Source: Caulobacter sp. CCUG 60055 (GTDB lineage: Bacteria; Pseudomonadota; Alphaproteobacteria; Caulobacterales; Caulobacteraceae). From it: DNA of 64,000 nt. Below are positions 1 through 64,000 of the stretch, one piece after another. How positions within the stretch are numbered: the stretch's first letter is position 1; each line of letters begins with the position of its first letter. A model generated the notes under the pieces. It was given only the letters and a program-made list of their open reading frames with translations. It was not told the DNA's origin and made no database searches. Made by a program: the position numbers and the translations under genes. The stretch is taken from positions 248,001 through 312,000 of the forward strand of contig NZ_PUIC01000003.1 of the NCBI RefSeq assembly GCF_022750545.1, written 5' to 3'.

Positions 1-1472
1 AGGATGGCCGGGTCGCCGGCGCCGTCGGCGCCACGGGAAACCTCTATCGGGCCCCGCGCGTGGTGCTGACCACCGGCACCTTCCTCAAGGGGTTGATCCA
101 CCTCGGCGACAAACGCATCCCGGCGGGCCGGGTCGGCGACGCGCCGTCGATCGGCCTCGCCGACCGGCTCTACGCGCTCGGCCTGGACATGGGGCGGCTG
201 AAGACCGGCACCCCGGCGCGCCTCGACGGCCGCACCATCGCCTGGGACCGCCTGGAGATGCAGGCCGGCGACGACCCCGCCACGCCCTTTTCGTTCCTGA
301 CCGCCAGTGTCGACCGGCCGCAGGTGTCCTGCGGCGTCACCTACACCACCGAGGAAACGCACCGGATCATCGCCGAGCGACTCAGCGAGTCGGCGGTCTA
401 TGGCGGCCGCATCCACGGCCGGGGCCCGCGTTACTGCCCTTCGATCGAGGACAAGGTCGTCCGCTTCGCCGACAAGACCAGCCACCAGATCTTCCTGGAG
501 CCGGAGGGTCTCGACGACGACACCGTCTATCCAAACGGCGTCTCGACCTCGGTGTCCGAGGAGACCCAGTCGCTGTTCCTGCGCACCATTCCCGGCCTGG
601 AGCAGGTCGAGGTCAAGCGGTTCGGCTACGCCATCGAATACGACTATGTCGATCCGCGCGAGCTGTCGCCGCTGCTGGAGGTCAAGCGCCTGCCCGGCCT
701 TTATCTGGCTGGCCAGATCAACGGCACCACGGGCTACGAGGAGGCCGGCGCGCAGGGGCTGGTGGCCGGGCTGAACGCCGCCCGCGCCGCCTCGGGGGCC
801 GAGCCCGTCTCCTTCGCCCGCGACGAAGCCTATATCGGGGTGATGATCGACGACCTCGTCACCCGTGGCGTCACCGAACCCTATCGCATGTTCACCAGCC
901 GGGCCGAGTTCCGGCTGTCGCTGCGCGCCGACAACGCCGACCAGCGCCTGACCGCGCGCGGGACGGCGTTGGGCGTGGTCGGGGCGGAGCGGGCCCGCGC
1001 CTATGAGGCCAAGGCCGAAAAGCTGGCCGCCGCCCGCGGCTTGGCCCGCGATCTCAAGCTGACCCCGGCCGAGGCCGCCCGCCTGGGCTTCAAGGTCAAC
1101 GCCGACGGCCAAAGGCGCGACCTGCTGCAGATGCTGGCCTATCCCGGCGTCGACCTGCAGGGTCTGGCGGCCGTCTGGCCGCAGATCGCCACGTGGGACG
1201 CCGCCACCCGCGAGCAGATCGAGATCGACGCGGCCTATGCCGGCTATCTCGACCGCCAGGCCGCCGACGTCGAGGCCTTCCGCCGCGACGAGGACCTGCG
1301 CCTGCCCGCCGATCTCGACTATGCCGGGCTGGGCGGCCTGTCCAACGAGGTGCGCGAGAAGCTGGACCGCATCCGCCCGCTGACCCTGGGCCAGGCGGCC
1401 CGCATCGAAGGCGTCACCCCCGGCGCGATCACCGCCCTGTTGGCCCATGTCCGTCGCGCCCGCGTCGCTTGA
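1..1472 (+). CDS. mnmG: tRNA uridine-5-carboxymethylaminomethyl modification enzyme MnmG (GidA), 5'-truncated by the window edge
   Basis: With MnmE this FAD protein adds the carboxymethylaminomethyl group to wobble uridine 34 of certain tRNAs in the cytosol. The frame is open from base 3, and the first bases encode protein that runs straight into the family segment [11 protein letters not shown], so the true start and the FAD-binding GxGxxG lie left of the window. About 490 of the usual 620 or so residues are present. Visible family features are [16 protein letters not shown], the [12 protein letters not shown] segment with its conserved Cys, [11 protein letters not shown], the [12 protein letters not shown] motif, and a C-terminal helical domain ending near [15 protein letters not shown]. 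The last 26 bases overlap rsmG. The order mnmG-rsmG-parA-parB is the conserved origin-proximal arrangement of many bacteria. The GTG at 60 is internal, not a start. Confidence 0.97.
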
Positions 1473-2109
1473 GGCCGCGCCCGTGCGCGTGGTCGACGCC
1501 GCCGGCTTCCAGGCCGCGTCCGGCGCGACCGACGCCCAACTCGCCGACCTTGCCGTCTTCCTCGACCTGTTGGCCGAGTGGAACGAGAAGATGAACCTGG
1601 TCGGGCCGGCCACCCTGCCCGATTTCTGGTCGCGGCACGCCTGGGACAGCGCCCAGCTGCTGCGTTACGCGCCGCAGGCCCTCACCTGGGCCGATCTCGG
1701 CGCCGGGGCCGGGTTTCCGGGCTTGGTCCTGGCCATCCTGCTCAAGGGCGTCGCCGGCGCCCAGGTGCATCTGGTCGAGAGCATGGCCAAGCGTTGCCGC
1801 TTCCTGGCCGAGGTCAGCACGCGTCTGGCCCTGCCGACGACGATTCACAACATACGTGCGGAAGAGTTGTCGCTTTCCGTGGATATCGTCACGGCCCGGG
1901 CTTGCGCGCCCATGGCGCGGCTGCTCGGGTACGCCCGGCCCTACCTGAAGCGAGGCGCGACCGCCTTGTTTCTAAAGGGTCAAGATGTTGAGGTTGAATT
2001 GACTGAAGCCACAAAATATTGGATTTTTCAGGCTGAGCTCAGGCCCAGCTTGAGCGATCCGCGTGGCCACGTCGTCGAGGTGAAAAGGCTGTCTCGTGCC
2101 AAAGTCTGA
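1447..2109 (+). CDS. rsmG: 16S rRNA (guanine-527-N7)-methyltransferase RsmG (GidB)
   Basis: This methyltransferase uses SAM to methylate G527 of 16S rRNA; loss of it in other bacteria gives low-level streptomycin resistance. The 220-residue product has the family's [10 protein letters not shown] opening, the SAM-binding loop [15 protein letters not shown] near residues 80-94, and the [13 protein letters not shown] segment. The ATG lies inside mnmG, 26 bases before its stop, so translation is probably coupled. The last 40 or so codons are strikingly AT-rich for this genome, yet the protein remains family-like ([12 protein letters not shown]). That suggests the DNA there is constrained for another reason, such as a promoter for parAB. 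The gene overlaps parA by 14 bases. Confidence 0.95.
1999..2027 (+). promoter_or_regulatory. Candidate parAB promoter inside the AT-rich 3' end of rsmG
   Basis: A TTGACT hexamer at 1999-2004 is followed 17 bases later by GATTTT at 2022-2027, in a stretch (about 1975-2040) that is far richer in A and T than the roughly 70% GC around it. The -10 match is poor. It would place a start site about 60 bases upstream of the parA GTG. This is inference from base composition and a -35-like hexamer. Confidence 0.35.
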
Positions 2110-2941
2110 CCCCAACGCCGCCGCCGGGGCATACCCGGCCCTACGGGTGCTGTCGGTGTCCAACCAGAAGGGCGGGGTCGGCAAGACCACCACCGCCATC
2201 AATCTGGGCACCGCCCTCGCCGCCGTCGGCGAGCGGGTGCTGATCCTCGACCTCGACCCGCAGGGCAACGCCTCCACCGGCCTGGGCGTTTCGCGCAGCC
2301 AGCGTTCGACCACGGCCTACGACGTCCTGGTCGGCGGCCAGCCGCTGGCCCAGGCGGCGGTGGCCACCTCGCTGCCGGGCCTGTTCATCGTGCCGTCCGA
2401 CCCGGACCTGTCGGGCGTCGAGCTGGAGCTGGCTGGGGCCGACCGCCGCTCGTACCGCCTGCGCGACGCCCTGGCCGACCTGCGCGCCGACGAGGGTCGC
2501 GACCGCTTCACCTATGTGCTGATCGACTGCCCGCCGTCGCTGAACCTCCTGACGGTCAACGCCATGACCGCCGCCGACGCCGTGCTGGTGCCCCTGCAGT
2601 GCGAGTTCTTCGCGCTGGAGGGCCTGACCCAGCTGATGCGCACGGTGGAGCTGGTGCGCGGCAGCCTCAACCCCAAGCTTGAGATCCAGGGCGTCGTGCT
2701 GACCATGTACGACCGGCGCAACAGCCTGTCGGACCAGGTGGCCGAGGACGTGCGCTCGCACTTCGGCGACAAGGTCTACGACACGGTGATCCCGCGCAAC
2801 GTGCGGGTGTCGGAGGCGCCGTCCTTCGGCAAGCCGGTGTTGATCTACGATCTCAAATGCGCCGGCAGCCAGGCCTATCTGAAGCTGGCCCGCGAGGTCG
2901 TCAGCCGCGAACGCGCAAGACAGGCGCGGGCGGCCGCTTGA
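2096..2941 (+). CDS. parA: Chromosome-partitioning ATPase ParA
   Basis: ParA is a deviant-Walker ATPase that binds the nucleoid as an ATP dimer and pulls the ParB-parS complex to the opposite pole. The 281-residue product has the deviant Walker A motif KGGVGKT at residues 25-31 with the signature lysine, the LDLDPQGNASTGLG motif after it, Walker B around VLIDCPPSL (about 140-148), and the C-terminal PRNVRVSEAPSFGKP typical of chromosomal ParA. Translation starts at a GTG that overlaps the end of rsmG by 14 bases. The N-terminus is about 12 residues longer than is common before the Walker A strand, so a later start cannot be excluded. parB follows directly, and the two probably form one transcript. 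Confidence 0.97.
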   Translation: MPKSDPNAAAGAYPALRVLSVSNQKGGVGKTTTAINLGTALAAVGERVLILDLDPQGNASTGLGVSRSQRSTTAYDVLVGGQPLAQAAVATSLPGLFIVPSDPDLSGVELELAGADRRSYRLRDALADLRADEGRDRFTYVLIDCPPSLNLLTVNAMTAADAVLVPLQCEFFALEGLTQLMRTVELVRGSLNPKLEIQGVVLTMYDRRNSLSDQVAEDVRSHFGDKVYDTVIPRNVRVSEAPSFGKPVLIYDLKCAGSQAYLKLAREVVSRERARQARAAA

Positions 2942-2958
2942 ACATGAAGGATACGGTT

Positions 2959-3870
2959 ATGGCCGCGGAAAACCGCCGGGGATTGGGTCGTGGCCTGTCG
3001 GCCCTATTGGGCGAGGCCGAGGTTTCTCCGGCCGGCGAAGGCGCCCCCGCGACGGCGACGGCCGGCGTGCGCGAAACGCCGATCGAGCTGATCCGCCGCA
3101 ATCCCGACCAGCCGCGCCGGCATTTCGTCGAGGCGGACCTCGAGGAGCTGGCCGCGTCGATCCGCGAAAAGGGCGTGCTGCAGCCGATCCTGGTGCGCCC
3201 CGCCCCCGGCGCGCCCGGCGAGTACCAGATCGTCGCCGGCGAGCGGCGTTGGCGCGCCGCCCAGCGCGCCGGCCTGCGCGCCCTGCCCACGGTGATCCGC
3301 GAGCTCGACGATCTGCAGGTGCTTGAGATCGGCATCATCGAGAACGTCCAGCGCGCCGACCTCAACGCCATCGAAGAGGCCCTGGGCTACAAGGCGCTGC
3401 TGGAGCGGTTCGGCCGCACCCAGGACGCCGTGGCCGAGGCGGTCGGCAAGAGCCGCAGCCATGTCGCCAACGCCCTGCGCCTGCTCAACCTGCCCGACGA
3501 GGTGCAGGAACACCTGATCACCGGCCGGCTGACCGCCGGCCACGCCCGAGCCATCGCCTCGGCGCCCAATGTCGCGGCCCTGGCCCGCCAGATCGTCGAC
3601 GAAGGCCTGTCGGTGCGCGAGGCCGAGGCCCTGGCCCGCAAGGCGGCCAATCCCGAGGGCCCGGTCGGCGGCCGGGCCGCCCGGCCCGCCATCGGCGGGG
3701 CGAGGGGCAAGGACGCCGACACCCGGGCGCTGGAGGAAGACCTCGCCGACGTCCTCGGGCTGGAGGTGGCCATCGACGATCGCGGCGGCGTCGGCGAACT
3801 GCGCATCCGCTACGCCACCTTGGAACAGCTAGACGAGCTCTGCCGCCGGCTCACCCGTTCGGCGGGCTGA
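2959..3870 (+). CDS. parB: Chromosome-partitioning protein ParB (parS-binding CTPase)
   Basis: ParB binds parS, spreads as a CTP-dependent sliding clamp and stimulates ParA. The N-terminus RRGLGRGLSALLG carries the ParA-stimulating basic segment. The CTP-binding domain contains GERRWRA at about 94-100 and ENVQRADLN. A helix-turn-helix parS-binding region follows (KSRSHVANALRLLNLP, then TAGHARA), and the C-terminal dimerisation domain ends with YATLEQLDELCRRL. I chose the ATG at 2959 because AAGGA lies 7 bases upstream; an ATG five codons earlier (2944) has no clear ribosome-binding site. No parS palindrome was seen in the window, so the cognate sites probably lie further left. Confidence 0.96.
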   Translation: MAAENRRGLGRGLSALLGEAEVSPAGEGAPATATAGVRETPIELIRRNPDQPRRHFVEADLEELAASIREKGVLQPILVRPAPGAPGEYQIVAGERRWRAAQRAGLRALPTVIRELDDLQVLEIGIIENVQRADLNAIEEALGYKALLERFGRTQDAVAEAVGKSRSHVANALRLLNLPDEVQEHLITGRLTAGHARAIASAPNVAALARQIVDEGLSVREAEALARKAANPEGPVGGRAARPAIGGARGKDADTRALEEDLADVLGLEVAIDDRGGVGELRIRYATLEQLDELCRRLTRSAG

Positions 3871-3907
3871 GCTTCCAAGGCCGGTTTCGGGACCTTTTGG
3901 GGCTGGT

Positions 3908-4774
3908 TCAGCCCGGCGTCCGGCCTGGGATCGGGGCGTCGGGATCGGCGGCTGGCCGAGGGTGAGGCGGCGGGGGGGCCACAGGTGCCGGTTCGACCGG
4001 TACGGGCGCGGCCACCGTCGCTGGCGGCGTCACCGCGACCACGGGATCCTGAACGGGGGACGCCGAGGGCTCGCTGACGGTCGCCGGAGCGGCCCCGGCG
4101 GCGGCCGGAAGGCCAGACGCGGCCCCTGAGGGCCTTCGCGCCGCTGTCTTCGCCACTTTAGCCGGACCCGGGCTTGCAGGATTGCGCGCCGCCGCCGGCA
4201 TGGCCGTGGCGGTCTCTGGGACCGTGACAGGCTTGGCCGCCTCGGCCACGGTCGGTTGGCTGGGCGGCGCGGCCGGCGTGGCCGTCACGGGCGGGATCGG
4301 CGTCGCCGTCCGGCCCTGCGGCCGACTGAGCATCGCCGCCGCGCCGGCGGCCAGCGCCAAGGCCCCCGCGCCCGCAAGGGCCAGGTAGAGGCCGGTCCTG
4401 CGCCGTTCGGGCGTGTCCTTCCCGATCGGCGAGATGACCATGGCCTCGGCGGCCAGGACCGGACCGGGCGAAGGGCTCTGATCCGGCTCCTGCGCCGGCG
4501 CTGATGCGGGTTCCGGGCGCGAAGCGGCCGCAGGGGCAGGGGCAGGGGCCGGCTGCGGCGCAGGGGCCGGCTTGGCCTGGCGCGGCGCCGGCATCACCGA
4601 TCCGGTGAGGATGCTCGGCCTCGGCGGCGGCGGGACGGCCGGCGGCGACGCTGGCTTGGCCGCGCGCGGCAACGGCCCCAGCTGAAAGGTGGTCGGCGGC
4701 AGGCGTCCCCACGGACTTGGCCGGGCGTAGAGGTTGGACGGCGACGTGTCGTCGGTGTCTGACGGCGGCTGCAT
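3908..4774 (-). CDS. Proline/alanine-rich single-pass membrane protein of unknown function
   Basis: I do not recognise a family. The 288-residue product is low-complexity: an N-terminal region of about 125 residues rich in Pro, Ala and Ser, one hydrophobic segment rich in Ala, Gly and Leu at roughly residues 128-148 flanked by ERRRTG on the N-terminal side, and a second Pro/Ala/Val-rich tail of about 140 residues. Such a shape suggests a bitopic inner-membrane protein with a long disordered periplasmic arm, but topology is inferred only. It converges on parB and lies downstream of the universal stress gene on the same strand. Overlapping long open frames on this strand (to 5945) are high-GC shadows. 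The hydrophobic segment in this frame is the main argument that this one is real. Confidence 0.6.
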   Translation of the reverse strand: MQPPSDTDDTSPSNLYARPSPWGRLPPTTFQLGPLPRAAKPASPPAVPPPPRPSILTGSVMPAPRQAKPAPAPQPAPAPAPAAASRPEPASAPAQEPDQSPSPGPVLAAEAMVISPIGKDTPERRRTGLYLALAGAGALALAAGAAAMLSRPQGRTATPIPPVTATPAAPPSQPTVAEAAKPVTVPETATAMPAAARNPASPGPAKVAKTAARRPSGAASGLPAAAGAAPATVSEPSASPVQDPVVAVTPPATVAAPVPVEPAPVAPPPPHPRPAADPDAPIPGRTPG

Positions 4775-4885
4775 GCGCTCCCCCGGCCGCCTGCGCGGCT
4801 TTTACTGGCGCCCCCGCCCGACGCGGGGCGAAAACCCGCGCGCGCGACACCCTGGCTCCGAACTTAGCCGGTTCTGTGGCCGCCC

Positions 4886-5746
4886 CTATCGCACCAGCAG
4901 CACGTCGCCCCGCAGCGCCGACAGCATGCGGGCGGCCGCCCCGCCGATGATGGCGCTGGTCAAGGCGCCGCGGCTTTCGGCGCCCAAGACCACCAGATCG
5001 GCCCCGACGGTATGGACATAGTCGGCGAGCAGGCCGGGCGCGTCCCCCGGCTCGACCACGGTCGCAAGGCCTAGAGCGGCTTCCGGACCGCTTTTGCGCA
5101 GGAACTTGTCGACCTCCTTGCGGGCCAGTTCGCGCAGCTGGTCGCGATGCTCGTCCAGGTTCACCCTGCCCCGCGCCGGCGGCTGGAAGGCGTGGAACAG
5201 CTCGACGGCCGCGTCCGGGAAATAGGCCAAGGCGGTATGGATGGCCCGCGTCGACGGCTTGGAGAAGTCGAGCCCGACCACGACGCGGCGATAGGGCCCA
5301 CGGGCGCGGTCGCTGACGATCAGGGTCGGCGCCGGCGAGGTGCGGGCCAGCCGCTCCACCAGCCGGCCGAGAATGCGCGGGCCCAGCGCCGGATCGCGGG
5401 CGATCCCCGTGACGATCAAGCCGGCGGCGTGGGTCTCGGCGAGGTCGGCGACCACGTCGGGCGGGTTTCCGGAACGGACTTCGACCTTCAGCCGCACCGC
5501 CGGATCGGCGACGTCGGCCTCGACCAGGCGGCGGACCAGATCGGCCGGCGCGCCGTCCCGCCGCCAGGCCGGCGCGTCCTTGTCGGGCGCGGCCTCGGTC
5601 TCGATGACGTTGGCCACCACCAGCTCGGCGTCCCAGGCCCGCGCCAGCTGCACAGAGCGGTCCATGGCCCGGTCGCAGCGGGCGCTGAGGTCGGTGGCCA
5701 GCACCAGGCGTTGCGGCCTTTGGTCGTAGATCGGGCTGGGGGGCAT
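4886..5746 (-). CDS. Tandem universal stress protein (UspA family)
   Basis: The 286 residues form two UspA-like domains, about 10-145 and 150-286. The first begins QRLVLATDLSARCDRAMDRS; the second begins YRRVVVGLDFSKPSTRAIH. In the second, DLVVLGAESRG followed by a small-residue loop and DVLLVR resembles the ATP-binding G-2x-G-9x-G(S/T) region, although the exact spacing is not clean. In the first, AGLIVTGIARDPALGP is a diverged equivalent. Usp proteins are cytosolic and linked to stress survival; no specific partner can be read here. The gene stands alone, about 110 bases from both neighbours. Confidence 0.85.
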   Translation of the reverse strand: MPPSPIYDQRPQRLVLATDLSARCDRAMDRSVQLARAWDAELVVANVIETEAAPDKDAPAWRRDGAPADLVRRLVEADVADPAVRLKVEVRSGNPPDVVADLAETHAAGLIVTGIARDPALGPRILGRLVERLARTSPAPTLIVSDRARGPYRRVVVGLDFSKPSTRAIHTALAYFPDAAVELFHAFQPPARGRVNLDEHRDQLRELARKEVDKFLRKSGPEAALGLATVVEPGDAPGLLADYVHTVGADLVVLGAESRGALTSAIIGGAAARMLSALRGDVLLVR

Positions 5747-5857
5747 GGTCGGCCTTTCCGGGATCGGCGCGCGGGACGGCGCCCGGCGGACGGGCCGCCT
5801 CGCACCTGTTCAACGCGTGGACGCGAGGAAATATCCCGCGCGCGGCCGGTCGAGGCC

Positions 5858-6913
5858 CTACAGCCCCAGGCGCCGCGCCCGGCCGGCGATGGTCAGGGCC
5901 AGGCGCTCGGCGATCAGATTGTCCGGCGATCCGGCCGTCTTGCACGCCTTGTCGGCGGCCAGCACCTCGGGCTGGACGACGTCGAGCTGCTCCAGCGTCC
6001 AGGCCCTGGCCTGGCGCAGGAACTCGCGTTCGCTCTTCCAGAACACGCCGGAGGCCTTGGCCGCCTCGGCCAGGCCCGCGCCGCTCTTGGCCAGGGTCAG
6101 GGTGCGGCGCAGCCGGCCGAGATGCAGGCCGATGGCCCGCACGGCGGCCGGGCCGCCCTCTCCTTCCGCCGCCGCCCGGCGAAGCGCCGCCTGGGCCGCG
6201 CCAAGCCGACCGCCGAAGGCGTCCTGCGCCGCGTCCGACAACGACGCCTCCGGCTCGACGCCCAGATAGGCCTCCAGGTCGCCGGGGCCGGCGGTGACGC
6301 CCGAGCCCGGCCCCAGATAGAGCGCCAGGCGCTCGATCTCCTGGCGGGCCACCCCCCGCTCGCGCGGCAGGCGGGCGACGAACATGTCGAGGGCGTCTGA
6401 GGTCAGGCCGACCTTGTCGCGGGCGAGGTTCTCACGCACGAGCCGCGCCACGTCGCCCGGTTCGTCCTCGTAGCAGGGAATGGCCACGGCGCCGGCCTTG
6501 GCCCCCTCGGCGGCCTTGCGCAGCGCCGAGTCGCGGCCAAGGGCGCCGCCCTCGATCAGGAAGAAGGCGTCGGGATTGAGCTTGCCCTCGGCATGGGCTT
6601 TCAACGCCTCGGCCGCCTTGCGGTCGGCGGAGGCCTTGTCGCCGGTCAGCTTGAGCCGCACCAGCCGCCGGCCGCCCATCATCGACAGCGCCGCCAGCTC
6701 GTCCTCCAGCCGGGCGGGATCGCCGTCGATGTCGGTTTCGGTCAGCAGGGCGACGTCGAACGGATCGTCGGGGCGCACGGCCACCTTGCCCGCCAGGCCG
6801 TCGGCCCGCTCGCGCACGACCGCCCGGTCGCGGCCATAGATCAAGGCGGCGCGAACGTCGGCCGGCGGGTTCGACAGGAAGCGTTCGATCTCGGGGCGCT
6901 TGCCCAGGATCAT
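5858..6913 (-). CDS. holA: DNA polymerase III delta subunit (clamp-loader wrench)
   Basis: HolA opens the beta sliding clamp as part of the clamp-loader complex. The 351-residue length fits the family. Features include the N-terminal AALIYGRDRAVVRERAD (remnant nucleotide-binding fold), PFDVALLTETDIDGDPARL, the MMGGRRLVRLKL strand typical of delta, DAFFLIEGG, and a helical C-terminal collar containing YLGVEPEASLSDAAQDAFGG. It is the last gene of the set DUF3576 lipoprotein, leuS, lptE, holA, seven bases after lptE. The leuS-lptE-holA order is the same as in enterobacteria, which supports the call. Confidence 0.93.
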   Translation of the reverse strand: MILGKRPEIERFLSNPPADVRAALIYGRDRAVVRERADGLAGKVAVRPDDPFDVALLTETDIDGDPARLEDELAALSMMGGRRLVRLKLTGDKASADRKAAEALKAHAEGKLNPDAFFLIEGGALGRDSALRKAAEGAKAGAVAIPCYEDEPGDVARLVRENLARDKVGLTSDALDMFVARLPRERGVARQEIERLALYLGPGSGVTAGPGDLEAYLGVEPEASLSDAAQDAFGGRLGAAQAALRRAAAEGEGGPAAVRAIGLHLGRLRRTLTLAKSGAGLAEAAKASGVFWKSEREFLRQARAWTLEQLDVVQPEVLAADKACKTAGSPDNLIAERLALTIAGRARRLGL

Positions 6914-6920
6914 CGCGGCG

Positions 6921-7445
6921 TCAGGGCTTCTTCTGGCTGGCGAAGAAGCTGGCCAGGTCGATGCGGATGCGCTGGGCGACCTGTTCGGCGGCGCGTCGTT
7001 CGCCGTCGGACTGGGCCGCGATGCCGGCGTAGGGCTGGTCGGCCGAGTCGTAGGTGACCACGGCGCTCTGGCCGGCCTGCCTGACCGTCTTGCCGGTGGC
7101 GATCTCGGTCAGGGTGTAGTTGACGTCGACGTGCAGCTCGTAACGGTTGGCGACGTTGTCGGAGCGCAGGCCGCGGGCGAACCGTTGTTCCTTGAGGGTG
7201 AAGCCCAGCCGGTACTTCGCCGGGACGTCGCTGTTCTGGAGCAGCGCGTCCTCCAGCGATTCACGCACCAGATAGGCGGTCCTGCCCTGCGGCGCGGCGA
7301 TGGTGATCGCCGACAGCGCCGGGGTGACGCCCGAAGAGGCGTAGAGCGGCGTGAAGCCGCAGCCCGCCGCCGTCAGACCGCCCAGGACGAGGAGCGCGCC
7401 GAGCGCGACGGCTTTTACCAAGGGTCGACGGATCAAGGCGTTCAC
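6921..7445 (-). CDS. lptE: LPS-assembly lipoprotein LptE
   Basis: LptE is an outer-membrane lipoprotein that plugs LptD and helps insert lipopolysaccharide. The 174-residue product opens with a lipoprotein signal peptide ending LTAAGC, giving a lipidated Cys29, and continues [10 protein letters not shown], a typical LptE start. The middle contains [18 protein letters not shown] and [18 protein letters not shown], as expected for the short two-helix, four-strand LptE fold. Its start codon overlaps the leuS stop by four bases, implying coupled translation, and holA follows seven bases later. Sequence identity in this family is low, so the call rests on lipobox, size and gene order. Confidence 0.88.
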
Positions 7446-10042
7446 CCCGCGACGATGTTGACGATGCGATCCTGCACGACGATCACCTTGCGCACGTTCA
7501 GGCCCTCAAGGTGCGGCGCCACGGCCGCGTCCGCCAGCGCGATTTTTCTCACCTCGTCCTCGGCGGCGCCGGGGGCGACGCGGATCTCGGCGCGGCGCTT
7601 GCCGTTGATCTGCACCGGCAGAACCCGCTCGTCCTCGGCCGCCAGGGCCGGATCGAACGTGGGCCAGGGCGCGTCGACGACCATCCCCTCCCCGCCGATG
7701 CGGGCCCAGCATTCCTCGGCCAGGTGCGGGGTGATCGGGGCGATCAGCCGCGCCAGGACCGACAGGGCCTCGGCGCGGGCGGCCAGCACCGCGGGCGTGG
7801 CGCCCTCGGCCGGGGCCGCCTTGAGAATATTGAGGAATTCGTACAGGCGGGCGACGCCGCTGTTGAAACGGAAACCCTCGACGCTTTCGCTCAGGCTCTT
7901 GATCAGCCGGTGGGCGGCGCGCAGCAGCTCGACCGCCCTCGGGTCGTCGCCGGCCTGGGCGGCGGGCGTCTCGGCCGGCTGGCTGTCGAACTCGTTCCAG
8001 ACGCGGTGGATGAAGCGCCAGGCGCCCTCGACCCCGCCGACCGTCCATTGCACGTCGCGTTCGGGCGGGCTGTCCGACATCACGAACAGCCGCGCGGCGT
8101 CGACGCCATAGGCGTCGAAGATGTCTTCCGGCGCGACGACGTTCTTCTTGGACTTCGACATCTTCTCGATGTCGCCGATGGTCAGGGCCTCGCCCGTGTC
8201 GGCCAGGACGGCGCGGCGGGCGTTGTTCTCGACGGTGATCTCCACCGAACCGGGTTCGACCCACTCGCCGCTGGCCTTGCGATAGGTCTCGTGGGTGACC
8301 ATGCCCTGGGTGAACAGGCCGGCGAACGGCTCCTCGACCGACAGCAGGCCGCCGTCCTTGAGGGCGCGGGTGATGAACCGGGCGTAGAGCAGGTGCAGGA
8401 CGGCGTGCTCGACGCCGCCGATGTACTGGTCCACCGGCAGCCAGTGGTCGGCGGCCGCCTGGTCGATCGGCGCCTCGGCGGTCGGATCGGCGAAGCGCGC
8501 GAAATACCACGAGCTGTCGACGAAGGTGTCGAGGGTGTCGGTTTCGCGCTCGGCCGCGCCGCCGCACTTGGGACAGGCGACGTGCCGCCAGGTCGGATGG
8601 CGCAGCAAGGGGTTGCCGGGACGGTCGAACTCGACGTCGTCGGGCAGCACCACCGGCAGCTGGTCGGCGGGAACCGCCTGCGGGCCGCAGGTCTTGCAGT
8701 GGATGACCGGGATCGGGCAGCCCCAATAGCGCTGACGCGAAACGCCCCAGTCGCGCAGGCGGTAGACCGTGGCCCCCTGCCCTTGCCCCTGCTCCTCGAC
8801 GCGGGCGATGGCGGCGGCCTTGGCGGCCTCGATGTCCAGGCCGTCGAGGAAAGCGGAGTTGTAGATCTTCCCTGGCCCGACATAGGCCTCGGCGCCGACG
8901 GCGAAGACGGCCGGATCGGCGCCGGCCGGCAGCACCACCGGCTTGACCGCCAGACCGTATTTGCGCGCGAAGTCCAGGTCCCGCTGGTCGTGGGCCGGGC
9001 AGCCGAAAACCGCCCCCGTTCCGTAGTCCATCAGGATGAAGTTGGCGATCCAGACCTTGAGCTTCCAGGCCGGGTCGAACGGATGGGCGACCTCGACGCC
9101 GGTGTCGAAGCCCAGCTTCTCGGCGCCCTCGATCACGGCCTCGGACGTGCCGCCGCGGCGGCATTCGGCGACGAAGTCGGCGACCTTGGGGTCGCGCGCG
9201 GCCAGGGCCTGGGCCAGCGGATGCTCGGGCGCGACGGCCACGAAGCTGGCGCCGAACAGGGTGTCGGGCCGGGTGGTGTAGACCTCAAGCCCGTTGTCGG
9301 CGGTGAAGCCTTCCGGCGTTTCGCCGGCGAACCTGAACGACAGGCGCAGGCCCTTGGACCGGCCGATCCAGTTCTCCTGCATGGTGCGGACCTTGTCAGG
9401 CCAGCGGTCCAGCGTCTTGAGCCCGTCGATCAGGGCGTCGGCGTAGTCGGTGATGCGCAGGAACCACTGGGTCAGCTTGCGCTTCTCGACCAGGGCGCCC
9501 GAGCGCCAGCCGCGGCCGTCGATCACCTGCTCGTTGGCCAGCACGGTCATGTCGACGGGGTCCCAGTTGACCTGGGCTTCCTTGCGATAGACCAGCCCGC
9601 GCTTCCACAGGTCGAGGAACCAGGCCTGCTGGCGGCCGTAATAGGCCGGGTCGCAGGTGGCGAACTCGCGGCTCCAGTCGATCGACAGGCCGAGCAGCTT
9701 CAGCTGCTCGCGCATGGCGGCGATGTTGTCGTAGGTCCAGCCCTTGGGGTGGACGCCGCGCTCCATGGCGGCGTTCTCGGCCGGCATGCCGAACGCGTCC
9801 CAGCCCATCGGGTGCAGGACGTTGAAGCCGTTGGCGCGCTTGAAGCGGGCGACGACGTCGCCCATGGCGTAGTTGCGCACGTGGCCCATGTGGATGCGCC
9901 CCGACGGATAGGGGAACATCTCCAGCACGTAGTACTTGGGCTTGCCCTGGGCGTCGTTCAGCGCGGGCGTGCGGAACACGTCGGCTTGCGCCCAAGCGGC
10001 GCGCCATTTGGGTTCGGCTTCTTTCGGATTGTACCGGGCCAT
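7442..10042 (-). CDS. leuS: Leucyl-tRNA synthetase
   Basis: This class Ia synthetase charges tRNA-Leu and has an editing domain. The 866-residue product carries the HIGH-equivalent HMGH at 51-54 within [11 protein letters not shown], the [13 protein letters not shown] segment, the editing (CP1) domain with [20 protein letters not shown], a zinc-type motif region (HCKTCGP, CPKCGG), [13 protein letters not shown], and the KMSKS loop near residue 627. I took the start at [14 protein letters not shown], the standard family N-terminus; a longer open frame continues upstream through the DUF3576 gene but is not coding. The lptE start overlaps the stop by four bases. Confidence 0.98.
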
Positions 10043-10065
10043 TGCCTTCTCGGGAAAACCGCGGA

Positions 10066-10560
10066 TCAACCCTTGCCGTTGATGTTCGACAGACGAAGCT
10101 GCCGGGCGCGGGTCAGGATCGCGTTTTCGATGTCGGTTTCGGTCTGCGCCGCCGAGGACGCGTCGACCCAGTTTCCGCCGGCGTCCTTGGTCTGCTTGAA
10201 GATGGTCACGTTGAGACCGTCGGCGCGCAGGCGCGTGTCGAGGATGTAGACCGTGGCCTTGAAGCGTTCGTCCGGCTTTTCCGGATTGGTGTACCAGTCG
10301 GTGATGACCACGCCGCCATAGGGGTCGGCCGAGGCCAGCGGCATGAACGCCAGGGTGTCGAGCGTGGCGCGCCACAGATAGGCGTTGACGCCGATGGCGC
10401 CTTCGGCGGCCCTGGGCGCCGGCGCCTCGCCGCTCTTGCGGAAGGGATTGGCCTTGCCCACGGTCGAGCAGCCCGCCACCGCGATCATGCTGACGGCCAG
10501 AACGGCCACGCCCAGGCCGGATGCGGCCTCACGCTTAAAACCGCCACGCACAAACGGCAT
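10066..10560 (-). CDS. DUF3576 family lipoprotein
   Basis: The 164-residue product has a lipoprotein signal peptide with the lipobox AVAGC (Cys31) followed by a linker. Its conserved part reads [40 protein letters not shown] and [13 protein letters not shown]. This is the pattern of DUF3576 proteins, which alphaproteobacteria commonly encode just upstream of leuS. It is probably outer-membrane anchored on the periplasmic side; its function is not known. I started at MPFVRGG, because it leaves a compact signal peptide; a longer in-frame extension of 16 residues exists. It is the first gene of the leuS-lptE-holA set, 23 bases ahead of leuS. Confidence 0.85.
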
Positions 10561-10862
10561 ATAGTTCGCTCCAATCGTATGGCCCGTCCGGCCCCATCGG
10601 GCGGACATGCGGCGTCGCCCCCAAAGCAGACCCCGACCTTTCGGAAGCTGCGTCTATAACATGCCTAAGCCGCGACCAAAGCGGAATCGCGTGGCCTTCG
10701 CGCCACAGGCGCCGGACGCAATCGTCGAATCGTCCCGGACTCGCCGCCGACGCTGTTGACCCGCCGCCGCCGCGGACTTTAATCGAAACTGACATAACGC
10801 ATGGCTCGGGAGCGAACTCCCGATCTAGACGTTTGGGGCTTTGGGCTAGGTTGGGACTGGCG
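10561..10862. other. Divergent intergenic region between the DUF3576 lipoprotein and the NtrZ-like gene
   Basis: About 300 bases separate two divergent starts, so promoters in both directions are expected here. I see no convincing gene, hairpin terminator or repeat. A small A/T-rich patch around 10776-10800 could contribute to the forward promoter, but no clear -35/-10 pair was found. Confidence 0.4.
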
Positions 10863-11273
10863 ATGGCAAGGGTGCGGCTGTTCGCTGTGGCGATCTCGGC
10901 GCTCGTTCTTTCGGGAACGGGAACGCTGGCCCACGCCCAGTCGGTCAAGCCGAAGGTCACCGTCACCGGCGACGCCTTCTCCACCCACGAACAGATCTCG
11001 CCGGAACAGGCCCAGTTCGGCCCGGCCGCCCCCAAGAAATCCCTGCAATGGGACGACAAGGGCAAGTGGGGCCTGAAGCTGGACGTCGAGCAGCCGATCG
11101 GCCGTGACGTGCAGATGAAGGACATCCAGGCCGGGGCCTATTTCCGCGTCACGCCGTCGCTGCGCGTCGGCGGCGCCGTCGCCCTCGGCGGCGACTCCCC
11201 GGTTCCGGACCGCAAGTCCACCCCGCAGGATCAGGCGCCGCGCGTGCGCCTCGAGACCTCGTTCAAGTTCTGA
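10863..11273 (+). CDS. NtrZ-like periplasmic protein
   Basis: The 136-residue product has a Sec signal peptide with predicted cleavage after AHA, leaving a mature protein of about 110 residues. The mature part reads KWGLKLDVEQPIGRDVQ, then DIQAGAYFRVTPSLRVGGAVALG and ends LETSFKF. This resembles the NtrZ-type periplasmic regulators of Caulobacter, reported to act on the NtrY/NtrX two-component system. The ending with Phe and the alternating pattern also recall a short beta-strand protein. I recognise the family by pattern only; a generic small periplasmic protein is the alternative. The ATG at 10863 is preferred over an upstream TTG because the signal peptide begins there. The last 11 bases overlap the convergent thiE-like gene. 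Confidence 0.55.
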   Translation: MARVRLFAVAISALVLSGTGTLAHAQSVKPKVTVTGDAFSTHEQISPEQAQFGPAAPKKSLQWDDKGKWGLKLDVEQPIGRDVQMKDIQAGAYFRVTPSLRVGGAVALGGDSPVPDRKSTPQDQAPRVRLETSFKF

Positions 11274-11913
11274 TCCCTTTCTGACCTCCTGAAAATCCGT
11301 CCACGGCCGCGAGGCCGGCCGCGCCCGTGCCGATCAGCCGAGGCGCCGTCTTCGCGTCCACGCCGCCCAGGGCGATCACCGGCAGCCCCGCGCGCCGCGC
11401 CAGCCCGGCCAGGCGGACGGGGCCGATCGGCGCGCCGGCCGACGGGCTGCGGCTGGGAAACACCGCCGAGACCAGGGCCGCGTCGATCCCGTTGCGGGCG
11501 GCCAGGGCCAGGGCGGCGGGGCCGTGGGCGGCGGCGGTGACGATCCATGCCGGCCGCCGGGCCCGCAGGCGCGGGGCCCGCGCGATCATCCGCTCGGGCA
11601 GGTGCAGGCCGTGCGCCCCGGCCGCGACGGCCAGGGCCTCGTCGGCCCCCACCAGCAGGACGAGGCCGCGCGCGGCGGCGATGCGGGCCAGCCGCCGCGC
11701 GGCGTGGACGGCGTCCGCCGCCCCGAACGCCCGGAAGATCACCCCCGCCCCCCGGGGCAGGCGGGCGGCGACGGCGGCGGGGTCGGGCGTGCGGATCGGA
11801 TCGGTGACGAACCACAGGGCGGGCAGGCTGCGGGCGGCCGCGGGGCCCTTCCGCCCGGCCGCGCATCGGCCTAGCGTCGCCGCCGTCCGCGCCAGCCTGT
11901 CCGTCGCCCTCAC
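11263..11913 (-). CDS. Thiamine phosphate synthase / TenI family protein
   Basis: The family is a TIM barrel; ThiE joins the thiazole and pyrimidine moieties to give thiamine phosphate, while TenI relatives have other roles. Family features are LWFVTDPIRTPDP near the N-terminus, LVLLVGADEALAVAAGAHGLHLPE, SAVFPSRSPSAGAPIGPVRL matching the substrate/phosphate loop, and PVIALGGVDAKTAPRLIGTG for the C-terminal phosphate-binding strand. About 216 residues fits the family. No other thi gene is nearby, so the exact activity is open. The GTG start leaves only 10 bases to the divergent yggS start, so a slightly shorter protein is possible. Its 3' end overlaps the NtrZ-like gene. Confidence 0.8.
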   Translation of the reverse strand: MRATDRLARTAATLGRCAAGRKGPAAARSLPALWFVTDPIRTPDPAAVAARLPRGAGVIFRAFGAADAVHAARRLARIAAARGLVLLVGADEALAVAAGAHGLHLPERMIARAPRLRARRPAWIVTAAAHGPAALALAARNGIDAALVSAVFPSRSPSAGAPIGPVRLAGLARRAGLPVIALGGVDAKTAPRLIGTGAAGLAAVDGFSGGQKGIRT

Positions 11914-11923
11914 CGGATCCACG

Positions 11924-12616
11924 ATGACCCAAGCCTCCTTCGATTCCGCCGCCGCCCGCGCCGCCGTGCTGGCCCGCATCGCCGCCGCCGCCCGCGCCGC
12001 CGGCCGCGATCCCGCCGATGTGGCCCTGGTCGCGGTCTCCAAGCAACAGGACTGGGCCCGGATCGCGCCGGTGGCGGCCGCCGGCCAGGCGATTTTCGGG
12101 GAAAACCGCGTGCAGGAGGCGACGGAGCGCTGGACCGGCCGCCGCGACGGCCTGGAGCTGCGCCTGATCGGGCCTTTGCAGACCAACAAGGCGCGCGAGG
12201 CGGTCGGCTTCTTCGACGTGGTCGAGACGCTCGACCGGGAGAAGCTGGCCAAGGCCCTGGCCGACGAGATCCAGCGGGCCGGCCGCGCCCCCCGGCTCTA
12301 TGTGCAGGTCAACACCGGCGAGGAGCCGCAGAAGGCCGGCGTCGCCCCGCGCGAGGCCGACGCCTTCATCGCCGCCGCCGGGCGTGTCTACGGCCTGGAG
12401 GTCGAGGGACTGATGTGCATCCCGCCGGAGGCCGAGCCGGCCGGACCGCATTTCGCCCTGCTGGCCCAGATCGCCGCCCGCAACGGCCTTTCGCGCCTGT
12501 CGATGGGCATGAGCGACGATTTCGAGACGGCGATCCGCTTCGGCGCCACCTCGGTGCGGCTCGGCTCGGCGGTGTTCGGCCCACGCGCCCGCGCGGCCGG
12601 GGACGCGGCGCTCTAG
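11924..12616 (+). CDS. YggS/PROSC family pyridoxal-phosphate homeostasis protein
   Basis: YggS proteins are cytosolic single-domain TIM barrels that bind PLP and keep its level balanced. The 230-residue product shows VALVAVSKQQ with the PLP lysine, IFGENRVQEATERW, LIGPLQTNKAREAV, YVQVNTGEEPQKAG, LEVEGLMCIPP, LSMGMSDDFETAIRFGATSVRLGSAVFG. All are family hallmarks. The family usually reads HxIGxLQxNK; here the residue order is RLIGPLQTNK, a minor change. It starts 10 bases from the divergent ThiE-like gene, and the L,D-transpeptidase-like gene converges on it seven bases later. Confidence 0.93.
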   Translation: MTQASFDSAAARAAVLARIAAAARAAGRDPADVALVAVSKQQDWARIAPVAAAGQAIFGENRVQEATERWTGRRDGLELRLIGPLQTNKAREAVGFFDVVETLDREKLAKALADEIQRAGRAPRLYVQVNTGEEPQKAGVAPREADAFIAAAGRVYGLEVEGLMCIPPEAEPAGPHFALLAQIAARNGLSRLSMGMSDDFETAIRFGATSVRLGSAVFGPRARAAGDAAL

Positions 12617-12622
12617 AGCCGG

Positions 12623-13144
12623 TCAGGCGGACCGTTCCTCGGCGCGGCGGATGGCGATCGCCGATCCGGGGCCGGCCAGCCGCAGCAAGGCCTCCAGGTC
12701 GGGACGGGCCAGGGCGACGCAGCCCTCGGTCGGGGCGAAGTCCGGCCGGGCCAGGTGCAGGAAGATCGCCGAGCCCAGGCCGGGAACCGGCGGGTCGTCG
12801 TTGTGGGCCAGCACGCCGACCAGGTCGTAGACCCGGTCCTCGCGCCACATCCGCTCGGCGCTGGCCGGGTAGGGCAGGGTGACGGGGCGGTTGTAGGCCG
12901 CATCGCCCGGGGCGTCGCACCAGCCGTCGTCCGGGCCGATCGGCTGGACGGGCAGGGCGGTCGCCGGAACGCCGCCCTGGTCGGGCCGGTAGAGCAGCCG
13001 CCGGATCGGCCAGACGCCGAGCGGGCTGGCCCCGTCGCCCTCGCGCTTGTCGGCGGCGGCGATCACCCCGCCCTTGCCCAGGGCGCAGCGAACCAGGCGG
13101 CCGTCGAGATCGAGCCGTCCGTCCGACCAGGCGGTGAAGATCAT
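12623..13144 (-). CDS. L,D-transpeptidase (YkuD) family protein
   Basis: The 173-residue product resembles the YkuD fold that cross-links peptidoglycan or attaches lipoproteins through a catalytic Cys. The expected core is visible: GVLAHNDDPPVPGLGSAIFLH supplies the conserved His region, and TEGCVALARPDLEALL holds the Cys of the S/TxGC motif. The N-terminal strand reads RLVRCALGKGGVIAAADKREGDGASPLGVW, which matches the family's substrate-side strands. No signal peptide or membrane segment is seen, which is unusual for a periplasmic enzyme; a start upstream at MQASDSGG does not supply one either. It is divergent from cenR. Confidence 0.8.
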   Translation of the reverse strand: MIFTAWSDGRLDLDGRLVRCALGKGGVIAAADKREGDGASPLGVWPIRRLLYRPDQGGVPATALPVQPIGPDDGWCDAPGDAAYNRPVTLPYPASAERMWREDRVYDLVGVLAHNDDPPVPGLGSAIFLHLARPDFAPTEGCVALARPDLEALLRLAGPGSAIAIRRAEERSA

Positions 13145-13203
13145 GTCGCCTCCGCTGTCGCTCGCCTGCAATCCGCCCTTGGCGCGGCCTGCCGGAGCGG
13201 TGC

Positions 13204-13902
13204 ATGTTCCAACCCATGGCGCAACACAAGACCTTGCTCATCATCGACGACGACGACGACCTGCGCGGCGCCCTGGCCGAACAGTTGCAGACGCACGAGG
13301 GTTTCAACGTCGTCGAGGTGCAGACCGCCCTGGCCGGCGTGGCCAGGGCCGCCGAGATCCGGCCGGACCTGATCCTGCTCGACGTCGACCTGCCCGACCT
13401 CGACGGCCGCGAGGCCTGCCGGCGCATGCGCGAGGAGGGGGTCACCTGTCCGGTGATCATGCTGACCGCCGCCGCCACCGACAGCGACACCATCCTCGGC
13501 CTGGATTCCGGCGCCAACGACTATGTGACCAAGCCGTTCCGCTTCGCGGTGCTGCTGGCGCGCATCCGCGCCCAGCTGCGCAGCCACGAGGCGTCCGAGG
13601 ACGCGGTGTTCCGCATCGGCCCCTACGAGTTCCGCCCGGCCCAGAAGCTGCTGATCGACGAGCGCCAGAAGAAGATCCGGCTGACGGAGAAGGAAACCAA
13701 CATCCTCAAATACCTCTACCGCGCCGGCTCCAAGCCGGTGGCGCGCGAGGAGCTGCTGACCGAGGTGTGGGGCTATAACGCCGGCGTCACCACCCACACG
13801 CTGGAGACCCACGTCTACCGTCTGCGCCAGAAGATCGAGCCCGACCCGTCCGGCGCCAAGCTGCTGATCACCGAGGCCGGGGGCTATCGGCTGGCGCCTT
13901 GA
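13204..13902 (+). CDS. cenR: CenR-type OmpR-family response regulator
   Basis: CenR is an essential envelope-integrity regulator in Caulobacter, phosphorylated by CenK. The 232-residue product has a receiver domain with acidic pocket IIDDDDDL (residues 13-20), phosphoacceptor Asp60 in LILLDVDLPDLDG, Thr88, and Lys110 in VTKPF. The DNA-binding domain is a winged helix with KKIRLTEKETNILKYLYRAG and THTLETHVYRLRQKIE, ending GGYRLAP. The KLLIDERQKKIRLTEKE linker is characteristic of CenR rather than other OmpR proteins. No kinase gene is adjacent. GGAG six bases upstream supports the ATG at 13204 over one four codons later. It converges on xthA with a six-base gap. Confidence 0.85.
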   Translation: MFQPMAQHKTLLIIDDDDDLRGALAEQLQTHEGFNVVEVQTALAGVARAAEIRPDLILLDVDLPDLDGREACRRMREEGVTCPVIMLTAAATDSDTILGLDSGANDYVTKPFRFAVLLARIRAQLRSHEASEDAVFRIGPYEFRPAQKLLIDERQKKIRLTEKETNILKYLYRAGSKPVAREELLTEVWGYNAGVTTHTLETHVYRLRQKIEPDPSGAKLLITEAGGYRLAP

Positions 13903-13908
13903 GGCCCC

Positions 13909-14715
13909 TTAGAGGGCTAGGTCGGCCGTCACCGGGGCGTGGTCGCTGGGCCGCTCCCATTCGCGCACGTCGTCGTGCACCCGCGACGAGGCCGAGCCCA
14001 GGCGGAACGCCGCCTCGCGCAGGCCGGGCGAGGCCAGGATGTGGTCGAGGCGCAGGCCGCGGTTCGAGGCCCGGAAGTCGGCGGCGCGGTAGCTCCACCA
14101 GGAAAACAGCTTCTGCGGCTCGGGGATGGCCTCGCGCGGCAGGTCGATGAAGCCCAGGCTGGCCTTGAGGGCGGTCATGGCCTCGATCTCGACCGGCGTG
14201 TGGCTGACGATCTTCGACATCTGCCGATGGCTCCAGACGTCGAACTCGCCGGGGGCGACGTTGAGGTCGCCGGCGACGATCAGCGGCGCCTTGGGGTCGC
14301 GGCGGCCCATCTCGGCGGTCAGCCGCTCGAAGAAATCCAGCTTGTGGTCGAACTTGGGGTTCAGCGCCCGGTCGGGGACGTCGCCGCCGGCGGGGATGTA
14401 GAAGTTCTGGATCTCGACCCCGGCCACCCTGGCGGCGACGCAGCGGGCGTGGCCTTCGCGGCAGGCCGCGACGGGCGCGGCGTCCTCGATCGGCAGGCGC
14501 GAGGCGATGGCCACGCCGTGCCAGCCCTTCTGGCCGCTGATCCGCAGGTGGGGCAGGCCCATCTCGGCGAAGGCCTCGACGGGAAACTCGCCCGTCTGGC
14601 ACTTGATCTCCTGGAGGCACAGCACGTCGGGCGCCTGTTCGGAGACGAAGCGGGCGACCTGCTCGACGCGCAGGCGGACGGAATTGACGTTCCAGGTGGC
14701 GAGACGCAGGCGCAT
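13909..14715 (-). CDS. xthA: Exodeoxyribonuclease III
   Basis: This AP endonuclease and 3'-5' exonuclease acts in base excision repair. The 268-residue protein carries all catalytic segments of the family: LATWNVNSVRLR (Asn7), LCLQEIKCQTGEFP with the metal-binding Glu, QNFYIPAGG (Tyr), LIVAGDLNVAPGEFDVW (Asp/Asn), LRLDHILAS, and the C-terminal ERPSDHAPVTADL with the catalytic His. I started at MRLRLATWN, the standard N-terminus; the longer frame runs through a terminator-like hairpin upstream. That hairpin lies only 34 bases ahead of the start codon on the same strand, so expression of xthA may be controlled by transcript termination. Confidence 0.96.
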   Translation of the reverse strand: MRLRLATWNVNSVRLRVEQVARFVSEQAPDVLCLQEIKCQTGEFPVEAFAEMGLPHLRISGQKGWHGVAIASRLPIEDAAPVAACREGHARCVAARVAGVEIQNFYIPAGGDVPDRALNPKFDHKLDFFERLTAEMGRRDPKAPLIVAGDLNVAPGEFDVWSHRQMSKIVSHTPVEIEAMTALKASLGFIDLPREAIPEPQKLFSWWSYRAADFRASNRGLRLDHILASPGLREAAFRLGSASSRVHDDVREWERPSDHAPVTADLAL

Positions 14716-14740
14716 GACGCCGGCATAGAGGATTCCGCCC

Positions 14741-14777
14741 CGAAAAGAAAAGCCCGGACGCACGGGCGTCCGGGCTT
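14741..14777 (-). terminator. Rho-independent terminator upstream of xthA
   Basis: A perfect 12-bp stem (14766-14777 with 14750-14761) encloses a four-base loop. Read on the reverse strand it is followed by a U-rich run (TTTTCTTTTC, counting the last two stem bases). The forward strand has no T-run after the hairpin, so it works in the reverse direction only. It ends a transcript arriving from the lolA side, just before xthA. Confidence 0.85.
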
Positions 14778-14867
14778 GAAGTGGTCTCTCATGCCGCCGC
14801 CGGGAGGGGATAGGGTCCGGCACGGTGTCAAAGCGGCGAGCGCCGGGCTCGCCCGCTTGTCCGTGTC
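14744..14867 (-). ncRNA. Candidate small RNA or attenuated leader of xthA
   Basis: Between lolA and xthA a Caulobacter-like promoter and a strong terminator define a reverse-strand transcript of about 120 nt. Near its 5' end it can fold into a long hairpin: an outer CACGG/CCGUG pairing and an inner AAGCGGGCGAG/CUCGCCGCUU stem with one bulged G and a seven-base loop. A C-rich, probably single-stranded stretch follows (CCCUAUCCCCUCCC, anti-Shine-Dalgarno-like), then the terminator. That layout is typical of trans-acting alphaproteobacterial sRNAs. Because the terminator sits just before xthA on the same strand, a cis-acting attenuator is equally possible. Ends are estimates from the motifs. Confidence 0.5.
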
Positions 14868-14873
14868 AAATTT

Positions 14874-14901
14874 GCCACTAGCAAACCAAAAGTCAAGCCA
14901 A
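14874..14901 (-). promoter_or_regulatory. Caulobacter-type housekeeping promoter for the candidate small RNA
   Basis: On the reverse strand TTGGCTT (14901-14895) is followed after 12 bases by GCTAGTGGC (14882-14874). This resembles the Caulobacter housekeeping consensus TTGACGS-N10-14-GCTANAWC, with a good GCTA core and weaker flanks. Transcription would start near 14867. Confidence 0.45.
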
Positions 14902-14922
14902 AAGCACAACCGCTCTTGCTTG

Positions 14923-14939
14923 TTGTGAATATGTCACAA
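14923..14939. promoter_or_regulatory. 17-bp perfect palindrome TTGTGA-N5-TCACAA
   Basis: The two six-base arms are perfect inverted repeats around a five-base centre. It lies just upstream of the candidate small-RNA promoter, in an AT-rich island. It looks like a dimeric regulator site of the CRP/FNR type, but the spacer is one base shorter than the classic N6. On the reverse strand, ATATTCACA inside it differs at one position from the DnaA-box consensus TTATNCACA. Which protein binds, if any, cannot be told. Confidence 0.4.
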
Positions 14940-15028
14940 TCATCGCGGGTTTTGGGCCAAGGCGTCGACGCGCCCGGCCGCGACCGTCGGCGGGCGCCCG
15001 TTCAGGCCCTCGCGGTCCACTCCGACGC

Positions 15029-15679
15029 CTACCGCCGGACGGGGACCGGCTTGGGGTTGCGCAGCACGAACAGGCTGGAATCGAGATCGGCGGCGGCGGC
15101 CAGGCCCTGAAGCTGCACCCGGGTCGCTTGGCCTTGCGCGTCGGTCACCGTCCATTCGCGCAGGCTCATCGGGTTGTCGGCGAACACCAGGGTGATCTGG
15201 CCTTCGGCCTCCTTCTTGCCGTCGCGGGCGGTGATAGAGAAGCCGTCGGCCATGCGGGCGACGCGGCTGACCACCACGCCCTTGTCCAGCCGGATCTCGC
15301 GGGCCAGGAACAGCGACAGCGGCGTCATGCCCAGCGGATAGGAATCGAAGGTCTTCAGCCGCGAATTGGCGACGTTGACGTTGTAGCCGTCCGAGACCAC
15401 CAGCAGGCCCGACGGCGGGTCATAGGCGAAGCGCACCTTGCCCGGCCGCTTCAGGTAGAAGTCGCCGGCCGTGGTCTGGCCGCGGGCGTCGGTCTGGACG
15501 AAGCGGCCCTTGGCCTGGTTCAGCGACTGCAGATAGCCCGCCGCCTTGTCGACCAGCGCCTTGTCCTCGGCCGACAGCGGGGCGACGGCCGGCTTGGCGG
15601 CCAGGGCCTGTCCGGCCCCGGTCAGGGCGGCGGCCCCGATCAGGGCGGCGAGGGCGGCGCGGCGGGGAAGGGCGGTCAT
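15029..15679 (-). CDS. lolA: Outer-membrane lipoprotein carrier protein LolA
   Basis: LolA shuttles lipoproteins from the LolCDE complex across the periplasm to the outer membrane. The 216-residue product has a Sec signal peptide (MTALPRRAALAALIG, cleavage near GQALA-A), then YLQSLNQAKGRFVQTDARGQTTAG, FYLKRPGKVRFAYDPPSG, LLVVSDGYNVNVANSRLKTFDSYPLGMTPL, which are classical LolA strands lining the hydrophobic cavity. I chose the ATG with AGG about seven bases upstream; an ATG five codons earlier is possible. It is downstream of ftsK on the same strand with a gap of about 100 bases, an order seen in related genomes. Confidence 0.92.
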   Translation of the reverse strand: MTALPRRAALAALIGAAALTGAGQALAAKPAVAPLSAEDKALVDKAAGYLQSLNQAKGRFVQTDARGQTTAGDFYLKRPGKVRFAYDPPSGLLVVSDGYNVNVANSRLKTFDSYPLGMTPLSLFLAREIRLDKGVVVSRVARMADGFSITARDGKKEAEGQITLVFADNPMSLREWTVTDAQGQATRVQLQGLAAAADLDSSLFVLRNPKPVPVRR

Positions 15680-15785
15680 GCGGAAACCTTGCATCCTCGT
15701 GTCATGCCCGGCCGGCGCGGCGCGGGAAAGGCCTTGAGGCGGCGCCAATGCGGCGGTCGCCTGAAGCCCCGTTCATCGGCGGGCC

Positions 15786-18161
15786 CTAGGTCGGCGGCGG
15801 TCCGGCCAGGATGTCGCGCTTGCCGGCGTGGTTGGCCGGACCGACAACGCCTTCCTGCTCCATGCGTTCCATCAGCGAGGCGGCGCGGTTGTAGCCGATC
15901 TGCAGCCGGCGCTGGATGTAGCTGGTCGAGGCCTTGCGGTCGCGGGTGACCACGGCGACGGCGCGGTCGTACAGGTCGTTGGATTCGTCGCCGCCGAAGC
16001 CGCCTTCGTCGCCGCCGCCCTCGTCGTCGCCGCCGGCGGTGACTTCCTCCAGATACTGCGGCGTGCCCTGGTCGCGCAGGAAGCGGGCCACGGTCTCGAC
16101 CTCGCCGTCGGAGACGAACGGCCCGTGCAGGCGGGTGATGCGGCCGCCGCCGGCCATGTAGAGCATGTCGCCCTGGCCGAGCAGCTGCTCGGCGCCCTGT
16201 TCGCCGAGGATGGTGCGGGCGTCGATCTTCGAGGTGACCTGGAAGCTGATCCGGGTGGGGAAGTTGGCCTTGATGGTGCCGGTGATGACGTCGACCGAGG
16301 GCCGCTGGGTGGCCATGATCAGGTGGATGCCGGCGGCGCGGGCCATCTGGGCCAGGCGCTGCACGGCGCCTTCGATGTCCTTGCCGGCGACCATCATCAG
16401 GTCGGCCACCTCGTCGATGACCACCACCAGATAGGGCATCGGTTCGGGGCGGATCTTCTCGGTTTCATAGATCGGTCGTCCGGAATCGTCGAACCCCGTC
16501 TGCACCGTGCGCTCGAAATGCTCGCCCTTGGCGGCGGCCTCGTTGGCCTTCTCGTTGTAGCCGGCGACGTTGCGCACGCCGATCTTGGACATCCGCCGAT
16601 AGCGGTCCTCCATCTCGCGCACCGTCCATTTCAGCGCGACGATGGCCTTCTTCGGGTCGGTGACCACCGGGGCCAGCAGGTGCGGGATGCCGTCATAGAC
16701 CGACAGCTCCAGCATCTTGGGATCGATCATGATGAACCGGCACTGGTGCGGGGCCAGGCGGTAGAGGATCGACAGGATCATGGCGTTGACGCCGACCGAC
16801 TTGCCCGAGCCGGTGGTGCCGGCGATCAGCAGGTGGGGCATCTTGGCCAGGTCGGCGATGTAGGGCTCGCCGCCGATGTTCTCGCCCAGGGCCATGGGCA
16901 GGATCTGGCTGGACTTCTCGTATTCGGACGAGGCCAGCAGGTCGCGCAGGAACACCGTCTCGCGGCGGGCGTTGGGCAGCTCGATGCCGATGGCGTTGCG
17001 GCCGGGCACCACGGCGACGCGGCAGGCGGCGACGCTCATCGAGCGCGCGATGTCGTCCGACAGGGCGACGACCCGGGCCGATTTCACGCCGGGCGCCGGC
17101 ACCAGTTCGTACAGGGTGACCACCGGGCCGGGGCGGATCTGGTCGATCTGGCCGCGCACGCCGAACTCGGCCAGCACGCTTTCCAGCATGCGGGCGTTCT
17201 GGCGCAGGGCGCCTTCGTCGAAAGCGGCCGAGCGCGGCTTGGGCTTGGCCAGCATGGCCAGTTCGGGCAGGTGGAAGCCCTCAGGCTTGACGAAGTCGAA
17301 CGCCTTCTGGTTCTCGCGCTCCTCGCGCTTGGACGGCTTGGGCTTGCTGATGTTCAGGACCTGCGGGGCCGGCTCGTCGTCGTCGCCGTCGTCGAAATAG
17401 GGTTCGGGCTCGGCCTGGGCGCTCGGCGCGGGCTCGGGCGTCGGCGCGGCGACCGCGGCCTTGCGGGCGGAGGCGGCCTTTTCGCGCGGGGCGGGCGGCG
17501 CGGCGGCGGCCTTGCGGCGCGCTTCGGCCCCGGCGCGCAGGCCGTCGGCCACCCAGGCGCCGCTGCGGGCGAAGTCCAGCCGCTTCAGGCCGAGCGAGAA
17601 GAACAGGGCCGCCAGGCCCAGCCCGCCCAGCAGCACGGCGGCGATCAGGGTCGCGCCGGGGATATGGGCGAAGGAGAACACGGCGGCCAGGGCGCGCAGC
17701 AGCCCGTCGCCCCACAGCCCGCCCAGCCCGCGGGCCAGGGGCCAGGCCGCCGGCGGGGCCGGCGCGGCCAGGAGGCCGGCGAGGCCCAGCACGCCCAAGG
17801 CGCCGACCCCGGCCTTGAGCCGCAGGCGGGCGCGGGCGGAATCGGGATCGCGGTCGGACGCCCGCCACAGGCCGGAGACCACCATCAGCACCGCGGCGAT
17901 CCAGGCGGCCAGGCCCAGGGACTGCATGCCCAGGTCGGCGAGATTGGCGCCGACGCCGCCCAGCAGGTTGCGGGCCGGGCCCGGCCCGACGGCGTTCCAG
18001 CTGGGATCGACGGCGTGGTAGCTGGCGAAGGCGACGATCAGGGCCAGGCCGACGGCGGCGGTCAGCCCGCCCCGGAACCGCGCGGTCCAGGGATGGGTCC
18101 AGCCGAGCCTCGCCCCCTCCATCACGAACTGGACGCTCGAACGCCGCGCCGCCTTGGCCAT
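15786..18161 (-). CDS. ftsK: DNA translocase FtsK
   Basis: FtsK anchors at the septum and pumps chromosome ends towards dif for XerCD recombination. The 791-residue product has an N-terminal membrane domain of about four hydrophobic segments (roughly residues 30-180), a Pro/Ala/acidic linker of about 140 residues, and the alpha-beta motor with [13 protein letters not shown] at its entry. Walker A ([14 protein letters not shown]) lies near residue 450, Walker B is in [13 protein letters not shown], and there is an arginine-rich [12 protein letters not shown] segment. The C-terminal gamma winged helix ([22 protein letters not shown]) would read KOPS. GAGG six bases before the ATG supports the start; an in-frame GTG two codons upstream is less likely. 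Confidence 0.96.
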
Positions 18162-18207
18162 CGTCACCCTCTTGACCCTCTCAGGCCCGCACCATCGGGG
18201 AAGAGAG

Positions 18208-18222
18208 TTAAGAGGCGTTTAC
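18208..18222. promoter_or_regulatory. Near-consensus CtrA box upstream of ftsK
   Basis: On the reverse strand the bases read GTAA-N7-TTAAC. The CtrA consensus in Caulobacter is TTAA-N7-TTAAC, so one base differs. The site lies about 50 bases upstream of the ftsK start, where a cell-cycle regulator could act. A single degenerate match is weak evidence. Confidence 0.35.
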
Positions 18223-18244
18223 TTTGGGGCCGGCGTCCGGGCGT

Positions 18245-18796
18245 CTAGGAAATGGAGATGTTCCCGATCGGCGTTCCGGGCGGCAGGTCACGCACCTTCG
18301 CCAGGAGCTGGGCCGAGATCGTCCAATAGACGTCTAAGTCGCCGACTTCGAGATTGGTCACGTCGTCGGCGCCGCCCAGGTACAGCGGGCGCCGGCACCC
18401 GACGCACTGCGCATACGAGGGCCGGGCGCCGCCCTGCGCGAGCCACTGCTTGTAGAACCCGTGCGCCACCGCGTCGTCGGCGTGGTGGACGAGCTCCTGG
18501 TCGTGAAAGGCCTCGACGTCCACGGGAATCTCCAACGCCTCGCCCGTCCCGGGCTCCAGCATCAGCACCTGAGGCCGCCCGGCGGCCACGCGGCCCAGGT
18601 CGGCGGCGAACTGCCTTCCCAGCCAGTCGGCGCCGAAGCATTCGATCCGTTCGGCGAACGCGGGAAAGGCCTGCCGAGCGAGCTCTGTGAACCCCTCGAC
18701 GTCCTCGGGCCGATGCCGGCGGTACGCCCCGTCCACGAGGCCCTCCGTCGGTCCTGGCCGCCCGGAAGGCGACCGCTTGAAGAGTTTCGAAAACAT
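18245..18796 (-). CDS. Conserved cytosolic protein of unknown function
   Basis: I do not recognise the family with certainty. The 183-residue product begins MFSKLFKRS, is acidic overall and has no signal peptide or membrane segment. Notable stretches are FTELARQAFPAFAERIECFGADWLGRQF, QVLMLEPGTGEALEIPVDV, the paired cysteines in YAQCVGCRRPLYLGGADD, and DLDVYWTISAQLLAKVRDLPPGT. The LYLGGADDVTNLEVGDLDVYW part recalls small proteins of the SUKH/DUF1851 immunity type, but the likeness is loose. A GGAGG six bases before the ATG at 18796 makes the start firm. It lies just upstream of ftsK on the same strand. Confidence 0.65.
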   Translation of the reverse strand: MFSKLFKRSPSGRPGPTEGLVDGAYRRHRPEDVEGFTELARQAFPAFAERIECFGADWLGRQFAADLGRVAAGRPQVLMLEPGTGEALEIPVDVEAFHDQELVHHADDAVAHGFYKQWLAQGGARPSYAQCVGCRRPLYLGGADDVTNLEVGDLDVYWTISAQLLAKVRDLPPGTPIGNISIS

Positions 18797-18983
18797 CAGC
18801 CACCTCCGCGCCTGAGACGTCCTGCGTGGCCCAGGCGGGCGACCACTGCAATGGGTCGCCGGCGGACCCAGCCCCGGCCGTTGGGCGCAAACCCGACCGT
18901 CAAGAGCCGGCTTGGCCCGTCGCCAAGGACGATGCCGCAAGAAGCGGGCGGAAAGGGCGATGGGGGCGTTCTATAGTGCCGCC

Positions 18984-19865
18984 ATGCCCCTCGATGTCTC
19001 CCATAGCGAAAGCCTGGCGCGCCTGGACGAGCAGGCGCAGGACTATGTCCGCATGGCCAAGGCCCTGGAATGGCTGGCCGACCGCTGGCGCGACCGCCCC
19101 AACCTGGAGGAGGCCGCCGCCGCCGCCGGCCTGTCGCCCTTCCATTTCCAGCGGGTGTTCACCCGCTGGGCCGGGGTCAGCCCCAAGACCTTCATGGCCT
19201 CGATCGCCCACGCCGAGGCGCGCACCATGCTGGAGGACGGGGCCAGCGTGCTCGACGCCGCCCTCGACGCCGGCCTTTCCGGCCCGTCGCGGCTGCACGA
19301 CCTGTTCATCGCCCACGAGGCCCTGACGCCCGGCGACGCCCGCCGCCGGGGCGGGGGGCTGGAGCTGAGATGGGGCCTGGCGCCGACGCCGTTCGGCCAG
19401 GGCCTGTTCGTCCTGGCCCCGCGCGGCCTGTGCGGCCTGGCCTTCGCCGATGCGGGCGAGGAGGAGGCGGCCTTCGCCGACATGCATCGCCGCTGGCCCG
19501 CCGCCCGCTGGGTCCGCGACGACGCGGCCGCCCGCGCGACGGCGCCGGCCGCCTTCCTGGGCGAGGGACCGCCGCCGCCGGTGGTGCTGATGGGACCGCC
19601 CTTCCACGTGCAGGTGTGGAAGGCGCTGCTGCGCATCCCGGCCGGGGCCACGGCCAGCTACGCCGACGTCGCCCGCTGGGCCGGCAAGCCCGGCGCGTTC
19701 CGGGCCGCCGGCGCGGCGATCGGGGCCAACCCGGTCAGCTACCTGATCCCCTGCCACCGGGCCATCGCCCGCGACGGCCGGCTGACCGGCTACCACTGGG
19801 GCCTGGCGCGCAAGGCGGCCAAGCTGGGGACCGAGGCCGTGCGGGCGGCGGCCGAGGCGGCCTGA
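18984..19865 (+). CDS. Ada-like AraC-type regulator / O6-methylguanine-DNA methyltransferase
   Basis: Ada-type proteins repair O6-alkylguanine by transferring the alkyl group to a Cys and can switch on repair genes. The 293-residue product joins an AraC-type helix-turn-helix (about 25-110; LEEAAAAAGLSPFHFQRVFTR and DAALDAGLSGPSRLHDLF) to a methyltransferase domain. The active site is IPCHRAI with Cys257, preceded by PAGATASYADVARWAGKP and AIGANPVSYL. The N-terminal zinc/phosphotriester domain of full Ada is missing, so it cannot sense methylphosphotriesters through Cys38 as Escherichia coli Ada does. The ATG begins the AraC domain properly. It converges on hslU 17 bases later. Confidence 0.9.
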   Translation: MPLDVSHSESLARLDEQAQDYVRMAKALEWLADRWRDRPNLEEAAAAAGLSPFHFQRVFTRWAGVSPKTFMASIAHAEARTMLEDGASVLDAALDAGLSGPSRLHDLFIAHEALTPGDARRRGGGLELRWGLAPTPFGQGLFVLAPRGLCGLAFADAGEEEAAFADMHRRWPAARWVRDDAAARATAPAAFLGEGPPPPVVLMGPPFHVQVWKALLRIPAGATASYADVARWAGKPGAFRAAGAAIGANPVSYLIPCHRAIARDGRLTGYHWGLARKAAKLGTEAVRAAAEAA

Positions 19866-19881
19866 CCGGCGCAGCCGCGCC

Positions 19882-21189
19882 TTACAGGATGTAGCGCGAC
19901 AGGTCGGCGTTGCGGGCCAGGGCGTCGATGCGGGCGCGGACATAGTCGCCGTCGATCACCACCGTCTCGCCCGACTTGTCGCCGGCGTGGAAGCTGATCT
20001 CCTCGACCACCTTCTCCAGCACCGTCTGCAGGCGGCGGGCGCCGATGTTCTCGACCGCGCCGTTCACCGCCACCGCCGCGTCGGCCAGGGCGTCGACGGC
20101 GTCGTCGGTGAAGCTCAGGGCGACGCCCTCGGTCTCCATCAGGGCCTGGTTCTGGCGGATCAGGTTGGCCTCGGGCTCGGTGAGGATGCGGCGGAAGTCG
20201 TCGCGGGTCAGGGCCTTCAGCTCGACGCGGATCGGCAGGCGGCCCTGCAGCTCGGGCAACAGGTCCGACGGCTTGGCGACATGGAACGCGCCCGAGGCGA
20301 TGAACAGCACGTGGTCCGACTTCACCGGCCCGTACTTGGTCGAGACCGTGGCGCCCTCGATCAGGGGCAGGAGGTCGCGCTGGACGCCCTCGCGGCTGAC
20401 GTCGGCGCCCGAGCGTTCCGAGCGCGAGGCGACCTTGTCGATCTCGTCGATGAACACGATGCCGGCGTTTTCGGCCAGGGCGATGGCCTCCTGGGTCAGG
20501 GCCTCCTGGTCGACCAGCTTGTCGCCTTCCTCGGCGATCAACGGCGTCCAGGCGGCGGCGACGGTGGTCTTGTGCGCCTTGGTGCGGCCGCCGAACGCCT
20601 TGCTCATCATGTCGGACAGGTTGAGCACGCCCACCGAGCCGCCCGGTTGTCCGGGAATCTCGAACCCTGGGAACGACGAGGCGTTGTCGGCCAGGGTCAG
20701 CTCGATCTCCTTGTCGTCGAGATCGCCGGCGCGCAGCTTGGCGCGGAAGCTCTCGCGCGTGGCCGGCCCGGCGCCGGGGCCGACCAGGGCGTCGAGGATG
20801 CGGTTCTCGGCGGCCTCCTCGGCGCGGGCGCGCACGCCGGCCCGCCGCTTGTCGCGCACCATGACGACGGCCGATTCCACCAGGTCGCGCATGATCTGGT
20901 CGACGTCGCGGCCGACATAGCCGACCTCGGTGAACTTGGTGGCCTCGACCTTGAGGAACGGCGCCTGGGCCAGCCTGGCCAGGCGGCGGGCGATCTCGGT
21001 CTTGCCGACGCCCGTGGGGCCGATCATCAGGATGTTCTTGGGCGTCACCTCGTCGCGCAGGTCGTCGGGCAGGCGCTGGCGGCGCCAGCGGTTGCGCAGG
21101 GCGACGGCGACGGCGCGCTTGGCCTCGGCGTGGCCGACGATGAAGCGGTCGAGTTCGGAGACGATCTCGCGGGGGGAAAATTCGGTCAT
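19882..21189 (-). CDS. hslU: HslU, ATPase subunit of the HslUV protease
   Basis: HslU is an AAA+ unfoldase that feeds the HslV peptidase. The 435-residue product starts [20 protein letters not shown], with Walker A GPTGVGKT at 57-64, the [17 protein letters not shown] pore segment, an intermediate domain (about 110-240), Walker B in GIVFIDEID, the sensor region [27 protein letters not shown] and the C-terminal [19 protein letters not shown]. The final residues LSRYIL are the C-terminal tail that docks on HslV. hslV is 33 bases upstream, and the pair is almost certainly one transcript; heat-shock control is usual but no sigma-32 site was identified. Confidence 0.97.
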
Positions 21190-21222
21190 GACGGTTTCGA
21201 TTTTAGGTCTGGGCGCGGGCGG

Positions 21223-21780
21223 TCAAAGGACCTCGACCGTCAGCGAGCCGTTGGTGTAGACGCAGATGCCTGCGGCGATGGCCATGGCCTTGCGGGCGAT
21301 GGCCTCGGCCGGCAGGTCGGTGTCGATCAGGGCCAGGGCCGCGGCCAGGGCGTAGTTGCCGCCCGAGCCGATGGCCGCGACCGAGCCGCCGCTCGTGGCG
21401 TCGGGCTCCAGCACGTCGCCCACACCGGTCACGGTGTAGATGGCGCCGGCGTCGGCGACCAGCAGCATGGCCTCCAGCCGCCGCAGGTAGCGGTCGGTGC
21501 GCCAGTCCTTGGCCAGGTCGACGCAGGCGCGGGCCAGCTGGGCCGGATACTGCTCCAGCTTGGTCTCCAGCCGCTCGATCAGGGTGAAGGCGTCGGCGGT
21601 GGCGCCGGCGAAGCCGGCCACCACCTTGCCGCCGGCCAGGCGGCGCACCTTCTTGGCGGCGCCCTTGACGATGGTCGGGCCCATCGACACCTGGCCGTCG
21701 CCGGCGATGACGGTCGCGCCGTCCTTGCGCACCGCCAGGATCGTGGTTCCGTGCCAGTCGGGGAAATTGGGATTGTTCAT
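21223..21780 (-). CDS. hslV: HslV, threonine peptidase subunit of the HslUV protease
   Basis: HslV forms the proteasome-like double hexamer whose N-terminal Thr cleaves peptides. In the 185-residue product the catalytic Thr is not at position 2: [11 protein letters not shown] precedes [10 protein letters not shown], so residues 1-11 must be removed to expose Thr12. [46 protein letters not shown] and [16 protein letters not shown] are family signatures. The start at MNN gives a compact protein; an ATG three codons upstream is possible. Proteobacterial HslVs with a short propeptide are known, and auto-removal is inferred. It is cotranscribed with hslU. Confidence 0.96.
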
Positions 21781-21867
21781 GGCCCGCATTTGGCCCGTGC
21801 GGGGCGAAGGTTCAAGTTTTGCTCGTCATCGCCGCCCGGCCGGGCTAGCGCGGGGACGGAGGTCGCC

Positions 21868-22605
21868 ATGTTTTCTGACGAAGAGGTCGAACGCTACGCC
21901 CGCCACCTCGTGCTGCGCGAGATCGGCGGGCCGGGCCAGCAGGCGCTGAAGCGGGCGCGGGTGCTGATGGTCGGGGCCGGCGGCCTCGGCGCGCCGGCGG
22001 CGCTGTACCTGGCGGCGGCCGGCGTCGGGACGCTGGGCCTGGTCGATCCCGACGTGGTGTCGCTGTCCAACCTCCAGCGTCAGGTCCTCTACGGTTCGGC
22101 CGACGTCGGCGCGGCCAAGACCGCCGCCGCCGCCCGCCGGCTGTCGGCCCTGAATCCGCACGTCGAGACGGTGGCCCACGCCTTCGCCGTCGACGCCGCC
22201 AACGCCCGCGAGCTGGTGCGCGGCTACGACCTCGTCCTCGACGGAACCGACGACTTCGCCACCCGCTTCGCGGTCGCCGACGCCTGCGTCGCCGAGGGCA
22301 GGACCCTGGTCTCCGGCGCCCTGGGCCGCTGGACCGGCCAGGTGGGGGTGTTCGCCGGCCGGCCCTGCTATCGCTGCCTGACGCCCGAGATCCCGCCCGA
22401 CGCCGAGACCTGCGCCGTGGTCGGCGTGGTCGGGGCCCTGGCCGGGGTGATCGGCGCGATGATGGCGCTCGAGGCGGTGAAGATCGTCGCCGGGGCCGGC
22501 GAGCCGCTGACCGGGCGGCTGCTGATCTACGACGCCCTGGCCGCCGAGAGCCGCACGGTCCGCGTCGGGGCCGACCCGGCCTGCCCGGTCTGCGGCGGCG
22601 GTTGA
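21868..22605 (+). CDS. ThiF/MoeB/HesA family adenylyltransferase (E1-like)
   Basis: These enzymes adenylate the C-terminal Gly of ThiS- or MoaD-like sulfur carriers. The 245-residue product shows the nucleotide-binding VLMVGAGGLGAPAALYLA (about 32-49), GLVDPDVVSLSNLQRQVLY, the Asp/Gly loop LVLDGTDDFATRF, the CYRCLTPE zinc/Cys motif, a second CAVVGVVGALAGVIG and the terminal CPVCGGG that would complete a zinc site. It lacks a rhodanese domain. No thiS or moaD is adjacent, so thiamine versus molybdopterin use cannot be decided. GGAGG lies just upstream of the ATG. It is divergent from hslV and converges on the S9 peptidase. Confidence 0.88.
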   Translation: MFSDEEVERYARHLVLREIGGPGQQALKRARVLMVGAGGLGAPAALYLAAAGVGTLGLVDPDVVSLSNLQRQVLYGSADVGAAKTAAAARRLSALNPHVETVAHAFAVDAANARELVRGYDLVLDGTDDFATRFAVADACVAEGRTLVSGALGRWTGQVGVFAGRPCYRCLTPEIPPDAETCAVVGVVGALAGVIGAMMALEAVKIVAGAGEPLTGRLLIYDALAAESRTVRVGADPACPVCGGG

Positions 22606-22632
22606 GGCAAGCTGTAAGAGGGGAGGCCCCGC

Positions 22633-24534
22633 TCAACCGTCCAGGGCCGGCCTCAGGTGCTCGATGGTCCGTGAGAGGATGGTTCCCCACACCTCGCGGT
22701 CCCAGCCGTGGTAGCCCGCGCCGAACTCGCTGTGGGCGACGGTCTTGCCGGCCTTGCGCAGGGCGGCGGCCATCATGCGCGACTGGCCCGGCGGCACCAC
22801 CGTGTCGCGGCGGCCGTGCAGCAGCAGCACCGGCGCGGCCACGGCCTCGGCGTGCAGGTGCGGCGAGGCCGCGGCCAGGGCCTCGCGGTCGGTGTCCGGA
22901 TCGCCGATGGTGGCCTTGAGGTAGCCGTAGGCCGCCGAGGTCTCGCCCTCGGCGTCGCGGGCGTGGTCGAGCAGGCGGATCAGGTCGGTCGGCCCGGCGA
23001 TGGAGACCACGGCGCGGTAGAGCTCGGGCCGCCGCACCGCCCCCATCAGGGCGGCGTAGCCGCCGTAGCTGGCGCCGCAGATGGCGATGCGTCCCGCCGC
23101 CACGCGGCCGGCGGCGACCACCTGGGCGACGGCGTCCTCGACGTCTTCCTGCATGCGGCCGCCCCAGCGCCGGCGGCCGGCCTCGGCGAAGCGGCGGCCA
23201 TAGCCGCCGGAGCCGCGGAAATTGACCTGCAGCACCAGCCAGCCCTGCGCGGCCAAGGCCTGGGCCATCAGGTCGAAACCCAGGCTGTCGCGCAGCTCGG
23301 GCCCGCCGTGCGGCAGCACCGCCAGCGGTCGCGGCCCCGGGGCCAGGGGCCGGGTCAGATAGGCGTCGAGACGGGCCCCGTCGCGCGCGGCGACCGTGAG
23401 GGGCTCGACCCGCGCCAGGCTTCCCGGCGCCAGCCAGGGGCGGGCGGCGCCCAGCCGGCTGAGCCGCCGGCTCGCCCGGTGATAGAGATGGTGGTCGCCC
23501 GGCGCCTGCGGGCCGCGGACGAGGCCCAGCCAGACGCCGCCGTCGGGACCGGCGTCGAGCAGCTCGACGTCGAGGTCGGGGCCGGCGGCGGCCTGCAGGG
23601 CGCGGAAGTCGGCGGCGGCGGACCTGTCCGGGAACAGATAGTCGCCACGGTCCTGGCGAAAACGGGCGCCGACATAGCGGCCGCGCTGATCGACGAAGGC
23701 GGCCTCGACGTCGCGGCCGGGATGCTGGGCGACGGCCTGGCCGAAGACGCCGCGCCTGAGGTCGAAACGGCGAACGGCGCAGGTCTCGTCGGTCTCGCCG
23801 CGATGGACGACCAGGGCCACGCCCGGCCGGCCGGTCATGGCCGCCAGTTCGAAGTCCTTGGCGCCCTGGTCGTTGAGCCGCGTCTCGCGCAGGAAGGTCC
23901 AGCCCGCCACGCCGGGCGGCTTGGCGAACAGGCGCAGGCCGCCGTCGGTCTCGGCCCCGTCGAGGCGCAGCACCGGCGCGCCCGCCCGGATCGTCCAGCC
24001 GAGCGTGGTCTCCTCGCCTTCCTCGGTCCGCGTCCAGGTCCCGCTGGCGAGGTCGACGCGCGCCAGGCACAGCCGGACGGCGTCGGGGTCGAAGGCCTGC
24101 ATCAGCACCGCGCCGGGCTCGTCCGGCAGCGGATCGGCGAGGGCGGGGTCGGTCAGAGGCGGCGGCGGCGACAGCGGCCGCGGGTCGCCGCCGGCCAGAT
24201 CGACGGTGGAGACCTCGCTGCGCCGTTGGCCGCCCTTGCCGACGGTGCGCCACAGCAGCAGCCGCTCGGCGTTGGCCCAGCGCACTTGGTCTAGCGCGCC
24301 GAGCGACAGGGCGTCGGGCGGGGCGTCGGGGGCGTCGGCGTCGAACAGCAGCACCCGATCCGCCGCCAGCATGGCCACGCGCCGGCCGTCGGGCGACAGG
24401 GCCGCGTCGCGGAGGAGCGGCGGGCGCAGAAGGTCGTCGAGGCTCGGCGGGACGGGCGCCGCGTCCGCCTGGGCGAGGCCGGGCGCGAGGGGCGCGAGCG
24501 CGGCGGCGGCCAGCACAGTCCTGCGTGAAATCAC
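22633..24534 (-). CDS. Secreted S9-family (prolyl oligopeptidase-like) peptidase
   Basis: The 633-residue product has a signal peptide with a twin-arginine-like SRRTVL start and cleavage near AQADA. A beta-propeller-like region (about 30-370) repeats short strands such as SPDGRRVAMLAADRVLLFD. The alpha/beta-hydrolase domain follows: PLAVLPHGGPELRDSLGF, VNFRGSGGYGRRFAEAG, the nucleophile motif CGASYGGYAALMGA (Ser about 488), Asp in LLHGRRDTVVPPGQS (about 575) and His in GAGYHGWDREV (about 607). All three catalytic residues are present, so it is probably an active periplasmic or exported aminoacyl- or dipeptidyl-peptidase. Substrate cannot be deduced. It is monocistronic. Confidence 0.88.
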   Translation of the reverse strand: MISRRTVLAAAALAPLAPGLAQADAAPVPPSLDDLLRPPLLRDAALSPDGRRVAMLAADRVLLFDADAPDAPPDALSLGALDQVRWANAERLLLWRTVGKGGQRRSEVSTVDLAGGDPRPLSPPPPLTDPALADPLPDEPGAVLMQAFDPDAVRLCLARVDLASGTWTRTEEGEETTLGWTIRAGAPVLRLDGAETDGGLRLFAKPPGVAGWTFLRETRLNDQGAKDFELAAMTGRPGVALVVHRGETDETCAVRRFDLRRGVFGQAVAQHPGRDVEAAFVDQRGRYVGARFRQDRGDYLFPDRSAAADFRALQAAAGPDLDVELLDAGPDGGVWLGLVRGPQAPGDHHLYHRASRRLSRLGAARPWLAPGSLARVEPLTVAARDGARLDAYLTRPLAPGPRPLAVLPHGGPELRDSLGFDLMAQALAAQGWLVLQVNFRGSGGYGRRFAEAGRRRWGGRMQEDVEDAVAQVVAAGRVAAGRIAICGASYGGYAALMGAVRRPELYRAVVSIAGPTDLIRLLDHARDAEGETSAAYGYLKATIGDPDTDREALAAASPHLHAEAVAAPVLLLHGRRDTVVPPGQSRMMAAALRKAGKTVAHSEFGAGYHGWDREVWGTILSRTIEHLRPALDG

Positions 24535-24596
24535 GTCCGCCCCCGCGTCGTTCTCCCTAAGGATGAGCGATCGGGGCGCCTCGCGTCAAGCGCGTG

Positions 24597-25583
24597 TCAG
24601 AGCATCGCCGGGATGACGCGGTCGGGCGGCCGGTGGCCGTCCATGAACGTCTTGATGTTGATGATGACCTTCTCGCCCATGTCGATGCGGCCCTCGACCG
24701 TGGCCGAGCCCATGTGCGGCAGCAGCACCACGTTGGGCAGCTTGAGCAGCTTGGGATTGATCGACGGCTCGTGCTCGAAGACGTCGAGGCCGGCCCCGGC
24801 GATCTCGCCCCGCGCCAGCATGTTGGCCAGGGCCGCCTCGTCGATGATCTCGCCGCGGGCGGTGTTGACCACGATCGCCTGGCTCTGCAGCAGCCGCAGC
24901 CGCCGCGCCGACAACAGGTGGTAGGTGGCCGGGGTGTGCGGGCAGTTGATGCTGACGATGTCCATACGGGCGAGCATCTGGTCGAGGCTCTCCCAGTAGG
25001 TCGCCCCCAGCTCTTCCTCGATGCGCGGGCTGACCGGCTTGCGGTTGTGATAGTGGATCGACAGGCCGAAGGCCTTGGCCCGGCGGGCGACCGCCTGGCC
25101 GATGCGGCCCATGCCGACGATGCCCAGGCGCTTGCCCCAGATGCGGCGGCCGAGCATCCAGGTCGGCGACCAGCCCTGGAAGCCGCCGGCCTGCACGACG
25201 TTGGCGCCTTCGACCAGGCGGCGGGCCGAGGCCATGATCAGCGCCATGGTCATGTCGGCGGTGTCCTCGGTCAGGACGCCGGGGGTGTTGGTGACGATGA
25301 TCCCGCGGGCGTTGGCCGTGGCCACGTCGACATTGTCCACCCCCGCCCCGAAGTTGGCGATCAGCTTCAGGGTCTCGCCGGCGCGGGTCAGCACCTTGGA
25401 GTCGATGCGGTCGGTGATGGTCGGCACCAGGACGTCGGCCCGGCCGACGGCGTCGACCAGGGCGTCGTGGCCCATCGGCTCGTCCGTGAGGTTGAGCTCG
25501 GTGTCGAACAGCTCGCGCATCCGCGTTTCGACCGGATCCGGAAGCTTGCGGGTGACGATGACTTTCGGCTTGCGGACGGCCAT
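24597..25583 (-). CDS. D-isomer-specific 2-hydroxyacid dehydrogenase (glyoxylate/hydroxypyruvate reductase type)
   Basis: The 328-residue NAD(P)-dependent enzyme has the family halves: the substrate-binding N-terminus with LIANFGAGVDNVDVATANARGI, TNTPGVLTEDTADMTMALI, the nucleotide loop GIVGMGRIGQAVARRAKAFG, and the catalytic set Arg in VVNTARGEIID, Glu in GLDVFEHEPS, His in VVLLPHMGSATVEGR. The arrangement fits glyoxylate reductase (GyaR) rather than lactate dehydrogenase. It starts at MAVRKPKVIVTRKLP; 25 more upstream residues are open but not family-like. It is divergent from the SH3 protein. Confidence 0.88.
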   Translation of the reverse strand: MAVRKPKVIVTRKLPDPVETRMRELFDTELNLTDEPMGHDALVDAVGRADVLVPTITDRIDSKVLTRAGETLKLIANFGAGVDNVDVATANARGIIVTNTPGVLTEDTADMTMALIMASARRLVEGANVVQAGGFQGWSPTWMLGRRIWGKRLGIVGMGRIGQAVARRAKAFGLSIHYHNRKPVSPRIEEELGATYWESLDQMLARMDIVSINCPHTPATYHLLSARRLRLLQSQAIVVNTARGEIIDEAALANMLARGEIAGAGLDVFEHEPSINPKLLKLPNVVLLPHMGSATVEGRIDMGEKVIINIKTFMDGHRPPDRVIPAML

Positions 25584-25720
25584 GTGCAGGTCTGAAAAGG
25601 GGGTTGCGGCGGCTGGGAGTCGTGAGAACGCGGCTATGTGTCCCCGCACCTGTAGCAAAGGGTCCCGCGACGGCCAAGGCTGGCCGTAAGGGAAGACCGG
25701 ACGAGCGAGGCGAAGAATTC

Positions 25721-26239
25721 ATGGGGCGGAAGGCGGCGGCGCGAACGGTGCAGGTGCTGCTGGCGCTGGGCGCGGGGCTGATGCTGGCCGCGGCGGACGA
25801 CAAGGGCGATCGGCCGACGCCGTCCGGCCTGCCGGTGCCCCGCTACGTCTCGCTCAAGTTCGACGAGGTCAACGCCCGCGCCGGCCCCGGCGACGACTAC
25901 AAGGCCCTGTGGGTCTACCACGCCAAGGGCCTGCCGGTGCAGGTGGTGGCCGAGACCAGCGACTGGCGGCGCATCTGCGATCCCGAAGGGGGCCTGGCCT
26001 GGGTGCACAAGCGCACCACCGACGGGCGGCGGATGGTCATCCGCATGCAGGACGGCGACATGCCGATCCGCCGAAAGCCCCGCGACGAGGCCAAGGTGAC
26101 CGCCTATCTGCGTTCGCGCGCCCTGGCCGGCCTCGACCGCTGCGACAAGGGCTGGTGCAAGATTCGCGCTGGCGGCGCCGCCGGCTGGGCCAAGGAAGTC
26201 GATCTTTGGGGTGTGGTCGAGACGCCCCAGTGCCGTTGA
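25721..26239 (+). CDS. Exported protein with two bacterial SH3 domains
   Basis: The 172-residue product has a hydrophobic signal segment of about 24 residues (TVQVLLALGAGLMLAAA), then two SH3_4-type repeats. The first is VSLKFDEVNARAGPGDDYKA through WRRICDPEGGLAWVHK; the second is MPIRRKPRDEAKVTAYLRSR through WCKIRAGGAAGWAKEVDLWG. Each holds the RxGPG-like or RRKPRD strand and the W-x-K-I/R-I-C core. Such proteins are periplasmic and commonly bind cell-wall peptides. The ATG is chosen for the signal peptide and a GAGG about eight bases upstream. No catalytic domain is seen. Confidence 0.85.
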   Translation: MGRKAAARTVQVLLALGAGLMLAAADDKGDRPTPSGLPVPRYVSLKFDEVNARAGPGDDYKALWVYHAKGLPVQVVAETSDWRRICDPEGGLAWVHKRTTDGRRMVIRMQDGDMPIRRKPRDEAKVTAYLRSRALAGLDRCDKGWCKIRAGGAAGWAKEVDLWGVVETPQCR

Positions 26240-26324
26240 TCGTTCGTGGCCGTCGGCGGGCTCCCTGCCGCCGATCGCCGCAGGGGGCGAACGACGGTGC
26301 GGCCCGGCCGTTTCCCCCTCGGAG

Positions 26325-26354
26325 TTGAGGCGCGGCCGCCGCTTATGCTAACCC
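26325..26354 (+). promoter_or_regulatory. Candidate housekeeping promoter of the fab operon
   Basis: TTGAGGC at 26325-26331 and GCTAACCC at 26347-26354 match the Caulobacter consensus elements, but the 15-base spacer is one base over the usual 10-14. It is the only promoter-like motif noticed between the SH3 gene and fabA. A start site would fall near 26362. Confidence 0.35.
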
Positions 26355-26417
26355 CACGCCAACACAAACGGCGATCCGCTAGCGCGAGCGCCCCTAAAGT
26401 CCAGGAACGCGTCCGGC

Positions 26418-26939
26418 ATGACCGCCGTCCAGAAAGACCATTACGACCTCGAAGACCTGCTCGCCTGCGGCCGCGGCGACCTGTTCGGCTCGGGCAACGC
26501 CCAGCTGCCGGCGCCGCCGATGCTGATGATGGACCGCATCACCAAGATCGCCTCCAGCGGCGGCAAGCACGGCAAGGGCCTCATCGAGGCCGAGTTCGAC
26601 ATCGACCCGTCCCAGTGGTTCTTCCAGTGCCACTTCATCGGCGACCCGGTGATGCCCGGCTGCCTGGGCCTGGACGCCATGTGGCAGCTGGTCGGCTTCT
26701 TCCTCGGCTGGTCCGGCGCCCCGGGCAAGGGCAGGGCGCTGGGCGTCGGCGAGGTCAAGTTCACCGGCCAGGTGACGCCGACCGTCAAGAAGCTGGTCTA
26801 CCGGATCGACCTCAAGCGCGTGATCATGCGCAAACTCGTGATGGGCATCGGCGACGGGGTGCTGGAAGCCGACGGCAAGCCTATCTATGAAGCGCACGAT
26901 CTTCGCGTCGGATTGTTCGACGCCAAGGATCTGGTCTGA
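26418..26939 (+). CDS. fabA: 3-hydroxydecanoyl-ACP dehydratase/isomerase FabA
   Basis: FabA dehydrates 3-hydroxydecanoyl-ACP and isomerises the trans-2 to the cis-3 double bond, the branch point to unsaturated fatty acids. The 173-residue cytosolic protein has the catalytic His72 in [12 protein letters not shown] and Asp86 in [11 protein letters not shown], plus [20 protein letters not shown] and [15 protein letters not shown]. It lacks the features of FabZ, so the isomerase activity is inferred from family. It opens the fabA-fabB-fabI block with fabB starting 23 bases after its stop. Confidence 0.96.
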
Positions 26940-26962
26940 CCGGACGAGGGGAGAACACGCCC

Positions 26963-28177
26963 ATGCGCCGCGTCGCAGTCACCGGGATCGGCATCGTCTC
27001 GTCGATCGGCAATAGCGCCAACGAGGTGCTGGCCTCCTTGCGCGACGCCCGCTCGGGCGTGGTCGCCGCGCCGGAATACGCCGAACTGGGCTTCCGCTGC
27101 CGTGTGCACGCCGCGCCCCATATCGACTGGGAGTCGATGGTCGACCGCCGCGCCGCGCGGTTCCTGGCTCCGGGCACGGCCTACGCCCACATCGCCATGG
27201 AGCAGGCCATCGCCGATTCCGGCCTGACCGAGGCCGAGATCTCGCACGAGCGCACCGGCCTGATCGTCGGCTCGGGCGGGCCCTCGACCCGCGCCATCGT
27301 CGCCGCCGCCGACATCACCCGCGAGAAGGGCCCCAAACGCATCGGGCCGTTCGCGGTGCCCAAGGCGATGAGCAGCGGCCCCTCGGCGGTGCTGTCGACC
27401 TGGTTCGAGATCAAGGGGGTCAACTATTCGATCACCTCGGCCTGTTCGACCTCGGCCCACTGCATCGGCGCGGCCGCCGAGCAGATCATGCTGGGCAAGC
27501 AGGACGTCGTCTTCGCCGGCGGCTGCGAGGAGCTGGACTGGAGCCTGTCGAACATGTTCGACGCCATGGGCGCCATGTCGAGCAACTTCAACGACACCCC
27601 CGCCGTGGCCAGCCGCGCCTACGACAAGGACCGCGACGGCTTCGTCATCGCCGGCGGCGCCGGGATCGTGGTGGTCGAGGACCTGGAGCGCGCCAAGGCG
27701 CGCGGGGCCAAGATCTACGCCGAGATCACCGGCTACGCCGCCAATTCCGACGGCTATGACATGGTCGCTCCCTCGGGCGAGGGCGCGACGCGCTGCATGA
27801 GGCTGGCCATGCAGACCGTCGACGGCCCGATCGACTATCTCAATCCGCACGGCACCTCGACGCCGGTGGGCGACCTCAAGGAGATGGAGGCCGTGCGCCA
27901 GGTGTTCGGCGACAAGGCCCCGCTGATCTCGTCGACCAAGTCGCTGACCGGGCACAGCCTGGGCGCGGCCGGCGCGCAGGAGGCGATCTACTGCCTGTTG
28001 ATGCTCAACAACGGCTTCGCCGCCGAGAGCGCCCACATCGAGACCCTCGACCCGGCCTTCGCCGACCTGCCGATCCTGCGCGCGCGCAGGGACGTCGAAC
28101 TGCGCAACGTCATGTCCAACAGCTTCGGCTTCGGCGGCACCAACGCCTGCCTGGTGATGAGCCGCCACGACGGCTGA
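26963..28177 (+). CDS. fabB: 3-oxoacyl-ACP synthase I FabB
   Basis: FabB elongates cis-3-decenoyl-ACP and other acyl-ACPs, committing them to unsaturated fatty acids. The 404-residue protein has the condensing-enzyme triad: Cys161 in [11 protein letters not shown], His296 in [12 protein letters not shown] and His331 in [13 protein letters not shown]. It also shows [11 protein letters not shown] at the N-terminus and [14 protein letters not shown] near the C-terminus. Its position after fabA is the classical fabA-fabB pairing. fabI follows after a 101-base gap, so the third gene may have its own ribosome-binding site but shares the transcript. Confidence 0.96.
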
Positions 28178-28278
28178 GGCCGCCCGGCGGAACGGCGGCC
28201 GGGGTTGCCCTGCGCCCCGCCGCCGGTCACAAGGTCTGGGAAGACAACCACGAACCCACCAAGGGGAGCCGGCGACAC

Positions 28279-29097
28279 ATGGCCGACGAAAGCGCGTTTC
28301 CGAAGGGCGACCTGATGCGGGGCAAGAAGGGCCTCGTCATGGGCGTCGCCAACCATCACTCCATCGCCTACGGCATCGCCTCGCAACTGGCGGCCCAGGG
28401 CGCCGAGATGGCCTTCACCTACCAGGGCGAGGCGCTGGAGCGCCGGGTGCGGCCGCTGGCCGAGGCCATCGGCGTCAAGACGCTGATCCCGGCCGACGTC
28501 ACCGACGACGCCTCGATGGACGCCGCCTTCGCCGAAATCGAGAAGTCCCTGGGCACGCTCGATTTCGTGGTCCACTCGATCGCCTTCGCCAACAAGGACG
28601 AGCTCAAGGGCTCGTTCGTCGACAACACCAGCCGCGACAGCTTCCTGCTGGCCATGAACATCTCGGCCTACAGCTTCGTCGACGTGGCTCGCCGATCGGC
28701 CAGGCTGATGCCCAACGGCGGCTCGATGATCTCGATGACCTATCTCGGCTCCGAGCGGGTGATCCCCAACTACAACACCATGGGCGTGGCCAAGGCGGCG
28801 CTGGAGGCGGCGACCCGCTACGTCGCCCGCGACCTCGGCCCGCGCGGCATCCGGGTCAACGCCATCTCGGCCGGGGCCATGCGCACCCTGTCGCTGGCCG
28901 GCATCTCCGGCGGCCGCGGCATGATCGCCCAGGGCCGCGCGTTCAGCGCCCTGAAGGAAGACACCTCGATGGAAGGCGTCGCCGGCGCGGCGCTGTGGCT
29001 GCTGTCGGACCTCGGCCGCTCGACCACGGGCGAGATCGTCCACGTCGACGCCGGCTTCCACATGATCGGCCTGCCGGACGACCTAGCGGAAGGCTGA
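28279..29097 (+). CDS. fabI: Enoyl-ACP reductase FabI (NADH)
   Basis: FabI completes each elongation cycle and is the target of triclosan. The 272-residue protein shows the modified nucleotide motif GVANHHSIAYGIA, the FabI-specific DFVVHSIAFAN, the loop MSMTYLGSERVIPNYNTMGVAKAALEA with the Tyr and the Tyr-x6-Lys pair (Tyr of NYNTMGVAK), then NAISAGAMRTLSLAGI. The residue pattern is FabI rather than FabV or FabL. A GGGGAG sits about 11 bases before the ATG. It is followed by a palindromic repeat with a strong terminator that ends the fab operon. Confidence 0.95.
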   Translation: MADESAFPKGDLMRGKKGLVMGVANHHSIAYGIASQLAAQGAEMAFTYQGEALERRVRPLAEAIGVKTLIPADVTDDASMDAAFAEIEKSLGTLDFVVHSIAFANKDELKGSFVDNTSRDSFLLAMNISAYSFVDVARRSARLMPNGGSMISMTYLGSERVIPNYNTMGVAKAALEAATRYVARDLGPRGIRVNAISAGAMRTLSLAGISGGRGMIAQGRAFSALKEDTSMEGVAGAALWLLSDLGRSTTGEIVHVDAGFHMIGLPDDLAEG

Positions 29098-29108
29098 TCC
29101 CGCGTTGT

Positions 29109-29260
29109 CCCTTCCCCCTCGATGGGGGAAGGGTCGGGGATGGGGGTGAGCGCAAAGCGCTCTTCCGCGTTTGAAGACCGGCGACGCCTCCGTGGGCTTT
29201 CTCCGAGCCGTCCCGCGCGCACCCCCGCCCAACCCTCCCCCATCGAGGGGGAGGGTTTTT
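29109..29260. repeat. MITE-like palindromic intergenic element
   Basis: Two arms of about 35-40 bases (29109-29148 and 29220-29255) are inverted repeats of each other, enclosing about 70 bases. Each arm is itself near-palindromic around a TCGA/ATCGA core (CCCCCTCGATGGGGG type). This layout suggests a small non-autonomous mobile palindrome. The right arm is used as the terminator between fabI and the convergent oxidoreductase gene. No transposase is present. Confidence 0.55.
29231..29260 (+). terminator. Rho-independent terminator of the fabA-fabB-fabI operon
   Basis: An 11-bp perfect stem (29231-29241 with 29247-29257) around a five-base loop is followed by T's on the forward strand (29256-29260). 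It sits four bases before the stop of the convergent oxidoreductase gene. It is the right arm of the palindromic element. Confidence 0.8.
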
Positions 29261-29264
29261 GCAT

Positions 29265-30263
29265 TCAGTCCATCGTCACCACGACCTTGCCCATGGCCTT
29301 GCGGCTGCCGAGCCAGGCGATGGCGTCGCCGGCCTTGGCCAGCGGGAAGCGTTCGGAGACGTGCGGGCGGATCTTGCCGGCGACATAGAGCTCCATCAGC
29401 TCGCGGATGTTCTCCTGGTTGGCCTTGGGGTCGCGGGCGGTGAAGGCGCCCCAGAACACGCCGACGATCTGGCAGCCCTTGAGCAGGGTCAGGTTCAGCG
29501 GGATCTTCGGGATGCCGGCCGGGAAGCCGATGACCAGGAAACGGCCTTCCCAGGCGATCGAGCGCAGGGCCGCCTCGGCGTAGTCGCCGCCGACCGCGTC
29601 GTAGATCACGTCGGCGCCGTCGGGGCCGCAGGCCTCCTTGAACAGGCCGGCCAGGGCCTTGGCCCCGTCCTTGTCGAACGGGCCGGCCGGATAGACCACG
29701 CCGGCGTCGGCGCCGTGCCTGATCGCCAGGTCGACCTTCTCCTGGGTTGAGGCGGCGGCGATCACCCGCGCGCCGGCGGCCTTGCCCAGCTCCACCGCCG
29801 CCAGGCCGACGCCGCCGGCCGCGCCTAGCACCAAGAGGGTCTCGCCCGGCTTCAGCGCCGCCCGCTGCTTCAGCGCATAGTGCGAGGTGCCGTAGGTCAT
29901 GATGAAGGCGGCGGCCTCGTCGAACGGCATCTGGTCGGGAATGGGGATCACCCGGGCGGCGGCGACGTTGAGCTTCTCGGCCATGCCGCCCCAGCCGGTC
30001 GAGCCGATCACCCGCTGGCCGACCTTCAGGTGGGTGACGCCCTCGCCCAGGGCCTCGACCACGCCCGAGACCTCGCCGCCCGGCGAAAACGGCCGCTCGG
30101 GCTTGAACTGATACAGGTCCTGGATCATGAGGACGTCGGGATAGTTGACGCCGCAGGCCTTCACCGACAGCAGCACCTCGCCGGCGCCCGGCGCCGGATC
30201 GGGGCGATCCTCGACCGCGAGGGTTTCCGGGCCCCCGACGCTTTTGCTGAGCACGGCCTTCAT
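29265..30263 (-). CDS. Zinc-independent NADPH:quinone oxidoreductase (QOR-like MDR family)
   Basis: The 332-residue medium-chain dehydrogenase begins MKAVLSKSVGGPETLAVED and contains GEVLLSVKACGVNYPDVLM, the GROES-like PFSPGGEVSGVVEALGEGV, the NADP-binding LVLGAAGGVGLAAVELGKA and RVIAAASTQEKVDLA. The zinc ligands of alcohol dehydrogenases are absent, which fits quinone reductases. Substrate is open. AAGGA lies about eight bases before the ATG. A much longer reverse open frame continues upstream through isoaspartyl peptidase DNA but is only a high-GC shadow. Confidence 0.88.
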   Translation of the reverse strand: MKAVLSKSVGGPETLAVEDRPDPAPGAGEVLLSVKACGVNYPDVLMIQDLYQFKPERPFSPGGEVSGVVEALGEGVTHLKVGQRVIGSTGWGGMAEKLNVAAARVIPIPDQMPFDEAAAFIMTYGTSHYALKQRAALKPGETLLVLGAAGGVGLAAVELGKAAGARVIAAASTQEKVDLAIRHGADAGVVYPAGPFDKDGAKALAGLFKEACGPDGADVIYDAVGGDYAEAALRSIAWEGRFLVIGFPAGIPKIPLNLTLLKGCQIVGVFWGAFTARDPKANQENIRELMELYVAGKIRPHVSERFPLAKAGDAIAWLGSRKAMGKVVVTMD

Positions 30264-30341
30264 GGACGTTTCCTTTTCCAAACGATTGTTCGAAAGCGAC
30301 GCTAGCCCAAGCGCTCGCCCGCGAAAAGACGAGGTTGGAGC

Positions 30342-31220
30342 ATGACCGCGAAAACTGTCGCCATGGCGCTGCACGGCGGCGCCGGAGCCAAGCGCGGCCG
30401 CGACTACGGCCGCGAGATCGCCCATATGCGCACGCTGATCGAGGCGGGGCGCGAGCGGCTGCGCGCCGGCGCTCCGGCCCTGGAGGTGGCGGTCGAGACG
30501 GTGGCGGCCTTGGAGTTGTCGGGCCTCTATGTCGCCGGGCGGGGCGCCTCGCCCAACACCGTCGGCCGCTACGAGCTGGACGCCTGCCTGATGGACGGGG
30601 CCAGCGGCAAGGCCGGTTCGGTCGCCGCCCTGCAGGGGTATCAGAGCCCGATCGCCGTCGCCCGCGCGGTGATGGAGCGCACGCCGCACGTCATGCTGGC
30701 GGGCGACGGCGCCGCCGCCTTCGCCCAGGCCCACGGCATGGCCCCGATCCAGGACGACGCGGCCTGGTTCACCCACGCCGGCCAGGGCGAATCCAACCTG
30801 CCGCCGGGCATGCTGGCCCACGGCACCGTCGGCTGCGTGGTGCGCGACGACCAGGGACGCCTGGCGGCGGCCACCTCGACCGGCGGGGTGTTCTTCAAGC
30901 TGCCCGGCCGGGTGGGCGACAGTCCGATCATCGCCGCCGGCGCCTGGGCCGACGGCCGCTGCGCCGTGTCCTGCACCGGCCAGGGCGAATACTTCATCCG
31001 CGTCGCCGCCGCCGTGCAGGTGGCCCACCGCATGCGTTGGGGCGGCCAGGCCCTGGCCGAGGCGGCGCAGGGGCCGCTGGACGAGATCGCCGCCCTGGGC
31101 GGCGACGGCGGCCTGATCGCGGTCGACGTCGATGGCGATGTCGCCATGCCGTTCGTCTCGCAAGGCATGAAGCGCGCGGCCCTGCTGGCCGACGGGACCA
31201 TCGTGTCGGAGGCGTTCTAG
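30342..31220 (+). CDS. Isoaspartyl peptidase / plant-type L-asparaginase (Ntn hydrolase)
   Basis: The family removes isoaspartyl residues from peptides and self-cleaves to expose a Thr nucleophile. The 292-residue precursor begins MALHGGAGAKRG, includes GRYELDACLMDGASGKAGSVAALQGYQSPI, and the autocleavage motif HGTVGCVV with Thr162 as the new N-terminus of the beta subunit. GRLAAATSTGG and SCTGQGEYFIR follow in the beta subunit. The alpha chain would be about 161 residues and the beta chain about 131. It is cytosolic, with no signal peptide, and diverges from the oxidoreductase. Confidence 0.92.
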   Translation: MTAKTVAMALHGGAGAKRGRDYGREIAHMRTLIEAGRERLRAGAPALEVAVETVAALELSGLYVAGRGASPNTVGRYELDACLMDGASGKAGSVAALQGYQSPIAVARAVMERTPHVMLAGDGAAAFAQAHGMAPIQDDAAWFTHAGQGESNLPPGMLAHGTVGCVVRDDQGRLAAATSTGGVFFKLPGRVGDSPIIAAGAWADGRCAVSCTGQGEYFIRVAAAVQVAHRMRWGGQALAEAAQGPLDEIAALGGDGGLIAVDVDGDVAMPFVSQGMKRAALLADGTIVSEAF

Positions 31221-31223
31221 AAA

Positions 31224-31246
31224 CCCCTCTCCCCACGGGAGAGGGG
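31224..31246. repeat. Intergenic GC hairpin after the isoaspartyl peptidase
   Basis: A perfect 10-bp stem (31224-31233 with 31237-31246) encloses a three-base loop. There is no T-run after it on the forward strand, so it is a poor intrinsic terminator. It could stabilise the 3' end of the upstream mRNA or be a dispersed palindrome. Confidence 0.5.
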
Positions 31247-31337
31247 ACGCGGGCGGCGGCTTTCTTGGCGCCTTTTTGCGGAGGCCGCCCATATCTGCTA
31301 TGAGCACAGCCTTCACGCTCCTTAAGGAAACCCGGTC

Positions 31338-32513
31338 TTGGGCGTCACCCTCGATCTTTCGCGCGCGGCTTCGGACGCAGCGCCGGCGCCCGCGCCGCTG
31401 CAGAACCTGGCCGGCCTGACCCGCGCCAAGCTGCAGGCGGCCCTGGTCGACAGCGGCGCCTGTCCGCCCGAAAAGGCGCGGATGCGCACCAGCCAGATCT
31501 GGCGCTGGATCCACCATGCCGGGGTGACGACCTTCGACGGCATGACCGACGTGGCCAAGGACACCCGCGCCAGGCTGGCCGAACAGTTCGTGGTCGCCCG
31601 GCCCGAAGTGGTCGAGCGCCAGGTCAGCCGCGACGGCACCCGCAAGTGGCTGATCCGCATGGCCCCGGGGGTCGAGGTCGAGACGGTCTACATCCCCGAC
31701 GTCGGCCGGGCCGGGGCGCTGTGCGTGTCGAGCCAGGTCGGCTGCACGCTCAACTGCACCTTCTGCCACACCGGCACCCAGCCCCTGGTGCGCAACCTGA
31801 CCGCCGCCGAGATCGTCGCCCAGGTGCAGGTCGCCAAGGACGATCTGGGCGAATGGCCGTCCGACCGCGAGGACCGCCGCCTGTCGAACGTCGTGTTCAT
31901 GGGCATGGGCGAGCCGCTGTACAATCTCGACGCCGTGGCCGACGCCATGGACATCATCTCCGACAACGAGGGCGTCGCCCTGTCGCGGCGGCGGATCACC
32001 GTCTCGACCAGCGGCGTCGTGCCGGAGCTGAAGGCCCTGGGCGAGCGCACCCAGGCCATGCTGGCTATCTCGCTGCACGCCACCAACGACGCGCTGCGCG
32101 ACAAGCTGGTGCCGTTGAACAGGAAATACCCGATCGCCGAGCTGATGGCGGGCATCAAGGCCTATCCAGGCCTGTCCAACGCCCGGCGGGTGACGTTCGA
32201 ATACGTCATGCTCAAGGGCGTCAACGACAGCCCGGCCGACGCCCGCGCCCTGGTCAACCTGGTCAAGGGCGTGCCGGCCAAGATCAACCTGATCCCGTTC
32301 AATCCGTGGCCGGGCAGCCCTTACGAGTGCTCGGACTGGGCGACCATCGAGGCGTTCGCGGCGGTGGTGAACAAGGCCGGTTACGCCAGCCCGATCCGCA
32401 CCCCGCGCGGCCGCGACATCCTGGCCGCCTGCGGCCAGCTCAAGTCCGAGAGCGAGAAGATCCGCGCCAGCGCCCGGCGCAAGGCCGACCAGGCCGCGTC
32501 CGCGCCGGCCTGA
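31338..32513 (+). CDS. rlmN: Dual-specificity 23S rRNA/tRNA adenine-C2 methyltransferase RlmN
   Basis: This radical-SAM enzyme methylates C2 of A2503 in 23S rRNA and A37 in several tRNAs. The 391-residue protein has the cluster motif Cys136-x3-Cys140-x2-Cys143 ([15 protein letters not shown]), the N-terminal [18 protein letters not shown] accessory domain, [35 protein letters not shown] and [15 protein letters not shown]. The start is TTG: AAGGA is nine bases ahead and the sequence [14 protein letters not shown] matches family N-termini. A conserved Cys near the C-terminus (LAACGQL) is the methyl-cysteine residue. Confidence 0.96.
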
Positions 32514-32596
32514 TCGCGAGACAGCCGCTTGCGCGGCGTCGGCGCGGTGGCGATAAACCGGACGCCAGCTCCCTTAACCGTACGGCGAGACCCGAG

Positions 32597-33034
32597 ATGC
32601 CTTCCCAAGTCCAGGCGATCGCCTCGCCCGAGGTCCAGGCCTTCGCCCACGGCTTCCCGATCACCCTGCTGCACGTGGTGGTCACCGTGTTCATGCTGTT
32701 CGTCGGGGTGACGGCCTACGCCCTTCTGACGCCGCACAAGGAGATCCAGCACATCCGCGAGGGCAACGCCGCCGCGGCGGTGTCGTTCGGCGGGGTCATG
32801 GTCGGGTTGGCCATCCCCTTGGCGATGTCGCTGGCCGCCTCGACCACGGTGGTCGAGATCACCGTCTGGGGCGCGGCGACCATCGTCCTGCAGCTGCTGA
32901 CCTACCGGCTCACCGACATGCTGCTGCGCGGCCTGCCCCAGCGCATCCGCGAGGGCGAGGTCGCCGCCGCCGCCCTGCTGGTCGCGGCCAAGCTGGCCGT
33001 GGCGGTGATCCTGGCCGCCGCCGTGGCCGGCTGA
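32597..33034 (+). CDS. DUF350 family membrane protein
   Basis: The 145-residue product is hydrophobic with about four predicted membrane segments: LLHVVVTVFMLFVGVTAYALL, AVSFGGVMVGLAIPLAMSLA, ITVWGAATIVLQLLTYRL and AAALLVAAKLAVAVILAAAVAG. Between them, HKEIQHIREGNAAAAVSFGG and RLTDMLLRGLPQRIREG are the conserved DUF350 motifs. Function is unknown. The protease gene starts 24 bases after it, so these two are probably cotranscribed. A TTAACC sequence upstream (32575-32580) is a possible half CtrA site. Confidence 0.85.
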   Translation: MPSQVQAIASPEVQAFAHGFPITLLHVVVTVFMLFVGVTAYALLTPHKEIQHIREGNAAAAVSFGGVMVGLAIPLAMSLAASTTVVEITVWGAATIVLQLLTYRLTDMLLRGLPQRIREGEVAAAALLVAAKLAVAVILAAAVAG

Positions 33035-33057
33035 GGGCGGGCGCGGGGGATCGGCGC

Positions 33058-33894
33058 ATGCAGTTCCCCAAGCTCCCCGACTGGTCGGTCTATGCGGCGG
33101 TGGTCGCCGCCCTGTGGATCGCCGCCAGCGGCCGGCAGGAGCGGGCCGACGCCCCGCCGGCCCCGCCGCCGGTGCCGGGGGAGAAGGACGTGCCGATCTC
33201 GCCCGGCTCGCCGTTCGCGCCGGCCAAGGTGCTGGAGGTTCCCGGCCAGGTGGAGACCAACGCCGGGACGGCGTTCTCCCTGGGCGAGCACGGCCTGTGG
33301 CTGACCGCACGGCACGTGATCGACGGCTGCGCGCGCACCGCCATCATCGTCGCCGACGGGCGCGGGGTGGCGGCCCGGGTCAAGGTCTCGACCGCCGTGC
33401 GCGGCGACGTCGCCATCCTGGCCACCGAGGGCGGGTCGGCCGCCCTGCCGCTGGCCGGCGGCCCCGGTCCGCGGCGGGGAGACCGGGCTTTCCATCCCGG
33501 CTTTCCCCAGGGCGGTCCGGGCGAGGCGGCCTCGCGCCTGCTGGGCGAGACCACCTTGCGGGCGCGCGGCCGCGGAGCGCGGGCCCAGCCCGTGCTGGCC
33601 TGGGCCGAGGTCGGCCGCACCGACCGGCTGGAAGGCGGGCTGGCAGGCCTCAGCGGCGCCCCGGCCCTGGACGCCGGCGGCCGGGTGGTGGGGGTGACCA
33701 TCGCCGAGTCGCCCCGTCGCGGCCGCATCTACACCACCACGCCCGCCGCCCTGACCGAGGCCCTGGCCGCCGCCAAGGCCAAGGCCGCGCCCTTCGCGGT
33801 CGGCGAGGCGATCACCACCGACAATTACGGCCGCGTCGCCGACGGCCTGCGTCGCGACCTGCGGGTGGCCCAGGTGGTCTGCCTGGCCGGCTAG
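33058..33894 (+). CDS. Membrane-anchored trypsin-like serine protease
   Basis: The 278-residue product has an N-terminal hydrophobic segment (VYAAVVAALWIAASG) that is probably a signal anchor, then a Pro-rich linker. The protease domain shows the chymotrypsin-type triad: His86 in LTARHVIDGC, Asp117 in GDVAIL and Ser199 in GLSGAPAL, with the oxyanion loop before it. There is no PDZ domain, unlike HtrA/DegP. The tail GEAITTDNYGRVADGLRRDL follows. It lies 24 bases downstream of the DUF350 gene and converges on acs. Substrate is unknown. Confidence 0.82.
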   Translation: MQFPKLPDWSVYAAVVAALWIAASGRQERADAPPAPPPVPGEKDVPISPGSPFAPAKVLEVPGQVETNAGTAFSLGEHGLWLTARHVIDGCARTAIIVADGRGVAARVKVSTAVRGDVAILATEGGSAALPLAGGPGPRRGDRAFHPGFPQGGPGEAASRLLGETTLRARGRGARAQPVLAWAEVGRTDRLEGGLAGLSGAPALDAGGRVVGVTIAESPRRGRIYTTTPAALTEALAAAKAKAAPFAVGEAITTDNYGRVADGLRRDLRVAQVVCLAG

Positions 33895-33916
33895 GCCCGC
33901 CAGGCTTCACGCCGCC

Positions 33917-35860
<1,944 letters not shown>

Positions 35861-35970
35861 ATCGACCTCCCGCCTCTCTTTGTCGGCGGGAGTATGCGAA
35901 GCCGGGCCTGCGGCGCAAGAAGACCAATCGGGAAAGTGCGCGCCGACGCCGGGCCGGCGCGCCGTCGGCG

Positions 35971-36603
35971 TCAGCCCGGCTGCTTGACGTAGCGCAGATA
36001 GGGCTTCTTCTCGTCCCAGCCGGCGGGGAACAGCGCCTTGGCCGCCTCGTTCGACACCGACGGGACGATGATGACGTCCTCGCCGTGCTTCCAGTTCACC
36101 GGCGTCGCCACCTTGTGCTTGTCGGTCAGCTGGATGGAGTCGACGACGCGGAGGATCTCGTCGAAGTTGCGCCCGGTCGAGGCCGGATAGGTCAGGGTCA
36201 GGCGCACCTTGCGGGCCGGGTCGATGACGAACACCGAGCGGACGGTGAAGGTGTCGGACGCCTTGGGGTGGATCATGCCATAGAGGTCGGAGACCTTGCG
36301 GTCGTGGTCGGCGATCAGCGGAAAGTTCAGCCGCGCGCCCTGGGTCTCCTCGATGTCGCGGGACCAGCCGGCGTGGCTGTCGCTGGCGTCGACCGACAGG
36401 CCGATGATCTTGACGCCGCGCCTGTCGAATTCAGGTTTCAGCTTGGCCGCCGCGCCCAGTTCGGTGGTGCAGACGGGGGTGAAGTCCTTGGGGTGCGAGA
36501 ACAGCACCACCCAGCTGTCGCCGGCCCAGTCGTAGAAGTTCAGCGGTCCCTCGGTGGAATCCTGGGTGAAATCGGGAGCGAGGTCGTTCAACTGCAGCGC
36601 CAT
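35971..36603 (-). CDS. 1-Cys peroxiredoxin (Prx6 family)
   Basis: The protein reduces peroxides through a peroxidatic Cys. The 210-residue product has the active site PVCTTE with Cys45, [21 protein letters not shown] in front, and the Prx6-type C-terminal domain ([45 protein letters not shown]). The large C-terminal domain and the lack of a Prx6-style second active Cys fit 1-Cys enzymes, which need an external reductant. It is cytosolic. It diverges from the creatininase-family gene; no OxyR box was identified in the 130 bases between them. Confidence 0.92.
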
Positions 36604-36732
36604 GGGGAGCTCTCCTGCGCTTGAGTGGATGTTTCTCTTATCGGCCCGGCGCGAAAATAGTATGGCCGCTTGGCGGGAGGAAAGCGCGCGACGCGCCCTC
36701 TCCGCTCAAGTTTTCTGCCGGAGCTTCCAGTC

Positions 36733-37497
36733 ATGCTGCTGCACCTGTCCACCTGGCCCGAAATCGAGGCCTTCCTCGGCCGTTCCAAGACGGTGGTGGT
36801 GCCGATCGGCTCCAACGAGCAGCACGGCCCGACGGGTCTGCTCGGCACCGACTGGCTGTGCCCGGAGATCATCGCCCACCACGCCCAGAAAGAGGCCGAC
36901 ATCCTGATCGCGCCGACCTTCAACATCGGCATGGCCCAGCACCATCTGGGCTTTCCCGGCACCATCAGCCTGCGGCCCTCGACCTTCATCGCCGCCATCG
37001 GCGACTGGGCCCGCTCGCTGGCGGCCCACGGCTTCGAGAAGATCTATTTCCTCAACGGCCACGGCGGCAACGTCGCCACCATCGAGGCGGCGTTCTCCGA
37101 GCTCTACGCCGAGGCCAGCTTCGCCCGCCGCCCGCTGGGCTACGCGCTGAAGCTGCGCAACTGGTGGGACCTGCCCGGCGTCGACGCCCTGGCCCGCCGC
37201 CAGTTCCCGACCGGCCACGGCAGCCACGCCACCCCGTCCGAGATCGCCGTGACCCAATGGGCCTATCCCGACGCGATCAAGACGGCGAATTACGCGCCGC
37301 AGATCGCCCCCACCGGCCCGATCCGCGAGGCGTCGGATTTCCGCGCCCGCTTCGCCGACGGCCGCATGGGCTCCGATCCGATCCAGGCGACGCCGGAAAA
37401 GGGCGGCGAACTGGTCGCCCTGGCCGCCAAGGGCCTGATCGAAGAAGTCGCCGCCTTCGGCGCCGAGCCGGCCGTCGCGCCCTATCTGGGCGGCTGA
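36733..37497 (+). CDS. Creatininase family metal-dependent amidohydrolase
   Basis: The 254-residue product shows the family metal motifs: VVVPIGSNEQHGPTGLLGTDWLC holds the Glu-His and Asp ligands, APTFNIGMAQHHLGFPGT a His cluster, and FLNGHGGNVATIEAAF the His-Gly-Gly-Asn loop. GHGSHATPSEIAVTQWAYP provides the last catalytic segment. Such enzymes include creatininase and the formamide hydrolase of F420/riboflavin metabolism; the substrate cannot be told. GGAG lies about nine bases upstream of the ATG. Confidence 0.85.
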   Translation: MLLHLSTWPEIEAFLGRSKTVVVPIGSNEQHGPTGLLGTDWLCPEIIAHHAQKEADILIAPTFNIGMAQHHLGFPGTISLRPSTFIAAIGDWARSLAAHGFEKIYFLNGHGGNVATIEAAFSELYAEASFARRPLGYALKLRNWWDLPGVDALARRQFPTGHGSHATPSEIAVTQWAYPDAIKTANYAPQIAPTGPIREASDFRARFADGRMGSDPIQATPEKGGELVALAAKGLIEEVAAFGAEPAVAPYLGG

Positions 37498-37509
37498 GCC
37501 TTTCCCGCC

Positions 37510-37824
37510 TTACCTGTTCGCCGCCCGCATGATGGCGGCGAGCAGGCCCGGGAAGCGGATCTCGATGTCCTCCAGGCGCGCGGTGCTCAGCACCTCCGCG
37601 CCCTTCTTTTCCGAACAGATCAGGCCGGCCTCGCGCAGCACCCTCAGGTGGTGCGTGCGGGTGCTGCGCGGCATGTCGTACGGGGTCGCGGCCTTGCAGC
37701 TGACCGGGGCGTCGGTCTGGGCGGCGATGGTGCGGAAGACGCCCATGCGGGCCGGGTCGGCCAGGGCGTGCAGCACGCCGGCCAAGGTGACGTCGTCGCG
37801 CTTGGGATGAACGAAAGGCCTCAT
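37510..37824 (-). CDS. ArsR-family transcriptional repressor
   Basis: The 104-residue winged-helix protein reads LAGVLHALADPARMGVFRTIAA, RSTRTHHLRVLREAGLICSEKKGAEVLSTARLEDI, a typical ArsR core. The usual CVC metal motif is missing: the only Cys residues are in VSCKAATP and LICSEKK, so it probably responds to something other than arsenite. It is divergent from the glutathione S-transferase gene with a palindromic operator between them, which suggests it controls both itself and the GST. Confidence 0.85.
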   Translation of the reverse strand: MRPFVHPKRDDVTLAGVLHALADPARMGVFRTIAAQTDAPVSCKAATPYDMPRSTRTHHLRVLREAGLICSEKKGAEVLSTARLEDIEIRFPGLLAAIMRAANR

Positions 37825-37859
37825 GCGTCATAGATCGTCCGAAAAAGTTCGACGCGCAA

Positions 37860-37880
37860 CAGTTCAATAATCTTGAACTG
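37860..37880. promoter_or_regulatory. Perfect palindromic operator between ArsR and GST
   Basis: CAGTTCAA and TTGAACTG are perfect eight-base arms around TAATC. The site lies 36 bases from the ArsR start and 66 bases from the GST start. Another similar half site (AAGTTCGA) is nearby at about 37846. It is the natural target for the adjacent ArsR protein. Confidence 0.65.
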
Positions 37881-37945
37881 CGGGAATTTGGCGCCACTCT
37901 GTCGCTGCGCCGGCTTGAACCGGCGAGCGACAGGAGACCGGAGCG

Positions 37946-38653
37946 ATGATCGACCTTTACGGCATGGGCAGCCCCAACGTGCTGAAGATCGTGCTGATGC
38001 TGGAGGAGCTGGAGGCGGACTACCGCTTCCATTTCGTCAAGGTCTGGAGCGGTCAGCAGCACGAGCCCGGGTTCCTGCGCATCAATCCCAACGGCAAAAC
38101 CCCGGTCATCGTCGATCCGGACGGGCCGGGCGGGTCGCTGACGGTGTTCGAATCCGGGGCGATCCTCATCTATCTGGCCGAGAAGTCCGGCCGCTTCCTG
38201 CCGGCGGCGGGGGCCGGCCGGTACGAGGCGCTGCAATGGCTGATGATCCAGCTCACCGGGGTCGGGCCGATGTTCGGCCAGTACGTCCACTTCACCCGCT
38301 TCGAGCCCGAGGTCAGCGCCTACGCCACGGCGCGCTACACCAGCGAGGCCATCCGGCTGATCGACCTCGTCGAGCAACGCCTGTCGCGGCAGGCCTTTCT
38401 TGGCGGCGACGACTACGGGATCGCCGACATCGCCACCTTCCCCTGGTTCAACAACCTGGCGCCGATGAAGCTGCCGCTGGACCGGCCGAACGTCGCCCGA
38501 TGGGTCGAGGCGATCCGCGCCCGGCCGGCGGCCGGGCGGCTGGCCGCCAGGATGGCCGAACTGGCGCCGATCGGAGCCGCCGACATGGCCGAAGCCACCC
38601 CCGAGGATCGCGACCGCATGTACGGCCGGGGCCGGTTCGCGCGCACGGCCTGA
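37946..38653 (+). CDS. Glutathione S-transferase
   Basis: The 235-residue cytosolic protein has an N-terminal thioredoxin-like domain (MIDLYGMGSPNVLKIVLMLEEL; NPNGKTPVIVDPDG; TVFESGAILIYLAE) and an all-helical C-terminal domain (LGGDDYGIADIATFPWF). The TVFESGAI loop is the conserved glutathione-binding segment. The class (Nu/Ure2p-like) is suggested by the YGMGSPNVLK start. It begins 66 bases from the operator and is probably controlled by the ArsR protein. Confidence 0.9.
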   Translation: MIDLYGMGSPNVLKIVLMLEELEADYRFHFVKVWSGQQHEPGFLRINPNGKTPVIVDPDGPGGSLTVFESGAILIYLAEKSGRFLPAAGAGRYEALQWLMIQLTGVGPMFGQYVHFTRFEPEVSAYATARYTSEAIRLIDLVEQRLSRQAFLGGDDYGIADIATFPWFNNLAPMKLPLDRPNVARWVEAIRARPAAGRLAARMAELAPIGAADMAEATPEDRDRMYGRGRFARTA

Positions 38654-38666
38654 CCCGGCCCCCGGC

Positions 38667-39017
38667 TCAGGCGACGTAGACCGCCGCCTCGCGCACCTCG
38701 ACCGGCCAGGGGGTCAGCCTCTGGCCGGCGCAGGGGCCGGCCAGGCATTCGCCGTCCGCGATGCGGAACAGCGCCCCGTGCACGCCGCACAGCAGCATGT
38801 CCTGCTCGCGGGTCAGGTAGCGGCCGGTGATCCCGGCCAGGGGCAGGCCGGTATGCGGGCAATGGTCGACATAGCCGAGCACCCGGCCGTCCTGGCGGAC
38901 GACGAAGCCGAGGAACAGCGCCTCGCCCTCGCGGAAGTAGAACGGCTTGGCGCCGGGCTCGGCGATCTCGTCCAGCTGGCAGAGAAGGGCGCCGGGCAGG
39001 GGCCGGGCGGGATTCAC
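38667..39017 (-). CDS. Rieske [2Fe-2S] domain protein
   Basis: The 116-residue single-domain protein has the Rieske ligands Cys53-x-His55 (DHCPHTGLPLAG) and Cys77-x2-His80 (MLLCGVHGALF). Small soluble Rieske ferredoxins of this kind pass electrons to oxygenases or act in nitrite reduction; no partner is adjacent. I chose the GTG at 39017, because its GTGA overlaps the YciI stop exactly, a coupled-translation pattern; a GTG nine codons earlier is also open. No signal peptide is present, so it is cytosolic. Confidence 0.85.
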   Translation of the reverse strand: MNPARPLPGALLCQLDEIAEPGAKPFYFREGEALFLGFVVRQDGRVLGYVDHCPHTGLPLAGITGRYLTREQDMLLCGVHGALFRIADGECLAGPCAGQRLTPWPVEVREAAVYVA

Positions 39018-39301
39018 GGCAGCTGGCCGATCACCGCCCGCCACGGCTTGACCTCGACGCTGGCGAACAGGCCGGCCTGGGCGTAGGGGTCGGCGGCGGC
39101 GAAGGCCTCGGCGGCGGCCTGGTCCTCGACCTCGATCAACAGCAGCGAGCCGACCGACTGGCCCGCCGCGTCCATGAACGGCCCGGCCAGCCGCACGACC
39201 TCGGGCCGGGCGCGCAGATAGGCCAGGTGGGTCTCGCGCGTGTCCGCGCGCAGCGTCAGGCTGTTTTCCTTGTCGATGCAGATCACGGCGAAGGCGGCCA
39301 T
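39014..39301 (-). CDS. YciI family protein
   Basis: The 95-residue YciI-like protein (dimeric alpha+beta barrel) begins MAAFAVICIDKENSLTLR, includes ETHLAYLRARPEVVRLAGPF, LLLIEVEDQAAAEAFAAADPYAQAGLFASVEVKPW. The DPY segment and the conserved His and Asp match the family. Function is unknown, though relatives act as muconolactone-isomerase-like enzymes. It overlaps the Rieske gene by four bases and sits downstream of gpsA (24 bases), so the reverse genes tsaD, gpsA, yciI and the Rieske gene may form one transcript. Confidence 0.85.
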   Translation of the reverse strand: MAAFAVICIDKENSLTLRADTRETHLAYLRARPEVVRLAGPFMDAAGQSVGSLLLIEVEDQAAAEAFAAADPYAQAGLFASVEVKPWRAVIGQLP

Positions 39302-39325
39302 GGGAGCTCCGGTTCAGCGTTCTGT

Positions 39326-40327
39326 TCAGCGTTCAGGGCGCAGGGGCCGCGACAGCAGGCCGGCGATGGCCTGGTCGACGGTGGTCTCTCCGGCCAGGGT
39401 GGCGGCCACGGCCTCGCAGATCGGCGCCTCGACGCCGAGCCGTCCGGCCAGCTGGCGCACGGCCGGGGCCGAGGCGACGCCTTCGGCCACCGACAGCTTG
39501 CCGGCCAGGGCCGCCTCCAGGGTCTCGCCGCGGCCGAGCGCCAGGCCGACGCTCATGTTGCGCGACTGCGGGCTGGAGCAGGTCAGCACCAGATCGCCCA
39601 GGCCGCACAGGCCGGCCACCGTCTCGGCCCGGCCGCCCAGGGCGACGGCGAGGCGGGTCATTTCGGCGAAGCCGCGGGTGATGACGGCGGCGTGAGCGCT
39701 GCGGCCCAGGCCGCGGCCCTCGACGATGCCGCAGGCGATGGCCAGGACGTTCTTGACCGCGCCGCCGGCCTCGGCCCCGACGACGTCGTCGGCCAGATAG
39801 GGGCGGAAGGTCGGGGTGGCCACGGCCTCGGCCAGGGCCTGGGCCAGCATCGGGTCGGGGCAGGCCAGGGTCACCGCCGTCGGCAGGCCCCGGGCCACCT
39901 CGGCGGCGAAGCTCGGCCCCGACAGCACCGCGCCGACGGCCTGGGGCGCGGTTTCGGCCAGCACCTCGGTCATCAGCTTCAACGAGCCCTGCTCGACGCC
40001 CTTGGAGCAGAGCAGGACCGGCAGGCCGGGGCGGACGTGCGGGGCGAAGGCGGTCAGGGCGGCCCGCAGGTGCTGGGCCGGCGACACGGCCAGGACGATG
40101 TCGCAAGAGCCCAGGTCGGCCAGGTCGGCCGTGGCGCGGACGGTCGGCTCCAGCGTCACGCCGGCCAGGAAGAGGGGGTTCTCGCGCCGGGCGTTGACGG
40201 CCTCGACCACCTCGGCCTCGCGCGCCTGCAGGGTGACGGCGAGGCCGGCGCGGGCGCAGACCTGGGCCAGGGCCGTGCCCCAGGCGCCGCCGCCGATGAC
40301 GCCGGCGGTGGTGATGGTGTGGCTCAT
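39326..40327 (-). CDS. gpsA: NAD(P)H-dependent glycerol-3-phosphate dehydrogenase
   Basis: GpsA makes glycerol-3-phosphate for phospholipid synthesis. The 333-residue protein has the dinucleotide loop [61 protein letters not shown], the catalytic Lys in [36 protein letters not shown] and [10 protein letters not shown]. The ATGA overlap with the tsaD stop shows coupled translation. A longer frame continuing into tsaD DNA is a shadow. Confidence 0.95.
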
Positions 40328-41424
40328 GCCTTGGCGCCCTTGCGGCCGGGGATGTGGACGGGATTGGCCTTGGCCGCCGCCTCGTCGAGCGGCCAGCGCG
40401 GCCGGGCGACGGCGTCGAGGCCGTCGGTGAGGCCGGCGGCCAGCCGTTCGGCCCCGGCCAGGGCGATCATGGCGGCGTTGTCGGTGCAATAGGCCAGCGG
40501 CGGGGCCGAGAACGAGAAGCCCCGCCGGGCGGCGGTCTCCTCCAGCACCCGGCGCACGGTCCTGTTGGCGGCGACGCCGCCGGCGACCACGAAGCGCAGG
40601 TCCTGGCCTTCCCGCGCCCTGGCGTAGGCGGCCATCGCCCGCTCCGAGCGGTCGGCCAGCTGGCGGGCGATGGCCGCCTGCACGGCGTCGGCGAGGTCGC
40701 GGCGGTCCTGCTCGCCGGTCAGGCCGGCGGCGAGGCGGGCGGCGGCGGTCTTGAGGCCCGAGAACGAGAAGTCGCAGCCGTCGCGGCCGAGCAGGGCGCG
40801 GGGCAGGGGAAAGCGCGCGCCGTCGCCGCCCTGGGCCAGGGCCTCCAGGGCCGGGCCGCCCGGATAGGGCAGGCCCATGGCCTTGGCGATCTTGTCGAAG
40901 GCCTCGCCGGCCGCGTCGTCGATGGTCGAGCCCAGCCGGCGGCAGGCGCCGACGCCCTCGACGGCGAGCAACTGGCAATGGCCGCCGCTGACCAGCAGCA
41001 GCAGGAACGGATAGGCGATGTCGGCCCCGAGCCGGGCCGAGACGGCGTGGCCCTCCAGGTGGTTGACCGCCACCAGCGGCAGGCCCCGCGCCAGGGCGAT
41101 GGCCTTGCCCGCCGACAGGCCGACCATCACCCCGCCGACCAGGCCGGGGCCGGCGGTGGCCGCCACCCCCGACAGGCCGCCGAAGTCGAGGCCGGCCTCG
41201 GCCATCGCCCGGCGGATGATGTCGTCGATGATCTCGACATGGGCGCGAGCGGCGATCTCGGGGACCACGCCGCCGAAGGGCGCGTGGGCGGCGATCTGGC
41301 TGGCGATCACCGAGGACAGCACCTCGACGCGGCCGTCCGCGCCGCGGCGGACCACGGCGGCGGCGGTCTCGTCGCAGCTGGTCTCGACGCCGAGTACGGT
41401 GAGCGGGCCGGTCGGTTCGGTCAT
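40324..41424 (-). CDS. tsaD: tRNA N6-threonylcarbamoyladenosine transferase TsaD
   Basis: TsaD places the threonylcarbamoyl group on A37 of ANN-decoding tRNAs. The 366-residue protein shows [16 protein letters not shown], the iron-binding [10 protein letters not shown] with His122 and His126, [50 protein letters not shown] and [13 protein letters not shown] with the Asp ligand. The start at [17 protein letters not shown] fits the family; 27 more residues upstream are open but not family-like. It diverges from hemC with about 75 bases between the start codons. Confidence 0.97.
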
Positions 41425-41498
41425 AAGTTGCGGCGCCGGGGCCGGTCCTGTAGCAGGCGGGTACGCCTTATCCATCGCTCCGAGGTAACGTTCCGCCC

Positions 41499-42470
41499 GT
41501 GGCAAAGCAACCTGTCGCCCGCCCCAAGGTCCGCATCGGCGCCCGAGGCTCCAAGCTGTCCCTGGCCCAGACCCGCCAGGTCCAGGCGCGGATCGCCCTG
41601 GCCCTGGGCGCGTCGCCGGAGGACGCCGACGCCGTGGCGCCGATCGTGGTCATCACCACCTCGGGCGACCGCATCCAGGATCGCCGCCTGCTGGAGATCG
41701 GCGGCAAGGGCCTGTTCACCAAGGAGATCGAGGAGGCCCTGCTCGACGGCCGCATCGATTGCGCGGTGCATTCGCTGAAGGACATGCCGGGCGAGCTGCC
41801 GCCGGGCCTGGTCATCGCCGCCACGCCCGAGCGCGAGGACCCGCGCGACGCGTTCATGAGCGTGAACCACGCCGGCTTCGACGCCCTGCCGCCGGGCGCG
41901 CGCCTGGGCACGGCCAGCCTGCGCCGCCAGGCCCAGGCCCTGGCCCGGCGGCCGGACCTCGACATCGTCATGACCCGCGGCAATGTCGACACACGCCTGG
42001 CCAAGCTGGAGCGGGGCGAGGCCGACGCCATTCTCCTGGCGCTGTCGGGCCTGAAGCGGCTCGGTCTCGGCCACCTGCCGCGCGAGATCCTCGATCCCGT
42101 CGCCTGCCCGCCGGCTCCGGGCCAGGGGGCCCTGGCCATCGAGACCCGGGCCGACCTCGCCGGCGCCGCCTGGCTGGCGGCCATCCATCACCACCCCACC
42201 GCCCTGGCAGTCGCCGCCGAGCGCGGGGCCCTGGTGGCCCTGGAAGGCTCGTGCCGCACGGCCATCGGCGCCTACGCCCAGGTCGACCAGGACGGGCTGC
42301 GCCTGGTGGTCGAGGCCCTGACCCCCGACGGCCGCGAACGGTTCCGCCGCGAGGCGAGCCTGGCCCTGGCCGGCGAGGGCGACGAGGCGCGCGCCCGCCA
42401 GCTCGGCCTCGCCCTCGGCGGCGAGATCCGCGAGGAAGGCGGGGACCGGCTGCTGCTCCCGGAGACCTGA
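41499..42470 (+). CDS. hemC: Hydroxymethylbilane synthase (porphobilinogen deaminase)
   Basis: HemC joins four porphobilinogens on a dipyrromethane cofactor. The 323-residue protein has [43 protein letters not shown] (catalytic Asp region), [32 protein letters not shown] and the cofactor-binding Cys252 in [12 protein letters not shown]. Translation starts at GTG; no strong ribosome-binding site is near, with GAGG 13 bases away. It leads the hem group: hemD, a mitofilin-like gene and a HemY-like gene follow closely. Confidence 0.96.
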
Positions 42471-42481
42471 AGGAGGCCGTC

Positions 42482-43165
42482 TTGCCGAACAGGCTTCAGC
42501 GCATCTGGATCGCCCGGGCCCAGCCGGGCGCCGACGAGACCGCCCGCCGGGTGCGGGCGCTCGGCCGCGAGGCGGTGGTCGCCCCGGTGCTGCAGACGCG
42601 GGCCCTGCCGGCGCGGCTCGACCTCGCCGACGCCGGCGCCCTGGCCTTCACCAGCCGCAACGGCGTCGCCGCCTTCGCCGCCCTGACCAACGAGCGCCAT
42701 CTGCCCGTCTTCGCCGTCGGCGACGCCACCGCCGAGGCCGCCCGCGCGGCGGGTTTCCCCGAGGTGGTTTCGGCCGACGGCGATGTCCGCGCCCTGGCGG
42801 TCCTGATCGCGGGCCGGCCGCCGCCTGAGGGCGCGGTGGTGCATCTGGGCGCGCGAGAGCCGGCCGGCGACCTGATCGGCGACCTTTCCGCCCGCGGCGT
42901 CGCCGCCCGCGCCTGCCCGATCTACGAGACCGTCTGGACCAGCCTGGCGACGCCCGAGGCCTGGGACGCGGTGCTGGTCCATTCGCCCAGGGCCGCCCTG
43001 GCGGTGGCCCGCCGCCTCGCCGGCCGCGACCTGTCGGGACGCCTCGCCCTGGCCATCTCCGAGGCCGCCGCCGCGCCCCTGCGCGCGTTTAATTTCAAAC
43101 TTGTGGCCGCGGCGCCGTTTCCCAACGAGGCGGCGCTCCTTAAACTCGTGGAAAGAGAGCCCTGA
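42482..43165 (+). CDS. hemD: Uroporphyrinogen-III synthase
   Basis: HemD closes hydroxymethylbilane to uroporphyrinogen III. The 227-residue protein has two similar halves: RIWIARAQPGADETARRVRAL with LAFTSRNGVAAFAALT and FAVGDATAEAARAAGFPEVVSADGDVRAL, then VVHLGAREPAGDLIGDLSARGV with ACPIYETV and AVLVHSPRAALAVARRL. Identity in the family is always low; the motifs and position after hemC carry the call. The start is TTG at 42482 with AAGGAGG five bases ahead, a textbook site. Confidence 0.9.
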   Translation: MPNRLQRIWIARAQPGADETARRVRALGREAVVAPVLQTRALPARLDLADAGALAFTSRNGVAAFAALTNERHLPVFAVGDATAEAARAAGFPEVVSADGDVRALAVLIAGRPPPEGAVVHLGAREPAGDLIGDLSARGVAARACPIYETVWTSLATPEAWDAVLVHSPRAALAVARRLAGRDLSGRLALAISEAAAAPLRAFNFKLVAAAPFPNEAALLKLVEREP

Positions 43166-43190
43166 CACGCTGAACGCCGCAGCGAGAACC

Positions 43191-44111
43191 ATGACCGACG
43201 CGCCGAACGCCAACGCCCCGTCCGCCCCGCCCCCGATCGGCGCGCCGCCAGTCGATGCGGCCCAAGTCGACGCGCCGGGGGCCCGCCGCCGCCGTGGCTT
43301 CGGCGTGGTCTTCTGGCTGTTCATCGTCTTCGGGCTGATCTGCGTCGCCGCCGGCGTGGTGATCGGCCGCTACGGCCCGACCCTGTTCCCGATCAAGCCC
43401 GTCGCCGCGCCCGCCGCGCCGGCCCCGGCCCCGGCGCCGACCGGGCCCGCCCCCGCCGCGGCGGCCTTGGCGGCCCCCGCGCCGCCGGTCCCGACGCCGG
43501 CCTTCGCCGATTCCGCCGGCCTGGCGGCGCTGAGCGCCCGGGTCGACCGCATGGAGACCGGCCAGAGGCGCGCGGTGAACGCCGCCGCCGCCTCGCTGGC
43601 CGCCGCCGCCCTGTCGCAGGGGGCCCAGACCTCGCGGCCCTTCGTCGACGAGCTGTCGGCGCTCGACCGGCTGCTGCCCGATTCCGCCGACGTGCGCGCC
43701 CTGCGCGCCCTGGCCGAGACCGGCGCCCCGACCCGCGCCGCCCTGGCCGCCGAGTTCGGCGACGTCGCCGCCCGCGCCGCCGTCGCCGCCCGCGCCCCGG
43801 CCCAGGGCTCGGAATGGTTGGCCCGCGTCACCCAGACCCTGGCGGCGATCTTCACCATCCGCCGGGTCGACCGCACCAGCGGCGACAGCCTCGACGCCGT
43901 GCTGGCGCGGGCCGAGCGCGACATCGACGACGGCGACCTGGAAGGCGGCGTCGCCGAGCTGGACCGCCTGCCCGCCGGGGCCCGGGACGCGGCCGCCGGC
44001 TGGCGGGCCAAGGCCCAGCGGCGCATCGAGATCGACCGCCGGGTGGCCGGCGTCCGCGCCGCCGCCCTGCACGAGATTCTGCTGACGTCCGACGATCGGG
44101 CCGCCTCATGA
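43191..44111 (+). CDS. Mitofilin-like (COG4223) inner-membrane protein
   Basis: The 306-residue product has a Pro/Ala-rich cytosolic N-terminus (about 50 residues), one membrane segment (VVFWLFIVFGLICVAAGVVIG), a long Ala/Pro linker, then a helical region (about 115-306) beginning SAGLAALSARVDRME and a C-terminal RTSGDSLDAVLARAERDIDDGDLEGGVAELDRLP of mitofilin type. Alphaproteobacteria keep such a gene between hemD and hemY; a role in inner-membrane shaping has been proposed. The stop overlaps the HemY-like start by four bases (ATGA). Confidence 0.8.
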   Translation: MTDAPNANAPSAPPPIGAPPVDAAQVDAPGARRRRGFGVVFWLFIVFGLICVAAGVVIGRYGPTLFPIKPVAAPAAPAPAPAPTGPAPAAAALAAPAPPVPTPAFADSAGLAALSARVDRMETGQRRAVNAAAASLAAAALSQGAQTSRPFVDELSALDRLLPDSADVRALRALAETGAPTRAALAAEFGDVAARAAVAARAPAQGSEWLARVTQTLAAIFTIRRVDRTSGDSLDAVLARAERDIDDGDLEGGVAELDRLPAGARDAAAGWRAKAQRRIEIDRRVAGVRAAALHEILLTSDDRAAS

Positions 44112-45649
44112 CCCGCGCCTCCATCCTGCTGTTCCTGATCGCGGCCGTGGCCGTGGTCGTGCTGGCCATGACCGGCGATCCCGGGCGGGCCAGCCTGGTC
44201 TGGCTGGGCTGGCGCATCGACATGACCGCCGCCGCCGCCGTGCTGATCGTGCTGCTGGCAGCCCTGCTGGCCACCGTGTTCTGGCGTATCGCCCTGTGGG
44301 TGATCGAGATCCCGCGCCGCAACGCCCGCAAGAAGGCCGAAAACCGCCGCCGCCAGGGGAACGAGGCCCTGACGCGCGGCTTCCTGGCCGCCGCCGCCGG
44401 CGACGGGTCCGAGGCGCGCCGCCTGGCGCAGAAGGCCGCCGAACTGGTCGAGGAGACGCCGGCCCTGGTGCGCGTTCTCGCCGCCCAGGCAGCCGAGGCC
44501 GCCGGCGACCTGCCCGCCGCCAAGGCCGCCTACAACGCCATGCTGGGCTTTCCCGACATGCGCCTGGCCGGCCACAAGGGCCTGATGCAGACTGCCCTGG
44601 CCGACAACGACCGCGCCGAGGCCGTGCGCCACGCCCAGGCCGCCTATGGCCTGACCAAGACCGCGCGCTGGGCCTGGCGGGCCCTGCTCGAGGCCCGGCT
44701 GGAGGAGGGCGACTGGTCGGCGGCGCTCGACCTGGTGCAGAGCGCGCTCGAGCGCAAGATCGTCTCGCCCATCGTCGCCGAACGGGCCCGCGCCGCCCTG
44801 CTCGCCGCCTCGGCCGCCAGCCTGGAGACCAGCGCCGACCCGCGCGAACGCGCCCAGGCGCTGGAGTTCGCCGCCCAGTCGGCCAAGCTCAAGCCCGGCT
44901 TCGCCCCCGGCGTGGTCATGGCCGCCCGCCTGCTCCAGGCCGACGGCAAGACCGCCAAGGCCTCGGCCCTGATCGAGGGCGCCTGGAAGGAGGCGCCGCA
45001 CCCGGCCCTGTGGCTGGCCTATCGCGACCTCAAGACCAACGAGACCAAGAAGGACCGCGCCCGCCGGCTGCAGGCCCTGGCCGCCCTCAATCCCGGCGCC
45101 CGCGAAAGCCGCATCCTGTCGGTCGAGCAGGCGCTGATCGCCGGCGAGGCCGCCCAGGCCCGGCTGGCCGCCGGCGCCCTGACGCAGGAGCCGCCGACCG
45201 CGCGGCTGTGCGGCCTGATGGCCCGGCTGGCCTACGCCCTGGGCCAGGCCGACGAGGCCCGCGCCTGGATGGTGCGCGCCGTCGGCGCCCCGCAGGAGGC
45301 CGACTGGTCCGACCTCGACCCCGAGGGCCAGGCCTTCGCCTACGCCCCGGCCGACTGGGCGCGGCTGGTCTCGACCTACGCCGAGACCGGCGAGCTGATC
45401 CATCCGCGCTTCGAGCGGCGCGAGCGGGTGATGACCGAGCTGCCCGAACTGCCGGTGTCCTACGAGGATTCCGCCCGCTTCGTCAGCGCCGAAGAGATCG
45501 GCGCCGACCTGCTGCTGATCCCCGACGATCCGGGCCCCTATGGCGACGCCCTCCAGGCCGCCGCCCCGCCGGAGCCGGAGCCCCCGCCCGCCCGCCGCGC
45601 CACTGGCGCACGCCGACGCTTGGCAAGCGGGCCGCGCGCCGCTAAATAG
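44108..45649 (+). CDS. HemY-like TPR membrane protein
   Basis: The family is named from its place in hem operons; the biochemical role is uncertain. The 513-residue product has two N-terminal membrane segments (LLFLIAAVAVVVLAMTG and AVLIVLLAALLATVFWRIALW), the HemY_N motif WVIEIPRRNARKKAENRRRQGNEALTRGFLAAAAGDGSEA, then TPR-like helical repeats (residues about 90-440) such as YNAMLGFPDMRLAGHKGLMQ. The tail is acidic and Pro/Ala-rich. It is coupled by a four-base overlap to the mitofilin-like gene and ends about 50 bases before tRNA-Thr. Confidence 0.85.
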   Translation: MTRASILLFLIAAVAVVVLAMTGDPGRASLVWLGWRIDMTAAAAVLIVLLAALLATVFWRIALWVIEIPRRNARKKAENRRRQGNEALTRGFLAAAAGDGSEARRLAQKAAELVEETPALVRVLAAQAAEAAGDLPAAKAAYNAMLGFPDMRLAGHKGLMQTALADNDRAEAVRHAQAAYGLTKTARWAWRALLEARLEEGDWSAALDLVQSALERKIVSPIVAERARAALLAASAASLETSADPRERAQALEFAAQSAKLKPGFAPGVVMAARLLQADGKTAKASALIEGAWKEAPHPALWLAYRDLKTNETKKDRARRLQALAALNPGARESRILSVEQALIAGEAAQARLAAGALTQEPPTARLCGLMARLAYALGQADEARAWMVRAVGAPQEADWSDLDPEGQAFAYAPADWARLVSTYAETGELIHPRFERRERVMTELPELPVSYEDSARFVSAEEIGADLLLIPDDPGPYGDALQAAAPPEPEPPPARRATGARRRLASGPRAAK

Positions 45650-45698
45650 ACCCGCCTCCGGCGTCGGGCCCGCCCGCCGCCGGCACGCCCCAAAGCGG

Positions 45699-45774
45699 GC
45701 CGCCTTAGCTCAGCCGGTAGAGCGGCGCATTCGTAATGCGTAGGTCAGGTGTTCGAGTCACCTAGGCGGCACCA
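45699..45774 (+). tRNA. tRNA-Thr (anticodon CGT), CCA encoded
   Basis: The 76-base sequence folds as a full cloverleaf: acceptor GCCGCCT/AGGCGGC, D-arm TAGCTCAGCCGGTAGAGC, anticodon stem GCGCA/TGCGT with loop TTCGTAA (anticodon CGT, reading ACG), and T-loop TTCGAGT. The discriminator is A and CCA is encoded. A T-run follows. Accessory genes begin directly downstream, so it could be an integration site, although I found no copy of its 3' end further right. Confidence 0.95.
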
Positions 45775-45914
45775 TTTTTCAGTGAGATTTGGAGCGCTCG
45801 GCGCGCGTCCGACAGGCGCCGCGCCATAGGCTCGCCAAAGAGGAGCCGTCCCTCGGGCGCCCTTGTCGCAGGCGGCGGCGAAAACCGCAGAGCGGCGTCT
45901 GCGGGGTGCGATCC

Positions 45915-47900
45915 TTAGTCGGGCCGCGCATCCTGCGGCTTCCCAGCCTGTCGGCGCCGTTCGATAAGCGCCGCCACGCCCGGCGAGGACTTCCAGATCG
46001 CAGCATAGGCGGGGTCGGCGCGGACAGCCGGCGGGAACTCGTGGGGGCCGTCGGGCAAGGCCCAGGGCAGGTACACGGACCCGGCGTTCACCGCTTGGCG
46101 CAGGAGATCCAGCGCGCGTTCGGCATTCCCGGCCTCGGCATATTCAAAAGCCAGCATGAAGGCTTGATCCCCCCAGGTGCTGCCGAACTTGGTCACGCCG
46201 CTCCCTGGCCGTGGATCGGGACCGCCGATCGCGCGGTCTTCCGCCTCCAGGACGCTCAAGAAGGGGGCGGGGCGGCCGTTCAGGGCGTCCGCCGCCATGC
46301 GCATCCGCGCCAGCAGTTGGGCGATGTCGGCTGGCGGCCTGCCCCGCCAGAGCTTGGCTTCGATTTCCGTGGCGGTCGTCCGGAGATGGGCGGCGTCCCG
46401 CGCGCCGAGCTGCATCAGATAGAGGTCATGCAGGACGAACGCGTTGCCGGGATCGCGGCTCAGAAGGTCGCGATAGGCCTTGGCGGCCTCCTCCGTTCGA
46501 CCGGCGCAGTGGAGCATCCGCGGAACCGCCATCTGTCGCCAGCTGTCCTGGGGCATCAGCCCGGCGGATATCCGGGCGTGCCGCAAGGCCGCCTCGCAGC
46601 GTCCCGAGGTGGCCAGGCTGTAGGCGTACCAGGTGTTGGCGTCCGGCGAGTTGGGATCGATCGCCACCGCCCGCTCCAGAAGCTTGTCGGCCTCCGCCCA
46701 GCGCATGGTCCGGGTGTATTCGCGGGCGGTGGCGGCGAGCGCGTCGGTGTCGTCCGGATCGGCCGCCAGAGCGCGGGCCAGGTACTGGGCGGCCTGCAGC
46801 CGTCGCGCCTCGTAGTCGGCTTGGGTCTCGTCGGGCCGGGGGAATTCCGGAATCGTCGCGAGCTGATAGCCCAGCATCAGGCCTTGCGGGGAGTTGGGGT
46901 CCTTGGCCAGCACCTTGGCCTGCACGGCTTTGGTCTGGCGCTCGAGGCGGGCGAACGTGGCCCAGTCGCGATTGTGCCGGGCCTGATGGGCGGCCGACAG
47001 CACCTGGCGCGCGTCGGCGATCATCCGGGTGATCTCGGGATCGGCCGGTTCGTGGGCCGCGGGCTCGCCGCGCGTGCGGTCCCCCAGCCAGATCGCCAGA
47101 TAGCGGGCGGCGGCCGAAAGCGCGCGCTCGCGCACCGTCGGATCCGTGACGCCGCGAGAGTCGAAGGCCGCGCTCCAAACACGCGCATGGCTGTGCTGGT
47201 CGGTGAGGATCAGCGTGACGGTGGATTGGGGGGCTCCTGGCGAGACCGCGCCGGTGAGCAGCAGGGCCGGGCCTTGGCCGACCGGCGCGGCGGCGTCCAC
47301 GAGCCGCAACCCCTTCATGCGCGACAAGGTGGCCTGCAGGTCCGTCGTCAGACTGGCCGCCTCCGGGGCCAGGCTTGGCTCGGCGGGACGGATCGGCGCG
47401 ACGGCCAGGCTGGCGATGTCCGGCGTCGACGGCGCCGTGAAGCGCCAGATGGCGAATGCGGCCACAGCGACGGCGAAGATGGCGAGAGCGGCGAGGACGA
47501 GGCGTCGAGCGTTTCGACGACGAGGCGTCCGCACCGAGGGCTCCGTCTCGGCCGCGAGCGCTTCGGAGGTGGTCGCCGTCAGCCGATAGCCGACCTTGCG
47601 GTGCGTGGTGAGTTGAAAAGCCCCGGTATCCGTCGCGAGTTTCCGCAGCCGGGAGATGACGCGATTGATGGCGTCCTCGCTGACCGCCCGGCCGCCCCAG
47701 GCCGCCTCGATCAGGGTCGAACGCGACACCACCTGTCCCTGACGCTCGGCCAGGGCCAGCAGGGCGCGCATGACCTGAGGCTCAAGGGTGACGCCGCGAC
47801 CCAAGACAATCAGTTCGCAGGTCGCCGGTCGCAGGATCGCGGCGCCGAGGCTCAGTTCCTGTCGATCGGCGAGTCCCCCCGTCATGCCGCCCCCGTGCAT
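45915..47900 (-). CDS. Winged-helix transcriptional regulator with membrane segment and TPR region (CadC-like)
   Basis: The 661-residue product begins with an OmpR-type winged helix (about 15-110: RPATCELIVLGRGVTLEPQVMRALLALAERQG, VVSRSTLIEAAWGGRAVSEDAINRVISRLRKL, THRKVGYRLTAT). An Arg-rich stretch and one membrane segment follow (ARRLVLAALAIFAVAVAAFAIW, about 130-152). The C-terminal 500 residues are periplasmic by topology and include TPR-like repeats (ADKLLERAVAIDPNSPDANTWYAYSLA). This matches one-component membrane regulators such as CadC. Its target is unknown; the divergent membrane protein is a candidate. An ATG five codons later (47885) is also possible. Confidence 0.8.
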   Translation of the reverse strand: MHGGGMTGGLADRQELSLGAAILRPATCELIVLGRGVTLEPQVMRALLALAERQGQVVSRSTLIEAAWGGRAVSEDAINRVISRLRKLATDTGAFQLTTHRKVGYRLTATTSEALAAETEPSVRTPRRRNARRLVLAALAIFAVAVAAFAIWRFTAPSTPDIASLAVAPIRPAEPSLAPEAASLTTDLQATLSRMKGLRLVDAAAPVGQGPALLLTGAVSPGAPQSTVTLILTDQHSHARVWSAAFDSRGVTDPTVRERALSAAARYLAIWLGDRTRGEPAAHEPADPEITRMIADARQVLSAAHQARHNRDWATFARLERQTKAVQAKVLAKDPNSPQGLMLGYQLATIPEFPRPDETQADYEARRLQAAQYLARALAADPDDTDALAATAREYTRTMRWAEADKLLERAVAIDPNSPDANTWYAYSLATSGRCEAALRHARISAGLMPQDSWRQMAVPRMLHCAGRTEEAAKAYRDLLSRDPGNAFVLHDLYLMQLGARDAAHLRTTATEIEAKLWRGRPPADIAQLLARMRMAADALNGRPAPFLSVLEAEDRAIGGPDPRPGSGVTKFGSTWGDQAFMLAFEYAEAGNAERALDLLRQAVNAGSVYLPWALPDGPHEFPPAVRADPAYAAIWKSSPGVAALIERRRQAGKPQDARPD

Positions 47901-48022
47901 TCAAGTGGCCGCACCTTACTACGCGCCGCCGGTCAGGAAGAAATCAGGTTTCCGACAGGTTGCGGTCCTTTCGGGAGGCTCGCCGACAGCTCAGCCTTGC
48001 GCGCCAGCAGGAGGCTGAAATC

Positions 48023-48754
48023 ATGACAGCGGTCTTGGAACGCGACACGTCGAGGCGATCGAACCCATCCGATCGATCCTTCTTCCTGGCGATGAGCACG
48101 GCCATCACGATCACCGTCGTCGCGGGCTTCGGGATCGACATCGCCCGGCCGCAGATCGCCTTCGCGAGCGCGCCGCTCTATGTCCATGTCCATGGCACCG
48201 TCTTCATGCTGTGGATCCTCTTCTATCTCGTCCAGAACATCCTGGTGACGCGCGGCTCGATCGCGTCGCACCGCGCGCTGGGAATCTTCGGGGTCGTCCT
48301 GACGGCGGCGATGCTGGTCCTGGGGGTCGTCACGACCGTCCTGGCGGTCAAGCTTCATCGCGTGCCGCCTTTCTTTCCACCGAGCGTCTTCCTCGTCGTC
48401 GATGTGACGGCGGTGCTGATCTTCGCCGGCTTGACCTATGCGGCCGTCGTCCTTCGCCGTGACGCGGCCTGGCACAAGCGGCTGATGCTGTGCGGAACCA
48501 TCATGGTCATGTCGCCCGCCCTCGGCCGGCTGTTGCCGCTGCCGCTGCTGGGCCCCTGGTCGACCTGGGCGGTGAGCGGCGGCCTGCTGGTCTACGTCGT
48601 TGTCGCCATGCTCTACGACAAGGCCGCCCGTGGGCGGGTCCATCCAGCCTATGCCTGGGGGGCGGGATCCATCGTTCTGGCCCAACTGTTGATCGCGGGC
48701 CTGTCTTTCACCCCGCCGATCCTGGCGGTCGCCGGCTGGCTGCAGAAAACCTGA
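48023..48754 (+). CDS. Polytopic membrane protein of unknown function
   Basis: The 243-residue protein has about seven predicted membrane segments after a short polar N-terminus. Notable are LYVHVHGTVFMLWILFYLVQN, IASHRALGIFGVVLTAAMLV, a charged RRDAAWHKRLMLCGTIMVMSPALGRLL and LLVYVVVAMLYDKAARGRVHPAYAWG. The conserved His residues in the first membrane segment and in the HKRLML loop could bind heme or metal, but this is inference. The ATG has AGGAGG eight bases upstream. It diverges from the winged-helix/TPR regulator and could be its target. Confidence 0.75.
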   Translation: MTAVLERDTSRRSNPSDRSFFLAMSTAITITVVAGFGIDIARPQIAFASAPLYVHVHGTVFMLWILFYLVQNILVTRGSIASHRALGIFGVVLTAAMLVLGVVTTVLAVKLHRVPPFFPPSVFLVVDVTAVLIFAGLTYAAVVLRRDAAWHKRLMLCGTIMVMSPALGRLLPLPLLGPWSTWAVSGGLLVYVVVAMLYDKAARGRVHPAYAWGAGSIVLAQLLIAGLSFTPPILAVAGWLQKT

Positions 48755-48831
48755 GCACGCGCGGCGCCACGTCCGACGCAATGCGGGCGTCCGGTTTCCG
48801 GAGCCGCCCGCAAGGTCCGTTTGTAGCGCGA

Positions 48832-48887
48832 CGCGGTCCCAGGCTTTCACGCCAAGGCAGACTTCGTGAACCGCCGGGCAGGGTGGA
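48832..48887 (+). repeat. 56-bp direct repeat, copy 1
   Basis: This intergenic segment matches 51145-51200 over 56 bases with only four mismatches. It contains an inverted pair TTCACG/CGTGAA around 13 bases. It lies between the membrane-protein gene and the GFA gene, where no other feature was seen. Confidence 0.75.
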
Positions 48888-48981
48888 TTCCGGTCGTCAG
48901 CGTGAACGGTGGTTCAGGTCGTCTCCGCGCCCAAACCGGCCATGAGCCGCCGGTCGGGAGGCGGAAGGGAACGGCGGCGCC

Positions 48982-49386
48982 TCACAGATGTCGCACCACT
49001 TCAGGCGGCGACATCCAGTTGTCATGAAGCCCATCGGAGTAGCGGACTGGAAGGCTGGCCAATTCCTGCGGCGCGACATTGTCCAGGGCGGCGATGTTGA
49101 TCGAGACGTAGTCGCCGCCCAACACCTCCAAATGCCCACGCCCGAAGCAGCGCACGCCGCAGGTTCGGCAAAACAGGTGATGGTTGGAGAAGCTGCCGAA
49201 CTGATAGTCGGACAGTTCATCCTCGCCGCTCAGCAGCCGGAAATCCGCAGGTTTGGCGAGCGTGCCCCAAGCGCGGTTCTTGGCGCAAATCGAGCAGTTG
49301 CACTTGCCTGTTCCGGCTTGCAGGTCCAGGTCCGCCTCGAACGTCACCTTACGGCAATGGCAGCTGCCGCTGTAAGTCTGCTTCAT
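48982..49386 (-). CDS. GFA-family (glutathione-dependent formaldehyde-activating enzyme-like) protein
   Basis: The 134-residue zinc protein carries the full cysteine set of the family: Cys9 and Cys11 (GSCHCRKV), Cys29, Cys31 and Cys34 (CNCSICAKN), and Cys73 and Cys76 (FCRTCGVRC). The fold binds zinc and glutathione-type thiols; formaldehyde activation has been proposed for the founding member, but many relatives have no assigned substrate. It is divergent from the MarR gene and its start lies about 75 bases from the nearer of two perfect operators, so MarR probably represses it. Confidence 0.88.
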
Positions 49387-49461
49387 GGTTTGGTCCTCCG
49401 ACGGTTACGATGCTGGGCCGTTCCGATTGGCGGCGACCGCTTGCGCGACGCCCGGCCATGT

Positions 49462-49475
49462 GACAACATGTTGTC
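49462..49475. promoter_or_regulatory. MarR operator copy 1 (GACAACATGTTGTC)
   Basis: A perfect 14-bp palindrome, extended to 16 bp by flanking T and A. It lies 76 bases upstream of the GFA start and 79 bases before the chosen MarR start. Together with copy 2, 36 bases away centre to centre, it forms a tandem operator in the divergent region. Confidence 0.75.
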
Positions 49476-49497
49476 ATGGTCGAAGGGATAAAACAAC

Positions 49498-49511
49498 GAC
49501 AACATGTTGTC
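49498..49511. promoter_or_regulatory. MarR operator copy 2 (GACAACATGTTGTC)
   Basis: An exact copy of the 14-bp palindrome, on the same face of the helix within about 3.5 turns of copy 1. It ends 42 bases before the chosen MarR TTG. If translation began at the ATG at 49476 both sites would lie in or at the gene, which is a reason to prefer the later start. Confidence 0.75.
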
Positions 49512-49553
49512 AATGGGCCTGCGTGGCGGCCGCGCACGGCTGAGGGAGACGCC

Positions 49554-49982
49554 TTGTCAGGACTGGCGATCGGCGTGCTTCGGGTGGCCGGCTATCTGAC
49601 CCAGGCGGGCGACGCCCTGTCCAAGCCGTTCGGTCAGACCAGCGCGCGATGGCAGGTGCTGGCCGCGGCGGCCAATGCGCCGCTCTCCGTCGCCCAGATC
49701 GCCCGGGTTCTGGGTCTGAGCCGCCAGGCGGTTCAGCGACTGGCCGACCTGCTCGAGGCCGATGGCCTGGCCCGTTACGAGGACAACCCGGCCCATCAGC
49801 GCGCAAAACTGCTGACGCTCACCCCCGCTGGCGAAAAGACCCTGGCGGACATCCAGGCCAAACAGGCGGTCTGGGCCAACGCCCTTGGCGCGCGCATCGG
49901 CGAAGCGGACCTGCTGCAGGCGCAGCGGATTGTCCAGCGCGTGTTGGAGGTGCTCGAGGCTCATCCCGTGGCCGATGTCTAG
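49554..49982 (+). CDS. MarR-family transcriptional regulator
   Basis: The 142-residue winged-helix protein begins MSGLAIGVLRVAGYLTQAG, then TSARWQVLAAAANAPLSVAQIARVLGLSRQAVQRLADLLEADGLARYEDNPAHQRAKLLTLTPAGEKTLA, the MarR DNA-binding core and wing. The start is a TTG with GAGGGAG five bases upstream; an in-frame ATG 26 codons earlier has no ribosome-binding site and lies within operator 1. The two perfect operators just upstream are its likely targets, so it should regulate itself and the divergent GFA gene. The AlkZ-like gene overlaps its stop by eight bases. Confidence 0.87.
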   Translation: MSGLAIGVLRVAGYLTQAGDALSKPFGQTSARWQVLAAAANAPLSVAQIARVLGLSRQAVQRLADLLEADGLARYEDNPAHQRAKLLTLTPAGEKTLADIQAKQAVWANALGARIGEADLLQAQRIVQRVLEVLEAHPVADV

Positions 49983-51096
49983 AGCGGCGCGCGGCGGCGG
50001 CGATACGCTTGGACAACGCGCCTTGGCCCGGGCGACGCTGGAGCGGCAATGGCTGTTGCGACGTCACGACATGTCTGTCGCCGCCGCCTTGGAGCATCTG
50101 GTCGGTCTGCAGGCCCAGGCGACCGATCAGCCTTATTTCGGTCTTTGGACGCGGCTCGCCAACTTCGCCTTTCAGGACCTGGACCGCCTCGTCCTGCAAA
50201 AGGACGTTGTCCGTTGCGCGCTGTTGCGCAGCACGCTTCACCTGGTCACCAGCCGCGACGCTCTCAGGCTGCGGCCGGTCTTGCAGCCGGTGCAGGATCG
50301 CGCCCTCGCAGCCGCCCACGGGCCTCGCCTGGCTGGACTGAATCTGGCCGAGGTGGCGGCCGCGACCAGAGAAATCCTGGCCGAACGGCCGCTGACCTAC
50401 CAGGAACTGGGCGAGCGCCTGCGCATGCGCTGGCCCGACCGCGGCGGCGACGTGCTGGCCAACGCCGCCCGAAATGTCGAGGCCCTGGTCCAGGCCCCGC
50501 CAGCCTTGTGGGGAGGCGGCGCCCGCGTCCGGGTGACGCTTATGTCCGAATGGCTGGATGAGCCCCTCGGCGACGAGGTCGAGCCGGGGCCGCTGGTGAT
50601 GCGCTATCTGGCGGCCTTCGGCCCCGCCAGCGTCGCCGATATCCGCGCCTGGTCGGGCCTCGCCGGGATTTCGGAAGTGGTCGAGGCCTTGAGGCCGAGA
50701 CTGCGTGTGTTCAAGAACGAGGCCGGGGTTGAGCTGTTCGACTTGCCGCACGCCCCAAGACCGGAGCCGGACACGCCGGCGCCGGTTCGCCTGCTGGGCG
50801 GATTCGACGGCCTGATCCTGGGTTTCGCCGATCGCAGCCGGTTCCTCGATGACGCGCACCGCCGTCATATCGCCACCGTCAACGGCATCTTCCATCCGCT
50901 GATCCTGATCGACGGCCGCGTCGCCGGCGTCTGGAAGCTCATCGTCGCAAAGCGCGCCGCCAGCGTCGAACTCACGCCCTTCGCCCCCTTGCAGGCGAAC
51001 CATCGGTCCGACCTGGTCCGGGAGGCCGAAGCCCTGCTGGCCGCCGCCGCGCCCGATCGACCAGACCGCGACGTGCGGCTCAAGCCGGCGCAATGA
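49975..51096 (+). CDS. AlkZ/YcaQ-like winged-helix DNA glycosylase family protein
   Basis: The 373-residue protein belongs to the HTH_42/AlkZ family of DNA glycosylases that unhook bulky or crosslinked bases. It shows LRRHDMSVAAALEHLVGLQAQATDQPYFGLWTR, where Gln46-x-Gln48 is the QxQ catalytic-site motif of the AlkZ branch, then LHLVTSRDALRLRPVLQPV and, near the C-terminus, LGGFDGLILGFADRSRFLD with NGIFHPLILIDGRVAGVWKL. Its ATG lies inside the end of the MarR gene, so the two are coupled. The link to a formaldehyde-type enzyme suggests repair of aldehyde crosslinks, which is inference. Confidence 0.85.
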   Translation: MSRAARGGGDTLGQRALARATLERQWLLRRHDMSVAAALEHLVGLQAQATDQPYFGLWTRLANFAFQDLDRLVLQKDVVRCALLRSTLHLVTSRDALRLRPVLQPVQDRALAAAHGPRLAGLNLAEVAAATREILAERPLTYQELGERLRMRWPDRGGDVLANAARNVEALVQAPPALWGGGARVRVTLMSEWLDEPLGDEVEPGPLVMRYLAAFGPASVADIRAWSGLAGISEVVEALRPRLRVFKNEAGVELFDLPHAPRPEPDTPAPVRLLGGFDGLILGFADRSRFLDDAHRRHIATVNGIFHPLILIDGRVAGVWKLIVAKRAASVELTPFAPLQANHRSDLVREAEALLAAAAPDRPDRDVRLKPAQ

Positions 51097-51144
51097 AGGG
51101 CCGTGGGCCGTCGACGCCGATCGCCGGCGCGCCTCGGCCCTCCT

Positions 51145-51200
51145 CGCGGTCCCAGGCTTTCACGCCAAGGCAGGCCTCGTGAACCGCCGGGCGGCGTGGA
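51145..51200 (+). repeat. 56-bp direct repeat, copy 2
   Basis: Direct copy of 48832-48887 with four mismatches in 56 bases. It lies after the AlkZ-like gene. The two copies bracket the GFA/MarR/AlkZ-like genes. Confidence 0.75.
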
Positions 51201-51290
51201 AAGCGACATTTTCGACCGATCGGCATGCGGACAGGGGCGGCCGGCGCCGCGCCCGCAGGCGCCTCTTGCAAGCCGCCAGCCTTCGCGATA

Positions 51291-51314
51291 ATACTGAACC
51301 AAATGGTTCAGTAT
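51291..51314. promoter_or_regulatory. Operator palindrome over the ArsR start codon
   Basis: Two perfect 11-base arms (ATACTGAACCA and TGGTTCAGTAT) around two A's form a 24-bp palindrome. The start codon of the ArsR gene at 51303 falls inside it, so repressor binding would block both initiation of transcription and ribosome access. Autoregulation by the ArsR protein is likely. Confidence 0.7.
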
Positions 51315-51668
51315 GAAACGGCCCGCATCGACGCCTCGTTCGCCGCGCTCTCGGATGCCACCCGGCGCGGCGTCCTGGAGCAGCTCGGACGCGCGGACGC
51401 TTCGATCACGGAGCTGGCCGACAAGTTCCACATGACCCTCACGGGCATGAAGAAGCACGTCCACGTCCTGGAGCAGGCCGGGCTCGTCGCCACGGAAAAG
51501 GTCGGCCGCGTAAGGACCTGCAAGCTCGGCCCGCGCCAGCTGGCGGAAGAGACGGCGTGGATCGAGGCCTACCGCCAGCTTTGGGCCGCGCGCTTCGACG
51601 CGTTGGACGAGATCGTCGAGGAATTGAAACAGAAGGAAGAGGTCGATGGGCGCAAAGGTCGAGAGTGA
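51303..51668 (+). CDS. ArsR-family regulator paired with an SRPBCC protein
   Basis: The 121-residue winged-helix protein reads DASFAALSDATRRGVLEQLGRADASITELADKFHMTLTGMKKHVHVLEQAGLVATEKVGRVRTCKLGP, the ArsR subgroup that lacks metal Cys. The C-terminal IEAYRQLWAARFDALDEIVEELKQK is the helix used for dimerisation. The start codon sits within the operator palindrome, with no ribosome-binding site, so a leaderless message is possible. The SRPBCC gene starts 23 bases before its stop. These pairs are common and the SRPBCC partner may sense the ligand; this is inference. Confidence 0.85.
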   Translation: MVQYETARIDASFAALSDATRRGVLEQLGRADASITELADKFHMTLTGMKKHVHVLEQAGLVATEKVGRVRTCKLGPRQLAEETAWIEAYRQLWAARFDALDEIVEELKQKEEVDGRKGRE

Positions 51669-52173
51669 TCCCGCCTCCGGCAAGAACCGCACGGCGGCGG
51701 AACGGACGACCGACCGGGAGGTCGTCGTCACGCGGACCTTCGACGCGCCGGCGCGCATCGTATTCGAGGCCTGGACCAGGCCCGAGCTGCTCAAGCGGTG
51801 GTGGGCGCCGAAGTCCTACGGAATGTCCTTCGTTTCCTGCGAGGCCGATGTTCGCGCGGGGGGCGCCTACCGTTTCGTGTTCAGCCACCCGGACTTCGAG
51901 CAGCCCATGGCGTTCTTCGGCCGGTACGTCGAGGTGACGCCGCCCTCCCGCCTCGTCTGGACCAACGAGGAAGCCGGCGAAGGCGGGCAGGTCACCACGG
52001 TGACCTTCGAGGAAAGGGGCGGCCAGACGCTCGTCGTCGTTCACGAGCTCTACCCTTCGAAAGAAGCTCTCGACGACGCTGTCGCCTCCGGCGCTTCGAG
52101 CGGGTTCGGCGACGAGATGTTCGACCAATTGGACGAGCTTCTCGCCACCCCCGGCGCGAGCGTGGGCCGCTAA
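51646..52173 (+). CDS. SRPBCC (AHSA1-like) domain protein
   Basis: The 175-residue protein has the START-like fold: TREVVVTRTFDAPARIVFEAWTRPELLKRWWAP, MSFVSCEADVRAGGAYRFVF, GRYVEVTPPSRLVWTNEE and VTFEERGGQTLVVVHELYPSKEALDDAVASG. Such domains bind hydrophobic ligands in a cavity. It overlaps the ArsR gene by 23 bases and is translated with it. Its substrate or ligand cannot be deduced. It is cytosolic. Confidence 0.87.
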   Translation: MGAKVESDPASGKNRTAAERTTDREVVVTRTFDAPARIVFEAWTRPELLKRWWAPKSYGMSFVSCEADVRAGGAYRFVFSHPDFEQPMAFFGRYVEVTPPSRLVWTNEEAGEGGQVTTVTFEERGGQTLVVVHELYPSKEALDDAVASGASSGFGDEMFDQLDELLATPGASVGR

Positions 52174-52345
52174 GGCGGGCGGCCGCGTCGAAAGCGGACG
52201 CCCGCAAGGGCCGCCACGGGATCGATCCCGCCCGTTCAGCCGCCGCGAAGGTCCGAAGTCGAGTTTTGGCCAACTTTCGAGCGCAGGCATGCCTGCCAGA
52301 TCGACGGCGAACCGGATTTCCGGACTGTGGGTCGCACTCAAGGCG

Positions 52346-52783
52346 TCAGCCGTGCCGGCGCTTTGCGATGTGCTCGATGAGCTGCTGCAGTTGTTCAGGG
52401 GAAACGTCCCGGGCGAGCGCGACGTAGTGGTCCATGATAGCCGGCCGGTAGCGAACCGCCATCATCTGTCCTGGAGCGAGCCGGGTTAATTGGGTGATGG
52501 TCAGGCTCTCGTCTGCGATCCCTCGGAAGGCGCCGGCGTCGGCTGTCTCCACATCAAGCATCAGAACGACGCGGGGGTTGCTGTTCACTTCTCGCCAATC
52601 CACGAGGGCGCCGACCGCCAGTACGCCGACGCGCAGCTCCGCGTTGCGTTTCCGAGCCTCTTTGCTCAGCAAGGGATTCGGCGCCACGCCAGGGAAGTCG
52701 GGCCCGACGCCGAGTGATTCTCGAGACAAGTCCGGTCTCAGCTGACCCATTAGGTCGGCAATCGTCTTTTTGTTACCGAACAT
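52346..52783 (-). CDS. Orphan hypothetical protein with actinobacteria-like sequence
   Basis: I do not recognise the family. The 145-residue product starts MFGNKKTIADLMGQLRPDL and includes KEARKRNAELRVGVLAVGALVD, NSNPRVVLMLDVETADAGAFRGIADESLTITQLTRLAPGQMMAVRYRP and SPEQLQQLIEHIAKRRHG. The regular strands (WREVNSNPRVVLMLDVET) suggest a beta-rich domain. The SD GAGAGG lies close before the ATG. GC content is lower than in the surroundings, suggesting transfer. It is downstream of the membrane protein on the same strand. Confidence 0.6.
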   Translation of the reverse strand: MFGNKKTIADLMGQLRPDLSRESLGVGPDFPGVAPNPLLSKEARKRNAELRVGVLAVGALVDWREVNSNPRVVLMLDVETADAGAFRGIADESLTITQLTRLAPGQMMAVRYRPAIMDHYVALARDVSPEQLQQLIEHIAKRRHG

Positions 52784-52841
52784 TTGCCTCTCCCGTCCTC
52801 TCGGCCGTCGGCTGACAATCTCGATCAACTCACCGTTTGGG

Positions 52842-53618
52842 CTATGCGAACCAGAGACGGAAATCCGCTACTGTGGCAGACCCTGCCGGGCCGACCCAGA
52901 TCCGATTGATGTCGCCGGGGTCCTCGGGGTCGAAGAGCACCGCCGCGAGATCGCCGGACTTCGGCAGCTCGGCCCGTTTCCACTGGCCTGTCTTGCGCAC
53001 CCAGCGATCGACGCCGGCGGTATCGGTGAATTTCACTGTGACCACGCCAATCAGCCCGCCCGATTCCGGTCCGATCTCGGGGATGTCGGTGATGATACCG
53101 GGGACAACCTGGCCCGACACGACGAGTGAGGCGAGAACCTCACGGCGAGCCCGTTGACGGCTGCGCTTGCGGGCGCCCAGCACGACGGCGAGGAGAGCCA
53201 GCGCCGTAAGAGCGATCGGCACGAGTGACAACACGATGTTCGGGTCGTTGAGGACAGACCATCCCCACCATGCACCTATCGCAAATCCAGCGAACAACAC
53301 GGTCCCCGGTCCCACCACCGGGAACGATGCCAATTTGCCCGTGTAGCGGCGCGCGCCGCCCGTGCTCAGAAAAAAGCCGAGGATGATCGCCGGCAGGCCG
53401 ACGATCTGCATGAAGATCGCCGCTGGCGGTTCATCGCCGTGCCCGGCGAACTCGGCGAATCCGTAGATGGAACGGAGTTCGAGCACGCCTCCGAGGAAAA
53501 TAACCACCAGCCCGATTGCGAGCATGAGCGCGGAAGACCGTGAGGCTCGATCGAGAGTTTCGCGATGCCGTCGCGCCTCAATCGGATCGACGGTGCTGAT
53601 CGTTCCTTCGCTTTTCAA
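52842..53618 (-). CDS. Four-pass membrane protein with C-terminal beta domain
   Basis: The 258-residue product has about four membrane segments (SALMLAIGLVVIFLGGVLELR, AIFMQIVGLPAIILGFFL, VLFAGFAIGAWWGW, SLVPIALTALALLAVVLGA) followed by a soluble tail of about 100 residues with strands such as VPGIITDIPEIG, LIGVVTVKFTDTAGVDRWV and AVLFDPEDPGDINRIWVG. Such domains resemble DUF3592-type or other small OB-like C-terminal folds. It probably shares a transcript with the orphan gene downstream (58 bases). Lower GC suggests transfer. Function is unknown. Confidence 0.65.
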   Translation of the reverse strand: MKSEGTISTVDPIEARRHRETLDRASRSSALMLAIGLVVIFLGGVLELRSIYGFAEFAGHGDEPPAAIFMQIVGLPAIILGFFLSTGGARRYTGKLASFPVVGPGTVLFAGFAIGAWWGWSVLNDPNIVLSLVPIALTALALLAVVLGARKRSRQRARREVLASLVVSGQVVPGIITDIPEIGPESGGLIGVVTVKFTDTAGVDRWVRKTGQWKRAELPKSGDLAAVLFDPEDPGDINRIWVGPAGSATVADFRLWFA

Positions 53619-53717
53619 ATGCCGATGCTCCGTCGCAACAAGACACCCGTAAACCTGCCCTTAGGCCCTTCATCGTCGCCGAGCCGTGGACGATAGTCTT
53701 TCGCCCGGGGCGACGGC

Positions 53718-53954
53718 CTACGCCTTCAACCGCACGCCGGGGCCGCCGTCGGCGTCTGGTCCGATGAAGATGACGCCGCCGTCCTCTAGGGTGCGCTGGA
53801 CTTTGTCCAGGGTCCGCGAGTGCATGTCGCCCTTGCCGGATTCGAACCGTTGAACAGTGGATGGCGCAACATCGGCCGCCGCCGCCAGCTCCCTCACGCC
53901 AAGGCCCAGCGCAGTTCTGGCCAACTTCATTTGCAACGGCGTGATTATCGACAC
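53718..53954 (-). CDS. Small XRE-family HTH protein
   Basis: The 78-residue product reads SIITPLQMKLARTALGLGVRELAAAADVAPSTVQRFESGKGDMHSRTLDKVQRTLEDGGVIFIGP, a compact lambda-repressor-type helix-turn-helix with the typical GVRLKA end. I chose a GTG at 53954, which gives the usual ITPxQxxxARxxLG opening; an ATG at 53930 is possible. Such genes often control a neighbouring toxin or phage function, but none is obvious here. It is upstream of the four-pass gene on the same strand. Confidence 0.7.
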   Translation of the reverse strand: MSIITPLQMKLARTALGLGVRELAAAADVAPSTVQRFESGKGDMHSRTLDKVQRTLEDGGVIFIGPDADGGPGVRLKA

Positions 53955-54259
53955 AGAAACAGCGCTCTCGCATACAGTGTGTTGACAATGTCGGTTCAGC
54001 GTGCGCATTCTTGAGCACATAGAATCCGAATCCACCCGATCCTAGCACGGATCGGACCGAGCGCTTGCGCCGGGAGCCCCGCCGTCCGCCGCTCCGTCCT
54101 GCGCCTCATCCGCGCCGCCGCCGGCGACGACTAGCCCGCGCGGCGACGTGGGCGGGGGAAGGGGGCGGGCCCGCGAGTTTTTGCCGCACCGGGCAAGGAT
54201 TGCCGGGGCTCGCGGGCGGCGGCCTCGCGCCAATGACGCATAGGGCCCGGCCGCCATTC

Positions 54260-54275
54260 TGGCGTGCATTTTGCA
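54260..54275 (+). promoter_or_regulatory. Sigma-54-like -24/-12 promoter
   Basis: The sequence TGGCGTGCATTTTGCA has the invariant GG (54261-54262) and GC (54273-54274) at the required spacing of 10 bases, with 14 of the 16 positions agreeing with TGGCACG-N4-TTGCA. Transcription would start near 54286, before the ATG at 54315. The rest of the 360-base stretch from 53955 shows no gene. Confidence 0.55.
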
Positions 54276-54314
54276 AAGCCGCCCCCGCACCCTCAGCGTG
54301 AGAGAGCGATTGCG

Positions 54315-54695
54315 ATGACCATCCTGCCTTCCGGATCTCCGATCGGCTACGGCGCCGGTCTTGGCCACGCCGCCGCCGGCGGCGTCCGTCCCGCGCCCGC
54401 CGCCGCCGCCGGCGTCGATGCGGCCGCCGGCGCCGATTCCGCCACGGGGGCCGACGCGGCCTCGGGCGGGTCGAGCGCCCAGAACGACTTCATGAAATAC
54501 GCCAAGCAGACCCTGGCCCAGCGCATGCGCGCGGCCATGCTGCAACGGCTCGGCGTCACCGAGGACCAGTTGAAGGCCATGAGCAGCGAGCAGCGCAAGG
54601 CGGTCGAGAACCAGGTCCGCGAGATGATCAAGACGGAGGTCGAGAAGGAGACCTCCAGGAAGAAGACCGGGGTCATCGCCGACCTGCGCGTCTGA
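54315..54695 (+). CDS. Small helical protein behind a sigma-54-like promoter, unknown function
   Basis: The 126-residue product has an Ala/Gly/Pro-rich N-terminal half (about 55 residues) without signal peptide, then a helical half: NDFMKYAKQTLAQRMRAAMLQRLGVTEDQLKAMSSEQRKAVENQVREMIKTEVEKE, ending KKTGVIADLRV. I have no family. In Caulobacter sigma-54 serves late flagellar and stalk genes, so a flagellar or cell-surface link is worth testing. The ATG at 54315 is preceded by a purine-rich GAGAGAG. Confidence 0.65.
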   Translation: MTILPSGSPIGYGAGLGHAAAGGVRPAPAAAAGVDAAAGADSATGADAASGGSSAQNDFMKYAKQTLAQRMRAAMLQRLGVTEDQLKAMSSEQRKAVENQVREMIKTEVEKETSRKKTGVIADLRV

Positions 54696-54843
54696 GCCGT
54701 CGTCAACCCTGTTGACCGGCGGCGCGGACGGCCTCAGCCTCAACCCGTGGACGACCTGCGTCGGCCCGCCTTAAGCCGGCCGTCGCCGGAACCGTGGGCG
54801 CGGCGACGCATTCTAAGGTGCGCGGCAAGCGGAGGGCTACGCG

Positions 54844-55098
54844 ATGCACGGAGTGGGTTGGTTCGCGGCGATCATCATCGGCGGTCTCGCCGGGTGGATC
54901 GCCGGCATGGTGTTGAACAAGCACCACAATATCTTCATCAACATCATCGTCGGCCTGGTCGGCGCCTTGATCGGCAAGTGGCTGCTGGGCCTGGTGGGCG
55001 TGGCCTATTCCGGCTGGCTGCCCAGTCTGGGCGTGGCCATCGTCGGCGCGGCGATCCTGCTGTTCGTGCTGGGGCTGTTCGGCCGAAAATCCGACTGA
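54844..55098 (+). CDS. GlsB/YeaQ/YmgE-family stress membrane protein
   Basis: The 84-residue protein has the three-segment transglycosylase-associated fold: GWFAAIIIGGLAGWIAGMVL, NIFINIIVGLVGALIGKWLLGLVG and LGVAIVGAAILLFVLGLF. The Gly-zipper pattern (GGLAGWIAG, GLVGALIG) is the family signature. Proteins of this type lie in the inner membrane and are often stress-induced; the mechanism is unknown. GGAGG about 9 bases upstream supports the ATG. Confidence 0.88.
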   Translation: MHGVGWFAAIIIGGLAGWIAGMVLNKHHNIFINIIVGLVGALIGKWLLGLVGVAYSGWLPSLGVAIVGAAILLFVLGLFGRKSD

Positions 55099-55196
55099 CG
55101 CCCGTATCGGCGGGGACGGGGCCGGGAAACCGGCCCCGTCTCGCGAAGGCCCGTCCCCTTAACGGTTGCTGAGGACAGACGGCGCATAGTGGGCGC

Positions 55197-57704
<2,508 letters not shown>

Positions 57705-57732
57705 ACCCGGGCTCCGGCCCTTGGCCGCGCCG

Positions 57733-58323
57733 TCACCGCTCGACCAGCACGCCGGCGAAGTCGATCACGCACATGGCCCCCTGGGTGCGGTGCGGCCCGC
57801 AGCCGACGCCGGCCCGCTGGTAGGCCGGGTTGAGGATGTTCTTGCGATGGCCCCGGCTCTGGACGCCGCTGTCGATGACCAGCTGGGCGACCACCGCGCG
57901 GGGGTTGTCGTAGCCGTAGGAGATGTCCTCGGCCGTGAGGCCGGCCCAGACGCCCTGGCGGCGCAGGCGCTGGCCCAGGGTCTCGCCGCCGGCCCCGACG
58001 TGGCCGACGCCGCCGCGGGCGGACTGCTGCGCCGCGTGGCCCTCGGCGGCGGCGTCCAGCCGGTCGTCGCGCAGCAGCGGCGGCAGGGGCGGCTGCCGCG
58101 ACAGGGCCGCGATCGCCTCCTCGACGGCTTCGGCGTCCTGGCCGGGCAGGCCGCCGGCGTCGCGGCGGAGCTCCCGCGCATAGTCGCCGGGATGGGCGCG
58201 GACGAAGTTCAGCGTCTCGAACACGTCGTCCTCGAGGGCGCCGGCGGCGGCGGGCGCGGCGGCCAGCAGCAGAAGACAGAACGCCAGACCGGCGGAGCCT
58301 GGGCGCGTGACTGAGATAGGCAT
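57733..58323 (-). CDS. Secreted CAP-domain protein
   Basis: The 196-residue product has a Sec signal peptide ending APAAAG and a CAP (SCP/PR-1) domain: FETLNFVRAHPGDYARELRRD, PPLPPLLRDDRLDAAAEGHAAQQ, GVGHVGAGGETLGQRLRRQG, AEDISYGYDNPRAVVAQLVIDSGVQSRGHRKNILNPAYQRAGVGCGPH. The conserved His and Glu of the cavity are present. It is exported; function is unknown. Its ATG shares bases with the divergent acyltransferase ATG (CATG). Confidence 0.85.
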   Translation of the reverse strand: MPISVTRPGSAGLAFCLLLLAAAPAAAGALEDDVFETLNFVRAHPGDYARELRRDAGGLPGQDAEAVEEAIAALSRQPPLPPLLRDDRLDAAAEGHAAQQSARGGVGHVGAGGETLGQRLRRQGVWAGLTAEDISYGYDNPRAVVAQLVIDSGVQSRGHRKNILNPAYQRAGVGCGPHRTQGAMCVIDFAGVLVER

Positions 58324-59530
58324 GAGTTCACAGACCTGCGGGAACGCCGCCCCCCTGAGCCGCATAGCACGGCTGTTCGACTGGCGGGGGGTTTCGGCGA
58401 CGGCGCGTGGTCGCGGGGCGGACACGGCCGCCGAGCCGGCGTCGCCGGCCGGCCGCGCCGCCGGGCCGGACATCCTGCGGGCGGCGGCCGTGCTGCTGGT
58501 CATGGCCTGGCACCTGCCGAAGGCGGCGCGGGCCGGTCCGCTGGCGATGCTCCAGCCCTATGGCTGGCTGGGCGTCGATGTCTTCTTCGTGCTCAGCGGC
58601 TACCTGATCGGCCGCCAGCTTCTGGCGGCGGCGGCGAGGGACGGCGGAATCGACCTGCCCGACTTCTACCGCCGCCGGGCCCTGCGCATCCTTCCCGCCT
58701 ATCTCGTGGTGCTCGCGGCCTATGCGGCGTTGCCGTTCGTCCATGAGGCGCGGGGCATGGCGCCGCTCTGGCGGTTTCTGACCTTCACCATGAACTTCGG
58801 CCTGGACTACGGGCGGGCCGGAACCTTCACCTCGGCCTGGTCGCTGTGCGTCGAGGAGCATTTCTACCTCGTCCTGCCGCTGTTGGTCCTGGCCCTGCGT
58901 CGCAGCCGCGACGCGCGGCCGGCGCTGGCTGTCGCCGCCGCGGTCCTGATCGGCGGGGCGCTGCTCCGGGCGGGCCTCTATCACCTGCTGGACGGCCCCC
59001 ACGGCCCGGCCGGCCCCGCGTTCATCCGCGAGATCTACTACCCGACCTATTGTCGCCTCGACGGACTGTCGTTCGGCGTGCTGCTGGCGGCCCTGCGGCT
59101 GTTCCGGCCGCAGGCGGCCGCGCGGTGGCTGCCGCCGGGGCGGGCGGCGGCGGCGGGCGCGGCGGTCCTGACCTTCGCCGTGCTGCTGATCGGCGGCCAG
59201 GGAGCGGTGCTGAGCGGGCCGGCCGCCGTCCTGGGCTATCCGCTGTTCAGCCTCGGCTGCGCCCTGTGCCTGTCGGCCAGCCTGGACGTCGACGCGACGT
59301 TGCGGCGCTTCACCCCCGCCCTGGTCGGCTTGATCGCCACGCTGTCCTACAGCCTCTATCTGACCCACAAGCTGGTCTGGGCGGCGATGCGCAATCTCGG
59401 CCTGGGCGCGGGGCTGCATGGCTGGACCGGCGCCCTGGCCTATTTCGCCGTCGCCTTCGCGGCGGCCTTCCTGTTGTGGGCGGCGGTCGAGCGCCCGGTC
59501 CTGCGGCTGCGGGATCGCGCCGATTCCTGA
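58322..59530 (+). CDS. Acyltransferase 3 family membrane protein
   Basis: The 402-residue protein has a cytosolic N-terminus of about 50 residues and about ten membrane segments. The family core is AGPDILRAAAVLLVMAWHLPKA with the catalytic His, then GVDVFFVLSGYLIGRQL, DFYRRRALRILPAYLVVL, AWSLCVEEHFYLVLPLLVLAL and SYSLYLTHKLVW. Such enzymes acetylate or acylate sugars of lipopolysaccharide and surface glycans. The ATG at 58322 gives a 50-residue lead; no ribosome-binding site is strong. It precedes the glycosyltransferase by 250 bases. Confidence 0.87.
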   Translation: MSSQTCGNAAPLSRIARLFDWRGVSATARGRGADTAAEPASPAGRAAGPDILRAAAVLLVMAWHLPKAARAGPLAMLQPYGWLGVDVFFVLSGYLIGRQLLAAAARDGGIDLPDFYRRRALRILPAYLVVLAAYAALPFVHEARGMAPLWRFLTFTMNFGLDYGRAGTFTSAWSLCVEEHFYLVLPLLVLALRRSRDARPALAVAAAVLIGGALLRAGLYHLLDGPHGPAGPAFIREIYYPTYCRLDGLSFGVLLAALRLFRPQAAARWLPPGRAAAAGAAVLTFAVLLIGGQGAVLSGPAAVLGYPLFSLGCALCLSASLDVDATLRRFTPALVGLIATLSYSLYLTHKLVWAAMRNLGLGAGLHGWTGALAYFAVAFAAAFLLWAAVERPVLRLRDRADS

Positions 59531-59780
59531 ACCGGGTTGGCGTTTTCGCCGCGATTCGACCGTGTCCTGAATACCCGCCTCCCGGCTTTTCGACGCCTGT
59601 CGGGGCTGTTCATGCGACCCCGGCGTTTTGTTTTGCGTCGATCCGGCACAATATCCTTCACACGTCGGGGTGGCGTGACCGCCAGAACCTGCGCTATGCC
59701 CGGCTATGGACGGTTCTGCGTCGTCCCGCGCATTGTCGCGGCGCCATCATCAGTTTGCGGCCGAGAGCTTCGGGGTGACT

Positions 59781-60989
59781 ATGCTGATAGAGGAGGTCGA
59801 GGGTTGCGCTGACGTCGCCGCGCCGCCGGCCAACATCGGTCACGCCCTGCCCAGCCAGCGCCCGGCGCGCCTCGTCGACACCACCATGCTCTACGCGCCC
59901 GCCAGCGGCGGCGTGAAACGATACCTGTCGGCCAAGCGTCGCTGGCTGGTGCGGCACCGGCCGCTGGTCAAGCACAGCCTGGTCCTGCCCGGCGCGCGCA
60001 ACCGCGACGGCCAGGAGTTGAGCCTGATCCAGGCCGCCGCCCTGCCCTTCGGCCGCGGCTATCGCTGGCCGATGAGCGCCCGCGCCTGGACCGACCGGCT
60101 GATTCGCTGCGCGCCCTCGTTGATCGAGGCGGAGGACCCCTACGTGCCGGGCCTGGCCGCCCTGCGCGCCGGACAGGCCCTGGGCGTGCCGGTGGTCGGC
60201 TTCTGCCACAGCGACGTCGCCGCCCTGGCGCCGGGACGCAACGACGGCTGGGCGGCCAAGACCGCGCGCCGCCTGTGGGCGCGCCGCTGCGCCCGCTTCG
60301 ACGCCGTGCTGGCGCCCAGCGAATACCTGGCCGACATCCTTCGCGACGCCGGCGTGCACAAGGCCCAGGCCATGCCCCTGGGCGTCGACGTCGACGTCTT
60401 CAATCCCGCCGCCGCCGACCGGGCGAAGCTATGCAAGACCCTGGGCGTGCCCGAGAGCGACCGGCTGCTGGTGTTCGCCGGCCGGCCGGCCCTGGAAAAG
60501 CGCATCGACGTGCTGATCGAGGCGGTCGAGCGCCTGGGCGAGGGCTACCGGCTGGTGCTGATCGGGGCCGGGGCCGGGGCGGGCGTTCCCCGCTCGGACC
60601 GGGTGATCTCCCTGCCGTTCCAGCAGGATTCGGCCAAGCTGGCCCGGCTGTTCGCCAGCTGCGACGCGCTGGTCCACGCCAACCCCTATGAGAGCCTCGG
60701 GCTGGTGGTGCTGGAGGCCATGGCCTGCGGCCTGCCGGTGGTCGGGGTGGCCGCGGGCGGGGTGGGCGAGACGGTCGACGAAACCTTCGGCCAGCTGGCC
60801 GATCGGCCGACCTCCCAGGCGATGGCCGAGGCGATCGAGGCCCTGTTCCGCCGCGACGTCCACGCCCTGGGCCAGCAGGCCCGCCGCCGCGCGGTCGAGC
60901 GGTACGCCTGGGACGCCGTGTTCGAGCGGCTGACGGGGCTCTATCACGACCTGACCCGCAATGTGGCCTTCGTCACCCCACGGCCCTGA
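59781..60989 (+). CDS. GT4-family glycosyltransferase
   Basis: The 402-residue GT-B enzyme has the family signatures VDTTMLYAPASGGVKRYLSAKRRWL, VVGFCHSDVAALAPGRNDGW, VLAPSEYLADILRDAGV, MPLGVDVDVFNP, VFAGRPALEKRIDVLIEAV, and the donor loop NPYESLGLVVLEAMACGLPVVGV with the EX7E motif. It transfers a sugar from a nucleotide donor to an unknown, probably lipid-linked, acceptor. The PIG-L gene starts 15 bases downstream and is probably cotranscribed, pointing to a glycolipid or pseudo-disaccharide intermediate. Confidence 0.87.
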   Translation: MLIEEVEGCADVAAPPANIGHALPSQRPARLVDTTMLYAPASGGVKRYLSAKRRWLVRHRPLVKHSLVLPGARNRDGQELSLIQAAALPFGRGYRWPMSARAWTDRLIRCAPSLIEAEDPYVPGLAALRAGQALGVPVVGFCHSDVAALAPGRNDGWAAKTARRLWARRCARFDAVLAPSEYLADILRDAGVHKAQAMPLGVDVDVFNPAAADRAKLCKTLGVPESDRLLVFAGRPALEKRIDVLIEAVERLGEGYRLVLIGAGAGAGVPRSDRVISLPFQQDSAKLARLFASCDALVHANPYESLGLVVLEAMACGLPVVGVAAGGVGETVDETFGQLADRPTSQAMAEAIEALFRRDVHALGQQARRRAVERYAWDAVFERLTGLYHDLTRNVAFVTPRP

Positions 60990-61004
60990 GATGCGGGATC
61001 GGCG

Positions 61005-61763
61005 ATGACGGTCGTCCACCTGCTGGGCCATTACGACGACGAGTACGGGGCCCTGCCGCTGATCTGGTCGTTCGCGCGGGCGGGCAGGGACCAGCGGTTC
61101 TTCTATCTGACCGAACCCGATCGCGGCGCGGCCGGTTCGACGCGACGGGCCGAGACCGAGGCCCTGCTGCGCGACGCCGGCGTCCGGGCCGAGGCTGTCG
61201 TCCACGTCGGCCGCGACCGCGCCATCCCCGATCGCCAGCTGTTCCGCCGCCTCGACGCGGCCTGGTCGGCGATCGGCCAGGCCCTGGAGGGCGCGGCGCC
61301 GGTCGAGCAGGTGGTGACGCCGGCCTGGGAAGGCGGCCATGTCGACCACGACATGTGCGCCGTGCTGGCGACGGCGCTGGCCGCCGCCCATGGCGGCCCG
61401 CCGCCGATCCAGTTCGGGCTCTATAACGGCCTGGGCTGGGCCGGTCCGCTGTTCGGCGCGGCGCTGCTGACCGAGAACGGCCCGGCGGAGACGCTGCCGG
61501 TGTCGGCCGGGGACTGGTGGCGCTATGCGACGGCGGTGCGCTTCTTTCCGTCGCAGGCCCCGGTGTGGTCGACCCTGTGGCCGCACATGTTCGCCCGTTT
61601 CGCCATGCGGGGCTTCTGCTTCCAGAGGCTGGCGCCCGGCCGGACGGGCGAGCGGCCGCATCCCGGCCCGCTGCTGTATGAGCGGCGGGGCTACGCCGAC
61701 CACCGGGCCCTGCGCGAAGCCGCCGACGTCTTCCTGGCCGGGCGGGCGGCGCCGACGGTCTAG
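61005..61763 (+). CDS. PIG-L/LmbE-family deacetylase-like protein
   Basis: The 252-residue protein resembles zinc N-acetylglucosaminylphosphatidylinositol-type deacetylases. The metal motif is HYDDE at 9-13 (usually HPDDE) and the second motif is GGHVDHD (usually GHPDH), both intact except the Pro-to-Tyr and Pro-to-Val changes. Catalytic Asp11 and the metal ligands His9, Asp12 and the His of HVDH are kept. It has no signal peptide. Behind the glycosyltransferase it would deacetylate the glycoside just made, as in mycothiol or teichoic-type pathways; substrate is unknown. Confidence 0.8.
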   Translation: MTVVHLLGHYDDEYGALPLIWSFARAGRDQRFFYLTEPDRGAAGSTRRAETEALLRDAGVRAEAVVHVGRDRAIPDRQLFRRLDAAWSAIGQALEGAAPVEQVVTPAWEGGHVDHDMCAVLATALAAAHGGPPPIQFGLYNGLGWAGPLFGAALLTENGPAETLPVSAGDWWRYATAVRFFPSQAPVWSTLWPHMFARFAMRGFCFQRLAPGRTGERPHPGPLLYERRGYADHRALREAADVFLAGRAAPTV

Positions 61764-62800
61764 GACGGCTCCAGATCGGCCGGTGCGGGATCGCGGTCGG
61801 CTGCGGCGCCTTCGCCGGGCGTCTTGGCCGGCGGCCCCAGCCAGCCGAAGGCCAGCACCAGCGCGCCCAGCGCCAGCGGCAACAGATAGTAGATCGCCCG
61901 GTAGCCGAGGAACGCGGCCGCCAGCCCGGCCCTGTCGAGGTCGGGCAGCAGTTGCAGCAGGGCGCCTTCGAACACGCCCGCGCCGCCCGGCACGCCCGAG
62001 CCCAGGCCGACCAGATAGGCGCCGGTATAGGCGATGACGAACTGCAGGTAGCCGGCCCCGGGCGGCAGCAGCAGCCAGATGATCGCCACCGCCAGGGCCA
62101 TGTCGACCACGCCGAGGCCGAGCTGCAGCAGGGCGTCGCCGACGGTGGGCAGCGGAATGCGTTTCGAGAACAGCACCAGCGGCTTGCGGAACGTGGCGCA
62201 GGCCAGGATGTAGGCGCCGACGGCGGCCAGGATGGCGGCGCCGGCGACATGGGCGCCGAAGGCCACCGGCGAGCGGACCGCGCCGGTCACCAGGCCGAGC
62301 CCGGTCAGGCTGCCGAGGCCGAGTATGAACGACACGCCCTGATAAAGCGTGGCGCTGGTCACCTGCATCAGACCGACCTGGCGGCGGGCGTAGACCCGGG
62401 CGCGGACGGCGGCCGAGACCAGCAGGTTGGCGCCGAGGGCGTGGCCGAAGGCGTTGGCGACGAACGAGCCGGTCAGGGCCTCGCCCAGCGGCACGCGCGC
62501 GCCGGTCCAGCGCAGGGCGCGCCATTCGACCAGCCCGACCAGGGCGAAGCTGGCCACGCAGCAGAACAGGGCGAGCGCCAGGCGGCCGGCGCCCCATCCC
62601 TCGATGAAGCCGAGCAGGTCGGTGACGGAGATCTTGTGGAACTGGCGCCACAACACCCAGCCGGCGGCGACGATCAGCGCCACGGGCAATACGCGCAGGG
62701 CTGTCCGTTTCAGGACCGACAGGTCGCGCGCGCGCCTCGGCGCGGGGCTTGGCTCCAAGGAAGGGACTCCCGGCAGGACGAACGCCGGCGGCGTCCGCAT
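61760..62800 (-). CDS. UPF0104 / LPG-synthase transmembrane-domain protein
   Basis: The roughly 346-residue protein has about eight membrane segments and family motifs GRLALALFCCVASFALVGLVEWRALRW, GEALTGSFVANAFGHALGANLL and GSGVPGGAGVFEGALLQLLP. The family flips or synthesises lipids such as lysyl-phosphatidylglycerol, and some members act in hopanoid and glycolipid export. Convergent with the PIG-L gene with a four-base overlap, it may still share its pathway. The start is uncertain: the ATG at 62800 directly abuts an AAGGAGG, and a downstream TTG in SLEPS is an alternative. Confidence 0.8.
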   Translation of the reverse strand: MRTPPAFVLPGVPSLEPSPAPRRARDLSVLKRTALRVLPVALIVAAGWVLWRQFHKISVTDLLGFIEGWGAGRLALALFCCVASFALVGLVEWRALRWTGARVPLGEALTGSFVANAFGHALGANLLVSAAVRARVYARRQVGLMQVTSATLYQGVSFILGLGSLTGLGLVTGAVRSPVAFGAHVAGAAILAAVGAYILACATFRKPLVLFSKRIPLPTVGDALLQLGLGVVDMALAVAIIWLLLPPGAGYLQFVIAYTGAYLVGLGSGVPGGAGVFEGALLQLLPDLDRAGLAAAFLGYRAIYYLLPLALGALVLAFGWLGPPAKTPGEGAAADRDPAPADLEPS

Positions 62801-62843
62801 CCTCCCTTCCCTGACCGGTTCGCGCGCGCTAGGCAAGCGGCCG

Positions 62844-63272
62844 TCAGAGCGCGGCGTCGGCCTTCCGGCGCCAGACCTGGGTGCGGCAGAAGGGGCCGAC
62901 GCAGCCCTTGACGTGAAGAACCTGGCCCGAGACCAGCGTGAGGGTGGCGGTCTGGGCGGCGTCGCCGGTGGCGGGGTCGTAGGCCTTGCCCCCCGCCCAG
63001 GTCTTGGGGCCGCCGCGGAAGCCCTGGAGCACCAGCAGGCCCTTCAGCGGACGGCCGCGCAGGGCGTGGTCCTTGTTGCGGATGTCGGTCAGGCCCGGCT
63101 GGCCGCGCAGGGGGCCGGCGTCGACCACGCGGGCGCAGACCCCGCCGCCGCAGTCGAAGATCTCGACCACGCCGCCGTCGGTCGGCGTGGTCCAGAGCCC
63201 GTCCAGTTCGGAAGCCTGCGCGGCGACCGCGACGCAGGAAAAGGCGGCCGCCGCCGCGATCGTCCTCAGCAT
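62844..63272 (-). CDS. Secreted DUF2147 protein
   Basis: The 142-residue product has a signal peptide (cleavage near AQAS) and a DUF2147 domain: ELDGLWTTPTDGGVVEIFDCGGGVCARVVDAGPLRGQ, DIRNKDHALRGRPLKGLLVLQGFRGGPKTWAGGKAYDPATG and LTLVSGQVLHVKGCVGPFCRTQVWRR. The four Cys may form disulfides. It is periplasmic; role unknown. It starts two bases before the stop of the upstream hydrolase gene region, so cotranscription is likely. Confidence 0.87.
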   Translation of the reverse strand: MLRTIAAAAAFSCVAVAAQASELDGLWTTPTDGGVVEIFDCGGGVCARVVDAGPLRGQPGLTDIRNKDHALRGRPLKGLLVLQGFRGGPKTWAGGKAYDPATGDAAQTATLTLVSGQVLHVKGCVGPFCRTQVWRRKADAAL

Positions 63273-63274
63273 CT

Positions 63275-64000
63275 TCAGGCCGCCTGTCCGGCCGGCGCGT
63301 AGCCGAGGTCGCGCTCGGCTTCGGCGAGCAGCTCGCGGTCGTCATGGTCCCACGGGTGGAAGCCGGGGCGGTAATAGGTGAAGTAGTCGGCCATCACCCG
63401 CCGCAGCAGGCCGGGCGAGACGATGAGGAAGCCGAACAACTGCAGCCAGGAGGACGGCCGGTTGGCGCCGTCCTGGCGGAACAGGTCGGCGATGTTGGCG
63501 CCGATGGCCCGGAACAGCAGCACGGTGGCCATGATCATCGCGCGGCAGCGCAGCCGCCAGCGTTGCAGCGGCGTCCAGTCGGCGGTGGCGGCGGTGAGCA
63601 CGTCGAAGGCGACGGCCTTGTGCTCGATCTCCTCCATGGCGTGCCAGCGCCACAGGTCGCGGGCCTCGGCCGGGGCCCCGGCCAGGTAGCGGGGATCGGC
63701 CAGCAGCTCGTGGGCCAGGATGGCCGTGAAGTGCTCCAGCGCGCAGGTGCCGGCCAGCTGTTCGATCGGCTCGCGCTTGCGGGCGAAGTCGATCATCCGC
63801 TTGGCGCGCTCGATCAGGGGCTCGATGTCGTAGCCGCTGCGTTCGGCCATCTGGTTGAAGGCGACATGTTCGCGGCTGTGCACGGCTTCCTGGTGCAGGA
63901 AGGCGGCGACCTGCTCGCGCAGGGACGAGGTCGCCACATGGGCGTAGCGGCGCACCGCGTCCATGAAGAAACGCTCGCCGTGCGGAAAGGTCGCCGACAG
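63275..64000 (-). CDS. Metal-dependent hydrolase (PF10118-like), N-terminus cut by the right window edge
   Basis: The visible 241 residues show the diiron-type helical hydrolase pattern: LSATFPHGERFFMDAVRRYAHV (open through the window edge), QEAVHSREHVAFNQ, CALEHFTAILAHELL and WHAMEEIEHKAVAFDVLTA, in which repeated Glu-x2-His pairs make the metal site, then FHPWDHDDRELLAEAERDLGYAP. The frame continues beyond base 64000, so the N-terminus is missing. DUF2147 follows two bases later on the same strand. Substrate unknown. Confidence 0.82.
   Translation of the reverse strand: MSATFPHGERFFMDAVRRYAHVATSSLREQVAAFLHQEAVHSREHVAFNQMAERSGYDIEPLIERAKRMIDFARKREPIEQLAGTCALEHFTAILAHELLADPRYLAGAPAEARDLWRWHAMEEIEHKAVAFDVLTAATADWTPLQRWRLRCRAMIMATVLLFRAIGANIADLFRQDGANRPSSWLQLFGFLIVSPGLLRRVMADYFTYYRPGFHPWDHDDRELLAEAERDLGYAPAGQAA

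Follow-up and report, generated by a model that had tools for sequence, protein, structure and literature searches.

A RusT small RNA between lolA and xthA in Caulobacter sp. CCUG 60055 and its probable place in a wider alphaproteobacterial family

The lolA–xthA interval

The window analyzed here is a stretch of 64,000 nucleotides from Caulobacter sp. CCUG 60055 (contig NZ_PUIC01000003.1, positions 248,001 to 312,000 of the forward strand); all coordinates refer to the window. On its minus strand the genes lolA and xthA enclose a small RNA gene, an orthologue of RusT (CCNA_R0199) of Caulobacter crescentus. In the order in which they are read, the features of the locus are as follows.

15029–15679, minus strand: lolA (outer-membrane lipoprotein carrier), with a match to Pfam LolA (PF03548) inside the reading frame
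14923–14939, no strand assigned: palindrome TTGTGACATATTCACAA, candidate operator upstream of the RusT promoter
14891–14896, minus strand: TTGACT, the −35 element of the RusT promoter, with TTGAC nearly unchanged across 30 loci
14868–14873, minus strand: AAATTT, the −10-like element of the RusT promoter, which is weak in this sequence and was identified by the 30-locus comparison
14743–14862, minus strand: RusT small RNA of ~120 nt, predicted to start at 14862 ± 2 and to end in the U tract, placed by alignment to C. vibrioides L034
14831–14858, minus strand: stem-loop 1 (5′ hairpin, 11 pairs), by folding
14794–14825, minus strand: stem-loop 2, exposing the seed, by folding
14800–14811, minus strand: seed AUCCCCUCCCGG of the anti-Shine-Dalgarno type, near-invariant in 30 loci and containing the counterpart of RusT C53
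14777–14788, minus strand: predicted counterpart of the RusT Hfq footprint (nt 73–84 in C. crescentus), by position in the alignment
14750–14777, with tail 14749–14743, minus strand: intrinsic terminator stem-loop of 12 bp, from a terminator scan and covarying pairs
14723–14728, minus strand: −10 (TA at −12/−11 before the ATG, 87 loci) of xthA's own promoter, separate from that of RusT and apparently leaderless
13909–14715, minus strand: xthA (exodeoxyribonuclease III), a 268-aa reading frame with its ATG at 14715

An earlier sequence-only reading of this DNA had described on the reverse strand a promoter region, a 5′ hairpin, a C-rich stretch and a perfect 12-bp terminator with a U-rich tail, together defining about 120 nt, and all of these elements are present. 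The two arms of the terminator stem, AAGCCCGGACGC and GCGTCCGGGCTT, pair over 12 bp without a mismatch (14777–14750, minus strand) and are followed by TTCTTTT; the stem is the longest of three terminator-like sites found, as against 0.6 ± 0.7 sites in shuffled sequences. The folding energy of the 126-nt stretch that covers the RNA (14743–14868) was −56.9 kcal/mol (z −2.6), and 1 of 200 shuffles folded as well. Stem-loop 1, stem-loop 2 and the terminator are clear in the minimum-energy fold of the window RNA, in which the third stem-loop reported for C. crescentus RusT is not clear. The C-rich stretch, CCCUAUCCCCUCCC, is located in the loop and on the 3′ side of stem-loop 2, a hairpin that had gone undescribed and whose loop, by folding, contains ACCCUAUCCCCUC and exposes CCCUAUCCCCUC.

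For comparison among homologues, 131 of 136 loci were combined with the window (132 sequences), reduced to 74 and supplemented with C. vibrioides L034 to give the 75 rows of alignment A1; left out beforehand were L001 and L002, which are the window itself, and L035, L050 and L096, which are cut by an edge. The seed AUCCCCUCCCGG is invariant in A1, the rows of which were picked by that same core. The 5′ segment is poorly conserved in sequence among the 75 homologues; its mean fold z-score is −2.25, and 74 of the 75 segments lie below the mean of their own shuffles. Two-sided changes were seen in 6 of 15 predicted pairs among the Caulobacteraceae homologues, all six of them within the terminator; stem-loop 2 is nearly invariant among these close relatives and therefore cannot covary there. 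Covariation in homologous intergenic regions, to which the sequence-only reading had looked for a check, is thus found in the terminator and, in the wider family described below, in stem-loop 2 as well. A small protein encoded by the conserved AUGAGAGAC was considered and rejected: the reading frame is not preserved in the alignment, and in C. vibrioides L034 the sequence is AUG AGA GAC UAG.

The promoter had been called Caulobacter-like. What bears this out is a TTGAC, a GTGGCA block and an A/T-rich −10 that are kept at nearly fixed spacing across the 30 loci; a consensus scan, on the other hand, found no sigma-70 site for RusT. The AAATTT of the window is a poor −10, and many relatives carry TATTT or TTAAT at this position. 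Our assignment of the RusT promoter accordingly rests on conservation across the 30 loci and not on the consensus scan. The palindrome TTGTGACATATTCACAA is the sole site of the pattern TTGTGA-N5-TCACAA in the genome, and related sequences occur in many of the 30 loci; it is a candidate operator, with NtrX as its possible regulator. A GAATC site (GANTC, CcrM-type) lies at 14731–14735, between the RusT terminator and xthA. One predicted CcrM site is reported for the rusT promoter of C. crescentus in the accessible text of PMC11005374.

Identity with RusT and predicted targets

RusT was described by Vogt et al. 2024 (PMC11005374), whose accessible text presents it as an Hfq-dependent, trans-acting small RNA of 118 nt encoded between lolA and xth. 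According to the same text, probing revealed four stem-loops, including a Rho-independent terminator; Hfq binds at nt 73–84; and the seed is located in stem-loop 2 (nt 45–57, around C53), the C-rich loop of which is used for pairing. RusT is induced by iron starvation or an iron chelator, or by zinc. NtrX binds the promoter, PrusT, which drives a reporter in C. crescentus, and represses RusT. Upon pulse expression 19 transcripts were lowered, of which 8 encode TonB-dependent receptors (TBDRs). The available portion of a bioinformatic paper (PMC5988900) reports a peak of CCNA_R0199 in G1.

The window reproduces the arrangement of this locus, lolA, the RNA and xthA all lying on the minus strand with the RNA in between. 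In C. vibrioides L034, nt 53 of a 118-nt RNA counted from GCATGG is a C located in the second loop, and nt 73–84 read GAGACTAGACTT; the window RNA aligns to this RNA with an offset of 2 nt. UAUCCCCUCC is identical in the two sequences, folding places AUCCCCUC in the loop, and the predicted length of ~120 nt, ending in the 12-bp terminator, compares with 118 nt. The window feature hence resembles C. crescentus RusT in place, strand, length, seed loop with the C53 counterpart, position of the Hfq site, terminator and likely TBDR targets. The sequences of the 5′ hairpin and of the terminator stem differ between the window and C. vibrioides L034, and the TBDR targets of the window RNA are predicted, whereas they have been shown for RusT of C. 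crescentus. Because RusT is an already published small RNA, the window feature is ordinary in kind, its class and mechanism being known.

Its expression and function in this organism we infer as follows. To judge from its conservation, the dedicated upstream promoter would give rise to an RNA of ~120 nt ending at the terminator. Hfq would bind at the single-stranded stretch preceding the terminator, and pairing with purine-rich ribosome-binding sites would take place through the CCCUAUCCCCUC loop of stem-loop 2. This pairing would block translation of mRNAs for outer-membrane transporters, chiefly TBDRs, under iron scarcity; Hfq binding, loop pairing and the translational block are steps shown in C. 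crescentus. The xthA gene, with a promoter of its own at the ATG, would not be controlled by RusT.

The genome contains 71 Plug-domain (TBDR) matches. Outside rusT, the 10-nt seed complement GGAGGGGATA has a single occurrence, which precedes the ATG of a TBDR gene (L318/L329) by 2 nt, and GGGAGGGGAT occurs three times, once 5 nt before the ATG of another TBDR gene (L337), where it is part of a 12-nt seed complement, CCGGGAGGGGAT. Read backwards, the two words have five genomic occurrences each. The target test covered 30 of the 71 TBDRs and 40 of 43 chosen control genes, the start codon of a target being taken as the best-pairing candidate (four candidates for L337, one for L329). Exact seed complements of at least 8 nt were found at 4 of 30 TBDR starts versus 0 of 40 control genes, as compared with 1 of 30 versus 1 of 40 for the reversed seed. 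Matches of 7 nt were present at 11 of 30 TBDRs and 2 of 40 controls for the true seed, and at 8 of 30 and 2 of 40 for the reversed one. Duplex energies did not differ significantly between the 30 TBDRs and the 40 control genes (p 0.10), nor did they separate the true from the reversed seed within the 30 TBDRs (p 0.81). Part of the signal is thus plain Shine-Dalgarno sequence. Predicted complementarity supports seed pairing at the ribosome-binding sites of two TBDR genes and no more.

An RNA with an anti-Shine-Dalgarno loop that acts on TBDR mRNAs could also belong to alphaR8, the family of MmgR of Sinorhizobium and SisA-D of Caulobacter (PMC12559287). Like RusT, alphaR8 RNAs are described in the accessible text as alphaproteobacterial, Hfq-associated and equipped with an anti-Shine-Dalgarno motif; SisA and RusT have TBDR targets in common, both lowering CCNA_03263 and CCNA_00338, and the window gave a sub-threshold match to the Rfam suhB/mmgR model (RF00519). 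The score of this match, however, was 19.8 bits against a gathering score of 41. Moreover, alphaR8 genes occupy other loci and have a different core: they are anchored at the N-formylglutamate amidohydrolase (FGase) gene in most species, whereas the flanks here are lolA and xthA, and SisA-D and RusT are separate genes in C. crescentus, again according to the accessible text. SisA-D are reported to be counteracted by CrfA (PMC12559287), of which no report was found for RusT in the accessible literature. Membership in alphaR8 is therefore very improbable, and the RNA is best assigned to RusT.

The best-scoring Rfam match of the window was anti-hemB (RF02837), which likewise combines hairpins with a G+C-rich terminator and was described from Burkholderia, outside the Alphaproteobacteria; it scored 24.9 bits against a gathering score of 49.5. 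For sX11 and the betaproteobacterial toxic sRNA the window was also below the Rfam gathering scores.

Occurrence in Caulobacteraceae and relation to the neighboring genes

DNA similarity searches yielded a match in 69 of 149 Caulobacteraceae genomes, that of the window included; a few matches are partial, as in G088 at the terminator. The 30 loci fetched (the window's own and 29 from the other 68 genomes) all lie between lolA and xthA and have a near-invariant core. The exact core pattern was found at 105 places in 84,980 species genomes, in Caulobacter, Phenylobacterium, one Brevundimonas and uncultured or generically named relatives; a metagenome-assembled genome labelled Pseudomonas (L128) has the same flanks. 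At 97 of these places lolA is located upstream and xth downstream on the same strand, and 7 more are at a locus edge. The remaining one, in Caulobacter sp. SLTY (L122), has lolA before the RNA and a different gene in place of xthA after it, which we take to be Obg-like; at 2489–2700 of this locus a second terminator-like repeat appears after RusT, followed by that gene. Invariance of the core among the 105 places proves nothing because they were selected by it; the similarity and model hits suffer less from such bias but are not exempt from it.

A model, R1, was built from Caulobacteraceae only. It matched at E ≤ 0.01 in 111 of the 149 genomes and in none of the other 38, so the RNA is not universal in the family; xthA has a match in 145 of 149. 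With laxer filters, R1 gave 36 matches at E ≤ 1e-4 in 80 regions upstream of xthA, most of them from genomes lacking a similarity match. Flanking genes were counted for matches with E ≤ 1.4e-6, that is, in 100 of the 111 matching genomes. Such a strong match is found directly upstream of xthA in 92 of the 100, at a median gap of 36 nt. In seven of the other eight genomes the RNA is situated just downstream of lolA, and xthA lies 2.9 kb downstream (G102), more than 8 kb off on the other strand (G019, G032, G044) or on another contig (G053, G061, G134), RusT being at a contig end in G053. In G144, the eighth, lolA has no match, and the RNA hit appears to be spurious.

The start of xthA was aligned in 87 non-redundant loci, to which 125 had been reduced; L035 and L036 were dropped as having no start codon at the mapped position. 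T is found in 74% of the loci at −12 and A in 79% at −11, and T in 64% at −35 and 72% at −34. This pattern points to a conserved promoter of xthA's own, with a transcript that would begin at or next to the ATG and is apparently leaderless; its −35 region (about 14746–14751) coincides in part with the RusT terminator and U tract in the window. C. crescentus has many leaderless mRNAs, 375 being reported in the accessible text of PMC4117421.

The sequence-only reading had left the choice between a trans-acting small RNA and an attenuator. As an attenuator, the RNA would be the leader of xthA, stopping at the terminator with conditional read-through into the gene. The position of the terminator, which ends just 34 nt before the xthA ATG (14715), and the adjacency of the two in 92 of the 100 genomes with a strong match fit this proposal. 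Against it stand the separate conserved promoter at the xthA ATG, the persistence of RusT behind lolA without a directly following xthA in the seven genomes (one at a contig end) and in L122, and the seed loop being the most conserved part, with no antiterminator partner standing out. The sequences gave no sign that xthA depends on leader read-through, and we consider attenuation extremely unlikely. The trans-acting RNA stands, as RusT; the attenuator finds no support, and the choice is settled as far as sequence can settle it.

The persistence of the lolA linkage where xthA is not adjacent is also what one would expect if the RNA were mainly the 3′ end of the lolA mRNA, with the terminator serving lolA and the small RNA being released by processing. 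Only a single weak terminator-like site is found between lolA and RusT, so lolA read-through probably ends at the RusT terminator. A conserved −35/−10 spacing directly before the RNA, and the reporter activity and NtrX binding of PrusT given for C. crescentus in the accessible text of PMC11005374, nevertheless argue for transcription from a dedicated promoter and make this explanation unlikely. With high confidence, we read the locus as a rusT gene whose product would be an Hfq-bound RNA that silences TBDRs under iron scarcity, leaves xthA uncontrolled and forms a branch of an older alphaproteobacterial family.

Two further observations were made. In genus g14 (L156, L190, L193, L201, L204, L205, L215), the promoter-like start and the terminator are kept at the same place before xthA, and a U-rich core ending in UCUCUUCGUGUUAUGUGCC takes the place of the C-rich one; this may be a diverged RusT or a replacement. 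Weaker model matches (E ~2e-6 to 6e-6) were found at G115:C6:76347-76447, G080:C414:40003-40157 and G069:C81:23913-24018, those in G115 and G080 being additional to the main match; they could represent RusT paralogues, other C-rich small RNAs or chance.

Relatives in other alphaproteobacterial families

In its accessible text, the paper of Vogt et al. (PMC11005374) mentions homologues in Caulobacteraceae closely related to C. crescentus, and we found no description of a wider RusT family in the open-licence literature. Applied to the class, R1 matched 36 of 289 genomes at E ≤ 0.01, three of which are Caulobacteraceae. Of the five strongest matches outside this family, four are located downstream of lolA (L230, L231, L232, L234) and one is not (L233). 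In 80 further regions downstream of lolA outside Caulobacteraceae, three R1 matches had E ≤ 2e-5 (L243, L253, L280); weaker ones were not counted, and L243 and L253 come from genomes already flagged at those places by the class search.

A refined model, R2, was trained on 36 diverse members, six of them from outside Caulobacteraceae, and matched 85 of 385 class genomes at E ≤ 0.001 (four Caulobacteraceae). Outside Caulobacteraceae, 19 of 26 R2 loci have lolA before and/or xth after the match, within ~1.5 kb and on the same strand. R2 had not been trained on thirteen of these 19, among which families f5, f6 and f11 are represented; L385, also one of the thirteen, lacks the core and is doubtful. 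Within the order, 73 of 120 genomes matched at E ≤ 1e-4, of which 25 are Caulobacteraceae; among 20 loci, mostly high-scoring, from the other 48 genomes, lolA is upstream in 17, xth downstream in 8, both in 6 and neither in 1. Eleven families are involved (f1, f2, f5, f6, f11, f92, f117, f124, f174, f175 and f176), that is, ten besides Caulobacteraceae. Matches outside Caulobacteraceae without lolA or xth, for instance L233, L235, L236, L382–L384, L386 and L388, were not counted as relatives; L376 and L389, without both flanks, were kept in the alignment described next for their sequence.

Alignment A3 comprises 18 members; L379 was excluded, its core not matching the motif used. In most rows the 5′ part forms a long hairpin whose loop resembles GUUGCCCCCCCGCUU, followed by a UCCCCU hairpin, a short GCGC hairpin and the terminator. 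The loop of the second hairpin is UCCCCU, present as AUCCCCUC in most members, and L375 (f2) departs most from this fold. Among the 36 diverse members, AUCCCC or its counterpart lies in a hairpin loop in 29, closed by inner stems such as CCGG/CCGG or UCGG/CCGA. RNAalifold missed stem-loop 2 on alignment A2, probably as a result of a misaligned stem. Over stem-loop 2 and the terminator of A3, 87.7% of cells pair and 14 of 18 pairs show two-sided changes, 0 of 500 shuffles reach the observed values on any of five measures, and pairing falls to 41–45% when the partner is slid by one column; these numbers lean in the family's favor, because the structure was derived from one member (L389), the stem of stem-loop 2 was moved by one column once an initial count had given 68.5%, and related rows inflate the tests.

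As neither the window RNA nor its close relatives have the C7 hairpin, RusT has the look of a reduced branch. We think it likely that RusT is the Caulobacteraceae branch of an undescribed small RNA family that extends across Alphaproteobacteria and is fixed at lolA–xthA, with an ancestral form of four hairpins and two C-rich loops of the anti-Shine-Dalgarno type (GCCCCCCCGCU and AUCCCCUC); this family would be an old, general regulator of envelope or iron functions, known so far from studies of its reduced Caulobacter form only. None of the wider-family members tested reached an Rfam 15 threshold, the best match being anti-hemB with 25.8 bits against 49.5. A parallel in architecture is offered by multi-hairpin small RNAs of Rhizobiales (SmelA075/SmelA099, PMC3927594), which, according to the accessible text, also have several hairpins, each with a C-rich anti-Shine-Dalgarno loop. 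The loop motifs differ, being CCUCCUCCC in the Rhizobiales RNAs as opposed to AUCCCCUC and GCCCCCCCGCU in the wider RusT family, and the words lolA and xth do not appear in the main text of PMC3927594.

What is new is thus the reach of RusT, whose relatives occur close to lolA and/or xthA in ten additional families and have covarying stems and a constant UCCCCU loop. Should these relatives be expressed and likewise target outer-membrane receptors, RNA control responding to iron and envelope state would be ancestral in the Alphaproteobacteria. The second C-rich hairpin, which the Caulobacter RNA lacks, may act on separate targets.

Other C-rich stretches were noted downstream of lolA. One, in L272 (family f45; 148–240, plus strand), matched Rfam ar14 with 31.8 bits against a threshold of 58.8. 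In family f41 (L275, L277, L278), an RNA-like stretch of another kind lies 900 nt downstream of lolA; it contains two C-rich hairpins, around ACAUCCCCUCCCUUGGUG and GGUACCGGACCCCCCUCCUGGUACC, and gave no Rfam match at E 0.05.
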